Source: Bacteroidales bacterium
Lineage (GTDB): Bacteria > Bacteroidota > Bacteroidia > Bacteroidales > UBA1556
Assembly: GCA_023146135.1 (NCBI GenBank)
Contig: JAGLCR010000042.1
Location: 1 to 64,000, forward strand
Direction of reading: 5' to 3'
DNA: 64,000 nucleotides
The notes beneath the pieces were generated by a model, which searched no databases, had not been told where the DNA came from, and saw nothing but the letters and a program-made list of their open reading frames with translations. Position 1 is the first letter of the stretch. Each line of letters begins with the position of its first letter. Below are positions 1 to 64,000 of this stretch, piece by piece. A program made the position numbers and the translations under genes.

Positions 1-372
1 AACTGCCGACCTCATGATTATGAAACATATTCATTTAATAACATATTAAAAACAAAAAATAATCTGTAATACTCTATTTATATGCTAATTACATTAAATG
101 GCTTTTCCGAGGGCATGGTCTCTTAATAACGGACCTATTTGCATTCGAAAAACAGATGTCTTTCTATAAAAATCAAAGATAACGAATATTATAATTTATT
201 GGCTAGATAATTCCAAATATTACTTTGGCCTTCTGAAAACAGGGTTTTTCCGAGACTTTGGTCTGTTATAACGGACCTTTTCCAAGCATGCTACTACACC
301 TAGAACACCAACTCACAAAAACGCTCGATTTCGTATATCAATAGGCTCGCATTTTGGTTAGCTCTCGCTACA

Positions 373-408
373 AGAAAAGCTACCAGTCAATTGACTGGTG
401 GCTTTTCT
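373..408. repeat. 36-nt near-perfect palindrome (hairpin) AGAAAAGCTACCAGTCAATTGACTGGTGGCTTTTCT
   Basis: Read directly; arms 373-390 and 391-408 pair with a single T:G wobble. Confidence 0.85.
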
Positions 409-426
409 CGTTTTAAATCAATTATT

Positions 427-492
427 ATGTTCACCGTTTACGTTCTATATTCAGAAAGTTTCAATAAAATCTATATTGGGTTTACTTCCTAA
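427..492 (+). pseudogene. Truncated GIY-YIG endonuclease-like N-terminus (MFTVYVLYSESFNKIYIGFTS*)
   Basis: ATG at 427, stop at 490-492; 21 codons resembling the YVLYS...KIYIGFT start of GIY-YIG domain proteins. Confidence 0.55.
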
Positions 493-504
493 TTTAAAGC
501 AAAA

Positions 505-534
505 AAAGCACCGCTCATTTTTGAGCGATGCTTT
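505..534 (-). terminator. Hairpin terminator AAAGCACCGCTCATTTTTGAGCGATGCTTT
   Basis: Inverted repeat flanked by an A-run on one side and a T-rich stretch on the other, just downstream of the 557..1177 CDS. Confidence 0.6.
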
Positions 535-556
535 AGTGTTTTATTTTCGGTAAAAA

Positions 557-1177
557 TTACATCTTTAATGATAATCCTACTGATATATTTGTTGATCCAG
601 AGCCAAGGTGGGCATATAAACTCATGCTTTCTTTGAAGTTCCAACGGCCGCCTACATAGATTCCCCAATCAAAGTACGTGTCATTATCATAGTAATCATT
701 ATCATTAGAATATGTTATTAATCCAAAGCCTGCATTAGACATAATGAAAACATCAAATTCATCTGGAATATTTGGAATTAACCAATCTGCATAATAGCGC
801 ACAATTACCCCTCCTGAAAAACTTAGCTGGTGAACATTGCCACCATAATAACTATTGTTATGCCAATATCCTCCATTATAGTATGAATGAACGCCCAAGC
901 CAAATTGAGGTCCAATAGTTAAGTTAGGGTCAATTGCTTGGAATTCAAAATCAGCTCCAATAGACATCCCGTAGTTTGAACTGTGTACACTTCCTAGTCC
1001 AGCATAGAAGTTGAATGCATTGCGAACATCACCAGAATTTGGGTCTGGAGCGTAAGTTGTACTAAGAGGCGATAATGGCTTATACCCATCAGGTAATAAT
1101 GATAGTGGCTTTATACCGTCAGCATAAACCACTGAAATCATCAGTAGACTCATAATCAAAGTAATAATTTTTTTCAT
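557..1177 (-). CDS. Secreted/outer-membrane beta-barrel-like hypothetical protein
   Basis: Signal peptide MKKIITLIMSLLMISVVYA; aromatic, alternating strands ending in LSLKM. Confidence 0.6.
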   Translation of the reverse strand: MKKIITLIMSLLMISVVYADGIKPLSLLPDGYKPLSPLSTTYAPDPNSGDVRNAFNFYAGLGSVHSSNYGMSIGADFEFQAIDPNLTIGPQFGLGVHSYYNGGYWHNNSYYGGNVHQLSFSGGVIVRYYADWLIPNIPDEFDVFIMSNAGFGLITYSNDNDYYDNDTYFDWGIYVGGRWNFKESMSLYAHLGSGSTNISVGLSLKM

Positions 1178-1364
1178 AGTAGTTTGTTAGATTAGTTTAT
1201 TTGAAAAGTTCATCGCGAAGATAAGGAATTTGTTAAAGTGGTAGTAATAGTTTATTGTTCCCTATGTTTTATTGTATCGGATTTTGTTATTTTTTAATAC
1301 AAGTAGGCAAAGACTATCTGTTTAATTTTGTAATTTTGTTGCATAATCATAAAAATTAAGCCTT

Positions 1365-3239
1365 ATGAATAATTTTTTTCTTCGCACTATTATAGTAGTA
1401 TTTATGGTAGCAACTACGAATATTGTTGCACAGCGTTCTTCTGACCTTTTTATTAATAAAGCATTTAAAAATGCTTTGAAAACGAATACAAGATCTTTGA
1501 GTGGGATGCCTGGTAGTGCCTATTGGCAAAATAGGGTTGACTATAAAATAAAAGCAAGTTTTAATGTGGAAACTCGAACCGTTGATGGCTTTGAAGAAAT
1601 CACTTATTCAAATAATAGTCCAGACACATTAAAACAACTATATTTTGATTTAATACAAGATTTGTTCAAAAAAGGAAGTTCCCGAGATTGGGATTTGGGT
1701 AAAGTTGATTTGCATGATGGGGTGATAATTAAAGAACTCCGCGTAGATGGGGAGGATTATGATGTTGCTAGCATTTATCGTAATTCTTCAAAAATGGTTG
1801 TTCGACTAAATAAGCACTTTGCACCCATGAGTAAGCATAAAATTGAAATCGCTTGGGAGGTAATTTTGCCTGGTACGCGAACGGTGCGCATGGGGACCTA
1901 TAATAAAACTAATTTTATGGTTGCCTATTGGTTTCCAAAACTTGCAGTTTATGATGATCTTTGGGGTTGGGCTCGACAGCCGCATACTGGCAATTGTGAG
2001 TATTATAATGAGTTTGGTGATTATGAGGTGGAGATTATGGCGCCAAAGGGTTTTTCTGTTTGGTCAACAGGAGTATTGCAAAATGCTAATGAGGTTTTTC
2101 AAAAGAAAATTATTAGTCGCTTAAATAAGGCTGCACAAAGCCAAGATGTGGTTCATATTACTACAGTTAAAGATATTGAAAATAATAAAGTGCTTCTTGA
2201 AGGAGATTCTCTTCTATGGAAGTTTAAGATAGAGTCGGTGCCCGATTTTGCCTTTGCCATGAGTAAATCCTATATTTGGGATGCTACAAGTATTCAGTCT
2301 GGCAATAAAAGGGTGATGGTGAATGCAGTTTATAAGTCAAGCTCAAGCGACTTCCATACAGTAGCCAATGTGGCACAAAAAAGCATTCGTTTTTTTACCA
2401 ATGAAAGTCCAAAAATACCCTTTCCTTATCCTCAAATAACTATTTTTAATGGAGCAGGCGGTATGGAATTTCCTGGGATGGTTAATGATGGTGATAGCCG
2501 TTCTTATACAGGGACACTATTTGTTACTTCGCACGAAATTGGGCATTCATATTATCCGTTTAACACAGGACTAAATGAACAATTATATGCCTGGATGGAC
2601 GAGGGTTTAATTACGTTTTTTCCACGAAAAGTGGTTGCTAAATATACTGATGATAGTGCTTATACAGTATTTGAAGATATTATTCGATCCTATAATCGCC
2701 ATGCGGGTTCTATTCGCGAAATCCCTTTGATGATTCCATCAACCAATACGGGTTTTTCTTATCGTTATCAAGCGTATAGTCGCTCGTCAGTTGCTTTTTA
2801 TACTTTGTGTGAATATTTGGGGGTTGACACTTTCGATATGTCCTTGCAAGAGTTTAGCCGTCGTTGGGAGCATAAGCACCCTACACCTTATGATTTCTTT
2901 AATACATTTAATGAGGTGGCTGGTGAAGATTTAGCATGGTTTTGGGATCCTTGGTTTTTTGAGTTAGGCTATGCTGATTTGGCTTTGGAAGTGACAAATA
3001 ATAAGAGGTTTGCCATTGTCAATAAAGGAGGCTTTCCCGTTCCAATTCACCTTACAATTACTTTTAAAAATGGAAGAATTGAAAAGATGGACATCCCCGC
3101 ATCTGTATGGAAAAATGGTAGAAAAACCTTTGAAGTAAGCTTTATTGATAAGGACTATACTTTCGTAAAACTATCGCTGGATACTAAGTTGACACCTGAT
3201 GCTTTTGTGGAGGATAATGTTTGGATTGAAAAGGAGTAA
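1365..3239 (+). CDS. M1-family metallopeptidase
   Basis: HEIGH (HExxH) motif, GGMEFPGMV in place of GAMEN, signal peptide. Confidence 0.8.
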   Translation: MNNFFLRTIIVVFMVATTNIVAQRSSDLFINKAFKNALKTNTRSLSGMPGSAYWQNRVDYKIKASFNVETRTVDGFEEITYSNNSPDTLKQLYFDLIQDLFKKGSSRDWDLGKVDLHDGVIIKELRVDGEDYDVASIYRNSSKMVVRLNKHFAPMSKHKIEIAWEVILPGTRTVRMGTYNKTNFMVAYWFPKLAVYDDLWGWARQPHTGNCEYYNEFGDYEVEIMAPKGFSVWSTGVLQNANEVFQKKIISRLNKAAQSQDVVHITTVKDIENNKVLLEGDSLLWKFKIESVPDFAFAMSKSYIWDATSIQSGNKRVMVNAVYKSSSSDFHTVANVAQKSIRFFTNESPKIPFPYPQITIFNGAGGMEFPGMVNDGDSRSYTGTLFVTSHEIGHSYYPFNTGLNEQLYAWMDEGLITFFPRKVVAKYTDDSAYTVFEDIIRSYNRHAGSIREIPLMIPSTNTGFSYRYQAYSRSSVAFYTLCEYLGVDTFDMSLQEFSRRWEHKHPTPYDFFNTFNEVAGEDLAWFWDPWFFELGYADLALEVTNNKRFAIVNKGGFPVPIHLTITFKNGRIEKMDIPASVWKNGRKTFEVSFIDKDYTFVKLSLDTKLTPDAFVEDNVWIEKE

Positions 3240-3387
3240 AAGTGGAGTATTTACTATCCCCCCAAATGTGTTTCTGTCAAAATCCTATGAATTGTAATAT
3301 GATTATACCTCCTAGAACTTTTGATGTTGTTAATTTATAGCAAATTATAGGGAGTGATTGGAGCTCGAAAAGGGTAATATTACTCCT

Positions 3388-3415
3388 TTGCTATTCATTT
3401 TTTTGAGTATCTTTG
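3388..3415 (+). promoter_or_regulatory. Bacteroidota-type promoter of the polyene cluster (TTG-N17-TATCTTTG)
   Basis: TTG at 3388-3390 and TATCTTTG (TAnnTTTG) at 3408-3415, 25 bp before the ATG at 3440. Confidence 0.5.
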
Positions 3416-3439
3416 CATGTTATATATTAAAGGATACCA

Positions 3440-5008
3440 ATGTTGGGAAGTAAGACGGAAAATAGTAATAAACTGCGTATTAATTCAGTGGATTTATCGA
3501 TTGATGATTTCGATAGATTATTGCATAAAGGTGCTAAGGTTGAGCTATGTATGGACGTGAGGGAGCGGGTGCAAAAAGCATTTAATCTACTTGAAGAGTT
3601 TACAGAAAAGAAAATTATCTACGGAGTAAATACGGGTTTTGGCCCTATGGCACAGCATCGTGTCGATCGTAAAGATCGTATTAACTTGCAGTATAATCTT
3701 ATTCGTAGTCATTCAGCGGGTGCTGGAAAAGCAATTCCAATACCCTGTGTTAGAGCAGGGATGTTAGCGCGATTACGTAATTTTTCGTTAGGCTACTCGG
3801 GTGTACACCCTGATGTGATTTTAATTTTGAAAGAAATGATAAATCATAATATAGTACCGGTTATTCCTGAACATGGTGGTGTGGGAGCTAGCGGCGATTT
3901 AGTGCAGTTGGCACATTTAGCTTTGTCAATTATTGGCGAGGGAGAAGTTTTTTACCAAGACAAACGTCAAAATACTGAAATTGTATTTAATGAGCTTGGT
4001 ATTGCTCCACTTAAAATTAAGTTGCGCGAAGGTTTGGCTATGATAAATGGAACATCCATTATGTCAGGTATTTCTGTTGTAAATATTTTGGAGTCTCGAA
4101 AGCTCATTAATTGGTCACTATTAGTTTCGGCAATGATTAACGAAATAGTGCAATCCTTTGATGATCATTATTCTGCCGAGCTTAATAATGTGAAAAAACA
4201 TGGCGGACAACAAAAAATCGCAGCTGCAATACGCGAAATTACATCCACGAGTAAATTAGTAAAAACTCGTGAGTTTCATGCCGTTGACCAAGATGAAGTT
4301 AAAGTTTTTGATGAGAAATTTCAAGAGTATTATTCTCTACGCTGTTTGCCTCAAATATTAGGTCCAATATGGGATACTCTTAAAAATGCTCAAGAGGTTA
4401 TAGAGAATGAAGTAAATTCGGTGAGTGATAATCCAGTAATTGATATTGAAAGTCAGAAAGTTTATCATGGAGGAAATTTTCATGGCGATTATGTGTCATT
4501 GGAAATGGATAAGTTAAAGATTGCTGTTACAAAACTGTCGATGTTGGCTGAGCGTCAATTGAATTTCCTAATGAATAATAAACTGAATAATATCCTTCCT
4601 CCATTTGTTAATCTGGGAGTTTTAGGAGTTAATCTTGGGATGCAAGGGGCACAGTTTACTGCTACTTCTACGGTAGCCGAAAACCAAACTTTGTCCAACC
4701 CAATGTATATACATAGTATTCCAAATAATAATGATAATCAGGATATTGTAAGTATGGGTACAAACTCAGCCTTGTTGACAAGGAGAGTTATTGATAATAC
4801 TTTTCAAGTACTTGCCATCGAAATACTTTCTTTGGTACAGGCGGTTGATTATTTAAATTTTTCGGATAAGCTTTCCGTAGATTCTGCTAAATTATATAAT
4901 GATATTAGAGCCTTAGTTCCTAAGTTTACTGAGGATAAAATTATGTATAAAGAACTTGATTTAGTACGTGACTTTATTAAAAATGAATCACCGAAAATAT
5001 TAAAATAA
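3440..5008 (+). CDS. Aromatic amino acid ammonia-lyase (HAL/TAL family), probable tyrosine ammonia-lyase
   Basis: ASG MIO motif in GGVGASGDLVQLAHLAL; YNLIRSHSAG; NNDNQDIVSMGTNSA; closely resembles my recollection of Flavobacterium johnsoniae TAL. Confidence 0.9.
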   Translation: MLGSKTENSNKLRINSVDLSIDDFDRLLHKGAKVELCMDVRERVQKAFNLLEEFTEKKIIYGVNTGFGPMAQHRVDRKDRINLQYNLIRSHSAGAGKAIPIPCVRAGMLARLRNFSLGYSGVHPDVILILKEMINHNIVPVIPEHGGVGASGDLVQLAHLALSIIGEGEVFYQDKRQNTEIVFNELGIAPLKIKLREGLAMINGTSIMSGISVVNILESRKLINWSLLVSAMINEIVQSFDDHYSAELNNVKKHGGQQKIAAAIREITSTSKLVKTREFHAVDQDEVKVFDEKFQEYYSLRCLPQILGPIWDTLKNAQEVIENEVNSVSDNPVIDIESQKVYHGGNFHGDYVSLEMDKLKIAVTKLSMLAERQLNFLMNNKLNNILPPFVNLGVLGVNLGMQGAQFTATSTVAENQTLSNPMYIHSIPNNNDNQDIVSMGTNSALLTRRVIDNTFQVLAIEILSLVQAVDYLNFSDKLSVDSAKLYNDIRALVPKFTEDKIMYKELDLVRDFIKNESPKILK

Positions 5009-5013
5009 TAGCT

Positions 5014-5739
5014 ATGATAGCGTTGGTTACTGGAGCATCAAGAGGAATAGGTAAAGCCATTGCCCTAAAATTGGCAAGGATGAATTTCCATGTTATTCTG
5101 AATTTCCATTCGAATAAAGAAAAAGCCGAGGATGTACAAAAGGAAATAGCTTCCTTAGGTGGTTCATCTGAACTGCTTCAGTTTGACGTGGCTGATATTA
5201 ATGAGGTTACTACTGCATTGGAAAACTGGAAGGATAATAATTCAGACTCTGTAATTCAGGTTTTGGTAAATAATGCGGGTGTTACAAGTGATGGCCTTAT
5301 GGTATTTATGGAAAGAGAGAATTGGACTAAAGTAATTGATACCAACCTTAATGGATTTTTCAATGTAACAGCTCAATTACTGAAAGATATGGTGATTTCA
5401 AAATATGGTCGAATTATTAATATAGTTTCTATTTCAGGATTAAAAGGTACTGCTGGCCAAACAAATTACTCCGCATCCAAAGGTGGTATAATTGCAGCTA
5501 CAAAAGCATTGGCACAGGAAATAGGGAAGAAAAAAATCACAGTTAATGCTGTAGCTCCAGGATTTATTGTGAGTGATATGACGGAAGGGCTTCCTGAAAA
5601 AGAATTAAAGAAAATGGTGCCAGTAAATCGTTTTGGTCAACCTGAAGAGGTAGCAGAATTAGTTGGTTTTTTGGCGTCTGACAAAGCCTCGTATATTACA
5701 GGTGAGGTGATAAATATAAACGGAGGATTATATAGTTAG
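5014..5739 (+). CDS. fabG: 3-oxoacyl-ACP reductase (SDR, FabG-like)
   Basis: TGASRGIG, NNAG, YSASK motifs; in cluster. Confidence 0.9.
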   Translation: MIALVTGASRGIGKAIALKLARMNFHVILNFHSNKEKAEDVQKEIASLGGSSELLQFDVADINEVTTALENWKDNNSDSVIQVLVNNAGVTSDGLMVFMERENWTKVIDTNLNGFFNVTAQLLKDMVISKYGRIINIVSISGLKGTAGQTNYSASKGGIIAATKALAQEIGKKKITVNAVAPGFIVSDMTEGLPEKELKKMVPVNRFGQPEEVAELVGFLASDKASYITGEVININGGLYS

Positions 5740-5749
5740 TTTTAAATAT

Positions 5750-6976
5750 ATGAATAATAGAGTAGTAATAACTGGTATGGGAGTTTATTCCACCCTTGGA
5801 AAAAACCTGAAAGAAGTGAAGGATTCACTTTTTGAAGGCAAATCGGGTATAGGAATTGACCAGGAGCGAATAGATTTAGGATTTATTTCACCATTAACAG
5901 GTATTTTGGAAAGACCGAAATTAAAAGGTGTTCTTACAAGACGCCAACGAGTGGGTTTGCCTGTGCAAGGTGAATATGCTTATGTGGCAACTATGGAGGC
6001 ATTGGAAAATGCAAAGGTTGACACCCAATATCTTGAAGATAATGAGGTGGGCATACTATATGGTAATGATAGTTCAGCAATACCCGTGATTGAAGCTGCT
6101 GATAAGATTAGAGAAAAAAAAGACACCAGGCTTGTGGGTTCAGGTTCAATTTTTCAGTCCATGAACTCTACAGTGAGTATGAACTTGTCTGTTATATTAA
6201 AACTAAAAGGAATTAACTTTACTCTTAGTGGTGCTTGTGCCAGTGGTTCACATGCCATTGGAATTGGTTATATCATGATTAAGCAAGGCTTACAAGATAT
6301 GATTATTTGTGGTGGTGCTCAGGAAATCAATGCCTTTTCAATGGGTAGTTTTGATGGTATTGGAGCATTTTCAAAAAAGATTGATGAGCCAAAAAAAGCC
6401 TCCAAACCTTTTGATAAGAATCGTGATGGTTTAGTACCTTCGGGTGGTGGTGCTTCATTGATATTGGAAAGCTACGAATCAGCGATAAAACGTGGAGCGC
6501 CTATTCTTGCTGAAGTTAAAGGTTATGGTTTTTCCTCCAATGGTGATCATATTTCGGTACCCAATGTGAATGGGCTTGTACGTTCGATTAATAAAGCATT
6601 TAAGGATTCGGGTTTGAAACCAGAAGATATCGATTATATTAATGCTCATGCTACTTCTACTCCTGTTGGCGACAATAATGAAGCAGAGGCTTTAGCACAT
6701 TTTTTTGAAAAGTTAAAAACTCCTGTGAGTTCTACAAAATCTATGTCGGGTCATGAGATGTGGATGGGTGGTGCAAGCGAGGTTATTTATTCTTTGTTAA
6801 TGGCTCAGAACTCATTTATTGCTCCAAACATTAACTTTGATGAGCCTGACGAACAATCGGCTCGACTGAATATTATTAATAAGACGACCAAAAAGGTGAT
6901 TAATACTTTCCTAAGTAATTCATTTGGCTTTGGAGGAACAAATTCAACATTAATAATTAAGAAACTCGATGAGTAA
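5750..6976 (+). CDS. Beta-ketoacyl-ACP synthase (FabF/KASII type)
   Basis: Active-site Cys in GACASGSHA, His in NAHATSTP and SGHEMWMGG, C-terminal SFGFGGTN. Confidence 0.9.
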   Translation: MNNRVVITGMGVYSTLGKNLKEVKDSLFEGKSGIGIDQERIDLGFISPLTGILERPKLKGVLTRRQRVGLPVQGEYAYVATMEALENAKVDTQYLEDNEVGILYGNDSSAIPVIEAADKIREKKDTRLVGSGSIFQSMNSTVSMNLSVILKLKGINFTLSGACASGSHAIGIGYIMIKQGLQDMIICGGAQEINAFSMGSFDGIGAFSKKIDEPKKASKPFDKNRDGLVPSGGGASLILESYESAIKRGAPILAEVKGYGFSSNGDHISVPNVNGLVRSINKAFKDSGLKPEDIDYINAHATSTPVGDNNEAEALAHFFEKLKTPVSSTKSMSGHEMWMGGASEVIYSLLMAQNSFIAPNINFDEPDEQSARLNIINKTTKKVINTFLSNSFGFGGTNSTLIIKKLDE

Positions 6977-7409
6977 AATTGGCGAAGAAGCCACGGGCCT
7001 TATCTGTGAGACGGAATTGAATATTCGGTTTAGTGATACCGATGCTATGGGAATTGTGTGGCATGGTAACTATATTAAATATATGGAGGATGGCCGTGAA
7101 GCTTGGGGTGCTGAACATGGATTAAGTTATCTTGATATTTATAAAAACAAGCTGTTCACACCAATTGTTGAAGCAAAACTTAGTCATAAGCGTACACTTA
7201 AATTTGGTGATACCGCTATTATTATTACCCGCTATATTAATACACCTGCTGCAAAGCTAGTTTACGATTATGAGATTTATCGCAAGTCAGATATGATGTT
7301 AGTTCTAAAAGGGCGTACCGTTCAGGTTTTTACCGATTATCAAGAAAACCTTATACTTAATACACCAACTTGCGTTGTAGATTGGAAGCGTAATAAAGGA
7401 TTATTGTAG
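6969..7409 (+). CDS. Acyl-CoA/ACP thioesterase (4HBT hotdog fold)
   Basis: FSDTDAMGIVWHGNYIKYMEDGREAWG motif. Confidence 0.85.
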   Translation: MSKIGEEATGLICETELNIRFSDTDAMGIVWHGNYIKYMEDGREAWGAEHGLSYLDIYKNKLFTPIVEAKLSHKRTLKFGDTAIIITRYINTPAAKLVYDYEIYRKSDMMLVLKGRTVQVFTDYQENLILNTPTCVVDWKRNKGLL

Positions 7410-8543
7410 ATGCGTAAAGTTTATATACAGAGCGATAATATAGTGAGCTCATTGGGAATAACTTCAGAAGAGAACTTTAATGCACTTGTGGATAATAGCA
7501 CTGGTGTAAAAATGAATTATACAGGAAATATTTATAAAGAATTGCCTCTTTCATTAATTGATAAAGAGGCTTTTATTAAAAAATCAGAATCATCAATAAG
7601 GAACTTTCAATCATACACCTTCTTTGAGCAAATCATGATATGGTCGGCTGTTGATGCCTTATCAAAAGTAAATATTGATGCAAGTAGCGACCGTACGATT
7701 TTTGTAATTTCCACTACAAAGGGAAATATCGATAATTTGAAAACAAAAGAAGGACGTCAGTCTGACAATTATAAACTTTGGTATTCTGCAAAAAGAGTAT
7801 GCGATTATTTTTCAAATAATAATGAAGCTGTTGTGGTTTCCAATGCCTGTGTTTCGGGTGTTATGGCCGTAAATACAGCAGCACAATTGTTGCAAACAGG
7901 TGCTTTTGATCATGCAGTAGTTATTGGGGCCGATGTGGTTTCAGATTTTGTTATTGCGGGTTTTATGTCGTTTATGGCTTTAAGCCCTAAGCCTTGCAAA
8001 CCTTTTGATGATAATCGTGATGGATTATCATTAGGAGAAGCTGCTGGTTGCTTGGTTTTAAGTACAGAAGAGCATTCAGATATCGCGATTATTGGAGGTG
8101 CAAATGCCAATGATGCTAATCATATTTCGGGTCCTTCGCGCACGGCCGAAGGCTTGTATTTGGCCATTGAAAGCTCAATGAAAGAGGCTAGAATAACAGC
8201 TTCGGATATTGATTATGTTTCAGCTCATGGCACGGCAACTATGTATAATGATGAGATGGAGTCCATTGCCTTAAATAGACATGGATTGCAGCAAACGCCA
8301 GTGAATAGCTTCAAAGGATATTGGGGGCACACATTGGGGGCTTCAGGTATTATCGAGATTGTAGCATCTATCAAGTCCATGGAAAATAAGCTGTTGATTA
8401 AGTCATTGGGTTTTGATGAAAAAAACAATGGAGAACAAATTAATGTAATTAGTAAGAATATTACAAAAGAAGTAAATATCGTGTTGAAAACAGCAGCAGG
8501 CTTTGGTGGAGCTAACTCATCTATTATTCTAAAAAAATATTAG
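7410..8543 (+). CDS. Beta-ketoacyl-ACP synthase
   Basis: NACVSGVMAVN (Cys), SAHGTAT, GHTLGASG, AAGFGGANSS. Confidence 0.88.
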   Translation: MRKVYIQSDNIVSSLGITSEENFNALVDNSTGVKMNYTGNIYKELPLSLIDKEAFIKKSESSIRNFQSYTFFEQIMIWSAVDALSKVNIDASSDRTIFVISTTKGNIDNLKTKEGRQSDNYKLWYSAKRVCDYFSNNNEAVVVSNACVSGVMAVNTAAQLLQTGAFDHAVVIGADVVSDFVIAGFMSFMALSPKPCKPFDDNRDGLSLGEAAGCLVLSTEEHSDIAIIGGANANDANHISGPSRTAEGLYLAIESSMKEARITASDIDYVSAHGTATMYNDEMESIALNRHGLQQTPVNSFKGYWGHTLGASGIIEIVASIKSMENKLLIKSLGFDEKNNGEQINVISKNITKEVNIVLKTAAGFGGANSSIILKKY

Positions 8544-8545
8544 CT

Positions 8546-9166
8546 ATGGGAGTGGAGGTAGTTTCATATATTAGGATAAAAGACCATAAGGCATGGATAA
8601 ATGGTGAGGCATTAAACCTTGACTTTTCAGCTATGTCATTTTTAAAAGCTATTTATAAGGATTTAGGTTTAAAATATCCCAAATTCTATAAAATGGATGA
8701 GCTAAGTAAGTTGGGTTTTATCGCTAGCGAAATGCTGTTACAAAATAATAATGTTAAGTCTATTATAAACGATTTTAAACAAGATAAAATTGGAGTAATA
8801 CTTCAAAATTCGGACTCAACAATAGATGTAGATAGTAATTTTTACGATTCGATACTAGATGAGCAAAAGCACTTTCCCAGTCCTGCATTATTTGTGTATA
8901 CTTTGCCAAATATTGTATTAGGGGAGATCTCGATTCGCAATAAATTCAAGGGGGAGAATGCATTATTTGTATTTCAAAAGTATAATATGACTTTTGGCGT
9001 AGATTATATTAACTCCTTATTTGAAAACAATAAAATAGAAGCTTGTGTTGGTGGCTGGTTTAATGCTAATAGTGAAAACTATGATGCATTTTTGTATTTT
9101 GCAAAAGGCACAAACAAACAAGAAAATGCACATACAGTAGATAATATTTCAAAAATATATAAATAA
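8546..9166 (+). CDS. Short ketosynthase-like (half-length) protein of the polyene cluster
   Basis: 206 aa; pattern 'FPSPALFVYTLPNIVLGEISIRNKFKGENALFVFQK' resembles the KS N-terminal half with the nucleophile-Cys region replaced. Confidence 0.5.
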   Translation: MGVEVVSYIRIKDHKAWINGEALNLDFSAMSFLKAIYKDLGLKYPKFYKMDELSKLGFIASEMLLQNNNVKSIINDFKQDKIGVILQNSDSTIDVDSNFYDSILDEQKHFPSPALFVYTLPNIVLGEISIRNKFKGENALFVFQKYNMTFGVDYINSLFENNKIEACVGGWFNANSENYDAFLYFAKGTNKQENAHTVDNISKIYK

Positions 9167-9420
9167 TGGAAGAATTAAAGAATAAACTTAAAGCGCAGAT
9201 TATTGAAGCCTTAAATTTAGAAGATGTTGAAGTAGAAGATATTAGTAATTCGGATGCGCTTTTTGGTGATGGACTTGGTTTGGATTCTATTGATGCTTTG
9301 GAGCTAATAGTATTATTAGAGCGTGAGTATGGTATCAAGATGGATGATGCAGCTGAAGGTAAAACTATTTTGCAAAGCGTAAATTCTATGGCGGAGTATA
9401 TTCAGTTGAAGAAGGCTTAA
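9166..9420 (+). CDS. Acyl carrier protein
   Basis: GLGLDSIDALELIVLLE phosphopantetheine Ser motif; 84 aa. Confidence 0.92.
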   Translation: MEELKNKLKAQIIEALNLEDVEVEDISNSDALFGDGLGLDSIDALELIVLLEREYGIKMDDAAEGKTILQSVNSMAEYIQLKKA

Positions 9421-9436
9421 TTTATAGAAATATTTA

Positions 9437-10633
9437 ATGAGTAAAATTGTAATAACAGGTATTGGTGCTATTTCAGCCATAGGAAACTCTACAGAAGACT
9501 TTCTGTCGTCTCTCATGGAAAATAGGCATGGCATTAAGCCTATTTCGATTTTGAGGACTGCTTTGGCAGGTAAATACTTAGCTGGCGAGGTGAAATTATC
9601 CAATGAAGCCTTGCAGCATATGTCGGGTATTTCAGGCATGCAGTCTCGCACAAGTCTTTTGGCAGCTGTTGCTGTTAAAGAGGCTATTTCCATAGCTCAA
9701 CTTGATTATGCTTTGTTAGCTCAAACTGGAATTATTTCATCTACCACAGTGGGTGGAATGGATAATACCGAAGAGTTTTATTACGATTTCAAGGAAAATA
9801 AAAATATTGATTTTGCAAAGCTGCATCCTAGCGGTCAGCATACAAATCAACTGGCTAATTATTTTGGTATTGATGCATATGTTTCCACAGTGAGTACTGC
9901 ATGCTCATCGGCATCGAATGCTATGATTATTGGTGCTCGCTTGATAAAATCAAAACAAGTGGATCGAGTGATTGTTGGTGGAGCAGATGCATTATCTAAA
10001 TTTACGCTCAATGGTTTTAAAAGCTTGATGATATTGTCTGACACGCATTGCAAACCTTTTGATAATAACCGTAAAGGTTTGAACTTGGGAGAGGCTGCAG
10101 CCTATGTGGTTTTAGAGTCCGAAGAAGCGGCCATTAAGCGAGGAGTAAAAATTCTAGCTAATCTTGAAGCTTATTCAAATGTCAATGAGGCCTATCATCA
10201 AACAGCCTCTTCACCCAATGGCGATGGTGCTTTTGAAGCTATGACAAAGTCTTTGGCTATGGCTAATCTAAAAGTGTCAGAAGTGGATTATATCAATGCT
10301 CATGGAACTGGGACCGATAATAATGACAGCTCGGAAAGCATGGCCATTAATCGTCTTTTCAAAGGTGAGGATATTAAGTTTAGCTCTACCAAAGCTTTTA
10401 CTGGGCATACATTGGCTGCAGCAGGTGGGGTAGAAGCAGTAATTTCGATTCTATGTTTGAATCATGGTTTTATTCCTGCTAACTTAAATTTTGAGAATCC
10501 AATTGATGGAGCCGAACTAACGCCCATAACGGAATTGCAGCTTGATGTAAAACCATTGAATTACATTCTTTCCAATTCATTTGGTTTTGGTGGAAATAAT
10601 ACCACATTATTATTCTCGAAATATAAAATCTAA
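9437..10633 (+). CDS. Beta-ketoacyl-ACP synthase
   Basis: STACSSASNAM, NAHGTGTDNND, GHTLAAAGG, SFGFGGNN. Confidence 0.9.
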   Translation: MSKIVITGIGAISAIGNSTEDFLSSLMENRHGIKPISILRTALAGKYLAGEVKLSNEALQHMSGISGMQSRTSLLAAVAVKEAISIAQLDYALLAQTGIISSTTVGGMDNTEEFYYDFKENKNIDFAKLHPSGQHTNQLANYFGIDAYVSTVSTACSSASNAMIIGARLIKSKQVDRVIVGGADALSKFTLNGFKSLMILSDTHCKPFDNNRKGLNLGEAAAYVVLESEEAAIKRGVKILANLEAYSNVNEAYHQTASSPNGDGAFEAMTKSLAMANLKVSEVDYINAHGTGTDNNDSSESMAINRLFKGEDIKFSSTKAFTGHTLAAAGGVEAVISILCLNHGFIPANLNFENPIDGAELTPITELQLDVKPLNYILSNSFGFGGNNTTLLFSKYKI

Positions 10634-10636
10634 ATC

Positions 10637-11560
10637 ATGAAGACCAAACTATATATTAATGGAATTGGCGCTGTTTCAAGATTGAAAGATTTTAACGAAC
10701 TGCAGTCTGAGACGCAGCAGCCAACTTATAAAGAGCTGATACCTGCCATGAAATTGCGCCGCATGAGTCGTATTATGCGCATGAGTAATTTTGCTGCAAT
10801 TACGGCTCTTAAACAGGCGGAAATTGATGTTCCTCAGGCAATTAATGTGGGTACAGCTTATGGTTGTTTGGTTGATACCGAGAAATTTCTATCTACCTTA
10901 TTGGACAATAATGAGGAGTTTTCTAATCCCTCAGCTTTTATTAATTCAACGCATAATACCTTGGCTGGTAGCTTGGCTATTCTGCTAGGAGCTAAAGGTC
11001 AGAATTTTACTTTTGTACATGCTGAAAATGCATTTGAAAATGCATTGATTGATGCAAGTATAAGTTTAGAGGAGGGTAGTTATTCTGATATTCTTGTGGG
11101 GGGAGCCGACGAAAAGACAGAAATACTAGAATCTATTTCGGCTAACTTTATGGATGAAGAAATAGGAGAAGGGGCTGCTTTTTTGAGCCTTTCGAAAAAA
11201 CAACAGCCCAATTGTAAGGCCGTAATAAAAGGTGTTTCGGTTGATAATAAAGCAATGGATACTTCGGATTTTGTTAATGCGTTTTGCCATGAAATGGAGA
11301 TTGATGCAAAGGATATTAGTTTAGTTTTATCCAATAAAAATCTCATAGCAAGTAAACCTTTCATCGATTACAAAAGTATGATTGGTGATTACCCGTCAAT
11401 AACAGCTTTTGCTTCTACTTTGGCCGTAAATATTATTGAAAAACAAAGGGTTCCAGATTTTTTAGAATGGGATGTTTTTGATATTAATAATGTTTTGGTT
11501 TATAATAGTTATAAGAATGGAAGTCAATCACTGATACTTATTTCAAATATTTTTGAATAG
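10637..11560 (+). CDS. Ketosynthase-like / chain-length-factor-like protein without catalytic Cys/His
   Basis: KS-like architecture (VGTAYG, NSTHNTLAGSLAILLGAKGQNFTFVHAENAFENAL, ILVGGADE) but VHAENA where TACSS is expected. Confidence 0.7.
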   Translation: MKTKLYINGIGAVSRLKDFNELQSETQQPTYKELIPAMKLRRMSRIMRMSNFAAITALKQAEIDVPQAINVGTAYGCLVDTEKFLSTLLDNNEEFSNPSAFINSTHNTLAGSLAILLGAKGQNFTFVHAENAFENALIDASISLEEGSYSDILVGGADEKTEILESISANFMDEEIGEGAAFLSLSKKQQPNCKAVIKGVSVDNKAMDTSDFVNAFCHEMEIDAKDISLVLSNKNLIASKPFIDYKSMIGDYPSITAFASTLAVNIIEKQRVPDFLEWDVFDINNVLVYNSYKNGSQSLILISNIFE

Positions 11561-11606
11561 CTTAAGTGTGCTTATATAGAATAGGAACCTAATAATTAAA
11601 CCCCTT

Positions 11607-12374
11607 ATGGCGTGGACTAAACATAGCGTTTTAATGCTGCTTTTTGCAGTGGTCTTTAGTGCGGAAATCTATGCTTATTATATAGGTTTGTTATGCTTTA
11701 AACCTATATTATTGACGCTTTTTATATACACTATACTACTGGCTTTGGGTTCCTATTTCATGGGTTTAAGCTTTTATGGTTCTATCGTTAATCGACTTCC
11801 AAAAAAATATAATAATCAGAAAATCATTGCGCTAAGCTTTGATGATGGCCCGAATACTGAGCTTGGTATGAAGCTTATGGATTTATTAGATAAGCATCAG
11901 GTAAAAGGCAATTTCTTCCTTATTGGAAAAAATATTGAGCAAAACAAAAAGTTGGCTATAGAATTGCATAATCGAGGTCATTTATTGGCAAATCATTCAT
12001 ATGAGCATAAAGGCTTTTTTCCATTATATTCAGCCAAGAATGTACGTGATGAAATTGTCAATACAAATAATCTTTTGGAGGATATTACACATAAAAAAAA
12101 TACGTATTTTCGTCCTCCTTTTGGGGTGACAAATCCTATTATTGCTAAAGTTTCTAAGGGTATGGGAATGACGATGATAGGTTGGTCTTTGAGAACTTAT
12201 GATACCGTAAAAACTGAAGATAGATTATTAAAAAAATTAAAGAGTAATATCAAAAATGGAGATATTGTTCTTATGCATGAGTTGGAAAGTAGCCTCCGTG
12301 CAGTTGACAAATTTATAGAGTATGCAAAACAAAAAGGATATCGCTTTGTTTTATTATCAGAATTTATTCGCTAA
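11607..12374 (+). CDS. Polysaccharide deacetylase (NodB) family membrane protein
   Basis: ALSFDDGPN, ANHSYEHKGF, TYFRPPFG motifs; N-terminal TM segments. Confidence 0.88.
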   Translation: MAWTKHSVLMLLFAVVFSAEIYAYYIGLLCFKPILLTLFIYTILLALGSYFMGLSFYGSIVNRLPKKYNNQKIIALSFDDGPNTELGMKLMDLLDKHQVKGNFFLIGKNIEQNKKLAIELHNRGHLLANHSYEHKGFFPLYSAKNVRDEIVNTNNLLEDITHKKNTYFRPPFGVTNPIIAKVSKGMGMTMIGWSLRTYDTVKTEDRLLKKLKSNIKNGDIVLMHELESSLRAVDKFIEYAKQKGYRFVLLSEFIR

Positions 12375-13014
12375 GAGTAAGTTATTGATTGTATTATTAT
12401 TTCCTGTTTTCTTATCTTTTTCATTACTACCGCAATCTGATAGTTTTAAAGCAGTAAACCAGAGTAGTATACTGATACAAAAGCTAGACTCTTTTGCGCT
12501 AAGCCTTAAAACTATCCGTAGTGATTTTACCCAAGAAAAACATATCTCGGTGCTAGAGGAGGTTATTATTAGTAAGGGGAAATTTATTTTTCGTAGACCA
12601 AACACTTTGAAATGGTCGTATTATACTCCCATCAATTACGAAATTGCATTGATTGATGGTAAGTTCAAAATCAATAATGATGGAAGGACTTCGGAGTTTG
12701 ATATTAATTCCAACAAAATGTTTGCTGAGATTAATAATATGATTGTAAGTATGGTTAATGGCTCTATTCTTACGAGTAAATCATTTGATGTACAGTTGTT
12801 TGAAAGTAATAAGCAGTATAAAGCAGTTTTGAATCCTCGACAAAAAGATTTCAAACGTTTTATTTCAGAGATTCATATTTTTTTCGAGAAATCAGATTTA
12901 ATGGTTTCCAGGATACGTATGCTTGAGGCTTCGGGCGATTTTACCCTAATCAGCTTTGAAAATCGAACTAAGAATGAGTCTATTGCTGATTCTGAATTTG
13001 GTTTCAAAAATTAA
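12322..13014 (+). CDS. LolA-like outer-membrane lipoprotein carrier protein
   Basis: SDFTQEKHISVLEEVIISKGKFIFRRPNTLKWSY is LolA-like. The ATG start overlaps the upstream CDS; a TTG at 12385 immediately before the signal peptide is a likelier start. Confidence 0.75.
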   Translation: MQNKKDIALFYYQNLFAKSKLLIVLLFPVFLSFSLLPQSDSFKAVNQSSILIQKLDSFALSLKTIRSDFTQEKHISVLEEVIISKGKFIFRRPNTLKWSYYTPINYEIALIDGKFKINNDGRTSEFDINSNKMFAEINNMIVSMVNGSILTSKSFDVQLFESNKQYKAVLNPRQKDFKRFISEIHIFFEKSDLMVSRIRMLEASGDFTLISFENRTKNESIADSEFGFKN

Positions 13015-13653
13015 TTGACCGTTTTGAAAAAGCTAGCTACAATACTTATTATTCTTAGCATTTCGCTGCAATCATGCTTTCACTACCATGCAGCATTTAA
13101 GCAAGTTGAGGCTGTTAATGTAAAGCCCGTTGTATTTTCAGATAGTTTCGAAAAGGCTCTTTATAAAACTAATATTCAGTTTTTGAATAAGGAATACTCT
13201 GGCTTGATGTTTTTTAAACGTATGAATGAGACTCATGCCACACGAGTGGTTTTTATGTCAGAGTTTGGCTTAAAGTTTTTTGATTTTGAACTTCTCGATA
13301 ATGGGGAGTTTAGTGTAAAGTATATACTAGATGAGCTAAATAGGGAATCATTGATCGGGGTGTTGGAGCAAGATATTAAATTGCTTTTTCAAACTGTACA
13401 AGGGCCAGTTGAGCGGAAGTATTATTTTCATGAAAATAAAGCAGTTTATTTGGAGAAGTATCGTTTGGACAAGGGGCGCTATTATTATTTCTTTGATGAG
13501 AAAAGTACTAAAATATCACAAATAGAATTTACGGGTTCGGTTTTCAAAAAAATTAAAATCATATTGGGTGACTATTCTAATGGCTTACCTAAAAGTATTG
13601 ATATAAAGCATGTTAATAAAGCATTAAAGCTGCAGTTAAGATTGGTGAAATGA
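13015..13653 (+). CDS. Cluster-associated lipoprotein (hypothetical)
   Basis: Lipobox-like LSISLQSC; TTG start directly after the LolA stop codon. Confidence 0.6.
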   Translation: MTVLKKLATILIILSISLQSCFHYHAAFKQVEAVNVKPVVFSDSFEKALYKTNIQFLNKEYSGLMFFKRMNETHATRVVFMSEFGLKFFDFELLDNGEFSVKYILDELNRESLIGVLEQDIKLLFQTVQGPVERKYYFHENKAVYLEKYRLDKGRYYYFFDEKSTKISQIEFTGSVFKKIKIILGDYSNGLPKSIDIKHVNKALKLQLRLVK

Positions 13654-14018
13654 GTAAGATATATAAGATAGAACAGTTTTACGAGCAGGGTTCTAAAATT
13701 ATTGCTCACCTAAGTATTGACGAAAATCACCCTATATTTGATGGGCACTTTCCTCAACGCTCTGTATTGCCTGGTGTGATTCAGTTGGAGATTATTAAAG
13801 AAGTATTGTCATGTTTCATGAAATCAAGTTATAAGGTTCAGAGCATTAAGAATGCAAAGTATTTGGCTATGATTTTACCTGATGAGAATCGTTCTTTTTC
13901 TACGGAGCTCGACTATATTATTCAAGATGATCAATCGGTTAAAATAAAGGCAGTTATTAAGAATAGCAGTAAAGTTTTTCTAAAATTTAGTGGTGTATTT
14001 ATAAAAAATAATGAGTAA
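13650..14018 (+). CDS. 3-hydroxyacyl-ACP dehydratase-like hotdog protein (FabZ/ApeI-like)
   Basis: HPIFDGHFPQRSVLPGVIQLE. Confidence 0.8.
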   Translation: MSKIYKIEQFYEQGSKIIAHLSIDENHPIFDGHFPQRSVLPGVIQLEIIKEVLSCFMKSSYKVQSIKNAKYLAMILPDENRSFSTELDYIIQDDQSVKIKAVIKNSSKVFLKFSGVFIKNNE

Positions 14019-15216
14019 GGAATATCAAGATATATTGGCCCAAACGCTTATTGTAGTGCCCACCTATAATAATGAGACTACTTTGCGCAAGCTTATTGAA
14101 GATGTGCTTGCTCAAACGCAAAATGTTGTTGTAGTAAATGATGGCGCAACGGATGGTACTTCAGGTATTTTACAGTCCTTCGGAAATCGTATTGTCGTAC
14201 TTACAAATCAAGAAAATAAAGGCAAGGGTTTCAGTATAAAAAAGGGATTTGATTATGCCCTAAAGAATGATTTTGAATATGTAGTTACTCTTGATTCTGA
14301 TGGGCAACATTTTGCAACAGATATTCCACATTTTATTGAGGATGTTGCTAGTAATGGAGATGCTATAATTGTGGGCGCTCGTGATATGGAGTCGGAAAAT
14401 ATACCAGGCAAAAGCTCATTTGGTTATCGTTTTTCTAACTTTTGGTATTGGGCCGAAACAGGTGAAAAGCTTGAAGATACACAGTCTGGATATCGCCTAT
14501 ATCCAGTTAAGCTGATGGAAAATATTCATTTCTATACATCTCGTTTTGAGTTTGAGGTGGAGGTGTTAATTCGTAGTCAGTGGAGAGGAATAACCGTAAA
14601 AACTATTCCTGCCCAAGTTTATTACGCTGAGGGTAAAGATCGCATTTCACATTTCAAACCCAGTGTAGATTTTACCCGAATAAGTATATTGAATACCGTG
14701 TTGTTTACCATAGCCGCCTTATACATTCATCCACGAAACCTATTTCGGTATTTTAGAGATAATAACATTATCGATGTACTAAAAAAACTTTTTACCGATA
14801 ATAATGAAAGTCCTGCAAAAGTTGCTAATGCAATGGGGTTTGGCATTTTTATGGGTATCGTTCCCATTTGGGGATTTCAAATGATTGTAGCCACTTTTTT
14901 GGCACATAAGATGAATCTCAATAAAGCATTAGTGCTTTTGGCTTCCAATATTAGTATTCCGCCAGTAGTGCCATTTTTAATATATTTTGGTTATCAAACA
15001 GGCTTCTTTTTATGGAACCATAATTTTGATACACTTGAAAATATTCATAAAGTTACCAAGCAATTAATGAATAATGGCCTGATTGACTCCATTGAAGTTA
15101 TGTGGCAAGGGCTATTGTTTTATTTCGTGGGTAGTTTTATCTTTGCCGCCATTGCAGGTGTAAGCATATGGTTGATTACGCATTTAGTATTTATCGTGAA
15201 AAGAAAGTTAGCATAG
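14011..15216 (+). CDS. Glycosyltransferase family 2 fused to C-terminal DUF2062
   Basis: VVPTYNNE, VVNDGATDGT, LDSDGQH; C-terminal AMGFGIFMGIVPIWGFQ...LASNISIPPVVPF. Confidence 0.88.
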   Translation: MSKEYQDILAQTLIVVPTYNNETTLRKLIEDVLAQTQNVVVVNDGATDGTSGILQSFGNRIVVLTNQENKGKGFSIKKGFDYALKNDFEYVVTLDSDGQHFATDIPHFIEDVASNGDAIIVGARDMESENIPGKSSFGYRFSNFWYWAETGEKLEDTQSGYRLYPVKLMENIHFYTSRFEFEVEVLIRSQWRGITVKTIPAQVYYAEGKDRISHFKPSVDFTRISILNTVLFTIAALYIHPRNLFRYFRDNNIIDVLKKLFTDNNESPAKVANAMGFGIFMGIVPIWGFQMIVATFLAHKMNLNKALVLLASNISIPPVVPFLIYFGYQTGFFLWNHNFDTLENIHKVTKQLMNNGLIDSIEVMWQGLLFYFVGSFIFAAIAGVSIWLITHLVFIVKRKLA

Positions 15217-18200
15217 ATGGGGCGAGTATTGTACCTTTTTCATTCATTCTTTATTAAGTTTCGATGGTTTTCGTCGGCGCTATTGCTGTTGATAATACTC
15301 TTGTCGGTTTTATCCATTTCTAGACTCAATTTCTCAGAAGATATTAGCCGAATTTTACCTGATTCAAAGAATGTTAGGCAGCTAAAATATATACTTAAAG
15401 AATCGACCTTAATGAATAAGGTCATTTTTGATATTCATCTTGCCAATGACAGTATTGACCCTGCTAAGCTGGTTGATTATGCAGAGCATATGTCCGACTT
15501 TCTGGAGAGCGATTCTCTAAAACCCTATTTCCGAAGTCTTCAGTTGCGTGTTGATGATAGCCAGATGCTCGATATGATGGAGCTTGTACATTCTAATTTA
15601 CCTTATTTTTTGGAGGCAAAGGATTATGAGCGTATTGCAGAAAAAATACAGATTGATAGTATCGACCAAATTGTGGATGCTGGATATAAAAGTATGCTTT
15701 CACCCATTGGTTTTGTGTCGTCAAAATACTTTCTTGAAGACCCTTTCGGAATACAGTTTATGGCCTTGCAGAAATTCCAATCCTTTAACCTAAGTGATAA
15801 AGTGGTGCTTTATCAAGGTCATATTATGAACCATGAGAAGTCGGACCTATTTTTATTTGCCAACCTTAATAAAGCAAATAGTTCAGAGGATAATTCGTTT
15901 GTATTCAGTAATATTGAGCGTCTACAAGAGCAATTGGCATTAACTTACCCAGAGGTTCGGCTTGAAGTGTTTGGGGGTGCTTTAGTGGCTTTAGAAAATG
16001 AACATATTATCAAACGTGATGTAGCTCTTACCTTAACGATTACGCTGATATTACTGGTGTCATTAATTGCATACTTTTTTCGAAGAAGGCGTGCCGTAAT
16101 TGTGATTTTTGTGCCTACATTATTAGGAGGTATTTTGGCTTTAGGTGTTTTGAGTTTGTTTAATGATGAGATATCAATTATTTCACTTGGTATCGGCGCA
16201 GTTCTTCTGGGTATGTCAATTGATTTTTCTCTTCATTTATACTCACATTATCGTGAGCATCACTCTATTTCAAAAATGTTTTCCCAGGTTTCTGTCCCCA
16301 TATTATTAAGTATGTCTACCACGGTGGTAGCTTTTCTTGCTCTCAGATTATTGCACTCTGAAGTGCTTAGCGACCTTGGACTTTTTGCCTCACTAAGTAT
16401 ATTTTTCTCTGCTATCTTATCACTCACTCTTTTTCCAATTTTAATTAAAAAATCCAATGCAAAAAGAGTTGAAACCAGCACAATTCTAGATAAGATAAGT
16501 AGCTACGAAGCCTATAAAAATGGGAAGCTAATGTTGATTGTAGTTGCCATATCTGCCGTATTATTTTATGTTGGGGGTGATATTCCTTTTGACTCTGATA
16601 TGCTCAAAAGTAATTACATATCTACGAAAACAGATTTGGCCGAACAGCGTATCAATCGGGTTTTTGGAAAGGCTAATAAAGATTTGTTTATTATTTCAGT
16701 GGCCAAAAATCAGAATCAAGTTTTAGAGCAAAATCATTACTTAAACTTAGTTTTAGATTCATTGGTAAATGTGGGTGTGATTAATCAATATTCAACAGTG
16801 AATAAGTTGATTAAGTCGGAAAAGGAACAGCATATGGCATTGGCTATATGGGATAAGTTTTGGGACGATAATTATTCGTATGCCGATAGTTTGTTGGAGA
16901 GTAAGGCACAATCTCGAGGTTTTAAAAAGTCAGCTTTTAGCAAGTTTAATCAATTAGTGAAGAAATCATATAAAGGAATATCTGTTGACGAAAAAGTGCT
17001 CATGTCAAAGTTAATATTGAACGACTTTCTTATTGAATCGGATAGTATGAGAGCAGCTATTACGGTATTGAAGATTGATGATGTGAAAGCTGCCAAACAA
17101 GCTATTGATCAGCGTATTGATAATCCCAATATTTGGGTTTACAATAGTCAAGTATTTGTAACTAAACTAATTGATAAGCTTAGTGAGAATATGAATAAGC
17201 TAGTATATTTGTCTTTGCTTTTGGTATTCCTTATCTTATTGCTTTATTTCGGGCGCATCGAGTTGGCACTTATTACTTTGATACCTATTGTTTTTGGATA
17301 TATTTGGACGGTTGGTTTAATGTCAATTATGGGTATTCAGTTCAATATTTTTAATATTATCGTGCTCTCGTTTATTTTTGGCTTGGGTATCGATTATGGA
17401 ATATTTATTACCAAGGGTATGTTACAAAAGTACACACATAATATTGATGTGATACGCGAGTATAGATCTTCTATTTCACTTTCTTTTTTCACTACGATAA
17501 TTGGAGTTGGAGCGCTTATATTTGCGCATCATCCCGCTTTAAGGTCTATCGCCATAATGGCAATTATTGGTATTAGTTCCACCCTCATTGTAACTTTTAC
17601 AATGCAATCTTGGGCTTTGAATTTTATCCTTTATAATAAGGGCAAAAAACGAATGAAGCCAGTTACCCTTATTGATTTTGTTCTTTCTATATTGGCTTTG
17701 ACTTACTTTGTTTCTGGCTCCATTTTTTTGACAATAGTTTCTTTTGTGTTTCGTGCAATCCCATTTGGAACGAAAGTTAAAAAGAAGATTTTTCATCGTG
17801 TTTTACAAGCTTTCTCATGGTGGATGATTTACGCAAATATTTTTAGTAAAAAGCTTATTATTAATCCCAGCAAAGAAGATTTTTCAAGGCCATCAATTAT
17901 TATTGCAAATCATCAATCGCATGTAGATGTAATGCTAATTTTATTGCTACATCCAAAATTACTTATTCTTACTAATGAAAAACAATGGAATAGTTGGCTT
18001 TATGGACAAGTGCTTCAATATGCCGATTTTTTACCCACATCGCTACCTCATGAAGAGCTAATTGAGAGGCTTCAAAAGAAAGTGGATATGGGTTATTCCA
18101 TAGTTGTTTTTCCGGAGGGGACACGCAATACTAAGCCAGAGTTATTGAAGTTTCAAAGGGGAGCTTTTCACCTGGCACGGGAACTAAAGCTTGATATTCT

Positions 18201-19044
18201 GCCTATAATACTTCATGGATTACGATTTGTGTTAAATACTAATGAATTCTTTGTGCGTCGCTCGCAAATGACTACTAAGATTCTTGGTCGTATCGATTTG
18301 TCAACTGGAGAATATGGATCAACTTTAATGAAACAATCTAGGCGAATATATGATTATTTTAGTGAAGAGAATATTAAGTTGTGTCGACATATTGAAAAAC
18401 CAGAATATTATCGAGGACGTTTAACAATGAGTTATTTATTTCGTTCTCCTATTATTGAATGGTATATGAAAATAAAAACCAAAATGGAGGATAACTATAA
18501 ATATTTTGATGAGATAGTGCCTCGAAATGCCAAGGTTTCGGACTTGGGTTGTGGCTATGGGTTTTTGGTGCATACATTAGCGCAAACTTCTGATTCACGT
18601 GTTTTTGTGGGAGTTGATTTTGATGCAGATAAGATTGTTATTGCGCAAAATATTTCATTAGCTTCTGAGAGAACTCGGTTTGTACATGCTGATTTAACAC
18701 AATATCAAGTAGAGCCTTCTGATGTGATTATTATTAACGATACTTTGCATTATTTGAGTTTTGATCAACGAAATGCTGTGGTTTGCAATGCTTACAAGAA
18801 GCTTAATGAAAAAGGCTTATTGATTATTCGGGATGGGGATCGCGAAATGGAAAAAAAGCATAAGGTGACTAAAATGTCGGAAGTTTTATCGACCTTTATC
18901 AAATTTAATAAAGCAAAATATGGTGATTTAGACTTTTTGAGTAGAACAGAGATGATGGAGATCTCTAATAATCTAGGCGCTGATCTTGAGGTGGTTGACA
19001 ATACTCAGTTTACTTCGAACGTGATATATATATTGAGGAATTAG
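15217..19044 (+). CDS. Trifunctional MMPL/RND exporter - PlsC-type acyltransferase - class I SAM methyltransferase
   Basis: Two MMPL TM blocks (GIGAVLLGMSIDFSLHLYSHYRE; FGLGIDYGIFI), NHQSHVD + FPEGTRN acyltransferase motifs, VSDLGCGYGFL SAM motif. Confidence 0.88.
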   Translation: MGRVLYLFHSFFIKFRWFSSALLLLIILLSVLSISRLNFSEDISRILPDSKNVRQLKYILKESTLMNKVIFDIHLANDSIDPAKLVDYAEHMSDFLESDSLKPYFRSLQLRVDDSQMLDMMELVHSNLPYFLEAKDYERIAEKIQIDSIDQIVDAGYKSMLSPIGFVSSKYFLEDPFGIQFMALQKFQSFNLSDKVVLYQGHIMNHEKSDLFLFANLNKANSSEDNSFVFSNIERLQEQLALTYPEVRLEVFGGALVALENEHIIKRDVALTLTITLILLVSLIAYFFRRRRAVIVIFVPTLLGGILALGVLSLFNDEISIISLGIGAVLLGMSIDFSLHLYSHYREHHSISKMFSQVSVPILLSMSTTVVAFLALRLLHSEVLSDLGLFASLSIFFSAILSLTLFPILIKKSNAKRVETSTILDKISSYEAYKNGKLMLIVVAISAVLFYVGGDIPFDSDMLKSNYISTKTDLAEQRINRVFGKANKDLFIISVAKNQNQVLEQNHYLNLVLDSLVNVGVINQYSTVNKLIKSEKEQHMALAIWDKFWDDNYSYADSLLESKAQSRGFKKSAFSKFNQLVKKSYKGISVDEKVLMSKLILNDFLIESDSMRAAITVLKIDDVKAAKQAIDQRIDNPNIWVYNSQVFVTKLIDKLSENMNKLVYLSLLLVFLILLLYFGRIELALITLIPIVFGYIWTVGLMSIMGIQFNIFNIIVLSFIFGLGIDYGIFITKGMLQKYTHNIDVIREYRSSISLSFFTTIIGVGALIFAHHPALRSIAIMAIIGISSTLIVTFTMQSWALNFILYNKGKKRMKPVTLIDFVLSILALTYFVSGSIFLTIVSFVFRAIPFGTKVKKKIFHRVLQAFSWWMIYANIFSKKLIINPSKEDFSRPSIIIANHQSHVDVMLILLLHPKLLILTNEKQWNSWLYGQVLQYADFLPTSLPHEELIERLQKKVDMGYSIVVFPEGTRNTKPELLKFQRGAFHLARELKLDILPIILHGLRFVLNTNEFFVRRSQMTTKILGRIDLSTGEYGSTLMKQSRRIYDYFSEENIKLCRHIEKPEYYRGRLTMSYLFRSPIIEWYMKIKTKMEDNYKYFDEIVPRNAKVSDLGCGYGFLVHTLAQTSDSRVFVGVDFDADKIVIAQNISLASERTRFVHADLTQYQVEPSDVIIINDTLHYLSFDQRNAVVCNAYKKLNEKGLLIIRDGDREMEKKHKVTKMSEVLSTFIKFNKAKYGDLDFLSRTEMMEISNNLGADLEVVDNTQFTSNVIYILRN

Positions 19045-19048
19045 TTTA

Positions 19049-20548
19049 ATGAATAAGTACGATATAGTAATAATTGGTAGTGGCCTTGGTGGACTAAAAA
19101 CTGCATATATTTTAGCCAAAGAGGGCTTGAGTGTATGTGTGTTGGAGCAAGGCGATCAGTTTGGAGGTGCTATTCAGAATTTTAAACGAGAAGGTGTGGT
19201 TTTTGATACTGGAGCGCATTATGTTGGTGCTTTAGATCAGGGACAATTATTGCATCGGTTTTTCAATTATTTTGATTTGAATTCAAGGGTGAATGTAAAA
19301 CGCCTCGATCAAGACTGCTTTGATAAGATAAGCTTTGGTGATGATGATAAACAATATGCTCATGCAATGGGTTTTGATAATTTTACAGAAAAAATTAGCC
19401 TTGCGTTTCCAAAAGAAAGAGAAATTGTTAGTCGATATGCAAAGGATGTGAAGAAAATGGGAGATGCTTTTCCTCTTTTTAATATGAGTGCAACTTCTGC
19501 AGTAGAAGAAGTTGGCAAGTACACTAAAACATCCCTTTCTGATTATATAAGTTCTTTAACTCCTAATAAACGATTGCAAAACGTATTTTTAGGAAGCAAT
19601 CTTTTATATACTGGTGAGGAAAATAAAACGCCTTTGTATGTACATGGATTGATTACAAATTCATACATACAAAGCTCGTATCGCTTTGTTGGAGGAAGTG
19701 GTCAATTGGCGGAATTTTTAATTGATTCGATTCGTAGCTTTGGTGGTATCGTCCTAAAGAAAAAGAAGGTTGTGAAGTTGAATATGAAGGGGAGTAGAAT
19801 TTCTCATGCCGAAACGGATGAAGGAGAAGTGTTTTTTGCTGATCATTTTATCTCAAATGTGCATCCAAAACCTACTTTTGAAATGCTTCCCGCTGATATT
19901 ACAAAAAAAGTTTATTTCAGAAGGGTGTCAAGTATTGAGAATACGGTTTCGGTGTTTAGTCTGTATATTGTTTTCAAGAAAAATAAGTTCAAGTATTTGA
20001 ATTATAATGTATACCATCATCGAAATAATGATGTGTGGACTAGTAAAAAATATAATTTGTCTGATTGGCCAAAAAGCTTACTTTTTCTTACTCAGCCTCC
20101 TGAAAATGGTGGTGAGTTTGCAGATGGAGCTACAGTGATGAGCCTTATGAATTATTCGGAGTTTGAGAAATGGGAAGGTACTGAGATTGAAAAACGACCG
20201 GATGATTATAATGAGCTAAAAAGAATACGTGAAGAACGATTATTAGATTTTGTAGAGGAAAGATTCCCAGGTATTAGAGAGTCTATCCAGTCTGTATACT
20301 CTTCTACACCACTCACCTATAAAGATTATACTGCAACAGCCGAGGGTGCTATTTATGGAGTTACTCGTGATTTCAATGCACAATCACGTAATGCAATTAT
20401 GACGAATACTAAAGTTCCAAATTTGTACCTTACAGGTCAGAATGTGAATCTGCACGGTGTATTGGGAGTTGGCGTAGGGGCTCTTATGACTGCGTCAAAG
20501 TTTTTAGGAATGGATTATTTACTAAAGAAAATGAGTGATGGAGAATAA
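19049..20548 (+). CDS. Phytoene desaturase-like NAD(P)/FAD oxidoreductase
   Basis: VIIGSGLGGLKTAYILAKEG...VLEQGDQFGGAIQNF; GQNVNLHGVLGV. Confidence 0.85.
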   Translation: MNKYDIVIIGSGLGGLKTAYILAKEGLSVCVLEQGDQFGGAIQNFKREGVVFDTGAHYVGALDQGQLLHRFFNYFDLNSRVNVKRLDQDCFDKISFGDDDKQYAHAMGFDNFTEKISLAFPKEREIVSRYAKDVKKMGDAFPLFNMSATSAVEEVGKYTKTSLSDYISSLTPNKRLQNVFLGSNLLYTGEENKTPLYVHGLITNSYIQSSYRFVGGSGQLAEFLIDSIRSFGGIVLKKKKVVKLNMKGSRISHAETDEGEVFFADHFISNVHPKPTFEMLPADITKKVYFRRVSSIENTVSVFSLYIVFKKNKFKYLNYNVYHHRNNDVWTSKKYNLSDWPKSLLFLTQPPENGGEFADGATVMSLMNYSEFEKWEGTEIEKRPDDYNELKRIREERLLDFVEERFPGIRESIQSVYSSTPLTYKDYTATAEGAIYGVTRDFNAQSRNAIMTNTKVPNLYLTGQNVNLHGVLGVGVGALMTASKFLGMDYLLKKMSDGE

Positions 20549-22052
20549 TCGTATCCTTGTTATTGGCGGTGGTCTTGGTGGACTTATGACAGCAATTATT
20601 CTTCAGAAAAATAATTATGATGTTACTATTGTTGAGAAAAATAGTAGGGCAGGGGGTCTATTGCAGAGTTTTAAACGCAAGACTTGCAATTTTGACACTG
20701 GCATGCATTATATTGGTAGCCTCGACAAAGGTCAAGTGATGTATAAACTTTTTAAGTATTTCGAAATATTTGATATGCTTAATCTTAAACGGATGGATGC
20801 TGACCGATACGATGTGTTCAAGATTGGAGATAAAACTTATAATTATCCTTTTGGTTGGAAAGCTTTTAAAAAGCAAATGTTGGATTATTTTCCAAATGAA
20901 GGAGAGGCATTGGAAAAATATGTAAGAAAAGTTATAGAGGTGTCCAAAAGTCACGACCTTTATAGTTTGCGTTATCCTATTGATGAAAGTATGACTCAAT
21001 CATCATATATGGAGGAGGGTGTTGATGATTTTGTGAAAAGCATAACCAATAATGTGGAATTGCAAAATGTTCTTTTGGCAACTAATCCCATTTATGCCGG
21101 GCGACAACATAAATCGTCATTATATATGCATTCGGTTATACATAATTATTATAATAATAGTGCATATAAGGTTGTTGGTGGTGGAGAAGAAGTGGCTCAA
21201 TCCTTTGTAAAAGTGTTTACTGGTTTGGGTGGTAAAATTATCGTCAATGAGGAGATTGTAAAGCTTGATGTGAAAGAGAAAAGTGTTGTTGGAGCTATTT
21301 CCAGATCTGGACAAAAGTATGAGTCCGATTATTTTATTTCAAACGTTCACCCTAGTTTAACAATGAAAATGGTGGATGATCAATTTTTACGCAAGTCGTA
21401 TAAAAAAAGGCTGTTGAATCAAAAAAACACCATCTCTACTTTTAGTCTTCATATAAAGTTGAAAAAGAGTGTTGTTCCAAGTATGAACTATACTTTTTAC
21501 CGATATTTGGATAATAATATTTGGTCTGTTGATAATTATAAACCAGACACACTGCCCAATGAGTATATCATTTATACTCCAGCAACTAACGATAGTGAAA
21601 CCATGAGTAAGTGCATTAGTGTACTTACCTATATGAGCTATGATCAAGTGAAACAGTGGGAGGGAACAAGCCATAAGTCTCGGCCAAAAGATTACTTGCA
21701 GTGGAAACAACAAATGGTAGATAAAATATTGAAAGTATTGGAGGAGGATTTTCCTGGTATTGTGGGTAATATAGAACATGTGGAGGCCTTGAGTCCTTTA
21801 AGTTATAAAGATTATGTGAATAATGTAGCGGGTGAAATGTATGGAATAGAGCATGATTTTAATAATGCATTATACTCTAAGATATTTCCTAAAACAAAAC
21901 TGAAGAACTTATATTTAACTGGTCAAAATATAAATATGCATGGTATGTTAGGTGTGGCTCTAGCTAGTTTGCTTACAGTGAAAGACTTTGTTCCTATTAA
22001 TGATTTGTTAAAGGATATAAATCCTGAAAATGATATAGATATAGTACAATAA
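20535..22052 (+). CDS. Phytoene desaturase-like NAD(P)/FAD oxidoreductase (paralogue)
   Basis: VIGGGLGGLMTAIILQKN...VEKNSRAGGLLQSF; GQNINMHGMLGVALASL. Confidence 0.85.
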   Translation: MMENNRILVIGGGLGGLMTAIILQKNNYDVTIVEKNSRAGGLLQSFKRKTCNFDTGMHYIGSLDKGQVMYKLFKYFEIFDMLNLKRMDADRYDVFKIGDKTYNYPFGWKAFKKQMLDYFPNEGEALEKYVRKVIEVSKSHDLYSLRYPIDESMTQSSYMEEGVDDFVKSITNNVELQNVLLATNPIYAGRQHKSSLYMHSVIHNYYNNSAYKVVGGGEEVAQSFVKVFTGLGGKIIVNEEIVKLDVKEKSVVGAISRSGQKYESDYFISNVHPSLTMKMVDDQFLRKSYKKRLLNQKNTISTFSLHIKLKKSVVPSMNYTFYRYLDNNIWSVDNYKPDTLPNEYIIYTPATNDSETMSKCISVLTYMSYDQVKQWEGTSHKSRPKDYLQWKQQMVDKILKVLEEDFPGIVGNIEHVEALSPLSYKDYVNNVAGEMYGIEHDFNNALYSKIFPKTKLKNLYLTGQNINMHGMLGVALASLLTVKDFVPINDLLKDINPENDIDIVQ

Positions 22053-22059
22053 TAAAATA

Positions 22060-23718
22060 ATGAAGAAGAAAATACTTATAGGCATAGTACTTTTATTAGC
22101 TGGTTTTGCCGTCTATTTTAATATTCGAGTCCGTATTGCCGAACCTGAGGTTTCTCTTGTTCAATTCAGTACGGTGAAACGCCTTGAGGTAGATTCTAAC
22201 TTTTATAGCATCAAAAACAACTGGCTTCGACAGAATGAAAAAGGACTATGGGAAATGTATGTTGAAGGTAGTCCAATTGAACTTGGTGTGTATGAAGGTA
22301 GATTAGGCAAAGAATTGATATATAAACAAGAGGAAGCATTTGTTAACCAGATGAAACAAATTGTTCCGTCCGATTTCTATCTACGCTTTTTACGATATAT
22401 TATTGGTTGGTTTAATCGTGATATTGATATGCATGTTATCGACCGTTATCAGAAAGAGATTTATGGGGTATCACTCTCTACTTCCAATGATTTTGACTTT
22501 ATTGCCAGTGGATATCAACGTATGCTCAACTATCATGGAGCACATGATATTGGTCATGCACTGAAGGATTTGGCCATAGTGGGCTGTACTTCTTTTATTG
22601 CTAACCAAAATCGTAATGACTCAGATATGGTAGTAGGGCGAAATTTTGACTTCTATATAAACGATGATTTTTCTAAAGATAAAATAATTGCTTTTGTGTC
22701 ACCCGATAGCGGATATCAATTTGCCTATATCACTTGGGCAAGCATGATTGGGGTAGTTTCGGGTATGAATACCGAGGGTATTACTGTTACTATTAATGCC
22801 GCTAAGTCTGATATTCCTTCTGAAGCCAAAACCCCAATTTCACTTTTAACACGTGAAATACTTCAGTTCTCTTCTAATATTGAAGAAGCTGTTGCCATTG
22901 CTCAGAGTAGAGATATTTTTGTTTCGGAGTCTATTTTGGTGGCATCAGCAAATGATGATATGGCGGTGATTATTGAGAAAACACCTTCCAAAATGGGGCT
23001 TTATTATAAAAGAACGAGCCAGATGGTGAGCTCAAATCATTATCAAGGGAAGTTGTTTGATAATGATGAAAATAATATCAAAAATATTGAGGAGTCTGCT
23101 TCATTTTACCGGCAGCAGCGCTGCGAGCAATTGTTAGCTGATTATAATGATTCTGTTTCGGTACTTGCAGCGAGCAATATTTTAAGAGATACTCGTGGAT
23201 TGGGTGATGCTGATATTGGTTTGGGAAATGAAAAAGCAATGAACCAGCTGATTTCGCATCATAGTGTGATTTTTTTACCTAAGCGTTTGCAAATATGGGT
23301 CTCTACTGCTCCTTACCAATTGGGTGAATATCTTTGCTACGATCTTAATGAAGTGTTTGCTATGAAGCAAGTGCCAGCAATAAGCACTGTTTTGTATAAG
23401 CAGAATTTGACTATCGCTGAAGACACCCTTTTGCATTCTAAAGCATATGCAGGATTTGTTCGCCTAAAAGAACTTAAGATCATGATTCAAAATGCTATAG
23501 ATGCTGACAGCCCATTGGAGAATGATGTGATATTGATGAATGAATTAGCCGCTTGCGATGTTAATTATTTTTATACTTATGAGCTGATTGGCAACTATTG
23601 GTTGCACTTTGGTGAAAAGGCGAAGGCAATTGATAGTTATAGTAAAGCATTGAGTTTAGAGATTGCCAATAAGTGGGAAACCGAAAGGATAAATGGCTCA
23701 TTATTAAAAGCAGAATAG
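22060..23718 (+). CDS. C45-like autoproteolytic acyltransferase/hydrolase (Ntn fold)
   Basis: GCTSFIA...DMVVGRNFDFY...GMNTEGITVTINAA resembles the acyl-CoA:6-APA acyltransferase-like family. Confidence 0.75.
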   Translation: MKKKILIGIVLLLAGFAVYFNIRVRIAEPEVSLVQFSTVKRLEVDSNFYSIKNNWLRQNEKGLWEMYVEGSPIELGVYEGRLGKELIYKQEEAFVNQMKQIVPSDFYLRFLRYIIGWFNRDIDMHVIDRYQKEIYGVSLSTSNDFDFIASGYQRMLNYHGAHDIGHALKDLAIVGCTSFIANQNRNDSDMVVGRNFDFYINDDFSKDKIIAFVSPDSGYQFAYITWASMIGVVSGMNTEGITVTINAAKSDIPSEAKTPISLLTREILQFSSNIEEAVAIAQSRDIFVSESILVASANDDMAVIIEKTPSKMGLYYKRTSQMVSSNHYQGKLFDNDENNIKNIEESASFYRQQRCEQLLADYNDSVSVLAASNILRDTRGLGDADIGLGNEKAMNQLISHHSVIFLPKRLQIWVSTAPYQLGEYLCYDLNEVFAMKQVPAISTVLYKQNLTIAEDTLLHSKAYAGFVRLKELKIMIQNAIDADSPLENDVILMNELAACDVNYFYTYELIGNYWLHFGEKAKAIDSYSKALSLEIANKWETERINGSLLKAE

Positions 23719-23719
23719 A

Positions 23720-24988
23720 ATGAAAAGAACGGAGAAAAATAGCAGTTTAATAGCACTTTTACAATATGTAAATGAAAATTCTGATTTTTATAAGCAGTTA
23801 TTTAGTGCAAATAAAATTGATATCAAACAGATAAAGTCTATTGCTGATTTGTCCATATTGCCTACAGTTTCAAAGGTGGATTTGCAACAACAAAATTCCG
23901 ATTTTTATTGTATTAAAAATAGTGAGATTGCAGATATTGTCACCACATCGGGTACTTTAGGAAACCCTGTTACGGTACCTTTAAGTAAGCGTGATTTGGA
24001 CCGCTTGGCAAATAACGAAGCTAGGTCTTTTGCTATGGCAGGAGTAGATTCAAAAGATATAATTCAGCTAATGGTGACGCTTGACATGCGTTTTATGGCG
24101 GGCTTGGCCTATTTTTTAGGCGTTCAAAAACTGGGTGCTACATCATTGCGTATTGGACCCGGATCGCCAGTTATTCAATTGGAGAATATTGATAAGTTTA
24201 AATCTACGGTTTTGGTTGGTGTGCCTTCTTTTATCGCAAAAATTGTGGATTATGCAGAGCAAAATAATATTGATATTAACGCCACTTCGGTACGTAAAAT
24301 CATATGTATTGGTGATGCTATACGTGATGAGAATTTGGAGTTAAATTCCATCGGAAAGCGTATTAATGATATATGGAAAGTAGATTTATACTCAACCTAT
24401 GCATCAACCGAAATGGCTACCGCTTTTACCGAATGTGATATTGCACAGGGTGGGCATTTGCAAGAAGATTTGCTGATAGTGGAAATTCTGGATGATAAAG
24501 GAAATAATTTGCCTCATGGTGAATTGGGTGAAGTAACTATTACTACCTTAGGGATTGAAGGGATGCCCTTGGTTCGATTTCGAACAGGAGATATGGCATT
24601 TATTATTGATGAACCATGTGCTTGTGGCAATAAAAGTATTCGTTTGAGCCCAATTATTGGTCGTAAAGAGCAAATGATTAAGCTGAAAGGTACTACCATA
24701 TATCCGTCTGGTATTATTGATGTGATTAATGATTGCCCAGAGATTACCAATTTTTTTATAGAGGTTAGATCCGACCAGTTGGGTATGGACAAAGTAAGTG
24801 TGGTAGTTGGTAGTGATGAAGGCTCTAATCAGTGTATCAATAATCTTGCGGAGAACTTTAGAAGTAAAATACGTGTTGTTCCTGAGATTATTATTCAGTC
24901 AAACATACAAGTTATAAGCAACCTAAATAAGCATAAGGGACGTAAGCCAAAAGTATTTTTTGATTTGCGTAAAGGGCAAAAGTATTAG
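23720..24988 (+). CDS. PaaK-like adenylate-forming acyl-CoA ligase
   Basis: TTSGTLGNPVTVPLS, STYASTEMATAFTEC, VRFRTGDMAF. Confidence 0.88.
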   Translation: MKRTEKNSSLIALLQYVNENSDFYKQLFSANKIDIKQIKSIADLSILPTVSKVDLQQQNSDFYCIKNSEIADIVTTSGTLGNPVTVPLSKRDLDRLANNEARSFAMAGVDSKDIIQLMVTLDMRFMAGLAYFLGVQKLGATSLRIGPGSPVIQLENIDKFKSTVLVGVPSFIAKIVDYAEQNNIDINATSVRKIICIGDAIRDENLELNSIGKRINDIWKVDLYSTYASTEMATAFTECDIAQGGHLQEDLLIVEILDDKGNNLPHGELGEVTITTLGIEGMPLVRFRTGDMAFIIDEPCACGNKSIRLSPIIGRKEQMIKLKGTTIYPSGIIDVINDCPEITNFFIEVRSDQLGMDKVSVVVGSDEGSNQCINNLAENFRSKIRVVPEIIIQSNIQVISNLNKHKGRKPKVFFDLRKGQKY

Positions 24989-25024
24989 GCTTGCGGATTT
25001 GTGATATTAAAAATTAGTTAAGCC

Positions 25025-25441
25025 CTATTCACCAATGAAAATCTTCATTTCGCATGATGCCATCAATTGATGGTTGATATCGTATATTTTACCTTCTACA
25101 ATATCCACATTAAGCACTTTGGTTACAATCGTTATCTTGGTATTTATGGTAGAGCCCACTGGAGGTTGCTTAAATATTTTCACATTCTTAAGTGCGCCAA
25201 TATAACCTAGTTTTACCTCTTCATTTTTTACTTTAAAGGAGTAACCAGCACCTGCAGCAGCAGTTTGTGCAATATTCTCAATCATTCCCTCTTCTTGAAA
25301 AAAACCATTCTTGGAAAAGAGATTATCCGATTTAATGGTAAAAGATGATGAAAATGTTTTTTCCTCAAAATGCAGTAATTTATCCACCATTATAAATGGT
25401 GAACGCTGCGGAATCAACTCTTCAATTGGATAGTCGTACAT
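25025..25441 (-). CDS. 3-hydroxyacyl-ACP dehydratase-like hotdog protein
   Basis: LIPQRSPFIMVDKLLHFEE...EEGMIENIAQTAAAGAGY. Confidence 0.8.
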   Translation of the reverse strand: MYDYPIEELIPQRSPFIMVDKLLHFEEKTFSSSFTIKSDNLFSKNGFFQEEGMIENIAQTAAAGAGYSFKVKNEEVKLGYIGALKNVKIFKQPPVGSTINTKITIVTKVLNVDIVEGKIYDINHQLMASCEMKIFIGE

Positions 25442-26506
25442 CTACTTCTTTTTTACCTCAAATAAAGTATGACTCACGCCAATATTATCATAATCATTAA
25501 CAATTTTCATATTTGCTTGATCAATTAGCTTAATCAAGTCGCTAGAATGATACATTTGACTGTTGCCATTGGCTATATTGGTGAAATACAAAGAAGTGGC
25601 GTGAAGACTATAAGTTGAGGCTTCGTATTTCTGACGGTCCCAATAGGTTTCCAAAATAAATAATGAGCCATCCTGATCCAATGCATCATAAGAACGTTGT
25701 AGGAGTGTTAGTATTTGTTCTTTTGAAAAACAATCTAAAAACTGACTCATCCATATTGTATTATAACCCTTTGGAAAAGGGGTTGTTGCATCAAGTAAGT
25801 TGATAGAGTGGGTGTTGATTCGATTGCCAAACCCTGCTTCCTTAATATTTTTATCAGCAACTGCAGTTTGACCAGGAAGATCAAGAATAGTCATCTGGTT
25901 TTCATCATTATAGGCGGCACATTTGATGGAGAATTTGCCAGTGTTTCCACCCACATCCAATACTTTTCTGCCGCCTTTTTTAAACACGATTTCCATAATC
26001 TCGGGAAAAGCTGTGTCAGAATAGAAATGATCAAAATCGAACCAGCTTTCTTGTACATCTTCAGGTAGCTGAGAGAGCCCTTCGTAAACAGTGTCCCAAT
26101 TACCAAACGTTTTTAGCCCAGTAGGTTTTCCCTCTTTTATTGAATTGTGGAAATCAAAAAATCCTAAATAATTAACATCGTGAGTAAAATTCATATTTAC
26201 ACGTGTAAGCTCGTCACTCGCCATAAAGAAGCCTGTTTTGGTAACTTTGTATATGCTATTATCCACAAATACAAGTTCCATGCTTAAGCCAGCCTCAAGT
26301 AACACTTTTACTCCATAAACAGATACATCTAACTCTTTGGCAATATTTTCAATACTGTCACCTTTTCGATGTTTAAGTAAATAGCTAAGAATGCCAAAAT
26401 CTCTTAGTGCTTTTGCTGCTTGAAACATAATGGGGCCAAAAGCAATTTTCTGTGCATCGAATTTAGCTTGAACAGCTGATTTTTTGTCATTACCGTGATC
26501 AATCAT
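25442..26506 (-). CDS. SAM-dependent O-methyltransferase (AdoMet_MTase_2-like, winged-helix N-terminus)
   Basis: KVLDVGGNTGKFSIKCA...MTILDLPGQ. Confidence 0.85.
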   Translation of the reverse strand: MIDHGNDKKSAVQAKFDAQKIAFGPIMFQAAKALRDFGILSYLLKHRKGDSIENIAKELDVSVYGVKVLLEAGLSMELVFVDNSIYKVTKTGFFMASDELTRVNMNFTHDVNYLGFFDFHNSIKEGKPTGLKTFGNWDTVYEGLSQLPEDVQESWFDFDHFYSDTAFPEIMEIVFKKGGRKVLDVGGNTGKFSIKCAAYNDENQMTILDLPGQTAVADKNIKEAGFGNRINTHSINLLDATTPFPKGYNTIWMSQFLDCFSKEQILTLLQRSYDALDQDGSLFILETYWDRQKYEASTYSLHATSLYFTNIANGNSQMYHSSDLIKLIDQANMKIVNDYDNIGVSHTLFEVKKK

Positions 26507-26513
26507 AATGTGT

Positions 26514-27404
26514 TTATTTCCAAAATTTATAATAGTTAAACCATTGCTCAGGATACTTATGAAGCATTTTTTTCAAAGCTAAGGTGTAATCGTTCATTAG
26601 TTCTATAGTCTTTTCATTAAGCTCTTTAGGATTTGTTCTCTTAAGATTGCTTATTGGTTTTGTAGCATAAAAATGATAATGCTTATTACTTTCTTTCATT
26701 GCAAAAGCGAAAGTGATAGGCTTTCTAAATTTTAAGGCTAATAAAAAAGGACCCATTGGGAAATCGGCTTTATGTCCCATAAAATCAAGCTCAGCGATAT
26801 TACTATCGTCAACAAAACGATCGCCATGTAATATGACAAATTCGTTCTTATCAAGAGCTTTTTTTATCTTTATCAAATACGAAAAATCATCAGTAATATT
26901 GATAATGTTCATTTGTTTCAAATGTACAGCTTTTTCAATTACTTCATTGATGGCCTCATCCTCATTGAGCTTCATTACAATGTTTACTTTAATGTCGATA
27001 CGACTCATCAACTGACCTGCTATTTCCCAATTGCCAATATGTGCTCCTACAATAATACCTCCATTTCCTTCCTGGGCAAGCTGATGGAAGTGCTTTTCGC
27101 CATCAAAATCAAAACTAAATTTGGGATCATTGCCAGATAGGAGCGCTACTTTGTCGAGTATGCTTACTCCAATGGCATAAAAATTTTTGAAAGTGTACTT
27201 TTGACTTTTCCAATAGCTAAACTGATGGATATTCCTGAAGTACCAAAGGATGTACTTTTTTGATTTTAAGGAGAATAGGAAAAAATATAGGGCTACAAAA
27301 TTTAGAATAAGATAAGCTGTATTAAGACCAAAGAAATTAATTAAAGCAATAAAAATTTTATAGCCTGTGGCATTTCCTTTTGATTTGCCTTCCCATTCAG
27401 ACAT
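26514..27404 (-). CDS. LpxL/HtrB-type lysophospholipid/lipid A acyltransferase
   Basis: GGIIVGAHIGNWEIAG, HGDRFVDD. Confidence 0.85.
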   Translation of the reverse strand: MSEWEGKSKGNATGYKIFIALINFFGLNTAYLILNFVALYFFLFSLKSKKYILWYFRNIHQFSYWKSQKYTFKNFYAIGVSILDKVALLSGNDPKFSFDFDGEKHFHQLAQEGNGGIIVGAHIGNWEIAGQLMSRIDIKVNIVMKLNEDEAINEVIEKAVHLKQMNIINITDDFSYLIKIKKALDKNEFVILHGDRFVDDSNIAELDFMGHKADFPMGPFLLALKFRKPITFAFAMKESNKHYHFYATKPISNLKRTNPKELNEKTIELMNDYTLALKKMLHKYPEQWFNYYKFWK

Positions 27405-27667
27405 TATGCTGGCGCATTCTTTTGATCGTAAATGTAATTGTATAAATCGTCTAGTGTACGTAGGTTTGTAAGGTCTTCATTTTTCACTTTAAAGCCAAAA
27501 TCCTTTTCTATTATTACAACAATGTCAACAAAGTCAAGGCTCTCAATCTCAAGGTCATTCATTAGATGTGCTTCAGGGCTTAAGTCCTCGGCATCTAATT
27601 CAAACTCCTCAATTAAAAAACTGTTAACTATCTCTATGATTTCTGCTTTCTCCATCGTATTACACAC
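27404..27667 (-). CDS. Acyl carrier protein
   Basis: NDLEIESLDFVDIVVIIEKDFGF. Confidence 0.9.
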   Translation of the reverse strand: MCNTMEKAEIIEIVNSFLIEEFELDAEDLSPEAHLMNDLEIESLDFVDIVVIIEKDFGFKVKNEDLTNLRTLDDLYNYIYDQKNAPA

Positions 27668-27844
27668 TAATTTTAAATGTGTGCAAAGATAAATATTATT
27701 TTCTTAGCAATAAGAGTTTTATTTTTAGTGTTTTTTTCTTTCTAATACTGATACTTATTTTATTGTTTGCTAATTCAAAAAGAGTAGTTTTGGCATTATT
27801 AAGACTCCCTTTTTTAGTAAACAGATTAACTTGCATAAATAATT

Positions 27845-28720
27845 TTGAAAAAGCTTTTAAATAAATATTCGATACCCCTAGCAGCGCTTATTATTTTTAC
27901 AATAGTAGGGCTTATAGTTATGTGGTATCGCGACATTCGTTATTTCTATTTATTTGCCGGCATGGGGCTTATGGAATTTTCTACTCGTGTAATTGTAATA
28001 CATTACCCTCAAACAAAACAGTTTTTTCGATTATCAGTTCAGTTTATTATTGGTGGTTTTTTGCTCTTTTGGCTTAGTATTTTTATAGGTGTTAACTTTC
28101 AATTTCCACAAGTATTCTTTGATTTGTCAAGTGGAGTAGTTACCGGTGCATTGATACAGACATTAGTTGCGCGTGTAGCATTGCCTTTTATATTTGGTAA
28201 CGCATTTTGCTCACGAGCTTGTTGGACGGGTTTCTTTTTTGAAATAACCAATTCGAAAAAGAACATCTCCAAACCTCCAAAGCAGCGCATCGAATGGTTA
28301 GCATGGGCGTATCTTCTTGCTTTAGTTATTGTTCCTTTTGCTATTGCAGGATTTCATAATCCTGCTGAAGACGAAGGCCTTCGGAGGATGTGGATAGTTG
28401 GCGAAAACCTATTTATCGTGAGTGTAGGTTTTGCATTGACCTTTATTTCGGGTAGCAGATCTTATTGTCGTATGTTATGTCCATTTATCACCGTCTCAGG
28501 CTTATTTTCAAAATTTGCTTTATTTAAAATTACCCCTATAGCCTCTGATAGCTGTACATCTTGTAATAAGTGTACTACCGCTTGCCCTATGCTTATTGAT
28601 GTGAAAGAATTGGTAGCTAATACCGAAAAAGTATCCCATAAGCTTTGCATAGTTTGTGAGCGCTGTGTGGATTCTTGCCCTGAGGATATATTGAAGTATA
28701 CTTATAAGAAGGCTAAGTAA
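27845..28720 (+). CDS. Membrane 4Fe-4S ferredoxin-type protein (NapH/NosR-like)
   Basis: CTSCNKCTTACP and CIVCERCVDSCP motifs, multiple TMs; TTG start. Confidence 0.8.
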   Translation: MKKLLNKYSIPLAALIIFTIVGLIVMWYRDIRYFYLFAGMGLMEFSTRVIVIHYPQTKQFFRLSVQFIIGGFLLFWLSIFIGVNFQFPQVFFDLSSGVVTGALIQTLVARVALPFIFGNAFCSRACWTGFFFEITNSKKNISKPPKQRIEWLAWAYLLALVIVPFAIAGFHNPAEDEGLRRMWIVGENLFIVSVGFALTFISGSRSYCRMLCPFITVSGLFSKFALFKITPIASDSCTSCNKCTTACPMLIDVKELVANTEKVSHKLCIVCERCVDSCPEDILKYTYKKAK

Positions 28721-28845
28721 AGATTATTTTAGAGCTCTTGCTTTTTCATTGATTATGATAATTTGGGTATTCGTTTTTGCCTTGACTAGGTGATTTAAAT
28801 ATTGCAAAAAATTGAAATGTATTACCTATGTTTTACCCTATCAAT

Positions 28846-28900
28846 AAAAAAGCCTGCATATCAATGATATACAGGCTTGTAAAATTGTATTTGTGATCCA
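28846..28900. repeat. Left copy of 55-bp perfect direct repeat (tRNA-Arg 3' end + terminator)
   Basis: AAAAAAGCCTGCATATCAATGATATACAGGCTTGTAAAATTGTATTTGTGATCCA, identical to 30874-30928. Confidence 0.95.
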
Positions 28901-29088
28901 TGCTGGGCTTCTAAATATCGCCTTTATGTCATGAATATCAGTATATTACAAGTATAAAAATTCGTGGGCAGGCTGTTTTTCAGATGTTTTTTTGCACTCA
29001 AAGGCCTTGTTTTGCACCAACTTTCTCCTACATATAAATGTTTAGTGTTTTGTATATGAAAAGTGATATAGAATTGAAATGCATATAA

Positions 29089-29139
29089 ATGTACTATAAT
29101 ACAGACATATTAAGTATATTTGCAAATAATATAGTACAT
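29089..29139 (+). promoter_or_regulatory. hipBA promoter with flanking inverted-repeat operator
   Basis: ATGTACTATA (29089-29098) and TATAGTACAT (29130-29139) flank the TATATTTG -7 box (29115-29122); a further TATAGTA at 29149-29155. Confidence 0.6.
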
Positions 29140-29155
29140 AAATAATTATATAGTA

Positions 29156-29449
29156 ATGAAGTTAAAGAAGCAAATTGTATTCCCAAAGCATCAAAAGATA
29201 TTAAATCTTATGGGAGAAAATATAAAGCTTGCAAGGAAGAGACGAAAGCTGACAGCGGTGCAAGTAGCTGAGCGAGCTCGTATTTCAAGGAATACGCTAT
29301 ATTTACTAGAGAAAGGCAGTTCGAGTGTATCTATTGGTGCTTTATTTAATGTGTTAAGAGTATTAAACCTGCAAGATGATTTTCTAAAATTGGCTGCTGA
29401 TGATGAGCTTGGAAGAAAGTTGCAAGATATAGAACTAATGGGAAAATAG
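29156..29449 (+). CDS. hipB: HipB-like XRE antitoxin
   Basis: HTH (LARKRRKLTAVQVAERARISRNTLYLLEKG) directly upstream of hipA. Confidence 0.85.
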   Translation: MKLKKQIVFPKHQKILNLMGENIKLARKRRKLTAVQVAERARISRNTLYLLEKGSSSVSIGALFNVLRVLNLQDDFLKLAADDELGRKLQDIELMGK

Positions 29450-29450
29450 C

Positions 29451-30701
29451 ATGGCAAAAAAACACGATATATATGTTTATGCACATTGGCTTGGAATGTC
29501 AGAGCCTATGTTGATGGGGCTTTTGGAGGCTCAATCGATTAAGGGTAAAATGTCTTATAGTTTTGAGTATGATAGAATGTGGTTGCAATCAAATGAACAA
29601 TTTCTATTAGATCCAGATATTAGTTGGTTTTCTGGAAAGCAATATCCAGATGCCAAGGGTAATTTTGGTTTATTCTTGGATTCGATGCCTGATACTTGGG
29701 GGAGGACTTTGATGAAAAGGCGAGCTGCCGTTCATGCAAAGGTAAATGATAATAAGTTAGTTTCATTAAATGAAGTAGATTTCTTATTGGGAGTGTATGA
29801 CGAAAGTAGAATGGGGGCACTTCGGTTTAAGACGAATAAGCAAGGCCCCTTTTTAGATAGTAGTCAGGAGTTTCCAACTCCACCTTGGACATCAGTAAGA
29901 AAATTGCAGCATAGTGCAAAAATGCTTGATTCGCATACTGATGATAAAAGTATTATGGATTTTCTTAAAGTTATTATGGCACCAGGATCTTCACTTGGAG
30001 GCGCACGGCCAAAGGCTAATATCTTAGATGACAATCAGCATCCTTGGATTGCTAAATTTCCTGCAAAAAATGATACTATTAATATGGCTTTATGGGAAAT
30101 GTTAGCCTATAAACTTGCAATAAAGTCAGGTGTGTGGATGGCAGAATCAAAGTGCGAAAAAGTGTCGGGACACCATCACACTTTTTTTACTAAAAGGTTT
30201 GACCGTTTGCAGGGGGAACGAATCCATTTTGCATCGGCAATGAGCATGACAGGACACTCAGAAGATGATTTGAGAGACGATGTTGCTAGTTACCTAGAGT
30301 TGGCGGAATTTCTACAGTTTGCAGGGTCTAATATCGAAGAAGATTTGCATCAACTCTGGAGAAGAATTGTTTTTAGTATTGCTATTTCAAGTACGGATGA
30401 TCATTTGAGAAACCATGGTTTTCTATTGGAGCAGAAAGGTTGGAGATTGTCTCCCGCTTATGATTTGAATCCATCTGTTGATAAAGAAGGTTTAGCACTT
30501 AATATTGACATGGATAGTAATGCATTAGATTTTGATTTAGCAAAAAGTGTTGGAGAATACTTTTTATTAGATAAAGTGGCCATGAATGAAATTATTAAAG
30601 AAGTATGCACAGTAGTGAGTTGTTGGGAAAGTGAAGCCAAGAACATAGGAATTTCAAGAAACGAAATTCAGATGATGGAATCAGCTTTTCGTTGGGTATA
30701 A
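29451..30701 (+). CDS. hipA: HipA-family Ser/Thr kinase toxin
   Basis: PGSSLGGARPKANI, STDDHLRNHGFLL, LSPAYDLNPS. Confidence 0.92.
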   Translation: MAKKHDIYVYAHWLGMSEPMLMGLLEAQSIKGKMSYSFEYDRMWLQSNEQFLLDPDISWFSGKQYPDAKGNFGLFLDSMPDTWGRTLMKRRAAVHAKVNDNKLVSLNEVDFLLGVYDESRMGALRFKTNKQGPFLDSSQEFPTPPWTSVRKLQHSAKMLDSHTDDKSIMDFLKVIMAPGSSLGGARPKANILDDNQHPWIAKFPAKNDTINMALWEMLAYKLAIKSGVWMAESKCEKVSGHHHTFFTKRFDRLQGERIHFASAMSMTGHSEDDLRDDVASYLELAEFLQFAGSNIEEDLHQLWRRIVFSIAISSTDDHLRNHGFLLEQKGWRLSPAYDLNPSVDKEGLALNIDMDSNALDFDLAKSVGEYFLLDKVAMNEIIKEVCTVVSCWESEAKNIGISRNEIQMMESAFRWV

Positions 30702-30873
30702 TCCTCCTGTTGTGTTGAAAAAAGTTAATTCACTAAAAAAACATGTCTAGTAAACTAAGCAATAAACTGGATATTATATTGTGGTTTTAGTTAACTACTG
30801 CTGTGTAAGTGATAGATAATATTGATAATACATTTTGTGGCACTAGCATCCGAAACTTTTTCAATATTTCCTA

Positions 30874-30908
30874 AAAAAAGCCTGCATATCAATGATATAC
30901 AGGCTTGT
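30874..30908 (-). terminator. Rho-independent terminator after tRNA-Arg
   Basis: Minus strand AAGCCTGTATATCATTGATATGCAGGCTTTTTT stem-loop plus T-run. Confidence 0.8.
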
Positions 30909-30928
30909 AAAATTGTATTTGTGATCCA
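30874..30928. repeat. Right copy of 55-bp perfect direct repeat overlapping the tRNA-Arg 3' end
   Basis: Identical to 28846-28900. Confidence 0.95.
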
Positions 30929-30995
30929 GGCGGGATTCGAACCCACGACCCGCAGCTTAGAAGGCTGCTGCTCTATCCAGCTGAGCTACTGGACC
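30922..30995 (-). tRNA. tRNA-Arg(TCT)
   Basis: Cloverleaf readable on minus strand: GGTCCAG...CTTCTAA anticodon loop...GGTTCGAATCC...CTGGATC-A. Confidence 0.95.
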
Positions 30996-31018
30996 AATTA
31001 TTTCCAATTCCTACAAAC

Positions 31019-31051
31019 AAAAAAAGGAGACAAGCTCCTTTAATTTTTTTT
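31019..31051 (-). terminator. Hairpin terminator between the two tRNAs
   Basis: AAGGAG-ACAAG-CTCCTT with flanking A/T runs. Confidence 0.65.
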
Positions 31052-31057
31052 ATAGTG

Positions 31058-31132
31058 TCGGGGTGGCAGGATTCGAACCTGCGGCCCCCTGCTCCCAAAG
31101 CAGGTGCGCTAACCGGACTGCGCCACACCCCG
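31058..31132 (-). tRNA. tRNA-Pro(TGG)
   Basis: Minus strand CGGGGTG...CTTTGGGAG anticodon loop...GGTTCGAATCC...CACCCCG-A. Confidence 0.95.
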
Positions 31133-31269
31133 AAAAAAATCTATAAAGAACTCGCTTTTACTTCCAAAAGCGGCTGCAAAAGTATAAAATAAATTTTAAT
31201 AAAAAACACTTTTCTTTAAAATAATTTTATTTTTGAATAATCCAATATTTTATCCTTCAAAAAGTATAT

Positions 31270-32028
31270 TTACTTGCGTATAATTGTAGTCGCATTTGCC
31301 TGAGCAGTAGGCATTATCACCATGTCATTGATATTTACATGTGCGGGTAAATTAGCACAGTAATACACGGCATCAGCAATATCCTCTGCTTGCAATGGCT
31401 CAAAACCCTTGTATATGGAATCTGCCTTTGCGTTATCTCCTTTGAAACGCACGTTGGAAAACTCTGTTTCTACGGCTCCAGGTGCTACTTGGGTAACTCT
31501 TATTCCCTCGCTCACCATATCAATGCGCATAGCTTTAGTTAACGAGTCTACTGCATGCTTAGTTCCACAATAAACATTGCCAAAGGAATAGGTTTCTTTA
31601 CCAGCAATGGACCCAATATTGATAATATGCCCTTTGCCTTGGGAAATCATCAATGGTGCTACATTACGAGTTACGTAAAGCAGTCCTTTTATGTTGGTAT
31701 CAATCATGCGTTCCCAATCATCATAAACACCATCCTGTATATTGGTTAATCCTACGGCTAGTCCTGCATTATTAAGTAGTACATCAATGCTTTTCCAGTT
31801 ACTGCTTAAACTTCGAACGGCTACTTCTACCTCTACACGATTACGTACATCAAAGTTTAAAGCAAGAACTTCCACTGCGTATTTATCTGTCAAATGATTT
31901 GCAAATTCGTCTAATCGCTCTTTGCGACGACCTGTAATGATAAGGTTATAGTGGTTTTTGGCAAAAATATGTGCACTGGCTTTTCCAATTCCGCTTGTGG
32001 CTCCTGTTATAAATGCTATTTTGTTCAT
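31270..32028 (-). CDS. SDR family NAD(P)-dependent oxidoreductase (YdfG-like)
   Basis: TGATSGIG, NNAG, YCGTK. Confidence 0.85.
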   Translation of the reverse strand: MNKIAFITGATSGIGKASAHIFAKNHYNLIITGRRKERLDEFANHLTDKYAVEVLALNFDVRNRVEVEVAVRSLSSNWKSIDVLLNNAGLAVGLTNIQDGVYDDWERMIDTNIKGLLYVTRNVAPLMISQGKGHIINIGSIAGKETYSFGNVYCGTKHAVDSLTKAMRIDMVSEGIRVTQVAPGAVETEFSNVRFKGDNAKADSIYKGFEPLQAEDIADAVYYCANLPAHVNINDMVIMPTAQANATTIIRK

Positions 32029-32090
32029 TGTTTTATATTATTTGTGTTATATCTGTGTTACTAAACTTGTATGCTTGCTTGCTGAGTATA

Positions 32091-32188
32091 TTATCTCGGT
32101 CATTGAGCTTGTGTTATCTCGGTCACTGAGCTTGTTGTCTTGGTCACTGGGCTTGTTAAATTTGTCACTGAGCTTGTCGAAGTGCGAC
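32091..32188. repeat. Four tandem ~22-bp GGTCACTGAGCTTGT units
   Basis: GGTCATTGAGCTTGT / GGTCACTGAGCTTGT / GGTCACTGGGCTTGT / TGTCACTGAGCTTGTCGAAGTG read directly. Confidence 0.85.
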
Positions 32189-32222
32189 TGCAAACTTATG
32201 TTTTTTTGAGCTCAAGCAGAAA

Positions 32223-33506
32223 CTATTGTTTCAGTATTTTCTTTATATCTATTAATTGAACATAGGCCAGTAAGAAAAATAGTAGCCCAATTATACGATA
32301 GCGTGATATGGCTCCAAGTATTGGAGTAGTGAGCCCAACAATTATTAGGTTGGCCAAGGCAAAAAGTAAGGCAATCCAGAGTAAGGGTTTATTTTCTATA
32401 TTACTAATTGGGAAAACAACCAATAGGATAAGCATAAGAAATAGTAAGATGTTTTCTAAAGTTGCCGCCCACATTAGTAAACCATTGGCCTCCCATGGAG
32501 TGGGTCTGAAAATACAATTTATTAATGCGATGGGTACACTCTTCATAATGGAATAGCCATCGGCAGTATATCGAATATTCATTTTTGTATTTGTCGATTG
32601 CGCATCCTTTGAAAGTTCTTCAAAAGCCATTCTTTTTTCAACTAAGATGCCGTAAAAATCTTTTCCTGTAATTTTTTCCGATTCTGTGAGAAAGCTGAAT
32701 GCGATAAAAAGCATAATAAAATAGGGGAGGAATGCCCTTCGTTGTGGTTTAATAGAATTCCATAGATACCCAAATATTAAGGGGATAAGAATCATTGCAA
32801 TAATGGCTCTTGTTTGAAATAGAAGAAAAAATGCAAGCCCAACTAGAATAGTCCGTGGAATAGGTTTTCGCCCTTTTAGAGCGTAGCTGCCACAATTCAA
32901 AATCAATCCGATAAAGAAAAAGGCTAAGCTCTCTTTTAGTATTCCTGACGACCAAAATACAATAGAAGGAAAAGCAAATACAGCAAGAAAAATTAGCCAT
33001 TTACGCTCAGGTAATTGTTGATAGAAGAATCTAAAAATCCAGAATAAACCCATAAAGGCCAAGAAGCTAAAAACAATGACATGAGCTCCATACGACCCTA
33101 AACTAATTAGGTTTAGTAACATATTTGCTCTGATGATTAATTTATTGCTTCCGAATAAAGTGCTTTCATTTGATGAGTCCCAACTATTGGTGTACTTCAA
33201 AACCACATTGACATCTTCATCGGTAGATTTGTTTTGATATAAGAATTTGAAATATTCTGCTTTATGGTCTTTTAACAGATGTTGGAAAACCTTTGCATCA
33301 TCGTAATAACGAAAAATATCGGCTTTACTGCGGTCGGTATAATGATTGGTATAAATAAACCACATCGCAAATGCAGCAATTAGCTTAATGGCAAAAGCAC
33401 CTGCAAACCAATGTTTGGAAATACCTTTGGCTCCAAACATTTTGATTTTGTAGACAGCGAAGAATGCTGCTGCTGCAAAAAATAGAGTTATTAAATAGTC
33501 TAACAT
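32223..33506 (-). CDS. Polytopic membrane protein (hypothetical)
   Basis: Multiple hydrophobic TM segments across 427 aa. Confidence 0.6.
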   Translation of the reverse strand: MLDYLITLFFAAAAFFAVYKIKMFGAKGISKHWFAGAFAIKLIAAFAMWFIYTNHYTDRSKADIFRYYDDAKVFQHLLKDHKAEYFKFLYQNKSTDEDVNVVLKYTNSWDSSNESTLFGSNKLIIRANMLLNLISLGSYGAHVIVFSFLAFMGLFWIFRFFYQQLPERKWLIFLAVFAFPSIVFWSSGILKESLAFFFIGLILNCGSYALKGRKPIPRTILVGLAFFLLFQTRAIIAMILIPLIFGYLWNSIKPQRRAFLPYFIMLFIAFSFLTESEKITGKDFYGILVEKRMAFEELSKDAQSTNTKMNIRYTADGYSIMKSVPIALINCIFRPTPWEANGLLMWAATLENILLFLMLILLVVFPISNIENKPLLWIALLFALANLIIVGLTTPILGAISRYRIIGLLFFLLAYVQLIDIKKILKQ

Positions 33507-33552
33507 ATTGGATTCAAAAGTACAGTAATTTTAGGGAAAGAGGGTGTTTTAT

Positions 33553-34212
33553 TTAGAAACGAAATTCCAATCCTGTTTTGAATCCAATACCACCAATATT
33601 TGTAATTTCAGTTTGCGTTAGGCTGATGTCCTTATAACTATACGTATAGATTAGTTTGCTCGGAATGTAAGTATAGTCAAAGGAGGTGTGAAAGTATAAA
33701 CTTTTGTATATTCTAAGGCTTATACCTGATGTAAAAAAGACTCCTGTGATAAAGCCATTGGTAGTTAGATTTCCGTCCCCTATGTCTTTATATTTAATTG
33801 GCATTTGAAATGAATAAGAAGTCATGTTTAAGCCCGTCGAACATTTAACGCTGAGAATGGATTGTTCAAACACGCGTCCAATTACTCCAATCCTTAAGTT
33901 GCGCATAAAACCTGTATTTGATGTACCTTCTTTAGTTATTTTAAAAGGTAAATAGTTATAGCCTGTTGTTATTCCTACTCTATTATTGAGATAATAATTG
34001 AAATTTACAGATGGACCAAAACTATTTCCAAAGCCATTTATTTCAGAATGACTTTGTTGATACCAATAATTGTCTACACCTATTAAATGAGCTGCTGTAG
34101 GATGCCAAAAAAAGGCTGTAGAAATAAGCTCAAAATGAGTGGATAGAGAATCATTTGCAAATGAATTCAAGGAGCCTAAAGTCAATAGTATTATAAAAAT
34201 AGACTTTCTCAT
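33553..34212 (-). CDS. Outer-membrane beta-barrel-like protein
   Basis: Signal peptide; C-terminal ...GFKTGLEFRF; shares FFWHPTAAHL with its neighbour. Confidence 0.6.
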   Translation of the reverse strand: MRKSIFIILLTLGSLNSFANDSLSTHFELISTAFFWHPTAAHLIGVDNYWYQQSHSEINGFGNSFGPSVNFNYYLNNRVGITTGYNYLPFKITKEGTSNTGFMRNLRIGVIGRVFEQSILSVKCSTGLNMTSYSFQMPIKYKDIGDGNLTTNGFITGVFFTSGISLRIYKSLYFHTSFDYTYIPSKLIYTYSYKDISLTQTEITNIGGIGFKTGLEFRF

Positions 34213-34967
34213 GATTTATCCTTTCCAAAATTAAATGATAAACCAATTTGCCCAGCAATACCTCCAAGGTTTGTTTTTTTTTCAAAACCTGAGTGAGGAG
34301 CCCCAATATATTTTAATGTTTTGATGTTATTAGTGTATTCTATACCTATATTTAAAGAGATAGATTTTATTAATTGAATTTTGAGTCCAGAATTAACATA
34401 AAAACCAAAAGAATTGCCTTTTGCCTCATATGTTGGTTGCTCAAAAAAATTAGTTTCTGTATTTAGGTTCATAGAATAGGAGGGAATATAGTTTAATCCT
34501 GCACCAAAAAACATATTAACTCGGCTTTCTCTTTTTGTTTGCCCCGCATAGCCAATTTTTAGATTTATAATTTGTGCCTCGTTATGGAAAACATTTAAAT
34601 CTCCTGTCATTAAATAAGTTTTTGTTGGATATTCCAAATGATTTGTTAAAGACAAATAATTAAATCCCAAGTAAGCTCCAAGATAATTTTTGAAATAGTA
34701 ACAAACATGCATAGCGGGAGCAACGCCTTGTCCATAACCAGCACTGTTTGGAAAAGGATCGTAGTAGCCGTTTGGGATTGAGGCGTCCAATAAAGAGTTG
34801 TTCGCTTTCATATGCTCCGCTGTGGGAGTCCAAAATAAAGAGGATACACCTATTTCAATATGTCTTAACTGATTTGTTTGAGCTTTTGCTGCAATCGAAA
34901 TGATTATAAGTATAAATACTATTAATAGTTTCATATTTGAATTAGTATTAGAAATCCAAATATACAA
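34209..34967 (-). CDS. Outer-membrane beta-barrel-like protein (paralogue)
   Basis: LFWTPTAEHM motif, beta-strand pattern, IGLSFNFG; alternative start at MKLLIVFILI. Confidence 0.6.
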   Translation of the reverse strand: MYIWISNTNSNMKLLIVFILIIISIAAKAQTNQLRHIEIGVSSLFWTPTAEHMKANNSLLDASIPNGYYDPFPNSAGYGQGVAPAMHVCYYFKNYLGAYLGFNYLSLTNHLEYPTKTYLMTGDLNVFHNEAQIINLKIGYAGQTKRESRVNMFFGAGLNYIPSYSMNLNTETNFFEQPTYEAKGNSFGFYVNSGLKIQLIKSISLNIGIEYTNNIKTLKYIGAPHSGFEKKTNLGGIAGQIGLSFNFGKDKS

Positions 34968-34970
34968 AAA

Positions 34971-35001
34971 AAACCGTTAATTTATTAACGGTTTTTTTTA
35001 A
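34971..35001 (-). terminator. Terminator AAACCGTTAATTTATTAACGGTTT
   Basis: Perfect stem with T-run, converging genes/operon spacing. Confidence 0.6.
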
Positions 35002-35091
35002 TACAATGCTTTTAATAAGCCACTTCAGCTACATTCAACTCGGCTTGTGTTGAGTTAATAACCAAGCCATTTTGATTCTGTGTTGAATGAT

Positions 35092-35802
35092 CTAATTATT
35101 CATACCAGAGGTATCTAATTCGGCAGTATTCAATGAATCTGACAATCTTGCCATTTCATTTATAGTAGCATAGTTATCGATGGTGTAAAAAACAGATAGT
35201 GCCTTTGCAGTATAATCAACATTTTTTTCAATTACTACTAGGTCTTCTTTGGAATAGCCATCATTATTAATGTCAACAGTATATTCGGTTAGTTTTTGAT
35301 TGGCAGCATCTTTACCATCCATCAATTGTATTTGCTTAATAGCAACAAAATGCATTCCCCATTCGATCATAAATTGACTTAGAAAGCCGATTTTTTCTAA
35401 TTCTTGTTTTCCCTCATCAGCATTAGCATAACCGTGTTCGGTAAAAAATGTATTTATAGTTTGATGATTAAGATTTGCCTGCTTGATAGAGTCCATACTT
35501 AGAAAATCATCAATGGTTTTTATTACTTGGTTCCATTCTTCATCGCTAATTTTTCGTTCAGTAGTAACAATATCCATTTTTGCCAATATAGCTTTAGAGA
35601 ACACCTTGTCGCTGTCATCAGCACCCATTTCTTCTTGCATTTCCTCGGCATTTTGTGAGATTTCTTTCATCTTATTCATTTGACTCATTATACCACCGTC
35701 GTCAGACCCGCCACATGAACTCATAAAGGCGAGTGCTGGAATTAATAATACTAATAATATTTTTTTCATAAGTTTTGAATTTGTTAGTTTATAATAGCCC
35801 AA
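35092..35802 (-). CDS. Lipoprotein, hypothetical
   Basis: LVLLIPALAFMSSC lipobox (likely start at MKKILLVLLIP). Confidence 0.6.
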   Translation of the reverse strand: MGYYKLTNSKLMKKILLVLLIPALAFMSSCGGSDDGGIMSQMNKMKEISQNAEEMQEEMGADDSDKVFSKAILAKMDIVTTERKISDEEWNQVIKTIDDFLSMDSIKQANLNHQTINTFFTEHGYANADEGKQELEKIGFLSQFMIEWGMHFVAIKQIQLMDGKDAANQKLTEYTVDINNDGYSKEDLVVIEKNVDYTAKALSVFYTIDNYATINEMARLSDSLNTAELDTSGMNN

Positions 35803-35925
35803 AAGTAAGAATATTATAAACTGATTATAAGAAAAAGTGCAATTATTTCGTATATTGAAATAGGCAAAAGAGAGAGGGCTAAATCAATAAATTGAGTTGA
35901 ATGGTGAGACTATAGGACAAAAAAA

Positions 35926-35951
35926 AAGCTCGTCAATAATGACGAGCTCAA
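35926..35951 (-). terminator. Terminator of cold-shock gene
   Basis: GAGCTCGTCATTATTGACGAGCTTTTTTTT on minus strand. Confidence 0.75.
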
Positions 35952-35974
35952 TAAGTTCAATTGGATAAAGCAAA

Positions 35975-36166
35975 TTATAATACTTTCACATTAACTGCGT
36001 TCATTCCTTTTTTACCTTCTTTAAGTTCAAACTCAACTGCATCGCCTTCGCGAATTTCGTCGATTAAACCTGAGATGTGTACGAAGTGTTCGTTTTCTGA
36101 CTCGTCTTCTTTAATGAAACCAAAACCTTTGGTGTCGTTGAAGAACTTTACTGTTCCTTTAATCAT
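35975..36166 (-). CDS. Cold-shock protein (CspA family)
   Basis: MIKGTVKFFNDTKGFGFIKED...HFVHIS. Confidence 0.95.
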   Translation of the reverse strand: MIKGTVKFFNDTKGFGFIKEDESENEHFVHISGLIDEIREGDAVEFELKEGKKGMNAVNVKVL

Positions 36167-36245
36167 TGTATTAATTTTATTAGTTATTTATAATGCGCAA
36201 AGATAATATTATATCCATTGCATCGATGTTTTTTAACAATTATTT

Positions 36246-37529
36246 TTATTTATTTGTGTGTTTATTTGAATTTGATCTTCCAAAAGGCTTGTTTTTAGAC
36301 TCTTGTCTTTCTTTATTACGATTAAAATCATGCTTTTTCTTTTTGCGAGGAGGCCGAGTTTGCCTTTTTACAGGGGTTTCATCCTCAGTTCCATCATCAA
36401 TAAAGGGGTGTTCTTTAATAATTGGAATGTTTTGATGTATTAATTTTTGAATATCTTTCAAATAGGGGCGTTCTTCTTTCATGCAGAAAGAAATGGCTAT
36501 TCCGCTTGCACTTGCTCTTCCAGTTCGGCCAATACGATGAACATAAGTTTCGGGTATATTTGGCAGGTCGTAGTTTACTACCAGCTCCAAGTCACTTACA
36601 TCGATACCTCTTGCGGCAATATCAGTAGCTACTAAAACATGTAACGCTCCATCTTTAAATGCATTCAGTGCTTTTTGTCGCGCATTTTGCGATTTATTTC
36701 CATGAATGGCTGCTGCTTGAATCTTAGCCTTGATTAGCATACGCACTATCTTATCTGCTCCATGCTTGGTGCGTGAAAAAACTAAGGCCGTTTGCACAGG
36801 GTTTTCTTGAAGCAAGTGTATCAATAGTTTTATTTTCGATTTTTTACTTACGTAATAGAGTGCCTGATCCACCCTTTCGGCGGTAGCTTGCTGTGGCTGA
36901 ATGGTAACCTTTTCTGGATTTCCTAATATTTTTTGTGATAGCTTCACAATGTCTGGTGGCATAGTGGCTGAGAAAAATAAGCTCTGTCGTCTTTTTGGTA
37001 AAAGAGCTACAATCTTACGTATATCATGAATAAAGCCCATGTCGAGCATGTGGTCAGCCTCGTCTAAAACGGAGAATTCGACATCACGTAATGTTATAAA
37101 TCCTTGATTGATAAGGTCGAGCAGTCGCCCTGGTGTAGCTACTAATACATCAACACCTCTATGCAAAGCATCGGTTTGCTTACCTTGTTTAACTCCGCCA
37201 AATATCACGGTGTTTTTTATTCCTGTATATTTCGCATAGGTAGTAAAGCTTTCGCCAATTTGAATGGCCAGTTCTCTTGTGGGAGTTACAACTAGGGCGC
37301 GTACTTTTGGCGGTCTTACTGACCTTTGCGTTGATTTATATAGATGTTGAATAATGGGAATAGCAAAAGCTGCCGTTTTTCCAGTACCCGTTTGTGCACA
37401 GCCCAATAAATCTTTTCTTCTAAGTAGTATCGGAATAGATTGTTCTTGAATGGGAGTGGGGTGGGTGTAGCCTTCATCGTTGAGGGCTTTTAGTATGGGA
37501 TCAATTATCCCTAAATCTTTGAATTGCAT
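36246..37529 (-). CDS. DEAD-box RNA helicase (RhlE-like)
   Basis: AQTGTGKT, PTRELA, DEAD, SAT, HRIGRTGR; basic tail. Confidence 0.95.
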   Translation of the reverse strand: MQFKDLGIIDPILKALNDEGYTHPTPIQEQSIPILLRRKDLLGCAQTGTGKTAAFAIPIIQHLYKSTQRSVRPPKVRALVVTPTRELAIQIGESFTTYAKYTGIKNTVIFGGVKQGKQTDALHRGVDVLVATPGRLLDLINQGFITLRDVEFSVLDEADHMLDMGFIHDIRKIVALLPKRRQSLFFSATMPPDIVKLSQKILGNPEKVTIQPQQATAERVDQALYYVSKKSKIKLLIHLLQENPVQTALVFSRTKHGADKIVRMLIKAKIQAAAIHGNKSQNARQKALNAFKDGALHVLVATDIAARGIDVSDLELVVNYDLPNIPETYVHRIGRTGRASASGIAISFCMKEERPYLKDIQKLIHQNIPIIKEHPFIDDGTEDETPVKRQTRPPRKKKKHDFNRNKERQESKNKPFGRSNSNKHTNK

Positions 37530-37660
37530 TTATTTGTTTTAATGAGCGGCAAAGGTAGGTTAAATATAGGAAGTCGCTAAATGCTACAATTACTCATTTC
37601 TTATTTTTGTGTTGATGGTTAATCGTAATAGTCATTAATTATTGTAAAACATATAAATAA

Positions 37661-37675
37661 TATCGAAAAACGATA
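37661..37675. promoter_or_regulatory. Palindrome TATCG-AAAAA-CGATA upstream of DUF2975/XRE pair
   Basis: Perfect 5+5 inverted repeat ahead of a TATATTTG box near 37708. Confidence 0.5.
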
Positions 37676-37740
37676 AAAAAGTATTGATATAAGATAAAAT
37701 ATATTTATATTTGCCAAATTAATAATTAAGCTAATATGTT

Positions 37741-38370
37741 ATGAAAACACAAAAGTCTCCTTTAAGTATTAGAATTATCTATTGGATTAGTACGGGTTCA
37801 ATAGCCTTATTGGCAATGGTATTTGTTGCTGCGCTTATTTTTAATGTTCTATTATACACCGATTTTTTCGGCAATAATATGCAATTGCATGTGCAGTTTC
37901 CTGTAAAAATTGATTTCTTGGAAACGGGAACGCTTAGTCTAAATGGTCAAGATGTTGACGTCGAATTTGTGGAAGCGTCTTCCAAAATACACTTTTTTAA
38001 TACCCCTAGTTTTATTACTAAGAAAGCAGGTATTGCCATACTGATTGTTACTTCATTTGCTATTTATCTATTATGGGTTTTCCGAAAATTCATTATGAAT
38101 GTAAAGAATGGTTTAACTTTCAATATTGAGAATATATCATTATTGAAAAAGCTATCCTATGGTTTACTCGGCTTTTGGTTGTTCTCCATTATTTATATGC
38201 AGTTTCTATATTATTATATTGCCAAGAATATTGAAATGGCTAACATTAGAATAAGCCACGATTTTACTGATCAATCGAATGTATTGTTGTTTGCATTATT
38301 TATTTGGGTTTTAGCTCATATATTTATTACAGGCTTAAAATTGCAAGAAGAACAAGATTTAACCGTATAG
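37741..38370 (+). CDS. DUF2975-like membrane protein
   Basis: Four TM segments and pairing with a short XRE regulator. Confidence 0.7.
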   Translation: MKTQKSPLSIRIIYWISTGSIALLAMVFVAALIFNVLLYTDFFGNNMQLHVQFPVKIDFLETGTLSLNGQDVDVEFVEASSKIHFFNTPSFITKKAGIAILIVTSFAIYLLWVFRKFIMNVKNGLTFNIENISLLKKLSYGLLGFWLFSIIYMQFLYYYIAKNIEMANIRISHDFTDQSNVLLFALFIWVLAHIFITGLKLQEEQDLTV

Positions 38371-38372
38371 AT

Positions 38373-38591
38373 ATGGCAGTAATAGTAAATTTAGATGTAA
38401 TGTTGGCTCGTCGAAAGATGAGTCTAACAGAGTTGTCAGCACGAGTGGGGATTACTATGGCTAATCTTTCGATATTGAAAAAAGGAAAAGCCAAAGCTAT
38501 TCGCTTTACCACTTTGGATGCCATTTGTAAGGTATTGGATTGCCAACCGGGTGACATTTTAGAGTATCAGGGAGAGAAAATTAGAGATTAG
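38373..38591 (+). CDS. XRE-family regulator (YozG-like)
   Basis: MAVIVNLDVMLARRKMSLTELSARVGITMANLSILKKGKAKAIRFTTLDAICKVLDCQPGDIL; ATG at 38373 preferred over the ORF-track start 38304. Confidence 0.85.
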   Translation: MAVIVNLDVMLARRKMSLTELSARVGITMANLSILKKGKAKAIRFTTLDAICKVLDCQPGDILEYQGEKIRD

Positions 38592-39700
38592 GGTACTGGG
38601 TAGTTAAAGTTATAATAGAACCCAGCGGCAAAGGTGTGCAGATTGCTTTTTTTGCCATTACTTAAAGTGCTACCGTCAATTTTGAATCCAGTAAATAATA
38701 CTGTATTAAGTGAAAACCGACGAGCAATCTCGAATGAATACCAATTGGAGTAGTACTTTAATCCTTCGCTATTAAGCGGAGCCATAAAGGAAACATTGTT
38801 TACAAAGGACCAACGTTTATCCTTGCCAAAGTTTATTTTTAGATTATACTCGATAGCATAGCCTTTATAAAATTTATGTAGGTCGGTATATTCATGATTA
38901 TTAAATAATAGCCCAATAATAGCGAAGTGTACATTCTTTTTATCGAAACCAAAATATCCAGAAAACATTTCATCATTCACTTTTGCCTCCCCATGAGTTA
39001 TACTATCCACACCATCAAAAACTTTAGCATAGGAAAATCCAATTGTGAAGTCGCTAAAATCATACGACATAGCGGCTGACATTGCATCAACAAGTTTTTT
39101 ATTTTGAGCGCTTCTGGTCCTAAATTGCCCTTGTACTCCAATATAAATTGGTCCTTTGTCTAGTTCGTATGCTACTGCTTGATCTGCTCTACCCGTGCCA
39201 GAAGGCCCCCCGTCAGTTCCAGCATTATATACGCCAATAGCATCACCTCCAAACATATACATATTGTCAACATTACCAGCAAGAGTATAATGAACGCCCC
39301 ATCTTTTTCCCATAGTTATATTACCATAAGGAGTGCCAATGCCAATAAATCCTTGTCGTGCATAAAATGTTTGGTCCACTTTGCCATATTGTTCGCCAGG
39401 GTCAGCAGAAATGCTTACATAGTCGTTACGGTCAACCAAGTGTAAGCCAACTTCGGCTTTGGTGTAGAAATAGTATTTATCAGACTCGTCAAAATACCAT
39501 TTCCCCTTCAATCCAATACGAGGAACAATTTCAACTACCGCAGCGCCTAATCGACTGGCGCCAAGTGCATACTCGAAAGTGCCGTAGGGAACCACAGATT
39601 TGAGTAAATCAGCTGCTTTGGATGTGGAGTCTTTTTCTTGGGCAAAACCACTTAGTATTGACAGTTGAAACGCAAAAAATATAAGTAGTAATCTTTTCAT
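38588..39700 (-). CDS. Porin-like outer-membrane protein
   Basis: Signal peptide, Gram-negative porin-like 'FIGIGTPYGNITMGKRWGVHY' segment. Confidence 0.7.
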   Translation of the reverse strand: MKRLLLIFFAFQLSILSGFAQEKDSTSKAADLLKSVVPYGTFEYALGASRLGAAVVEIVPRIGLKGKWYFDESDKYYFYTKAEVGLHLVDRNDYVSISADPGEQYGKVDQTFYARQGFIGIGTPYGNITMGKRWGVHYTLAGNVDNMYMFGGDAIGVYNAGTDGGPSGTGRADQAVAYELDKGPIYIGVQGQFRTRSAQNKKLVDAMSAAMSYDFSDFTIGFSYAKVFDGVDSITHGEAKVNDEMFSGYFGFDKKNVHFAIIGLLFNNHEYTDLHKFYKGYAIEYNLKINFGKDKRWSFVNNVSFMAPLNSEGLKYYSNWYSFEIARRFSLNTVLFTGFKIDGSTLSNGKKSNLHTFAAGFYYNFNYPVP

Positions 39701-39745
39701 ATCTTGAAAATATAATTCTATTCTTCTTGGTAAAGGTATAGAAAA

Positions 39746-39790
39746 AGCCGCTAATTCCGATTACATTTCGTGAATTAGCGGCTATTAAAA
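39746..39790 (-). terminator. Terminator AGCCGCTAATTC...GAATTAGCGGCT
   Basis: 12-bp inverted repeat directly downstream of the S9 peptidase gene. Confidence 0.65.
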
Positions 39791-39802
39791 AAAATTATGT
39801 AA

Positions 39803-41908
39803 TTACTTTTTCAAATTCTCATCCAAGAAACGCTTGAATTCGCGCTGCCAAACGATAGAGTTTTGTGGTCGAACCACAAAATGCGACTCTTCAGGGAAGA
39901 ATAAAAAGCGGCTTGGAATGCCTCGTAGTTGTGCTGCATTAAATGCTTCCATGCTTTGTGTATAAGGAATACGCAAGTCATTTTCGCCAGTAATAACCAA
40001 GATTGGAGTATCCCAGTTTCCTACAAATTTATGAGGAGAAAAATTATAGCTTTTTGGTTTTGGATTTTCCCAATAAGCACCGCCCATATCATGGTGTACA
40101 AAGAATGTTTCCTCGGTAGAGGCATACATCGACTCAAAGTTGAAAATACCACAATGCGATATAAAGGCTGAGAATCTTCCTTCGTGATGTCCTGCTAAAT
40201 AATATACAGAGAACCCACCATAACTGGCTCCAATGGCTCCCAAGTTATCATTATCCACATATGACTCTTTAGCCAGTTCATCAATAGCCGAAAGATAATC
40301 TTTTATGTTTTGTCCGCCATAATCACCACTAATTTGGTCGTTCCACTCTTGCCCAAATGTAGGTAAGCCACGACGGTTTGGTGCAACTACAATATAGCCG
40401 TTAGAGGCCATTACTTGGAAATTCCAACGATAGCTGAAGAACTGACTTACTGCACTCTGAGGTCCTCCTTGACAATAAAGCAAAGTAGGGTAGGTCTTTG
40501 TTGAATCAAAATCTGGTGGGTAAATAACCCAAGTTAACATTTGCTTACCGTCAGTGGTTTCTATCCAACGTTTCTCAAAGTTTGCAGGATGCAAATGATC
40601 CAAAATAGCTTTATTGATAAAACTTATTTGCGTTTGATTTCCATCAAAGTCTACAGAGTAGATATCGCTTGGAACCACCATGGTATTGCGACAAGCGATT
40701 AGTTTATCATCAAGCAACTGGTAGTCGGTGTAGTTATGGTCTCCTTGAGTAATCTGTGTGATTTGTTTAGTAGCCACATCCATTTTATAGAGTTGGTAGG
40801 TTGCGTGGATACCACTAATAAAAAATAATGTACTTCCATCAGCACTCCAAGAATAATGATTTGAGCTTTGGTCAAAACCTTCTGTTAATTCTACTGTTTC
40901 GTTAGTGGCAAAATCAATCATCATAATGCGACTTTTGTCGGCCTCAAAACCTGGAGTAGCCATGCTGCGCCAAACGAGTTTTGTTCCATCAGGAGAATAT
41001 ACTGGATCGTAATCATAACCATCAAATCCTTTTTCGGTCATATTTGAAGTTTCGCCACTGGTAATATCATAAATGTATATCTCTGAATTAGTTTGCGTGG
41101 CAAAGTCTTTTCCAAATACTTTTTTGCATGCATAAGCAATTTTGCTTGCGTCAGGAGCCCAATTGATTTGTTCCAAACCTCCCCAAGGTCCGATGGGAGT
41201 GTCCCATTTTTCACCAGGCATAATATCTTTTAGTTCACCAATTTTGCCATCTGCATAATCTGCAATAAAAATATGACTAAAGCTAGCATCTGTCCAATGA
41301 TCCCAATGGCGATACATAAGATCGTCAATAATACGCACATTAGCTTTTTGCATATCTGGGTATCTTTCGTGGGTTGTTTGCATTACTTTTACGTCTTTAG
41401 TAAAAAGAATCTTACTTCCATCAGGGCTCCATTTGAAACTTCCAACTCCACCTTCGATATCAGTAATTTTTTTGGCTCCACTTCCATCTGGATTAACAGC
41501 CCATATTTGAACAGAGCCACTCTTGGCACTTAAAAAGTGAATCATTTTGCCCGATGGGCACCAAACGGCATTAAACTCACTGCCTTTGCAATGAGTAATT
41601 TGAATAGGATCGCCACCAATAGTTGGCATAACATATAAATCACGATTTCCATTATTGTTTTCCACATTATAGCGTGAAATACCAAATAATACAAAATTAC
41701 CATCAGGAGAAACTTGAATGCCACTTACCCGTCCGAGTTTCCATAAAACTTCTGGCGTCATAATGTTTGGAAGGTCTTCAATGTTTTCTGTCGCTGGAGT
41801 TGATTTTGCCATTTTTGAATGACCATTATTTTCTTTCTCCACTTTAATATGGTCACATGATACCATAAAAAGCACCACAATTGCGAGTAATAGATTTATC
41901 TTTTTCAT
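39803..41908 (-). CDS. S9 family peptidase (prolyl oligopeptidase-like)
   Basis: GASYGGFSVYY nucleophile elbow, PD40-type propeller repeats, lipobox VSC. Confidence 0.92.
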   Translation of the reverse strand: MKKINLLLAIVVLFMVSCDHIKVEKENNGHSKMAKSTPATENIEDLPNIMTPEVLWKLGRVSGIQVSPDGNFVLFGISRYNVENNNGNRDLYVMPTIGGDPIQITHCKGSEFNAVWCPSGKMIHFLSAKSGSVQIWAVNPDGSGAKKITDIEGGVGSFKWSPDGSKILFTKDVKVMQTTHERYPDMQKANVRIIDDLMYRHWDHWTDASFSHIFIADYADGKIGELKDIMPGEKWDTPIGPWGGLEQINWAPDASKIAYACKKVFGKDFATQTNSEIYIYDITSGETSNMTEKGFDGYDYDPVYSPDGTKLVWRSMATPGFEADKSRIMMIDFATNETVELTEGFDQSSNHYSWSADGSTLFFISGIHATYQLYKMDVATKQITQITQGDHNYTDYQLLDDKLIACRNTMVVPSDIYSVDFDGNQTQISFINKAILDHLHPANFEKRWIETTDGKQMLTWVIYPPDFDSTKTYPTLLYCQGGPQSAVSQFFSYRWNFQVMASNGYIVVAPNRRGLPTFGQEWNDQISGDYGGQNIKDYLSAIDELAKESYVDNDNLGAIGASYGGFSVYYLAGHHEGRFSAFISHCGIFNFESMYASTEETFFVHHDMGGAYWENPKPKSYNFSPHKFVGNWDTPILVITGENDLRIPYTQSMEAFNAAQLRGIPSRFLFFPEESHFVVRPQNSIVWQREFKRFLDENLKK

Positions 41909-41935
41909 CTGTTCTATTGTTTAATTAATCTGTTG

Positions 41936-42946
41936 TTAACGTGTCATATCATCAATACGATTTATTCCTTCTAAGGCTTTGTCGTAATTATTTTTTAATT
42001 GTAGTGCATGCATATAGTCGATCCTTGCTTTTTGAACATCGCCTAGTATTTCATAGCAAAGTCCACGATTATAATAAGCTTCAATATAGTCCGGCTGTAC
42101 TTCAATTGCCTTTGAAAAGTATATGATAGCCTCATCATGAACTTTAAGTAATTGCATGTATATATAGCCAGTATTATAGTATGAGTATGGAAAATTAGGC
42201 TTAACCTTCATTAACGTACGATAGGTTTCAAAAGCTTCATTCAAATAATCATTGTTTTGGTAAAACATGCCAAGATTGTAATAAGCCATTTCACTTAGGG
42301 AGTCGATAGCTATTGCATTATTGAAGTATTGAATTGCAATAGCATCTCTTTTTGCTGAATAAATAATCCCAAGTTCTATATTTGCATTATAATTTTGATG
42401 GTCGTTTTTCAGGCATTGCATAAAATTATCAATAGCTCGTGTTGTATCTCTTAGTTCTTTATAGGTATATGCGCGCATAAAGTATGCTTTAGAATTGTAA
42501 GGGTCGTGATCTAAAACGGCATTGGCAAAAGTGAAAACATCCTGGTACTTACGAACCATAAGGTTTATTTCACCCATTTTTAGTAGGGCTTCGATATTAT
42601 TAGGGTTTATACTAAGAACTTTTTTTAGTACTCCCATGGAATTTTTAAGTTGACCTGATGCTAAAAAATAATCAGCTAGGCTTAAGTAATATGAAGTGTT
42701 GTCGGGGTCAATATTAATGGCCGCTTGTATATCTGCTATTGCGAGATTAAATTGGTTGGCATTCATGTGCATTTCGGCTCTTTGAGACAAAAAAACTGCA
42801 TTATTTGGATCATGATCAATTTTTTCATGCAGCATTTCAAGGCTATCTGTTGGAGTATTGTCCGTGTTTGAACCTTTATTTACTTGTCCTTCGCACGAAT
42901 ATAGAAATAAACTAGAAAATAATAATATGGAAATAATTTTATTCAT
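41936..42946 (-). CDS. TPR-repeat lipoprotein
   Basis: Repeated AxxNLGxxY/PxxxxAYxNRG motifs; lipobox LYSC. Confidence 0.85.
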   Translation of the reverse strand: MNKIISILLFSSLFLYSCEGQVNKGSNTDNTPTDSLEMLHEKIDHDPNNAVFLSQRAEMHMNANQFNLAIADIQAAINIDPDNTSYYLSLADYFLASGQLKNSMGVLKKVLSINPNNIEALLKMGEINLMVRKYQDVFTFANAVLDHDPYNSKAYFMRAYTYKELRDTTRAIDNFMQCLKNDHQNYNANIELGIIYSAKRDAIAIQYFNNAIAIDSLSEMAYYNLGMFYQNNDYLNEAFETYRTLMKVKPNFPYSYYNTGYIYMQLLKVHDEAIIYFSKAIEVQPDYIEAYYNRGLCYEILGDVQKARIDYMHALQLKNNYDKALEGINRIDDMTR

Positions 42947-43019
42947 TTGATTGTAAATCTGGTAATAATGTTTAAAAAAAAGGAGCGCAATTCCCCACGC
43001 TCCTTTCTATTTATTTCGA

Positions 43020-44021
43020 TTACTTTGCGCTAATAGCTGCTTTAATCTTAACCTCAAGTTCTTCGGCCAGTTCAGGATTATCTTTCAATAATTGCTTTAC
43101 AGCTTCTCTTCCTTGACCTAGCTTTGTTTCACCATAGCTAAACCACGAGCCGCTTTTCTTTACAATATTGTATTCTACACCAAGGTCAACCAATTCGCCA
43201 ACTTTGGAGAATCCTTCACCATAAATGATATCCAACTCAGCTAAGCGGAATGGAGGTGCTACTTTATTCTTAACGACTTTTATTTTCACACGGTTACCCA
43301 ATACTTTTTCGGTATCTTTAATCTGGCTTGAGCGACGAATGTCGATACGAACAGAGGCATAGAATTTCAATGCATTACCACCAGTAGTAGTCTCTGGATT
43401 GCCAAACATAACACCAATTTTCTCGCGCAATTGATTAATAAAGATACAAGTAGTACCTGTTTTGCTGATAGTGCCTGTAAGTTTACGTAAGGCTTGTGAC
43501 ATTAAACGTGCATGAAGACCCATTTTAGAATCTCCCATTTCGCCTTCAATCTCACTCTTTGGAGTAAGTGCAGCTACGGAGTCGATCACGATAATATCCA
43601 ATGCGCCTGAACGAATTAAACTATCGGTTATTTCCAATGCTTGCTCTCCATTATCGGGCTGCGATATTAAAAGATTCTCCGTGTCAACACCTAATTTCTC
43701 TGCATAATAGCGATCAAATGCGTGCTCAGCATCAATAAATGCGGCCATGCCACCTTTCTTTTGTGCTTCAGCAATGGCGTGAATGGCTAATGTGGTTTTT
43801 CCTGATGACTCAGGGCCATAAATCTCGATCACCCGACCACGAGGAAAACCACCTATGCCCAAGGCAATATCCAAACCTAGTGAGCCAGTAGGGATAACTT
43901 CTACATCTTCAATAACCTCATCGCCCAATCGCATGATGCTGCCTTTTCCGTAATTCTTTTCAATCTTATCTAATGTAAGCTGTAATGCTTTTAACTTTTC
44001 TTTGTTTTCGTCTTTTGCCAT
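43020..44021 (-). CDS. recA: Recombinase RecA
   Basis: [43 protein letters not shown]. Confidence 0.98.
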
Positions 44022-44128
44022 TTTCTGTATATTTTATATTCGTTAATCTTCGCTTGATTTATTTTCTTTATTGATAAACGGTTGGGACAGTTCATGAACT
44101 GTCTTTACCTATTTGATCAATAAAAATA

Positions 44129-44599
44129 TTATTTTGGTGACTGATCGTAGTCAGCCAAAATCTGTTCCGCATGTTCTTTGGTTTTTACCTTGGTAAATAC
44201 CTTTTCAATTACGCCATTTTCAATTACAAATGTAGTACGATGGATTCCATCATACTCACGACCGTATAATTTTTTTAGTCCCCAAATTCCATAAGCCTTC
44301 AAAACATCTTTCTCTGTATCAGGAATCAAAGGAAAAGGAAATTCATATTTATCTTTAAACCGCTGCTGCTTTTTACTATCGTCAGCACTGATGCCAACAA
44401 TAGTAAATCCCTTATCTGTCAATTCTTTATAATGATCACGAAGGTTACAGGCCTCGTTGGTGCAACCCGGAGTCATTGCTTTTGGGTATGAGAATAGAAT
44501 CAACTTCTTTCCTGCAAAATCACTCAATTTTAAGCTATTTCCTAATTCGTCAATGGTATTGAAATCAGGAGCTTTATCCCCTGGTTTTAGATGGGTCAT
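44129..44599 (-). CDS. bcp: Thioredoxin-dependent peroxiredoxin (Bcp family)
   Basis: YPKAMTPGCTNEACNLRD. Confidence 0.93.
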   Translation of the reverse strand: MTHLKPGDKAPDFNTIDELGNSLKLSDFAGKKLILFSYPKAMTPGCTNEACNLRDHYKELTDKGFTIVGISADDSKKQQRFKDKYEFPFPLIPDTEKDVLKAYGIWGLKKLYGREYDGIHRTTFVIENGVIEKVFTKVKTKEHAEQILADYDQSPK

Positions 44600-44600
44600 A

Positions 44601-44696
44601 TTTAGTGTTTTATGTGGTTTCTTTTTGATTGAAAATTGGAAACCAAAGGTAGGGATTTTTTTGATTGGATGGGGGAGAAAATGTGGGGATGTTATA
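44601..44696 (-). repeat. Copy A of promoter-bearing direct repeat (bcp upstream region)
   Basis: CCAAAGGTAGGGATTTTTTTGATTGGATGGGGGAGAAAATGTGGGGAT; contains TACCTTTG on minus strand. Confidence 0.85.
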
Positions 44697-44724
44697 CTTC
44701 AATTCAAAAAGGAGCAATTAGCTT

Positions 44725-45441
44725 TTATTGTTTCTTTTGGTTTTCAATCTCATGGAATAATTTTGAGAAATACCCTTTTATTAAACCCGTAAAATCTGTG
44801 ATAAATTTGATTGAATTTATAGAAATTTGTGTTGATTTATTATCGTAATCATCGTAATCAATATATTTATTATTAAATATAAATTCTTTTAATGATTCGT
44901 TTTTAGCATCCTTCTCATTTAGAATCCCAATATTATGTACAATAAAATTTCTTATTTTTTGATATTTTTTAATTTCAGCCCATTCTGCTGCTAAACTTTT
45001 TAGGTTAATCTCAATTACATTTTGAATGTATTTTCTGCATTGGTCGATACCATTTCCTTTCAAATCCTTTGCTGAAACCTTTTTCTCTTCCTCTTTTTGA
45101 CAGTAATTACATATCTCAAAGAAGTATCGTTCAAAAATAGAATATGACATTATGAAGAATGAGTTATTAAGCAAGGAAGAGAATTGATTAAATTCAATAA
45201 TCTCAGTCTCAAACCTTTCAAAAGGTTCAGGAGCGTTTTCATATAATTTTTTTTCAGTTTCCCAATTTTTGATTTTCTTTGTGAGTGATCTCTCTTTATT
45301 TTTAATAGTTGATTCTGATTCAATAAGAAATGAATTAAGAGCACTGTATTCAATTTCTATTAAATATTCAAAATCAAATAAGCCCATATATTTATGCAGC
45401 TCTTTCAATCTCTCAAAATATTTTTTATCTACTGTGCCCAT
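44725..45441 (-). CDS. HEPN-like hypothetical protein
   Basis: RNFIVH (RNxxxH) HEPN-type motif within a helical 238-aa protein. Confidence 0.55.
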   Translation of the reverse strand: MGTVDKKYFERLKELHKYMGLFDFEYLIEIEYSALNSFLIESESTIKNKERSLTKKIKNWETEKKLYENAPEPFERFETEIIEFNQFSSLLNNSFFIMSYSIFERYFFEICNYCQKEEEKKVSAKDLKGNGIDQCRKYIQNVIEINLKSLAAEWAEIKKYQKIRNFIVHNIGILNEKDAKNESLKEFIFNNKYIDYDDYDNKSTQISINSIKFITDFTGLIKGYFSKLFHEIENQKKQ

Positions 45442-45501
45442 AATCTTGTGGAGATACTCCTGTTGCCAAAATACTCGTTTGGCTATTTTTTTGAATAATC
45501 A

Positions 45502-46275
45502 CTACTTACTTGGCAATGTAAAGAATATGTTTTCTTTTTGATAAAGAGACTTTTCAACCCATTCATCATTTTCATCAAGTTTCCACTTAAAGAATACTTT
45601 CCTGTCTATTTTTGTAACCTTACTAATATAGAACTGATTATCTACATAGAATTCTGACTCAAAGCCCTCAGAATAAGAGAATGTTAAATAATTCCTGAAA
45701 ATCAATGGGGAATTTTCAAATAAATAAGTTTTTTCATGAATCTTTGTTGTTTTGTTAGGTTTATCTTTCCTTGGGATTTCTAATTTTCTAAATGACTTAT
45801 CGACAGGAATATTATTCAAAGGTAAAATGTAGAATTGAGTTCTAAAAAAATTAGATGTTGGAGGAATAAATGTAATTCTTTCAATTTTTGTAGATGATGA
45901 AACAGAATTATTCACTGATTTACTAACTGCATATCCAGGATATAATAGTGGCCCGTCGTAATAATAGCTTCTATTAATACTTGTTCCTTTTGTTATTATC
46001 TTATCTTCCCAATAGTTCAACTTTAATGAGTTTTGTATGTATGAAGATTTTTTCCAATCTACATACAAAGGAACATTAAGTTTATTGTAAATAGCAAAAG
46101 TTATTAGCCCATTCTCAGCCCAAAAACTATAAGTGATTTTTAGTGAGTCATTCTCATACACATAGAATCCATTTTCAACAGATGTATTAGTTGATTTTGT
46201 TTCATAAACTTGAACGTAACTTTTACAAGAGGTCATCATTATTGTCAAAAATACTATGATTATTAAATTCTTCAT
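45502..46275 (-). CDS. Lipoprotein, hypothetical
   Basis: MKNLIIIVFLTIMMTSC lipobox. Confidence 0.65.
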   Translation of the reverse strand: MKNLIIIVFLTIMMTSCKSYVQVYETKSTNTSVENGFYVYENDSLKITYSFWAENGLITFAIYNKLNVPLYVDWKKSSYIQNSLKLNYWEDKIITKGTSINRSYYYDGPLLYPGYAVSKSVNNSVSSSTKIERITFIPPTSNFFRTQFYILPLNNIPVDKSFRKLEIPRKDKPNKTTKIHEKTYLFENSPLIFRNYLTFSYSEGFESEFYVDNQFYISKVTKIDRKVFFKWKLDENDEWVEKSLYQKENIFFTLPSK

Positions 46276-46301
46276 AATTTCATTTTTTAAGCAGTGTAAA
46301 A

Positions 46302-46393
46302 TCTAGCGTTTTATGTATTTTTTTGTTTATAACTTGAAACCCAAAGGTAGAGATTTTTTTGATTGGGTGGGGGAGAAAATGTTGGGGCGATAC
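46302..46393 (-). repeat. Copy B of promoter-bearing direct repeat
   Basis: CCAAAGGTAGAGATTTTTTTGATTGGGTGGGGGAGAAAATGTTGGGG matches 44643-44690. Confidence 0.85.
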
Positions 46394-46585
46394 AAAAAGC
46401 TTCGTGTCTTCTTTGGGTAGCTTTGTGAAATAGTTATAGTTTATTACACAAAGCGCCATTGATAGTCTGCTGTAAATATGTGTTAGGTTTAATCTAAAAT
46501 GTCATACTTCCAGCCTATCGGCAGACAGGCGGTGCAATTTTCAAAAAGCTCCGTAAACTGCGCTTTCTAAAAATCACTCAGTACG

Positions 46586-46627
46586 ACTAGCTTGTCGAAA
46601 TTTGGTCCCTGAGCCTGTCGAAGGGCC
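46586..46627. repeat. REP-like dispersed repeats (AGCTTGTCGAAA; CCCTGAGCCTGTCGAAGGG)
   Basis: Same motif recurs at 32165-32182 and 49268-49361. Confidence 0.7.
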
Positions 46628-46629
46628 AA

Positions 46630-49230
46630 CTACCTAACCAACTTCAAAACTTCCTCCCCAATACCAATAGAATACCCCTCATGAAAATAAATAATCTCAT
46701 TCTTTGGGTTTACCAAAATGATATATGGAAATTCACTACCTATTTTTTTACCCAAGCTCTTTTCAATCTCAGCAAGATATTTTAGCTCTGGGTCGAAAAG
46801 AAAACGTGCTGTGGAGGGTAAATTACCGAAGTAGTTTTTATCCAATTTACTAATATCAATCTTAGTTTCACTAATAAGCTTTAACGTAATATTTTGGCTT
46901 TCTAGCTTTTCTTTCACTGCTCCAAGATCTTGTACTGCGTGTTTGGAGGGTTCGTTATTGGGTTGATACCATACATAGATTTGATAAACGGGTTCGGTGG
47001 AACAGGCTTTGGGCTTTTCCACATCATGCAATAGTTTTATTCTTATCATGGGCATTCTACCCAAAACTTCAACCTTATGATCTTGTTTGCGCAGCTGCAC
47101 CTTTACTTTATTGGTATCATTTGTTTGTAGATTAAAGAAATCGAAATGAACCAAAACACTTCCTTCTGAAATACGGTTTCCAGTGGTTAAGCGGTAGTTT
47201 CCTATTGGGAGTTTCAAAATATTAAAATCATTTAGGTTTTTATCCCAATCATATTCTAGAGTGTAATACTGTCCGTTTCGCTGCTGGGCTAAGGTAAAGT
47301 GCTTATAATAAAGTAGTTTATCTGCACTGTCAGGGTTTGTCAATTGAAGATAGCCCAGCTCATTTTCCACAGGAAGCAAGGTTTTAATATCACCAGTCAT
47401 TTTTTTCCATTCGCCTTTACTATAATATTCTGGTTTTAATGTTCCAGGCTCCAGTCGTGCAGGAGTCCCATGAGCACGGAATAGTGCTATTCGCATTTGG
47501 TCGGCAGATTTCTTATCGCTCTTTCTAGTTTTGTAAATTCCTTCGGGACTAATAAGAACACGATAGAAATTCCATTGATTATTAATTTGCACATTGCGGT
47601 CAACCCAAGTTTTGAATTTATTTTTTGCAATGTTTTCTTGGATAAAACCTCGCCAAGGGCTAAGATACTCAAGGCTGATTCGTGGGTTGAGCAAGTATTT
47701 ATCATATATTTCTTTATCCTTAATTCCACTATTTAGGAATTTGGGTGTATTTAGTAAATGGTCGTTAAGTATGGGTATTTTTGTATCGTGCAAATCTTTT
47801 GTAGCAATTGCATTCAATAAATCTAGAGACATTTGTTTACGATCGCTAGGTGCTTTATCTACAAATTCCGTAATGCTATTCCAGTTGGCTCTTGAGTTTT
47901 GCATAATGGGCCAAAGCTCATCAAAATCCAACTTATTTCGTTGAGCCATTGCTTGACATTGGGCCGAATCCATAAAGGTTTTTTCATGCTCTGTTCGCAT
48001 CTGGTCTTCCTCTTTCAATCGTTTATCATTTTCTGCTTTGCCAGAGGCTGATACTTTTCTTGGCTCAGGTTTTACCGGAGGAACATAGTTAAAGTCTATC
48101 AAATAGGCTTTACCCGCATTTTGATTAAGAGTAAGATAAACGGTGTCAGTATTTAGTAGGCTAATATTTTTCCAATTAAAATAGGAATCTTTATGAGCCC
48201 AAACCAAAAGACTCCCCATTCCTGTTTCGAAGGAAGTAATACCCTCTTTATCAGTGGTTTTGGGTGCAATGGAATAATACTCACCATAATTATAAAGTTG
48301 AAAATCGACTTTTGCATTTTCAAGAGGTTTTCCCAAGGTATCTGTGATTTTTGCGTAGAGGATTTTGGTTTCTGAATATACACTTAGGGTATTCAAAATG
48401 CTATAATTTCCTTTATCAATTAGAATGCGTTCGCTGCCTTGGTATTTTCCAATTACACGGGTATTCACCAACATCGCTCGACGAGCAGGCTCAGTAAACC
48501 AGCCCATATTTGCTTCGGGCACAGGTTCGCAGGCCCCGTAGAAATGCCATTTTCCATTGGCCCAGAACTCTACCCAGGCATGATTATCATCAGTATGAGC
48601 CCAGCGCGGTGTGTAAACCTGTCGTGCAGGAATGCCCACAGAGCGTAATGCAGCAACAGTAAATGTAGATTCCTCACCACATCGTCCATAGCCATTGAGG
48701 TAGGTTGTCAAAGGAGAGGAGGTGCGACTATCCGATGCTTGATAGGCCACATGCTCATGACACCAATGATTTACCTCCAAAGCTGCTTGGAGCATATCCA
48801 GATCTTTTACCCGGTCTTTTAGCTGACTGTAAAAGAAAATACGTGAATAGTCTATGTTTTCATTGTTTACCCGAATGGGTAATACGAAATGCCGAAAAAC
48901 ATCTTCTGGTATTGTTTTGCCCCAAGTCATTGTTGAACGCACAATAATAGTTTGTTTTACAAATTCGGCAAACTGCCTTGGAGAATAGTCCGCCATATCG
49001 CTCAATGGCATATAAGCATACAGAAACTGATAGGCCTCTTTTTGCTCTTGATTCAGGTCATTGGAAGCTTCTTCAATTTCTTTAAATACTTCATGACTGA
49101 TATTTTTGCTCAGTGCTTGGTATTTTACTTCAACCGTATCACGATAACTTTTGTTGGTGATAAAATGCTTTTGTGCAAAGCTTAGGTTTAGGATAAACAA
49201 TAAAATTATTAGAGTTGCTGCTTGTTTCAT
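46630..49230 (-). CDS. Transglutaminase-like domain protein, secreted
   Basis: GYGRCGEESTFTVAALRSVGIPARQVY...HAWVEFW; start moved to MKQAATLIILLFILNLSFAQ (signal peptide); the 29 extra N-terminal residues in the ORF track come from repeat DNA. Confidence 0.85.
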   Translation of the reverse strand: MKQAATLIILLFILNLSFAQKHFITNKSYRDTVEVKYQALSKNISHEVFKEIEEASNDLNQEQKEAYQFLYAYMPLSDMADYSPRQFAEFVKQTIIVRSTMTWGKTIPEDVFRHFVLPIRVNNENIDYSRIFFYSQLKDRVKDLDMLQAALEVNHWCHEHVAYQASDSRTSSPLTTYLNGYGRCGEESTFTVAALRSVGIPARQVYTPRWAHTDDNHAWVEFWANGKWHFYGACEPVPEANMGWFTEPARRAMLVNTRVIGKYQGSERILIDKGNYSILNTLSVYSETKILYAKITDTLGKPLENAKVDFQLYNYGEYYSIAPKTTDKEGITSFETGMGSLLVWAHKDSYFNWKNISLLNTDTVYLTLNQNAGKAYLIDFNYVPPVKPEPRKVSASGKAENDKRLKEEDQMRTEHEKTFMDSAQCQAMAQRNKLDFDELWPIMQNSRANWNSITEFVDKAPSDRKQMSLDLLNAIATKDLHDTKIPILNDHLLNTPKFLNSGIKDKEIYDKYLLNPRISLEYLSPWRGFIQENIAKNKFKTWVDRNVQINNQWNFYRVLISPEGIYKTRKSDKKSADQMRIALFRAHGTPARLEPGTLKPEYYSKGEWKKMTGDIKTLLPVENELGYLQLTNPDSADKLLYYKHFTLAQQRNGQYYTLEYDWDKNLNDFNILKLPIGNYRLTTGNRISEGSVLVHFDFFNLQTNDTNKVKVQLRKQDHKVEVLGRMPMIRIKLLHDVEKPKACSTEPVYQIYVWYQPNNEPSKHAVQDLGAVKEKLESQNITLKLISETKIDISKLDKNYFGNLPSTARFLFDPELKYLAEIEKSLGKKIGSEFPYIILVNPKNEIIYFHEGYSIGIGEEVLKLVR

Positions 49231-49256
49231 ATTTAGTGTTTTATATTTCATATTTA

Positions 49257-49367
49257 GTGTACTCGAACCCTGAGCTTGTCGAAGGCTATGTTTTGGATAC
49301 TCGAACCAGCCTGTCAAAGGGTGTGTTTTGTGTACTCGGGCCCTGAGTCTGTTGAAGGGTTGAGTAC
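49257..49367. repeat. Three tandem ~37-bp REP-like units
   Basis: TGTACTCGAACCCTGAGCTTGTCGAAGGCTATGTTTTG / GATACTCGAACCAGCCTGTCAAAGGGTGTGTTTTG / TGTACTCGGGCCCTGAGTCTGTTGAAGGGTTGAGTAC. Confidence 0.8.
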
Positions 49368-50489
49368 AAAGTCTAAAAAATTGTCTCGATTTATAGTGCT
49401 ATAATTGGCCTGAGGGTAAGTGTCTGTCCAAGTTTTGGGAGGCTTTGTTGTTTTTTTAGAATATTTTATTTCCAAAGCATTAATCTGTTTCCCCAATACT
49501 TCAATCAAATCTATTTCACCACCAGTATAAACACGCCAGAAATGGAATTTACTTCGATCACCTTGATAGCGTAGGTATTTAATTCGTTCAGCTATCACAA
49601 AGTTTTCCCAGATAGCACCAATATCTTGTCGCTTCTCCATAGGGCGAAAATCTTCTATTAGCATATTTCGAATTCCTAAATCGTAGAAATAGTATTTATC
49701 TTTTTTACGCACTTCTTTACTAAGGTTTTTACTGTAGCCTTGCAGTTTGAATATCACAAAAGACTTTTCCAGTAAATCCAAATAATGAATCACTGCATCT
49801 CGACTCATCTCCAATTCTTGACTAAGTTTATTGATGGAAATTTGTGATCCAATACGATAGGCTAGAAGTTCAAGTAATTGATGAATTTTGATAGAATTAC
49901 GAATTCGTGATAATTCCAATACATCTTTATAAAGGTAGGAACTCACAATTTCTTCTAGCATTTCTATTTTATCGGACTTTGTTTTGGTTGTATAAACTTC
50001 TGGGTATAAGCCATAATTCATATAATCATCCAATGATTCACCGATTTCATAAGGGTTCATCGAAGCTCTCAGTTCGTGCATGGAAAGAGGATACATTGTA
50101 TAAACCCATTTACGACCTGCCAAAGAATCGCTTATTTGATAAGCAATGTCGAATGAAGATGAACCAGTTACTAAAAGTTTAAGGTCAGGTAGTTCGTCGT
50201 GTATAATTTTTAGGTTAACTCCCAGGTCCTTTATTCGCTGAGCTTCATCAATAAACAACATATCATAGCCCTCGGTAAGGTCTTGTATCTTTTTCAAGTC
50301 TCTTGATGAAAGAATATCATGATGCTTTGATAAATCAGCATTGATTTGGAGTGTTTTTAATCCTAAATCATCAATGATTTGACGAGCTAATGTCGTTTTT
50401 CCTACCTGTCGAGCACCATATAGAATTACAATTCGATTGCTATTTTGAACTCTATCCTTTACTCTATTAGTTAAATCTCTGTAAATCAT
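49314..50489 (-). CDS. AAA ATPase with DUF4143-like C-terminus
   Basis: YGARQVGKTTLARQ, MLFIDEAQRI, LVTGSSSFDI, TGGEIDLIE. Confidence 0.9.
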   Translation of the reverse strand: MIYRDLTNRVKDRVQNSNRIVILYGARQVGKTTLARQIIDDLGLKTLQINADLSKHHDILSSRDLKKIQDLTEGYDMLFIDEAQRIKDLGVNLKIIHDELPDLKLLVTGSSSFDIAYQISDSLAGRKWVYTMYPLSMHELRASMNPYEIGESLDDYMNYGLYPEVYTTKTKSDKIEMLEEIVSSYLYKDVLELSRIRNSIKIHQLLELLAYRIGSQISINKLSQELEMSRDAVIHYLDLLEKSFVIFKLQGYSKNLSKEVRKKDKYYFYDLGIRNMLIEDFRPMEKRQDIGAIWENFVIAERIKYLRYQGDRSKFHFWRVYTGGEIDLIEVLGKQINALEIKYSKKTTKPPKTWTDTYPQANYSTINRDNFLDFVLNPSTDSGPEYTKHTL

Positions 50490-50537
50490 GACTAAATATT
50501 ATAGTTGTGAATTGCAAATATACATAAAAATATTATG

Positions 50538-50633
50538 AATCAGCAAAAATAACGCTAAAAATGCTGATGAATCGGCAAAAATAACGTTAAAAATGCTGAT
50601 AAAACAGCATAATTAACGTTAATACTAAAAATG
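50538..50633. repeat. Three 32-bp tandem repeats upstream of the DUF4143 ATPase
   Basis: AATCAGCAAAAATAACGCTAAAAATGCTGATG / AATCGGCAAAAATAACGTTAAAAATGCTGATA / AAACAGCATAATTAACGTTAATAC... Confidence 0.8.
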
Positions 50634-50791
50634 AACGGAAATATTTTGCGTTAAACAGAGATAATTACAACTCATCCTTATAATTCGACAGTTCGGTAAG
50701 TATAATTTTCGCAAGCACTTTTCTCGACTTAGTTTTGCCGCAGTTAATCAGAAATACTAAAACTTAATTAATTATACTTAAATTTGAAATC

Positions 50792-51820
50792 ATGAAAAAA
50801 CAAGAAAACAAGATTACGAAACATGTACTTAATGTTAGCATTATTATCGCTATCAGCGTTGCAATTACTTTTATGTTCGGTAGTAGTACCTGGCAGTGGC
50901 AAGAGATTCTTTTGAATATTGCTTATGGAGCCCTTATTGGATTAAGCATAGCTATTGGAAGCAGCTTTATATCTAAGAGAATGTTGAAGGATGGCAATTG
51001 GTTGGACAAGCCCATCAAACGATTTATTGCTGTTATCGTTGCCGTATCCATTTACATTATTGTGGATGTGATATTAGTAAATATTGTTTGGTTCAATATT
51101 ACACAAGACCTTAGTATTGCGGATCTCCTTCATAGCAACTTCTTTATATGGATTGTTCTTACAGAGTTAATGATTGGAATGATTATCTATTTGATTATAG
51201 TCTCGGCTCGTTTTGCTAAATCATTAAACGAATTTTATGTAGAGGCCGAAGAGCAAAAGCGTGAGCTTAATCATTATAAATATGCCACTTTAAAAAATCA
51301 AGTAAATCCACATTTCCTTTTTAATAGTTTGAATGTATTAAGTGCATTAATATATAAGGATGTGGAAAAGGCAGATGATTTTATAGGGAAGTTGTCAAAC
51401 ATCTATCGCTATGTACTGGATGTGCAAGACGAAGAAGTGGTGAGTGTAGAGCAGGAAGTTGCTTTTGCCAAGGATTTTCTATTTCTTCAAGCGATTCGCT
51501 TTGGCGATAATTTGAAGTACGATATAAATGTATCTACTGATAAGATGATTATTCCCATGGCTTTGCAGATATTGATTGAGAATGCTTTGAAACATAATGT
51601 GATATCGGAGGAGCATCAGTTAGAAATAAAGATAAGCAGTGATAAACAATATGTGATAGTATCAAATAATGTAATGCTGAAACAAAGCAGTGAAGCTTCC
51701 CATGAGTTAGGTTTGGCTAATATCAAGGGTCGGTATAAGTTTTTAACCGATATGGAAGTAAAAATTACAGAATCAACAAATCGTTTTGAGGTTTGTTTAC
51801 CTTTATTGAATTTGAAATAA
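50792..51820 (+). CDS. LytS/YehU-type sensor histidine kinase
   Basis: NQVNPHFLFNSLNVLSALIYKD; TM N-terminus; QILIENALKHN. Confidence 0.92.
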   Translation: MKKQENKITKHVLNVSIIIAISVAITFMFGSSTWQWQEILLNIAYGALIGLSIAIGSSFISKRMLKDGNWLDKPIKRFIAVIVAVSIYIIVDVILVNIVWFNITQDLSIADLLHSNFFIWIVLTELMIGMIIYLIIVSARFAKSLNEFYVEAEEQKRELNHYKYATLKNQVNPHFLFNSLNVLSALIYKDVEKADDFIGKLSNIYRYVLDVQDEEVVSVEQEVAFAKDFLFLQAIRFGDNLKYDINVSTDKMIIPMALQILIENALKHNVISEEHQLEIKISSDKQYVIVSNNVMLKQSSEASHELGLANIKGRYKFLTDMEVKITESTNRFEVCLPLLNLK

Positions 51821-51827
51821 TAGAGTT

Positions 51828-52583
51828 ATGAGAGTAATCATAATAGAAGATGAAAAATTTGCTTTTGAAAAACTAGCATTAATGCTTAGTAAGCTCGATG
51901 ATACAATTGATATCATTGGGCATGCTAAGTCCATTAAGGATGCAGTAATTCTAATTGAGGAATCGGAGAATATCGACTTGGCCTTTTTCGATATTCAGTT
52001 GGCCGATGGATTAAGCTTTTCCATATTCGATAAGGTGGAGGTAGGCTTTCCAATTATATTCACCACCGCCTTTGATCATCATGCCATACGAGCATTTAAG
52101 CACAATAGTATCGATTATTTATTGAAACCCATTCGTATAACAGATTTGAGTCAAGCCATAAATAAGTATAAGAAACTATGGAAGCCAAGCTCGGAATCGG
52201 TAGCAAGCCTGATTGATGAGATAAAACAATTGAAACCAAAACTATTCAAAGAGCGGTTTACTGTAAAAGTGGGAGAGCATATTAAGATGATTAAAACTGA
52301 GGATATTTCTTGCTTTTATAGTTTCGAGAAGGGGACATTTATTCAAACCAGAGAAAATCGGAATTACCTGATAGACTTTTCTTTGGATGATTTATACGAA
52401 CTGCTTAAAACAACGAAATTCTATCGCGTAAATCGAAAATACATTGTGAATATCGATTATATTGAAGATATGATTTCTTATTCTAATTCAAGGTTGAAGT
52501 TAATTCTTAACCCAGCCACTGACGACGATATCATTGTAAGTCGTGAGCGAGTTAAGGGCTTTAAAGAATGGTTGGAAAAGTAA
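51828..52583 (+). CDS. LytTR-family response regulator
   Basis: IIEDEKFA, DLAFFDIQLADG, FKHNSIDYLLKPI, FYRVNRKYIVNIDYIE. Confidence 0.93.
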   Translation: MRVIIIEDEKFAFEKLALMLSKLDDTIDIIGHAKSIKDAVILIEESENIDLAFFDIQLADGLSFSIFDKVEVGFPIIFTTAFDHHAIRAFKHNSIDYLLKPIRITDLSQAINKYKKLWKPSSESVASLIDEIKQLKPKLFKERFTVKVGEHIKMIKTEDISCFYSFEKGTFIQTRENRNYLIDFSLDDLYELLKTTKFYRVNRKYIVNIDYIEDMISYSNSRLKLILNPATDDDIIVSRERVKGFKEWLEK

Positions 52584-52587
52584 ATGT

Positions 52588-53658
52588 TTAAACCTTCTCC
52601 TCTTCTAGTATATCATCCACAAGTATAGATTTGAATACTTTATAAGTAATACTTAGTACTACGGCTCCAACAAATAAACCAATAATGCCCGACATCATCA
52701 TACCACCAATAGCGCCCAATAGAATGGCAAGCATAGGCACATCTACTCCACGGCCTAATAATATTGGTTTTAGAAAAGCATCGCTTGCGCTTACTAAAAT
52801 ACTCCAAATTAGGAAAATAACTGCTGGTGTTGTATCAGCGATATTAAAACCATAAATGGCCAAAGGTAGTAGTATCAATAGAGGAGGTAATTGCATAATA
52901 GCTAGCAGAAGAATGATTAATGCCCATAAACCTGCTGCTGGGATACCAATTAGCATGATTCCTAAGCCTCCGGCAACTGATTGAATTATCGCTACACCTA
53001 AAACTCCTTGCACCACACTTCGGATAGTAGCGATGGATAGCTCTACGAACCCTACACCGTGTGTTCCCAGTAAGGTGTTAAAAATTGACTTAGCTGTTTT
53101 TTCGGAAGCCTTTGCTGTTGGTAATAATGCTCCAGCTATTAGAATTGAAATAATGAATAATAGTATTGTACTTCCAAATCCTGCTGCTGAGGATAAAAGC
53201 TTTGGAGCAAATTCTTTTATTTGTGGTGTAAACTTCTCTAGAGCATCTCTCAAATTATTGTTTGATAATGCCCAAAAGTCATAAATTGCATCTCCAACAA
53301 CGGGCCATTCCTGTACTTTCTCGTTTGGTGGAGGAATGTTAAGCGTTCCATTCTCCATATCAGATGTTAATCCTTGTATTCCAGAAACAGCGGAGTCAAT
53401 AAATAGAAATGATGGAATAATAACAATTGCCAAGAGGGATATTGTAATAATTATTGTTGCAAGCTTTGTTTTATTGCCCAATAGTTTAGCAAGCTTTGTG
53501 TATAAGGGATAAATAGAAACCGAGATGATTATTCCCCATAAAACTGGCATAATAAATGGCTTCACAATTTCGAAAGACCAAACCAAAAGTAGAAGAATAA
53601 AACCAATACGTAGAGTTGTGTTAATGGCTTGAGTGTAGTGTTGTTCTTTTTTATCCAT
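52588..53658 (-). CDS. AI-2E family (PerM/YdiK-like) transporter
   Basis: Eight TM layout, characteristic IWSILVSASDAFLKPILLGRGVDVPMLAILLGAIGGM. Confidence 0.88.
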   Translation of the reverse strand: MDKKEQHYTQAINTTLRIGFILLLLVWSFEIVKPFIMPVLWGIIISVSIYPLYTKLAKLLGNKTKLATIIITISLLAIVIIPSFLFIDSAVSGIQGLTSDMENGTLNIPPPNEKVQEWPVVGDAIYDFWALSNNNLRDALEKFTPQIKEFAPKLLSSAAGFGSTILLFIISILIAGALLPTAKASEKTAKSIFNTLLGTHGVGFVELSIATIRSVVQGVLGVAIIQSVAGGLGIMLIGIPAAGLWALIILLLAIMQLPPLLILLPLAIYGFNIADTTPAVIFLIWSILVSASDAFLKPILLGRGVDVPMLAILLGAIGGMMMSGIIGLFVGAVVLSITYKVFKSILVDDILEEEKV

Positions 53659-53703
53659 GAGTTCTTAAGTTCAATTAGTAAGTGCAAAGATGCACAAAAA
53701 AAG

Positions 53704-53735
53704 GCAAGCTGTTTCCAGATTGCCTTTTGTATATA
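53704..53735 (-). terminator. Terminator AAAAGGCAA...TTGCCTTTT
   Basis: 9-bp inverted repeat between 53750 CDS and perM-like gene. Confidence 0.6.
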
Positions 53736-53749
53736 ATATTGCAATAGTT

Positions 53750-54079
53750 TTATTCGTATAGAGATTCCCAGTACTGAGGTTTGGTATTTCCCTTACCCTT
53801 GTCCCAAAATTCATGTGTTACATATCGACCATCAGGAAGACGCAAACGACGATCATAGATCCATATTATTGCATTGAATTTCATATCATCCACTGCAATA
53901 GTAAAGCTAGGTTCAGCACCTTCTTCTTTAGCCGCAACTTCATCTGTCAACACGGTAAAACCATTGAACTCAAGTAATTTTTTCAGAAAATCCATGCGCT
54001 CTTTGGTAATTCCTTTTTCAACGAAGCTTACGCGTGTGCCATTTATTGCACCAAAGGTATGTTTATATGTTAAAGCCAT
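53750..54079 (-). CDS. Conserved small hypothetical protein
   Basis: 109-aa ORF directly downstream of nuoN, good coding character. Confidence 0.6.
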   Translation of the reverse strand: MALTYKHTFGAINGTRVSFVEKGITKERMDFLKKLLEFNGFTVLTDEVAAKEEGAEPSFTIAVDDMKFNAIIWIYDRRLRLPDGRYVTHEFWDKGKGNTKPQYWESLYE

Positions 54080-54090
54080 AATTCAAATCT

Positions 54091-55509
54091 TTAAAAAATG
54101 TTACTTATAGAGTTAATATAATCGTAGAATGGGCTGTAAATTCCTAGTCCCAATAGAATAGCAGAGGCTACCCCAATTCCGATTTTTGCAAAAATATCAG
54201 ATGTAAAATGTGGGATTGGATTGTCTGACTTTCGTAGGAATGCTGCACGAATTACTAATAAATAATAATAAAGTGAGATAGTGACATTCACAACAGCGAT
54301 AAAGATTAACCAATAATACTCTTGACTAGCAGCTACAACATAAAGGAAAAATTTACCAAAGAATCCTGCAATTGGGGGAATACCAGCCAAAGAGAATAGA
54401 CCAATCATAAGCGCAAGGCTAATCTTTGGATTAGTACGATAAAGACCGTTATAGTCATCAATATTCCATTTATCGCTTGCCAAACCAATCATTTGAACCG
54501 CACCGAAGATTACAATATTTGATAATACATAAATCGCAATAAAGTAAATTACAGCGCTTACTGCCAACTGATCGGCACTAAGTAAACCCATCATAATAAA
54601 ACCCGCCTGGGCAACAGAAGAGAATGCTAAAAAGCGTTGTAAATTTTGTTGACGTAGTGCAAATAAGTTACCCACAAACATGGTAAGGATAGCTATACCA
54701 TAAAGCAGGTAAGTCCAAACCCATTTCATATCTGGGAATACTTTGAATAGCAAAATCATTAACATAAATACAGCTGCTCCCTTTGATATTACAGATAAGA
54801 AACTGGCTACCGGAGTAGGAGCTCCTTCATATACATCAGCGGTCCAGAAGTGGAAGGGTACCAATGAAATTTTGAATGCCATGCCTGAGAAAATCATGAT
54901 TAATCCTAGTATTGATAAATAGGAATATCCGAATTCGCCCGCCATTTGGCTAAAATAAAGAGATCCGCTGATTGCGTACATAATAGATATACCAAATAAT
55001 AGAATTCCTGACGAAAGTGCAGCAGATAATATTAATTTGATACCTGCTTCTGACGATTTACGACTGAATACATCATAGGATGCCAAAGCAGCGACTGGTA
55101 ATGTTGCCAATTCTAGTCCGATATAAAGCATAATAAAGTGTCCAGAAGAAATCATATAAAACATACCCAATAAGGATGCTATTATTAGGACATAGAATTC
55201 GCCTACTTTTTTCAAAGGAAGCATTTTAGCATTCACCCATGATGATGATATTAGGAGTATTAATAGCACCCCAATATTAAGGATGTTCTTAAATGCAGCG
55301 ATGAGAGGAGTAGTAACAAACATTTCTCCAAACAAGGTTCCTGTTTCCAATGGCAATAATCCAATCACAGTATGAATGGCAAAAAGTACAATGGCAATAA
55401 TATTTACCTTCTTTTTATCGTCGGTAAAGATATCAGCCAGTAACAATATGAGAATAGTAATTGCTAATACAATTTCGTGTCTCATTAATAAAAAAGTGTT
55501 CCAGTTCAT
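54091..55509 (-). CDS. nuoN: NADH-quinone oxidoreductase subunit N
   Basis: Operon position; FHFWTADVYEGAPTPVASFLSV. Confidence 0.95.
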   Translation of the reverse strand: MNWNTFLLMRHEIVLAITILILLLADIFTDDKKKVNIIAIVLFAIHTVIGLLPLETGTLFGEMFVTTPLIAAFKNILNIGVLLILLISSSWVNAKMLPLKKVGEFYVLIIASLLGMFYMISSGHFIMLYIGLELATLPVAALASYDVFSRKSSEAGIKLILSAALSSGILLFGISIMYAISGSLYFSQMAGEFGYSYLSILGLIMIFSGMAFKISLVPFHFWTADVYEGAPTPVASFLSVISKGAAVFMLMILLFKVFPDMKWVWTYLLYGIAILTMFVGNLFALRQQNLQRFLAFSSVAQAGFIMMGLLSADQLAVSAVIYFIAIYVLSNIVIFGAVQMIGLASDKWNIDDYNGLYRTNPKISLALMIGLFSLAGIPPIAGFFGKFFLYVVAASQEYYWLIFIAVVNVTISLYYYLLVIRAAFLRKSDNPIPHFTSDIFAKIGIGVASAILLGLGIYSPFYDYINSISNIF

Positions 55510-55522
55510 TTCTATATATTTT

Positions 55523-57019
55523 TTAGATTATTCCTTGAATAAATGGTCCAACAGCTCCGTCGATGATATCGATCCAGAAAAATGGGAAGATACCGATCAA
55601 AATACTAAATAGCACTAATACAAAAGTACCGACCTTTTCGTACCAAGTAATTGGTGGTAGATCTTTATATTCGTCCATAACAGGTCCCATAAGCATTTTA
55701 CCCACCACACGCAAGATGTAAACAGCAGTTACAACGATAGATGAAACCGCAATTATGGTGATTATCCTATGAAATAGGTCAGGATGTTCAAAAGCCCCCA
55801 CAAAAATGTTCATTTCAGCAACGAAGCCTGAGAACATTGGTAAACCTAGGTTTGCCATACCTGCAATCACATAGAGGGCGCCAATGACGGGCATAACTGT
55901 CATTAGGCCACCCATTTTGCTTACAATACGAGTATGAGTACGTCCGTATATTATACCAATTAAGGCAAAGAATAGGGCTGTGATAAATCCGTGAGACAGT
56001 GATTGTAGCATTGCTCCACGCCATCCAATTTCGTTCATCATTAATAAACCTAATAAAACCAATCCAAGGTGACTCACTGAGGAGTATGCATTGATATATT
56101 TAAGGTCGGTCTGTCTAATAGCACTAAGTGCTCCATATGACACCCCGATAACGGCCAGTATCATAAATGGCACTACCCAGTAATGTGCTCCTTGTGGCAT
56201 TAGATACATCGCAACACGAAAGATACCATATCCACCTAGTTTCATCAATACACCTGCGTGAAGCATGGATACCGCTGTTGGTGCTGACGCATGACCATCA
56301 GGAGACCAAGTATGAAAAGGGAAGAAGGCGCCAATTACTGCAAAGCCAATAAAGGCTAAAGGATAGAAAATTATCTGAGCACTTTCAGGTATTGCAACCT
56401 GCTTGATTTCCAAAATATTGAATGTTAATCCTGCCAATCCTATGGCATCAGGATTTGAGTTCATATACAATCCAAAAATACTTACAAGTACTAGGGCCGA
56501 AGCTCCCATAAGCATTAAAGTAAGTTTCATGGCTGAATACTCTTTGGGCCCTGTTCCCCAAACCCCAATTAAAAGGTACATTGGTATTACTGCAATTTCG
56601 TAGAATACGAACATAGTAAATAAGTCCAATGAGATAAAGAAGCCATAAACTCCTGATGAAAGTACGATCAACCAAATAAAGAATTCCTTGGTTAAATCAC
56701 TTACTTTCCATGATATGAAAGTACCTGTCATTACAATGATTGATGTAAGCATAATCATTAAAACAGAAATACCATCCACGCCAATTAGGTAGTGAATATT
56801 GAAAGGTTCAAACCACATTAGATCTCTCATGAAGACCATAGTGTCTGTGTTTCCACCATTTTTTAGCTGTAAAAATTGGTACAATAGGTTGAATGCCATT
56901 ACAACTTGTACAATTGCACCTGCCAGGGTAACTAAGCGGTAATTGTTTTGACCTTTGGTAAAGATCAATGCAATTACGGTTAGAACCGGCATTACGACGA
57001 ATAATGTTAATATATCCAT
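55523..57019 (-). CDS. nuoM: NADH-quinone oxidoreductase subunit M
   Basis: FPFHTWSPDGHASAPTAVSMLHAGVLMKLGGYG. Confidence 0.95.
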   Translation of the reverse strand: MDILTLFVVMPVLTVIALIFTKGQNNYRLVTLAGAIVQVVMAFNLLYQFLQLKNGGNTDTMVFMRDLMWFEPFNIHYLIGVDGISVLMIMLTSIIVMTGTFISWKVSDLTKEFFIWLIVLSSGVYGFFISLDLFTMFVFYEIAVIPMYLLIGVWGTGPKEYSAMKLTLMLMGASALVLVSIFGLYMNSNPDAIGLAGLTFNILEIKQVAIPESAQIIFYPLAFIGFAVIGAFFPFHTWSPDGHASAPTAVSMLHAGVLMKLGGYGIFRVAMYLMPQGAHYWVVPFMILAVIGVSYGALSAIRQTDLKYINAYSSVSHLGLVLLGLLMMNEIGWRGAMLQSLSHGFITALFFALIGIIYGRTHTRIVSKMGGLMTVMPVIGALYVIAGMANLGLPMFSGFVAEMNIFVGAFEHPDLFHRIITIIAVSSIVVTAVYILRVVGKMLMGPVMDEYKDLPPITWYEKVGTFVLVLFSILIGIFPFFWIDIIDGAVGPFIQGII

Positions 57020-57038
57020 GTTGTTTCTTATCTAATAA

Positions 57039-58973
57039 TTATAAATAATACCAAAATATCATTGCAATGACAACCACGCCTGATACAAAGAACATTGCAT
57101 AGTCTTGTACTCTTCCTGATTGTAATCCTTTAATTTTATCTGAAATCCACTCGGTACCACTTCCTATACCATTCATAGCGCCATCCACAATATGACGGTC
57201 AAACCATGCCGAAGGGGCAGCAATACGATCGAAAATAATTTTCTTAGTAACGAACATATAAATCTCATCTATATAGAACTTATTATAAGACCATATATAA
57301 AACACGCCAAATGCAGCACGGAATCGTGTAGATAGCTTATTCTCTTTCTTATACATTAGCATTGCAAATAGAATTCCGAATGTTCCAATTCCCACAGAAG
57401 CTCCCACCATATACCAATTGAAATGGGTATGGAAAGCAGCCCCATCAGCAGTTACTAACGAATGAAAAGGAATAAAGCCTGAAATTATTGTCATAAAAGC
57501 TAGAACCAATAGAGGAATAGTCATTGTTTTTGGAGCTTCTTGTGGGGTGTGTTTATAATTAGGTTCGTTCCACCAGAAAATACGGAAGTATAAACGAAAC
57601 ATATAAAAAGCCGTCATACCTGCAACAAGATAGGTAACTCCAAATATTAAGATATTGTCGTGTAGTGCAGCAACCAATATTTCGTCCTTACTGAAAAAAC
57701 CAGCCAAAGGAGGAATACCAGAAATAGCCAAAGCAGCAATTAAAAATGTAATATGAGTGATGGGCATATACTTTCGTAAACCTCCCATATCTTGCATATA
57801 ATTACTATGAACCGCATGGATAATAGATCCTGCTGCTAAAAATAATAATGCTTTGAACATGGCGTGAGTAAATAGGTGAAACATGGAAGCCATAAATCCA
57901 AGGCCATCATGCCCTGCGTATCCTGAAACCCCTAATGCCAACATCATATAACCAATTTGTGACATGGTTGAGAAGGCAAGCACTCGCTTAATATCGTATT
58001 GTGAGAAGGCAATAATTGCTGCAAATATCGTAGTGAAAGCTCCTGTGTAAGCAACTACTTGCAGCGCAGCTCCATCGTCCATAAAGGAAAAGAGCGGAAA
58101 CAAACGAGCTACAAGGAATACTCCAGCTACTACCATGGTAGCAGCGTGAATTAATGCTGAAACTGGTGTTGGTCCTTCCATGGCATCGGGTAGCCAAATG
58201 TGAAGTGGAAACATGGCCGATTTACCTGCACCTCCAATAAAGATGAAGATTAATGCCCAAGAAATAACTGAAATCCCCATAAAGGCAGCTCCAAACTTCG
58301 CTTGCAATCCAGCGATAAATGCAGGGTCAGCTAATACTTTGAAATCCCAGCTTTCGCCGTAGAATCCAATCATTAAGATTCCCATTAGAAAACCGAAGTC
58401 GGCAAAACGAGTAACAATAAATGCTTTCTTGGCAGCTAATACTGCTGAAGGTTTGTTATAATAATATCCAATTAGTAAGTATGAAGATACACCCACCATT
58501 TCCCAAAAAATGTAAATCATAAATAGGTTAGTAGCTAAAACTAATCCCAACATGGAAAAGGTAAATAGTCCTAGGTATGCAAAGAAACGGGTAAAACCAG
58601 CCTCACCGTGCATATACCCCACACTATATAAGTGAACCATTAATGAAATGGTTGGCACAACGATAAGCATCATTGCAGAAATAGGATCAATCAAGATTCC
58701 CATGTCCATATGAAGCGTGTCACTAAAATTAATCCAAACCATATTCATTGCATATACCTTTTGGTAAACGCCATCAATTTTTGCCCCTTCCATACCTCCA
58801 AAGAAGTAAGAATAGGCAGTATAGTATGAAATCAATGCGGTGATTCCCAAGCCAACTGTTCCGATAATTCCCGAAACAGGCTCTTTTAGTCGTTTGAAGT
58901 TAAATCCCAATATCAAGAATAATGATATGGGTATTAACAATATTAATGCTGTATATCCTAAATCCATTGTCAT
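57039..58973 (-). CDS. nuoL: NADH-quinone oxidoreductase subunit L
   Basis: FPLHIWLPDAMEGPTPVSALIHAATMV. Confidence 0.96.
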   Translation of the reverse strand: MTMDLGYTALILLIPISLFLILGFNFKRLKEPVSGIIGTVGLGITALISYYTAYSYFFGGMEGAKIDGVYQKVYAMNMVWINFSDTLHMDMGILIDPISAMMLIVVPTISLMVHLYSVGYMHGEAGFTRFFAYLGLFTFSMLGLVLATNLFMIYIFWEMVGVSSYLLIGYYYNKPSAVLAAKKAFIVTRFADFGFLMGILMIGFYGESWDFKVLADPAFIAGLQAKFGAAFMGISVISWALIFIFIGGAGKSAMFPLHIWLPDAMEGPTPVSALIHAATMVVAGVFLVARLFPLFSFMDDGAALQVVAYTGAFTTIFAAIIAFSQYDIKRVLAFSTMSQIGYMMLALGVSGYAGHDGLGFMASMFHLFTHAMFKALLFLAAGSIIHAVHSNYMQDMGGLRKYMPITHITFLIAALAISGIPPLAGFFSKDEILVAALHDNILIFGVTYLVAGMTAFYMFRLYFRIFWWNEPNYKHTPQEAPKTMTIPLLVLAFMTIISGFIPFHSLVTADGAAFHTHFNWYMVGASVGIGTFGILFAMLMYKKENKLSTRFRAAFGVFYIWSYNKFYIDEIYMFVTKKIIFDRIAAPSAWFDRHIVDGAMNGIGSGTEWISDKIKGLQSGRVQDYAMFFVSGVVVIAMIFWYYL

Positions 58974-59290
58974 TAATTTTTCAGGGTTTCTAATTTATCC
59001 GTGTTTAGTGACATAACTAATCGGTAAAGATTAATGATGATAGCTAAGGCCAATGCAGTTTCTGCCGCAGCAATTGCAATAATAAATAGCGAAAAAATGC
59101 CACCATCTAACTGCTCTGGGTAGAGGTATTTATTGACAATAACAAAGTTAAAGGCCGCCGAATTAAGTATTAATTCAATGGACATCAACATTGCAATCAA
59201 ATTCTTTCGAGTAAAAAAACCAAACACGCCGATAAAGAAAATCAGGGTACTTAAAGTTAAAATCTCGTATATGCTAACTCCTTCTATCAT
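58973..59290 (-). CDS. nuoK: NADH-quinone oxidoreductase subunit K
   Basis: RKNLIAMLMSIELILNSAAFNFV; AAAETALALAI. Confidence 0.95.
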   Translation of the reverse strand: MIEGVSIYEILTLSTLIFFIGVFGFFTRKNLIAMLMSIELILNSAAFNFVIVNKYLYPEQLDGGIFSLFIIAIAAAETALALAIIINLYRLVMSLNTDKLETLKN

Positions 59291-59296
59291 ATTATT

Positions 59297-59812
59297 TTAA
59301 TTTGAAGATTCTTTTTTCTGATAACTTTTTGCTATTACAATTGCACCAACCATAGCTGCAAGAAGAAGGATACTAATTACTTCGAAAGGTAGAATATATC
59401 CACCATCGCCGTAGTTTAGTAATGTGCGACCTACATCAGCAATTGTTGTTGTTGTTTCTTCAGTAACTTGATCGAAATCGTAGTTGTAAATTGCAAATAA
59501 TGACATTCCTGCCCCAAGGGATGCTATACCACCTGCAATATATTGATGAATAGGTTTTGGCTTGTCCAAAGGTTCACCAATACGTTCCACAAGCATAATT
59601 GAAGTAATATATAAAATGATAATTCCACCTGCATATACTGTCATTTGCACAGCAGCAAGAAAGAAAAAATCAATCATAAAGTAAATTCCAGCCAATCCTA
59701 ACATTACAAAAAGAAGGAATACAATGGCTCTCATAACGTTTCGGCTAGTAACTGACATTACAGCAAAAACAATCATAATCATAGCGAGGATATAAAAAAC
59801 GATTTTTTCCAT
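59297..59812 (-). CDS. nuoJ: NADH-quinone oxidoreductase subunit J
   Basis: RNVMRAIVFLLFVMLGLAGIYFM..YAGGIIILYI. Confidence 0.93.
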   Translation of the reverse strand: MEKIVFYILAMIMIVFAVMSVTSRNVMRAIVFLLFVMLGLAGIYFMIDFFFLAAVQMTVYAGGIIILYITSIMLVERIGEPLDKPKPIHQYIAGGIASLGAGMSLFAIYNYDFDQVTEETTTTIADVGRTLLNYGDGGYILPFEVISILLLAAMVGAIVIAKSYQKKESSN

Positions 59813-60306
59813 TATTTCTTAGGGTTTTTATAACCAGGGATAAAAGACGATCCAGGTTGGTTTAAGGATTTTGTTAAATGACTTCTGTCTTGCGTTGCAT
59901 GGTGGAAATTTTGACCCCACATGATTGCATCAGCAGGACATGCCTCAATACAAAGTCCACACATAGTACACATCTCAAGGTGATAAATATGCTCTTCGAG
60001 GAATTTTTTAGGTTTACCTGTTTCCTCATTTATTGCTTTATCCCAAATAATCTCAATCGATCCGTTAGGGCAAGCTATTTCGCACATGGTACAAGCATCA
60101 CAGCGATGCTGATTGTTTTCATCGTGATACATCACAATTTCTCCACGAAAACGATCAAACATTTTTAAGGTGTCGATATTGTCGGGATACTCTACTGTAA
60201 TGATTTCTTTGCGCGTAAAAAAGTTTACGAAGAAATACCTTCCAGTAATCTTCATCCCTGATATAAGGGTTTTAGTCGCGCTTGCTATATCTCCAAAGTA
60301 ACTCAT
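59812..60306 (-). CDS. nuoI: NADH-quinone oxidoreductase subunit I
   Basis: CDACTMCEIACP and CTMCGLCIEACP 4Fe-4S motifs. Confidence 0.95.
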   Translation of the reverse strand: MSYFGDIASATKTLISGMKITGRYFFVNFFTRKEIITVEYPDNIDTLKMFDRFRGEIVMYHDENNQHRCDACTMCEIACPNGSIEIIWDKAINEETGKPKKFLEEHIYHLEMCTMCGLCIEACPADAIMWGQNFHHATQDRSHLTKSLNQPGSSFIPGYKNPKK

Positions 60307-60315
60307 AATTCTTTA

Positions 60316-61374
60316 TTAAAAGGTTAGTCCTAACCAAACCACTAATGCCATAAATACAATGTTTACCATACTAATTGGAATCAAGTATTTCCATTCCAGT
60401 GTAAGTAGTTGATCGATACGGAAGCGAGGAAATGTCCAACGAAACCACATCATTAACATTACAACGCCTAATGTTTTGAAAACAAACCAAAACACTCCTA
60501 CATAAGGAATTCCATCAGTAATTCCAAATGGGGATAACCACCCTCCGAAGAAAAGGATAACCACCATTGCTGAAATAATAAACATATTTACAAACTCAGC
60601 AAGGAAATAATATGCGAAGTTCATTCCAGAATATTCAGAGTGATAGCCTGAGCCAAGCTCCGACTCGGCTTCAACCAAGTCGAAAGGAGTACGGTTTGAT
60701 TCGGCTGTACCAGCAATCATGAAAATCATAAATCCGATAATTGCAGGAATATGACCCGACCAAATTGACCAACCATGTTCTTGTTGAAAGCTTATAATTT
60801 CTGATAATTGAAGTGTACCAGTTAGTACAGTCATAGCTACAATGACCATTCCTATTGATAGTTCGTAGCTAATCATTTGAATGCCACTCCGCATACCACC
60901 AAGCAATGAAAACTTATTATTACTTGCCCATCCTGCAAGGAAGATACCTATTACTGCAACGGATGAAACAGAGGTGATAAAGAATACCCCTAAATTAATA
61001 TCAAAGGCTTGTAATTCTTGTGAAAAAGGAAGAACAGCTAAAGCCATCAGGGCTGTTACAATTACAAAATAAGGAGCAATTGTATAAAGAAATTTATCTC
61101 TTTTCTCGGTTCCTGTAATCTCTTTTGAAACCAGTTTCAAAGCATCAGCTATAGTTTGGAATAAACCTGCGGGGCCTCTTCGGTTAGGACCTAAACGTTG
61201 CTGAAAAAATGCAGCAGCACGTCGTTCCATCCATACGAGGAATAAACCCAAAAGGGCAAATACTCCAAGGTAAACCGCTGCTACCACAACGATTTCTACC
61301 CAAAAGGCAATATCGACAGGCATTTGCATTTGATCTACCAAAAAATCTGTTATTATTGTTTTATTTGCTGTCAT
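60316..61374 (-). CDS. nuoH: NADH-quinone oxidoreductase subunit H
   Basis: ERRAAAFFQQRLGPNRRGPAGLFQTIADALKL. Confidence 0.97.
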   Translation of the reverse strand: MTANKTIITDFLVDQMQMPVDIAFWVEIVVVAAVYLGVFALLGLFLVWMERRAAAFFQQRLGPNRRGPAGLFQTIADALKLVSKEITGTEKRDKFLYTIAPYFVIVTALMALAVLPFSQELQAFDINLGVFFITSVSSVAVIGIFLAGWASNNKFSLLGGMRSGIQMISYELSIGMVIVAMTVLTGTLQLSEIISFQQEHGWSIWSGHIPAIIGFMIFMIAGTAESNRTPFDLVEAESELGSGYHSEYSGMNFAYYFLAEFVNMFIISAMVVILFFGGWLSPFGITDGIPYVGVFWFVFKTLGVVMLMMWFRWTFPRFRIDQLLTLEWKYLIPISMVNIVFMALVVWLGLTF

Positions 61375-61386
61375 AATTATCTCGAT

Positions 61387-62511
61387 TTATCGGTCAATAT
61401 CCGGAACAACCACGTCAATGGTTGAAAAGTTAACAACTAGGTCGGCAATCTTAGTTCCTTCACTCATCTTATTCAGTCCATGCATATTTGCAAAGCTTGG
61501 TGAACGGAATTTCAAACGGAATGGATTTTTCTTTCCATCACTAATTGCATAAACACCAAAATCTCCACGAGCAGTTTCTACACGTTGCAAATGCTCCCCT
61601 GCAGGAAGCTTAATCACCGCTTTAGTTTTTACTTTGAATTCGCCTTCTGGTATATCATCAATTAATTGTTCAATAATGCGCATCGACTCCCACATTTCAA
61701 GAATACGTACTTTATAACGTGCAAATGCATCACCTTCAGTAGCCATAATCTCTTCAAAATGAACTCGGTCATATGCACTATAAGGTATTTTCTTACGAAT
61801 ATCGCAAACAAAGCCTGATGCACGAGCGGTAGGTCCATTCATACCAAAAGCAATCACTTGCTCTTTAGTTAGTATGCCAATACCTTCAGTACGTTTTCTG
61901 AAAATCACATTATTAGATAATAATTGATCGTATTCAGGAAGTTTCTTTCTGAAGTGTACAATAAAATCTTTTACTCTTTTTACGAAATTCTCGTGCAAGT
62001 CGTATCTAACACCACCAATAACACTATAGTTCATCGTTAAACGAGAGCCACAAGTTTCTTCAAATATATCGTTGATTAATTCACGATCACGGAAACCGTA
62101 AAAGAATGTCGTTAATGCTCCAGTATCCATTCCCATTACAGCCCACCATAACTGGTGTGATGCAATTCGACTTAACTCCGACATGATAGTACGAATCACT
62201 TTTATGCGATCGTTAACCTCAATACCAGTAGCTTTCTCTACCAATAAAGCAACTGCTTCATTGTTTTGGTGTGACGAAAGATAGTCCAATCGGTCAGTCA
62301 AATGGATGATCTGTTTATAAGTAATATGTTCACTCATTTTTTCGATGGAGCGGTGTATATAACCCATCACGGGCTCCACATCTCGAATTTCCTCACCATC
62401 AAGTTTAAGTACCATTCTCATTACACCGTGGGTTGCAGGGTGCTGAGGTCCCATATTAAGATGATACTCTTGGGTGCGGATTTTATCTGCTAAAAATTGT
62501 TGATTTCCCAT
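61387..62511 (-). CDS. nuoD: NADH-quinone oxidoreductase subunit D
   Basis: NMGPQHPATHGVMR...GYIHRSIEK. Confidence 0.97.
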   Translation of the reverse strand: MGNQQFLADKIRTQEYHLNMGPQHPATHGVMRMVLKLDGEEIRDVEPVMGYIHRSIEKMSEHITYKQIIHLTDRLDYLSSHQNNEAVALLVEKATGIEVNDRIKVIRTIMSELSRIASHQLWWAVMGMDTGALTTFFYGFRDRELINDIFEETCGSRLTMNYSVIGGVRYDLHENFVKRVKDFIVHFRKKLPEYDQLLSNNVIFRKRTEGIGILTKEQVIAFGMNGPTARASGFVCDIRKKIPYSAYDRVHFEEIMATEGDAFARYKVRILEMWESMRIIEQLIDDIPEGEFKVKTKAVIKLPAGEHLQRVETARGDFGVYAISDGKKNPFRLKFRSPSFANMHGLNKMSEGTKIADLVVNFSTIDVVVPDIDR

Positions 62512-62514
62512 CTT

Positions 62515-62976
62515 TTATCTTGTTAGCATATTAAATTCATCCTTATAATCCTTACGCATGGGCCATCCTATCCAATTCTCATCTAAAAAGATGCGACGTA
62601 GGTTTTTATGACCATTAAACTTGATGCCAAAGAAATCATAAGCCTCGCTCTCATTAAAATAAGCGGCAGGCCAGATGTCTGAAACGGAATCGAAATTAGG
62701 ATTTTCACGATCTGAAGTTTTAACCTTTAATTCGATCATATGATTTTTTGTAGTTGACTCAATATGGAATACTAAACCTAAATCTTCACCATAATCAACT
62801 CCTGTAAGCGAAAACATATAATCAAATGCGGTATTAGCATCTGTTTTTAGTTTTTCGGCTATCTTGCGAAGCTCCGCTGCTGGAACTTCCACAATTAGAA
62901 ACTCGGAGCCTTCCTCAACAAAATTAAGGTTTTCCGACCAGCTTCCAATTACTTCTTTTAGTTCTGTATTTGTCAT
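62515..62976 (-). CDS. nuoC: NADH-quinone oxidoreductase subunit C
   Basis: SDIWPAAYFNESEAYDFFGIKFNGHKNLRRIFL. Confidence 0.95.
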   Translation of the reverse strand: MTNTELKEVIGSWSENLNFVEEGSEFLIVEVPAAELRKIAEKLKTDANTAFDYMFSLTGVDYGEDLGLVFHIESTTKNHMIELKVKTSDRENPNFDSVSDIWPAAYFNESEAYDFFGIKFNGHKNLRRIFLDENWIGWPMRKDYKDEFNMLTR

Positions 62977-62985
62977 AGCGCTGAT

Positions 62986-63588
62986 TTATTTAGTGGTTCC
63001 TTCATCAAATCCATCCACAGGATTATTGTTTACACGATGCCTCATACTTTCGTTAGAGATTTTGTTTTGCAATTCAAACATAGCATCCAACAAAGCCTCG
63101 GGGCGTGGTGGACAACCTGGGATATATACATCAACAGGTATTACGTGATCGGCACCACGTACTACCGAATAAGAATTGAAATAGAATGGCCCGCCAGAAA
63201 CAGCGCAAGCACCCATAGCAATTACATATTTAGGCTCTGCCATTTGGTCGTATAAACGACGTAAAACGGGAGCCATTTTTACGGTGATTGTTCCTGCAAT
63301 AATAATTACATCGGCCTGGCGTGGTGTAACACGTGCAACCTCAAATCCAAATCTAGAGTAGTCTGTTTTTGACGCTCCAGTTTGCATCATCTCGATTGCA
63401 CAACAGCTTGTTCCAAAATATAGCGACCATAAAGAGTGCTTACGCCCCCAGTTAATCACATCGTCTAATTTAGATACCACGATATTCCCGCCATTGCCTG
63501 CTGGAATTATCTCGCCAGGAAATTTTTCCTCTGTCTCGATATTTGCTTTTTTTACTTCTATTCCCATCGTAATGCTCGTTTTTTCCAT
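62986..63588 (-). CDS. nuoB: NADH-quinone oxidoreductase subunit B (start more likely at 63567)
   Basis: [23 protein letters not shown]...[16 protein letters not shown]. Confidence 0.96.
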
Positions 63589-63908
63589 GCGTATAATAAT
63601 CCAATTCCTAAGATTACTAGAAATACTAGTACCTCAATAAATGCAACAGCTCCCACTTCTTTGAAGACAACAGCCCACGGCATTAGGAAGATTACTTCCA
63701 CATCAAAAATTAAGAAAATAATTGCGAAAAGGTAATATCCTACTCTGAACTGAATCCATGTAGGGCCAATGGTGGGAATACCACTCTCATAAGGCTCTTG
63801 CTTGGCTTTGTTGTCCGATTTATAGGAAATTAAGTTCGCTAAAAAGTTGGCTATAAGGATTAATGCTACCCCGGCCAACGGAAATACTAAAAGTGCTTCT
63901 ATACCCAT
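63558..63908 (-). CDS. nuoA: NADH-quinone oxidoreductase subunit A
   Basis: [45 protein letters not shown]. Confidence 0.96.
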
Positions 63909-64000
63909 CTTTTATAGTATTATTTATTGTTTATCAAGCGGCAAAGATATAGTTTTAACATTCTGCCAATGACTAATGACAGGTAGTTTGCTTATGTTTG

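Follow-up and report, generated by a model that had tools for sequence, protein, structure and literature searches.

Toxin-antitoxin modules spread sideways between genomes, and the route by which stand-alone chromosomal modules travel is usually left open. Among the described elements closest to the locus reported here, CIMEs are known in Firmicutes. The Islander catalogue of tDNA genomic islands requires an integrase gene and a length of 2-200 kb, and shorter candidates are rejected (PMC4383910). In CIMEs, attL and attR are kept while the integration and transfer genes have been lost, and these elements are understood as decayed ICEs or IMEs (PMC5704250). The additive flexible genomic islands at tRNA-Lys of Methylophilaceae are bounded by repeats of the tRNA 3' end and have inserts of 330 bp to 42 kb with 1-63 genes (PMC10872708). 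Tycheposons (named in PMC10872708 and PMC11389934) are tRNA-anchored, cargo-bearing elements that measure 4-200 kb and have a tyrosine recombinase. One survey of hipBA modules makes no mention of direct repeats, tRNA genes or horizontal transfer (PMC8262856).

The window, which is the whole 64,000-nucleotide stretch of DNA that was analysed and a part of contig C37, contains a hipBA islet beside a tRNA-Arg gene. As in the Islander islands, there is an intact tRNA at one end, a displaced 3' fragment in the correct orientation at the other and sporadic DNA between them. However, the islet has no integrase gene, and its length is at the limit of that catalogue (28901-30928, 2028 bp copy to copy; 1973 bp between copies), with a sister islet in genome G397 falling below it. 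It resembles a CIME in having repeats at both ends that look att-like from their sequence and in having no integration or transfer genes, but it shows no trace of a larger element, and hipBA-sized units recur at unrelated targets. The repeats of the last tRNA nucleotides and the small variable inserts are shared with the Methylophilaceae islands, whereas those islands belong to another phylum and carry mixed cargo mostly of unknown function; the hipBA islets use one toxin-antitoxin family repeatedly, and their targets include the ends of protein genes. Tycheposons are likewise tRNA-anchored integrative elements with cargo, and the islet, at 2 kb and with no recombinase, lies outside that class. 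The genes themselves follow the plan of type II hipBA modules, in which an HTH antitoxin gene lies just upstream of a HipA_C kinase gene with a palindromic operator (PMC8262856). No paper describing bare hipBA islets was found in the open-access literature. The class may have been overlooked, as Islander-type surveys drop elements that have no integrase or are below 2 kb.

Anatomy of the islet

The islet is bounded by a 55-bp direct repeat, with the copies at 28846-28900 and 30874-30928 being 100% identical (55/55); when extended to 61 bp, the pair is 97% identical. The assembly searched (2.28 Mb in 84 contigs, metagenome-type, 70% complete) contains two copies of the 55-bp sequence, both at the islet (E 2e-31 and 3e-23). 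The features of the locus are as follows.

28846-28900, minus strand: distal repeat copy, consisting of the displaced tRNA-Arg 3' end (8 nt) and terminator, candidate attachment-site half (55/55 identity to 30874-30928; two copies in the genome)
28901-28914, minus strand: decayed likeness to a tRNA T-arm, just inside the distal copy (10/13 nt matched, one gap)
28901-29083, no strand assigned: left inner arm of the islet, without a gene, with a direct pair of TTTTGCAC at 28987-28997 and 29007-29017
29084-29144, plus strand: hipBA promoter/operator, an 18-nt inverted repeat TATAAATGTACTATAATA ... TAATATAGTACATAAATA, with similar elements in relatives
29156-29449, plus strand: hipB, 97-aa helix-turn-helix antitoxin (HTH_3, E 3e-9)
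29451-30701, plus strand: hipA, 416-aa predicted HipA-fold Ser/Thr kinase toxin (HipA_C PF07804, E 3e-48)
30702-30873, no strand assigned: right inner arm between hipA and the tRNA-proximal repeat, without a gene
30874-30928, minus strand: tRNA-proximal repeat copy, consisting of the functional tRNA-Arg 3' end and terminator, candidate attachment-site half
30921-30995, minus strand: tRNA-Arg(TCT), intact, 3' end toward the islet (ARAGORN)
31057-31132, minus strand: tRNA-Pro(TGG), first gene of the tRNA unit shared with tRNA-Arg, upstream of it and in the same direction (ARAGORN)

The repeat holds the last 8 nt of the predicted tRNA-Arg(TCT) followed by 47 bp that include the terminator stem GCCTG...CAGGC and a T run. 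The first-pass annotation, made from the sequence of the window, had described an exact repeat of the tRNA-Arg end and its terminator, and this stands with one correction, as the tRNA portion was given there as 7 nt. It had also stated that the duplication leaves the tRNA operon with an intact terminator, which is borne out by the stem and T run at 30874-30928; the tRNA is intact as well. The loose resemblance to the T-arm beyond the left copy, pointed out in the same annotation, was recovered and was matched by only 7 of 2000 random segments, therefore it is probably a real likeness. Inward of this stretch, no further tRNA likeness was detectable, with the local score being reached by 397 of 500 random segments. 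The islet does not stand out by GC content (35.2% versus 35.5%). The TTTTGCAC pair in the left inner arm could be an accessory binding site; it was not found in the islets of L131, L127 or L245. By eye, no sequence is common to the inner arms of this islet and those of the G397 islet.

The hipBA genes and their operator

By open reading frames and domain profiles, hipB and hipA were the only plausible genes between the repeat copies, and the same search of the islet found no integrase, transposase or recombinase, in agreement with the earlier claim that only these two genes and their operator lie there. HipB also matched the couple_hipB model TIGR03070 (E 4e-10), but under the cut-off of that model, and was 65-67% identical to its counterparts in L033 and L034. 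The motifs of HipA are intact, with the GSSLGGARPK-type loop, TDDHLRNHGF (TDDHxxNH) and LSPAxDxNP (PAxDxNP) being invariant among 16 relatives, and the HipA_C profile also matched PDB HipT/HipA_C chains. The hipB gene ends 1 nt before hipA in the same operon, so that an HTH gene lies directly upstream of the kinase gene. With this arrangement and a HipA_C domain with conserved motifs, the pair is assigned to the type II toxin-antitoxin HipBA systems, and the toxicity of HipA would be neutralised by HipB. Similar GTACTATATT...ATATAGTAC elements were present upstream of hipB in L115, L118 and L123.

Related hipA genes in public records came from Pedobacter and a Sphingobacteriales MAG, and on this basis the host probably belongs to Bacteroidota. 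HipA was 64% identical to proteins of other families, versus 52% to the homologue in one genome of the same genus; this and its sporadic occurrence fit lateral acquisition. No close hipA relatives were found in viral contigs, and the homologues in phage and plasmid records were all below 60% identity.

The tRNA-Arg locus in relatives

The tRNA-Pro/tRNA-Arg pair was also present in 7 same-genus genomes, with terminators and downstream genes that differ from those of the window. No second copy of the tRNA-Arg 3' end was found in the same-genus genomes examined, in which several contigs stop about 250-400 bp past the tRNA. Both repeat copies in a relative without hipBA, which the first-pass annotation had named as evidence against its reading, were therefore not seen within that reach. 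The gene left of the islet is absent in the same-genus genomes or has only a distant homologue there, and because of this no exact empty site for the window locus was found among them.

Sister islets and their target genes

In G397 (locus L131), a hipBA islet of 1.86 kb (7175-9035) lies exactly between the 3' end of tRNA-Pro(CGG) and its terminator, and 16 nt of the tRNA end are repeated after hipBA, followed by the terminator. At this site the congener G073 has no hipBA; the same tRNA-Pro runs directly into the homologous terminator, and the tRNA end is present in a single copy. The comparison of this empty site with the filled one thus fixes the insertion point at the tRNA end. The fate of the terminator differs between the two islets, as the tRNA unit of the window keeps a terminator by means of the repeat whereas the tRNA of G397 lost its adjacent one.

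The locus L272 (G617, 6175-9346) has a tRNA-Asp, then its 3' end and terminator four more times, a small GIY-YIG nuclease gene, hipBA and a 14-nt copy of the end. The GIY-YIG gene was in none of the other loci searched, and its nuclease could be another route for moving such islets.

Protein genes were also used as targets. In L245, hipBA lies at the 3' end of tex, and the differences between the two copies of this end fall on first (5), second (0) and third (11) codon positions, which indicates that one of the copies arrived from another lineage, where it had been a working gene end, and is not an in-place duplication. In L127 the target is a DEAD-box helicase gene, and the repeat of its 3' end includes the terminator. 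No empty site was found for L127 or L245, for which relatives have the target gene in common but not the downstream flank.

The loci L108, L034, L267, L277 and L143, with hipBA near a tRNA 3' end, were rejected as bracketed cases since they had no convincing repeat. In L034, from a Sphingobacteriales MAG, hipBA is 612 bp downstream of the 3' end of tRNA-Arg(CCT) with no detectable repeat; the order metG then tRNA-Arg(CCT) is common to this locus and to contig C78 of the window genome (G000).

A cassette-like array was observed in L118 and L123, both of genus g144, where a gene 3' end (...YEPYYWGAFVLVE) recurs several times with different small cargos between the copies, among them hipBA, two small ORFs that form a pair, and an ATPase-like gene.

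Bracketing of hipBA loci in the order and class

To place the locus in a wider context, 103 hipBA loci from the order and class, in mostly fragmented genomes, were scored as bracketed when a direct repeat with a score of at least 20 lay within 600 bp on either side of hipBA. In the first sample, 15 of 63 hipBA loci were bracketed, compared with 3 of 394 random windows. With the window left out, the count was 14/62 against 4/238 for gene units with intergenic edges (Fisher P 1e-7). In the replicate sample, 8 of 40 hipBA loci and 8 of 173 controls were bracketed, with five of these eight control cases coming from one locus.

Repeats enclosing at most 700 bp besides hipBA were found at 23 of the 103 loci, where 1.6 would be expected from random units on the same contigs, and the bracketed units are concentrated where the extra DNA amounts to 55-700 bp. 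At 1.2-8 kb of extra DNA there were 5 bracketed hipBA units versus about 9 expected, and larger units show no clear overall excess. Therefore, it is hipBA itself that is bracketed. In L115, L118 and L257, the repeats abut the operator or the stop codon of hipA.

The repeats range from 16 to 280 bp across the bracketed loci and have no common core, and the orientation of hipBA relative to the target varies between cases. In L114, L117 and L159, and probably in others, the brackets resemble dispersed intergenic repeats and not gene ends; the 23 loci are therefore not all of one kind, and the statistic mixes kinds of repeat. The effect may not be special to hipBA, as AbiEii toxin loci, taken as a second family, had repeats in 2 of 27 cases, which is not significantly fewer (P 0.06). 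For tRNAs near hipBA, the 3' end was toward hipBA in 16 of 18, and 7 of the 18, including two in the window, were within 750 bp (binomial P 0.005).

Origin of the islet

We consider the chances to be about evenly balanced that the islet is a minimal integrase-less element, with hipBA as its sole cargo, which inserted site-specifically at the 3' end of tRNA-Arg(TCT), probably by means of a recombinase acting in trans. The incoming DNA would have brought its own version of the tRNA 3' end with the terminator, and this copy would now complete the working tRNA-Arg, while the original 3' end and terminator would have been displaced to 28846-28900. Such an insertion would be an attachment-site recombination, most likely catalysed by the tyrosine recombinase of another element. 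As there is no recombinase on the islet, it would have either acted in trans or been lost. The att-like duplication proposed in the first-pass annotation is supported mostly by the parallel cases, that is, the excess of bracketed hipBA loci over controls and the empty site of the sister at tRNA-Pro, and less by the window locus alone, where an exact empty site is lacking. That annotation had left three origins open: a relic, a cargo mobilised in trans and a decayed tandem tRNA.

Toxin-antitoxin modules hold DNA in place by addiction. HipB would repress the operon and neutralise HipA, and loss of the islet, for example by excision, would free the HipA kinase and stop growth, so that the islet would be kept in place. 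Similar bracketing in dozens of related bacteria suggests that this toxin pair could be inserted into genomes without an integration enzyme of its own. More tentatively, hipBA could be a mobile unit throughout the class, of 1.6-2.1 kb and without a recombinase, which goes repeatedly into the 3' ends of tRNA genes and protein genes, leaves the target end restored, is moved by recombinases acting in trans and is held by its own toxicity.

The main rival, which we regard as doubtful, is that an integrative element with its own integrase entered tRNA-Arg and then lost everything except hipBA, leaving both att sites as in a very small CIME. The same att signature is present here as in CIMEs, which are defined as keeping attL and attR after the loss of their integration and transfer genes (PMC5704250), and toxin-antitoxin genes would be expected to be the last to go, as their loss is harmful. 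However, step-wise erosion in many lineages should leave intermediates; bracketed units with 1.2-8 kb of extra DNA are in no clear excess, and this missing tail weakens the explanation and leans away from it. The repeats that abut the operator or the hipA stop codon in several loci also speak against it, as does the window islet with no remnant ORFs.

Recombination could also have occurred without any integrase, if DNA carrying hipBA and a stretch homologous to the target entered by homologous recombination, either as a Campbell-type single crossover of a circle or by uptake of a fragment. The wide range of repeat lengths with no common core, the dispersed repeats that also act as brackets, the unfixed orientation and the tex copy derived from another lineage could all be accounted for in this way, but homologous recombination would be inefficient over an end as short as the 16 bp shared in G397, and the tRNAs near hipBA nearly always present their 3' end, which is the side used by tyrosine integrases. 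We therefore consider this route improbable. Least probable of all, in our judgement, is that the tRNA-Arg 3' end and terminator, or a whole tRNA that then decayed, were duplicated before hipBA landed between the copies. Tandem copies of a tRNA 3' end without cargo do occur in the same genome, at tRNA-Leu(GAG), and the tRNA-Asp array of L272 is comparable. Against this, the likeness left by a full ancestral tRNA beside a perfect 55-bp stretch should exceed 13 nt, and the lack of further tRNA similarity leans away from a decayed full tRNA; the same-genus genomes have a single copy, and the G397/G073 pair provides a one-copy site without hipBA.

If hipBA moves as bare att-flanked islets, this would give a concrete and testable route for stand-alone toxin-antitoxin modules, and there may be a class of very small elements without an integrase that standard island finders drop. 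In that case hipBA would be a natural stabiliser of an attachment site, and both empty and filled sites are predicted within one species.

Other loci in the genome and the window

The first-pass annotation had proposed a search of the genome for a tyrosine integrase and for further tRNA-end repeats around small cargos. One mobile-type tyrosine recombinase was detected in the assembly, on contig C35 (L298:5216-12830) and not in the islet. Next to it are a gene for a type IIG restriction-modification enzyme and the 3' end of a helicase gene of the DEAD-box type, which is the same kind of target as that of the L127 hipBA islet. No flanking repeat was found at this recombinase locus, and a link between it and the islet is a conjecture.

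Repeats of tRNA ends were checked around the 16 tRNAs found in G000. On contig C78 (L287:6441-8010), a 15-nt stretch that runs across the 3' end of tRNA-Arg(CCT) into the beginning of its terminator is found again 1.47 kb downstream, at L287:7983-7997, where the copy precedes a similar terminator. A 238-aa ORF lies between the copies, and this could be a second tRNA-end islet of the genome. On contig C17 (L297:15747-16109), tRNA-Leu(GAG) has about three 93-bp units in tandem behind it, with no cargo. Each unit holds the last 17-18 nt of the tRNA, the terminator and a short hairpin, making this an empty array of tRNA ends.

In the window, four imperfect tandem copies of a 21-23-nt TTATCTCGGTCATTGAGCTTGT unit lie at 32091-32177, beside a short-chain dehydrogenase gene. 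A large cluster at 3440-27667, which ends just left of the islet, encodes an ammonia-lyase-like enzyme, several ketosynthases, a ketoreductase, an acyl carrier protein, acyltransferases and an exporter-like protein, and it resembles an aryl-polyene/flexirubin-type pigment cluster.
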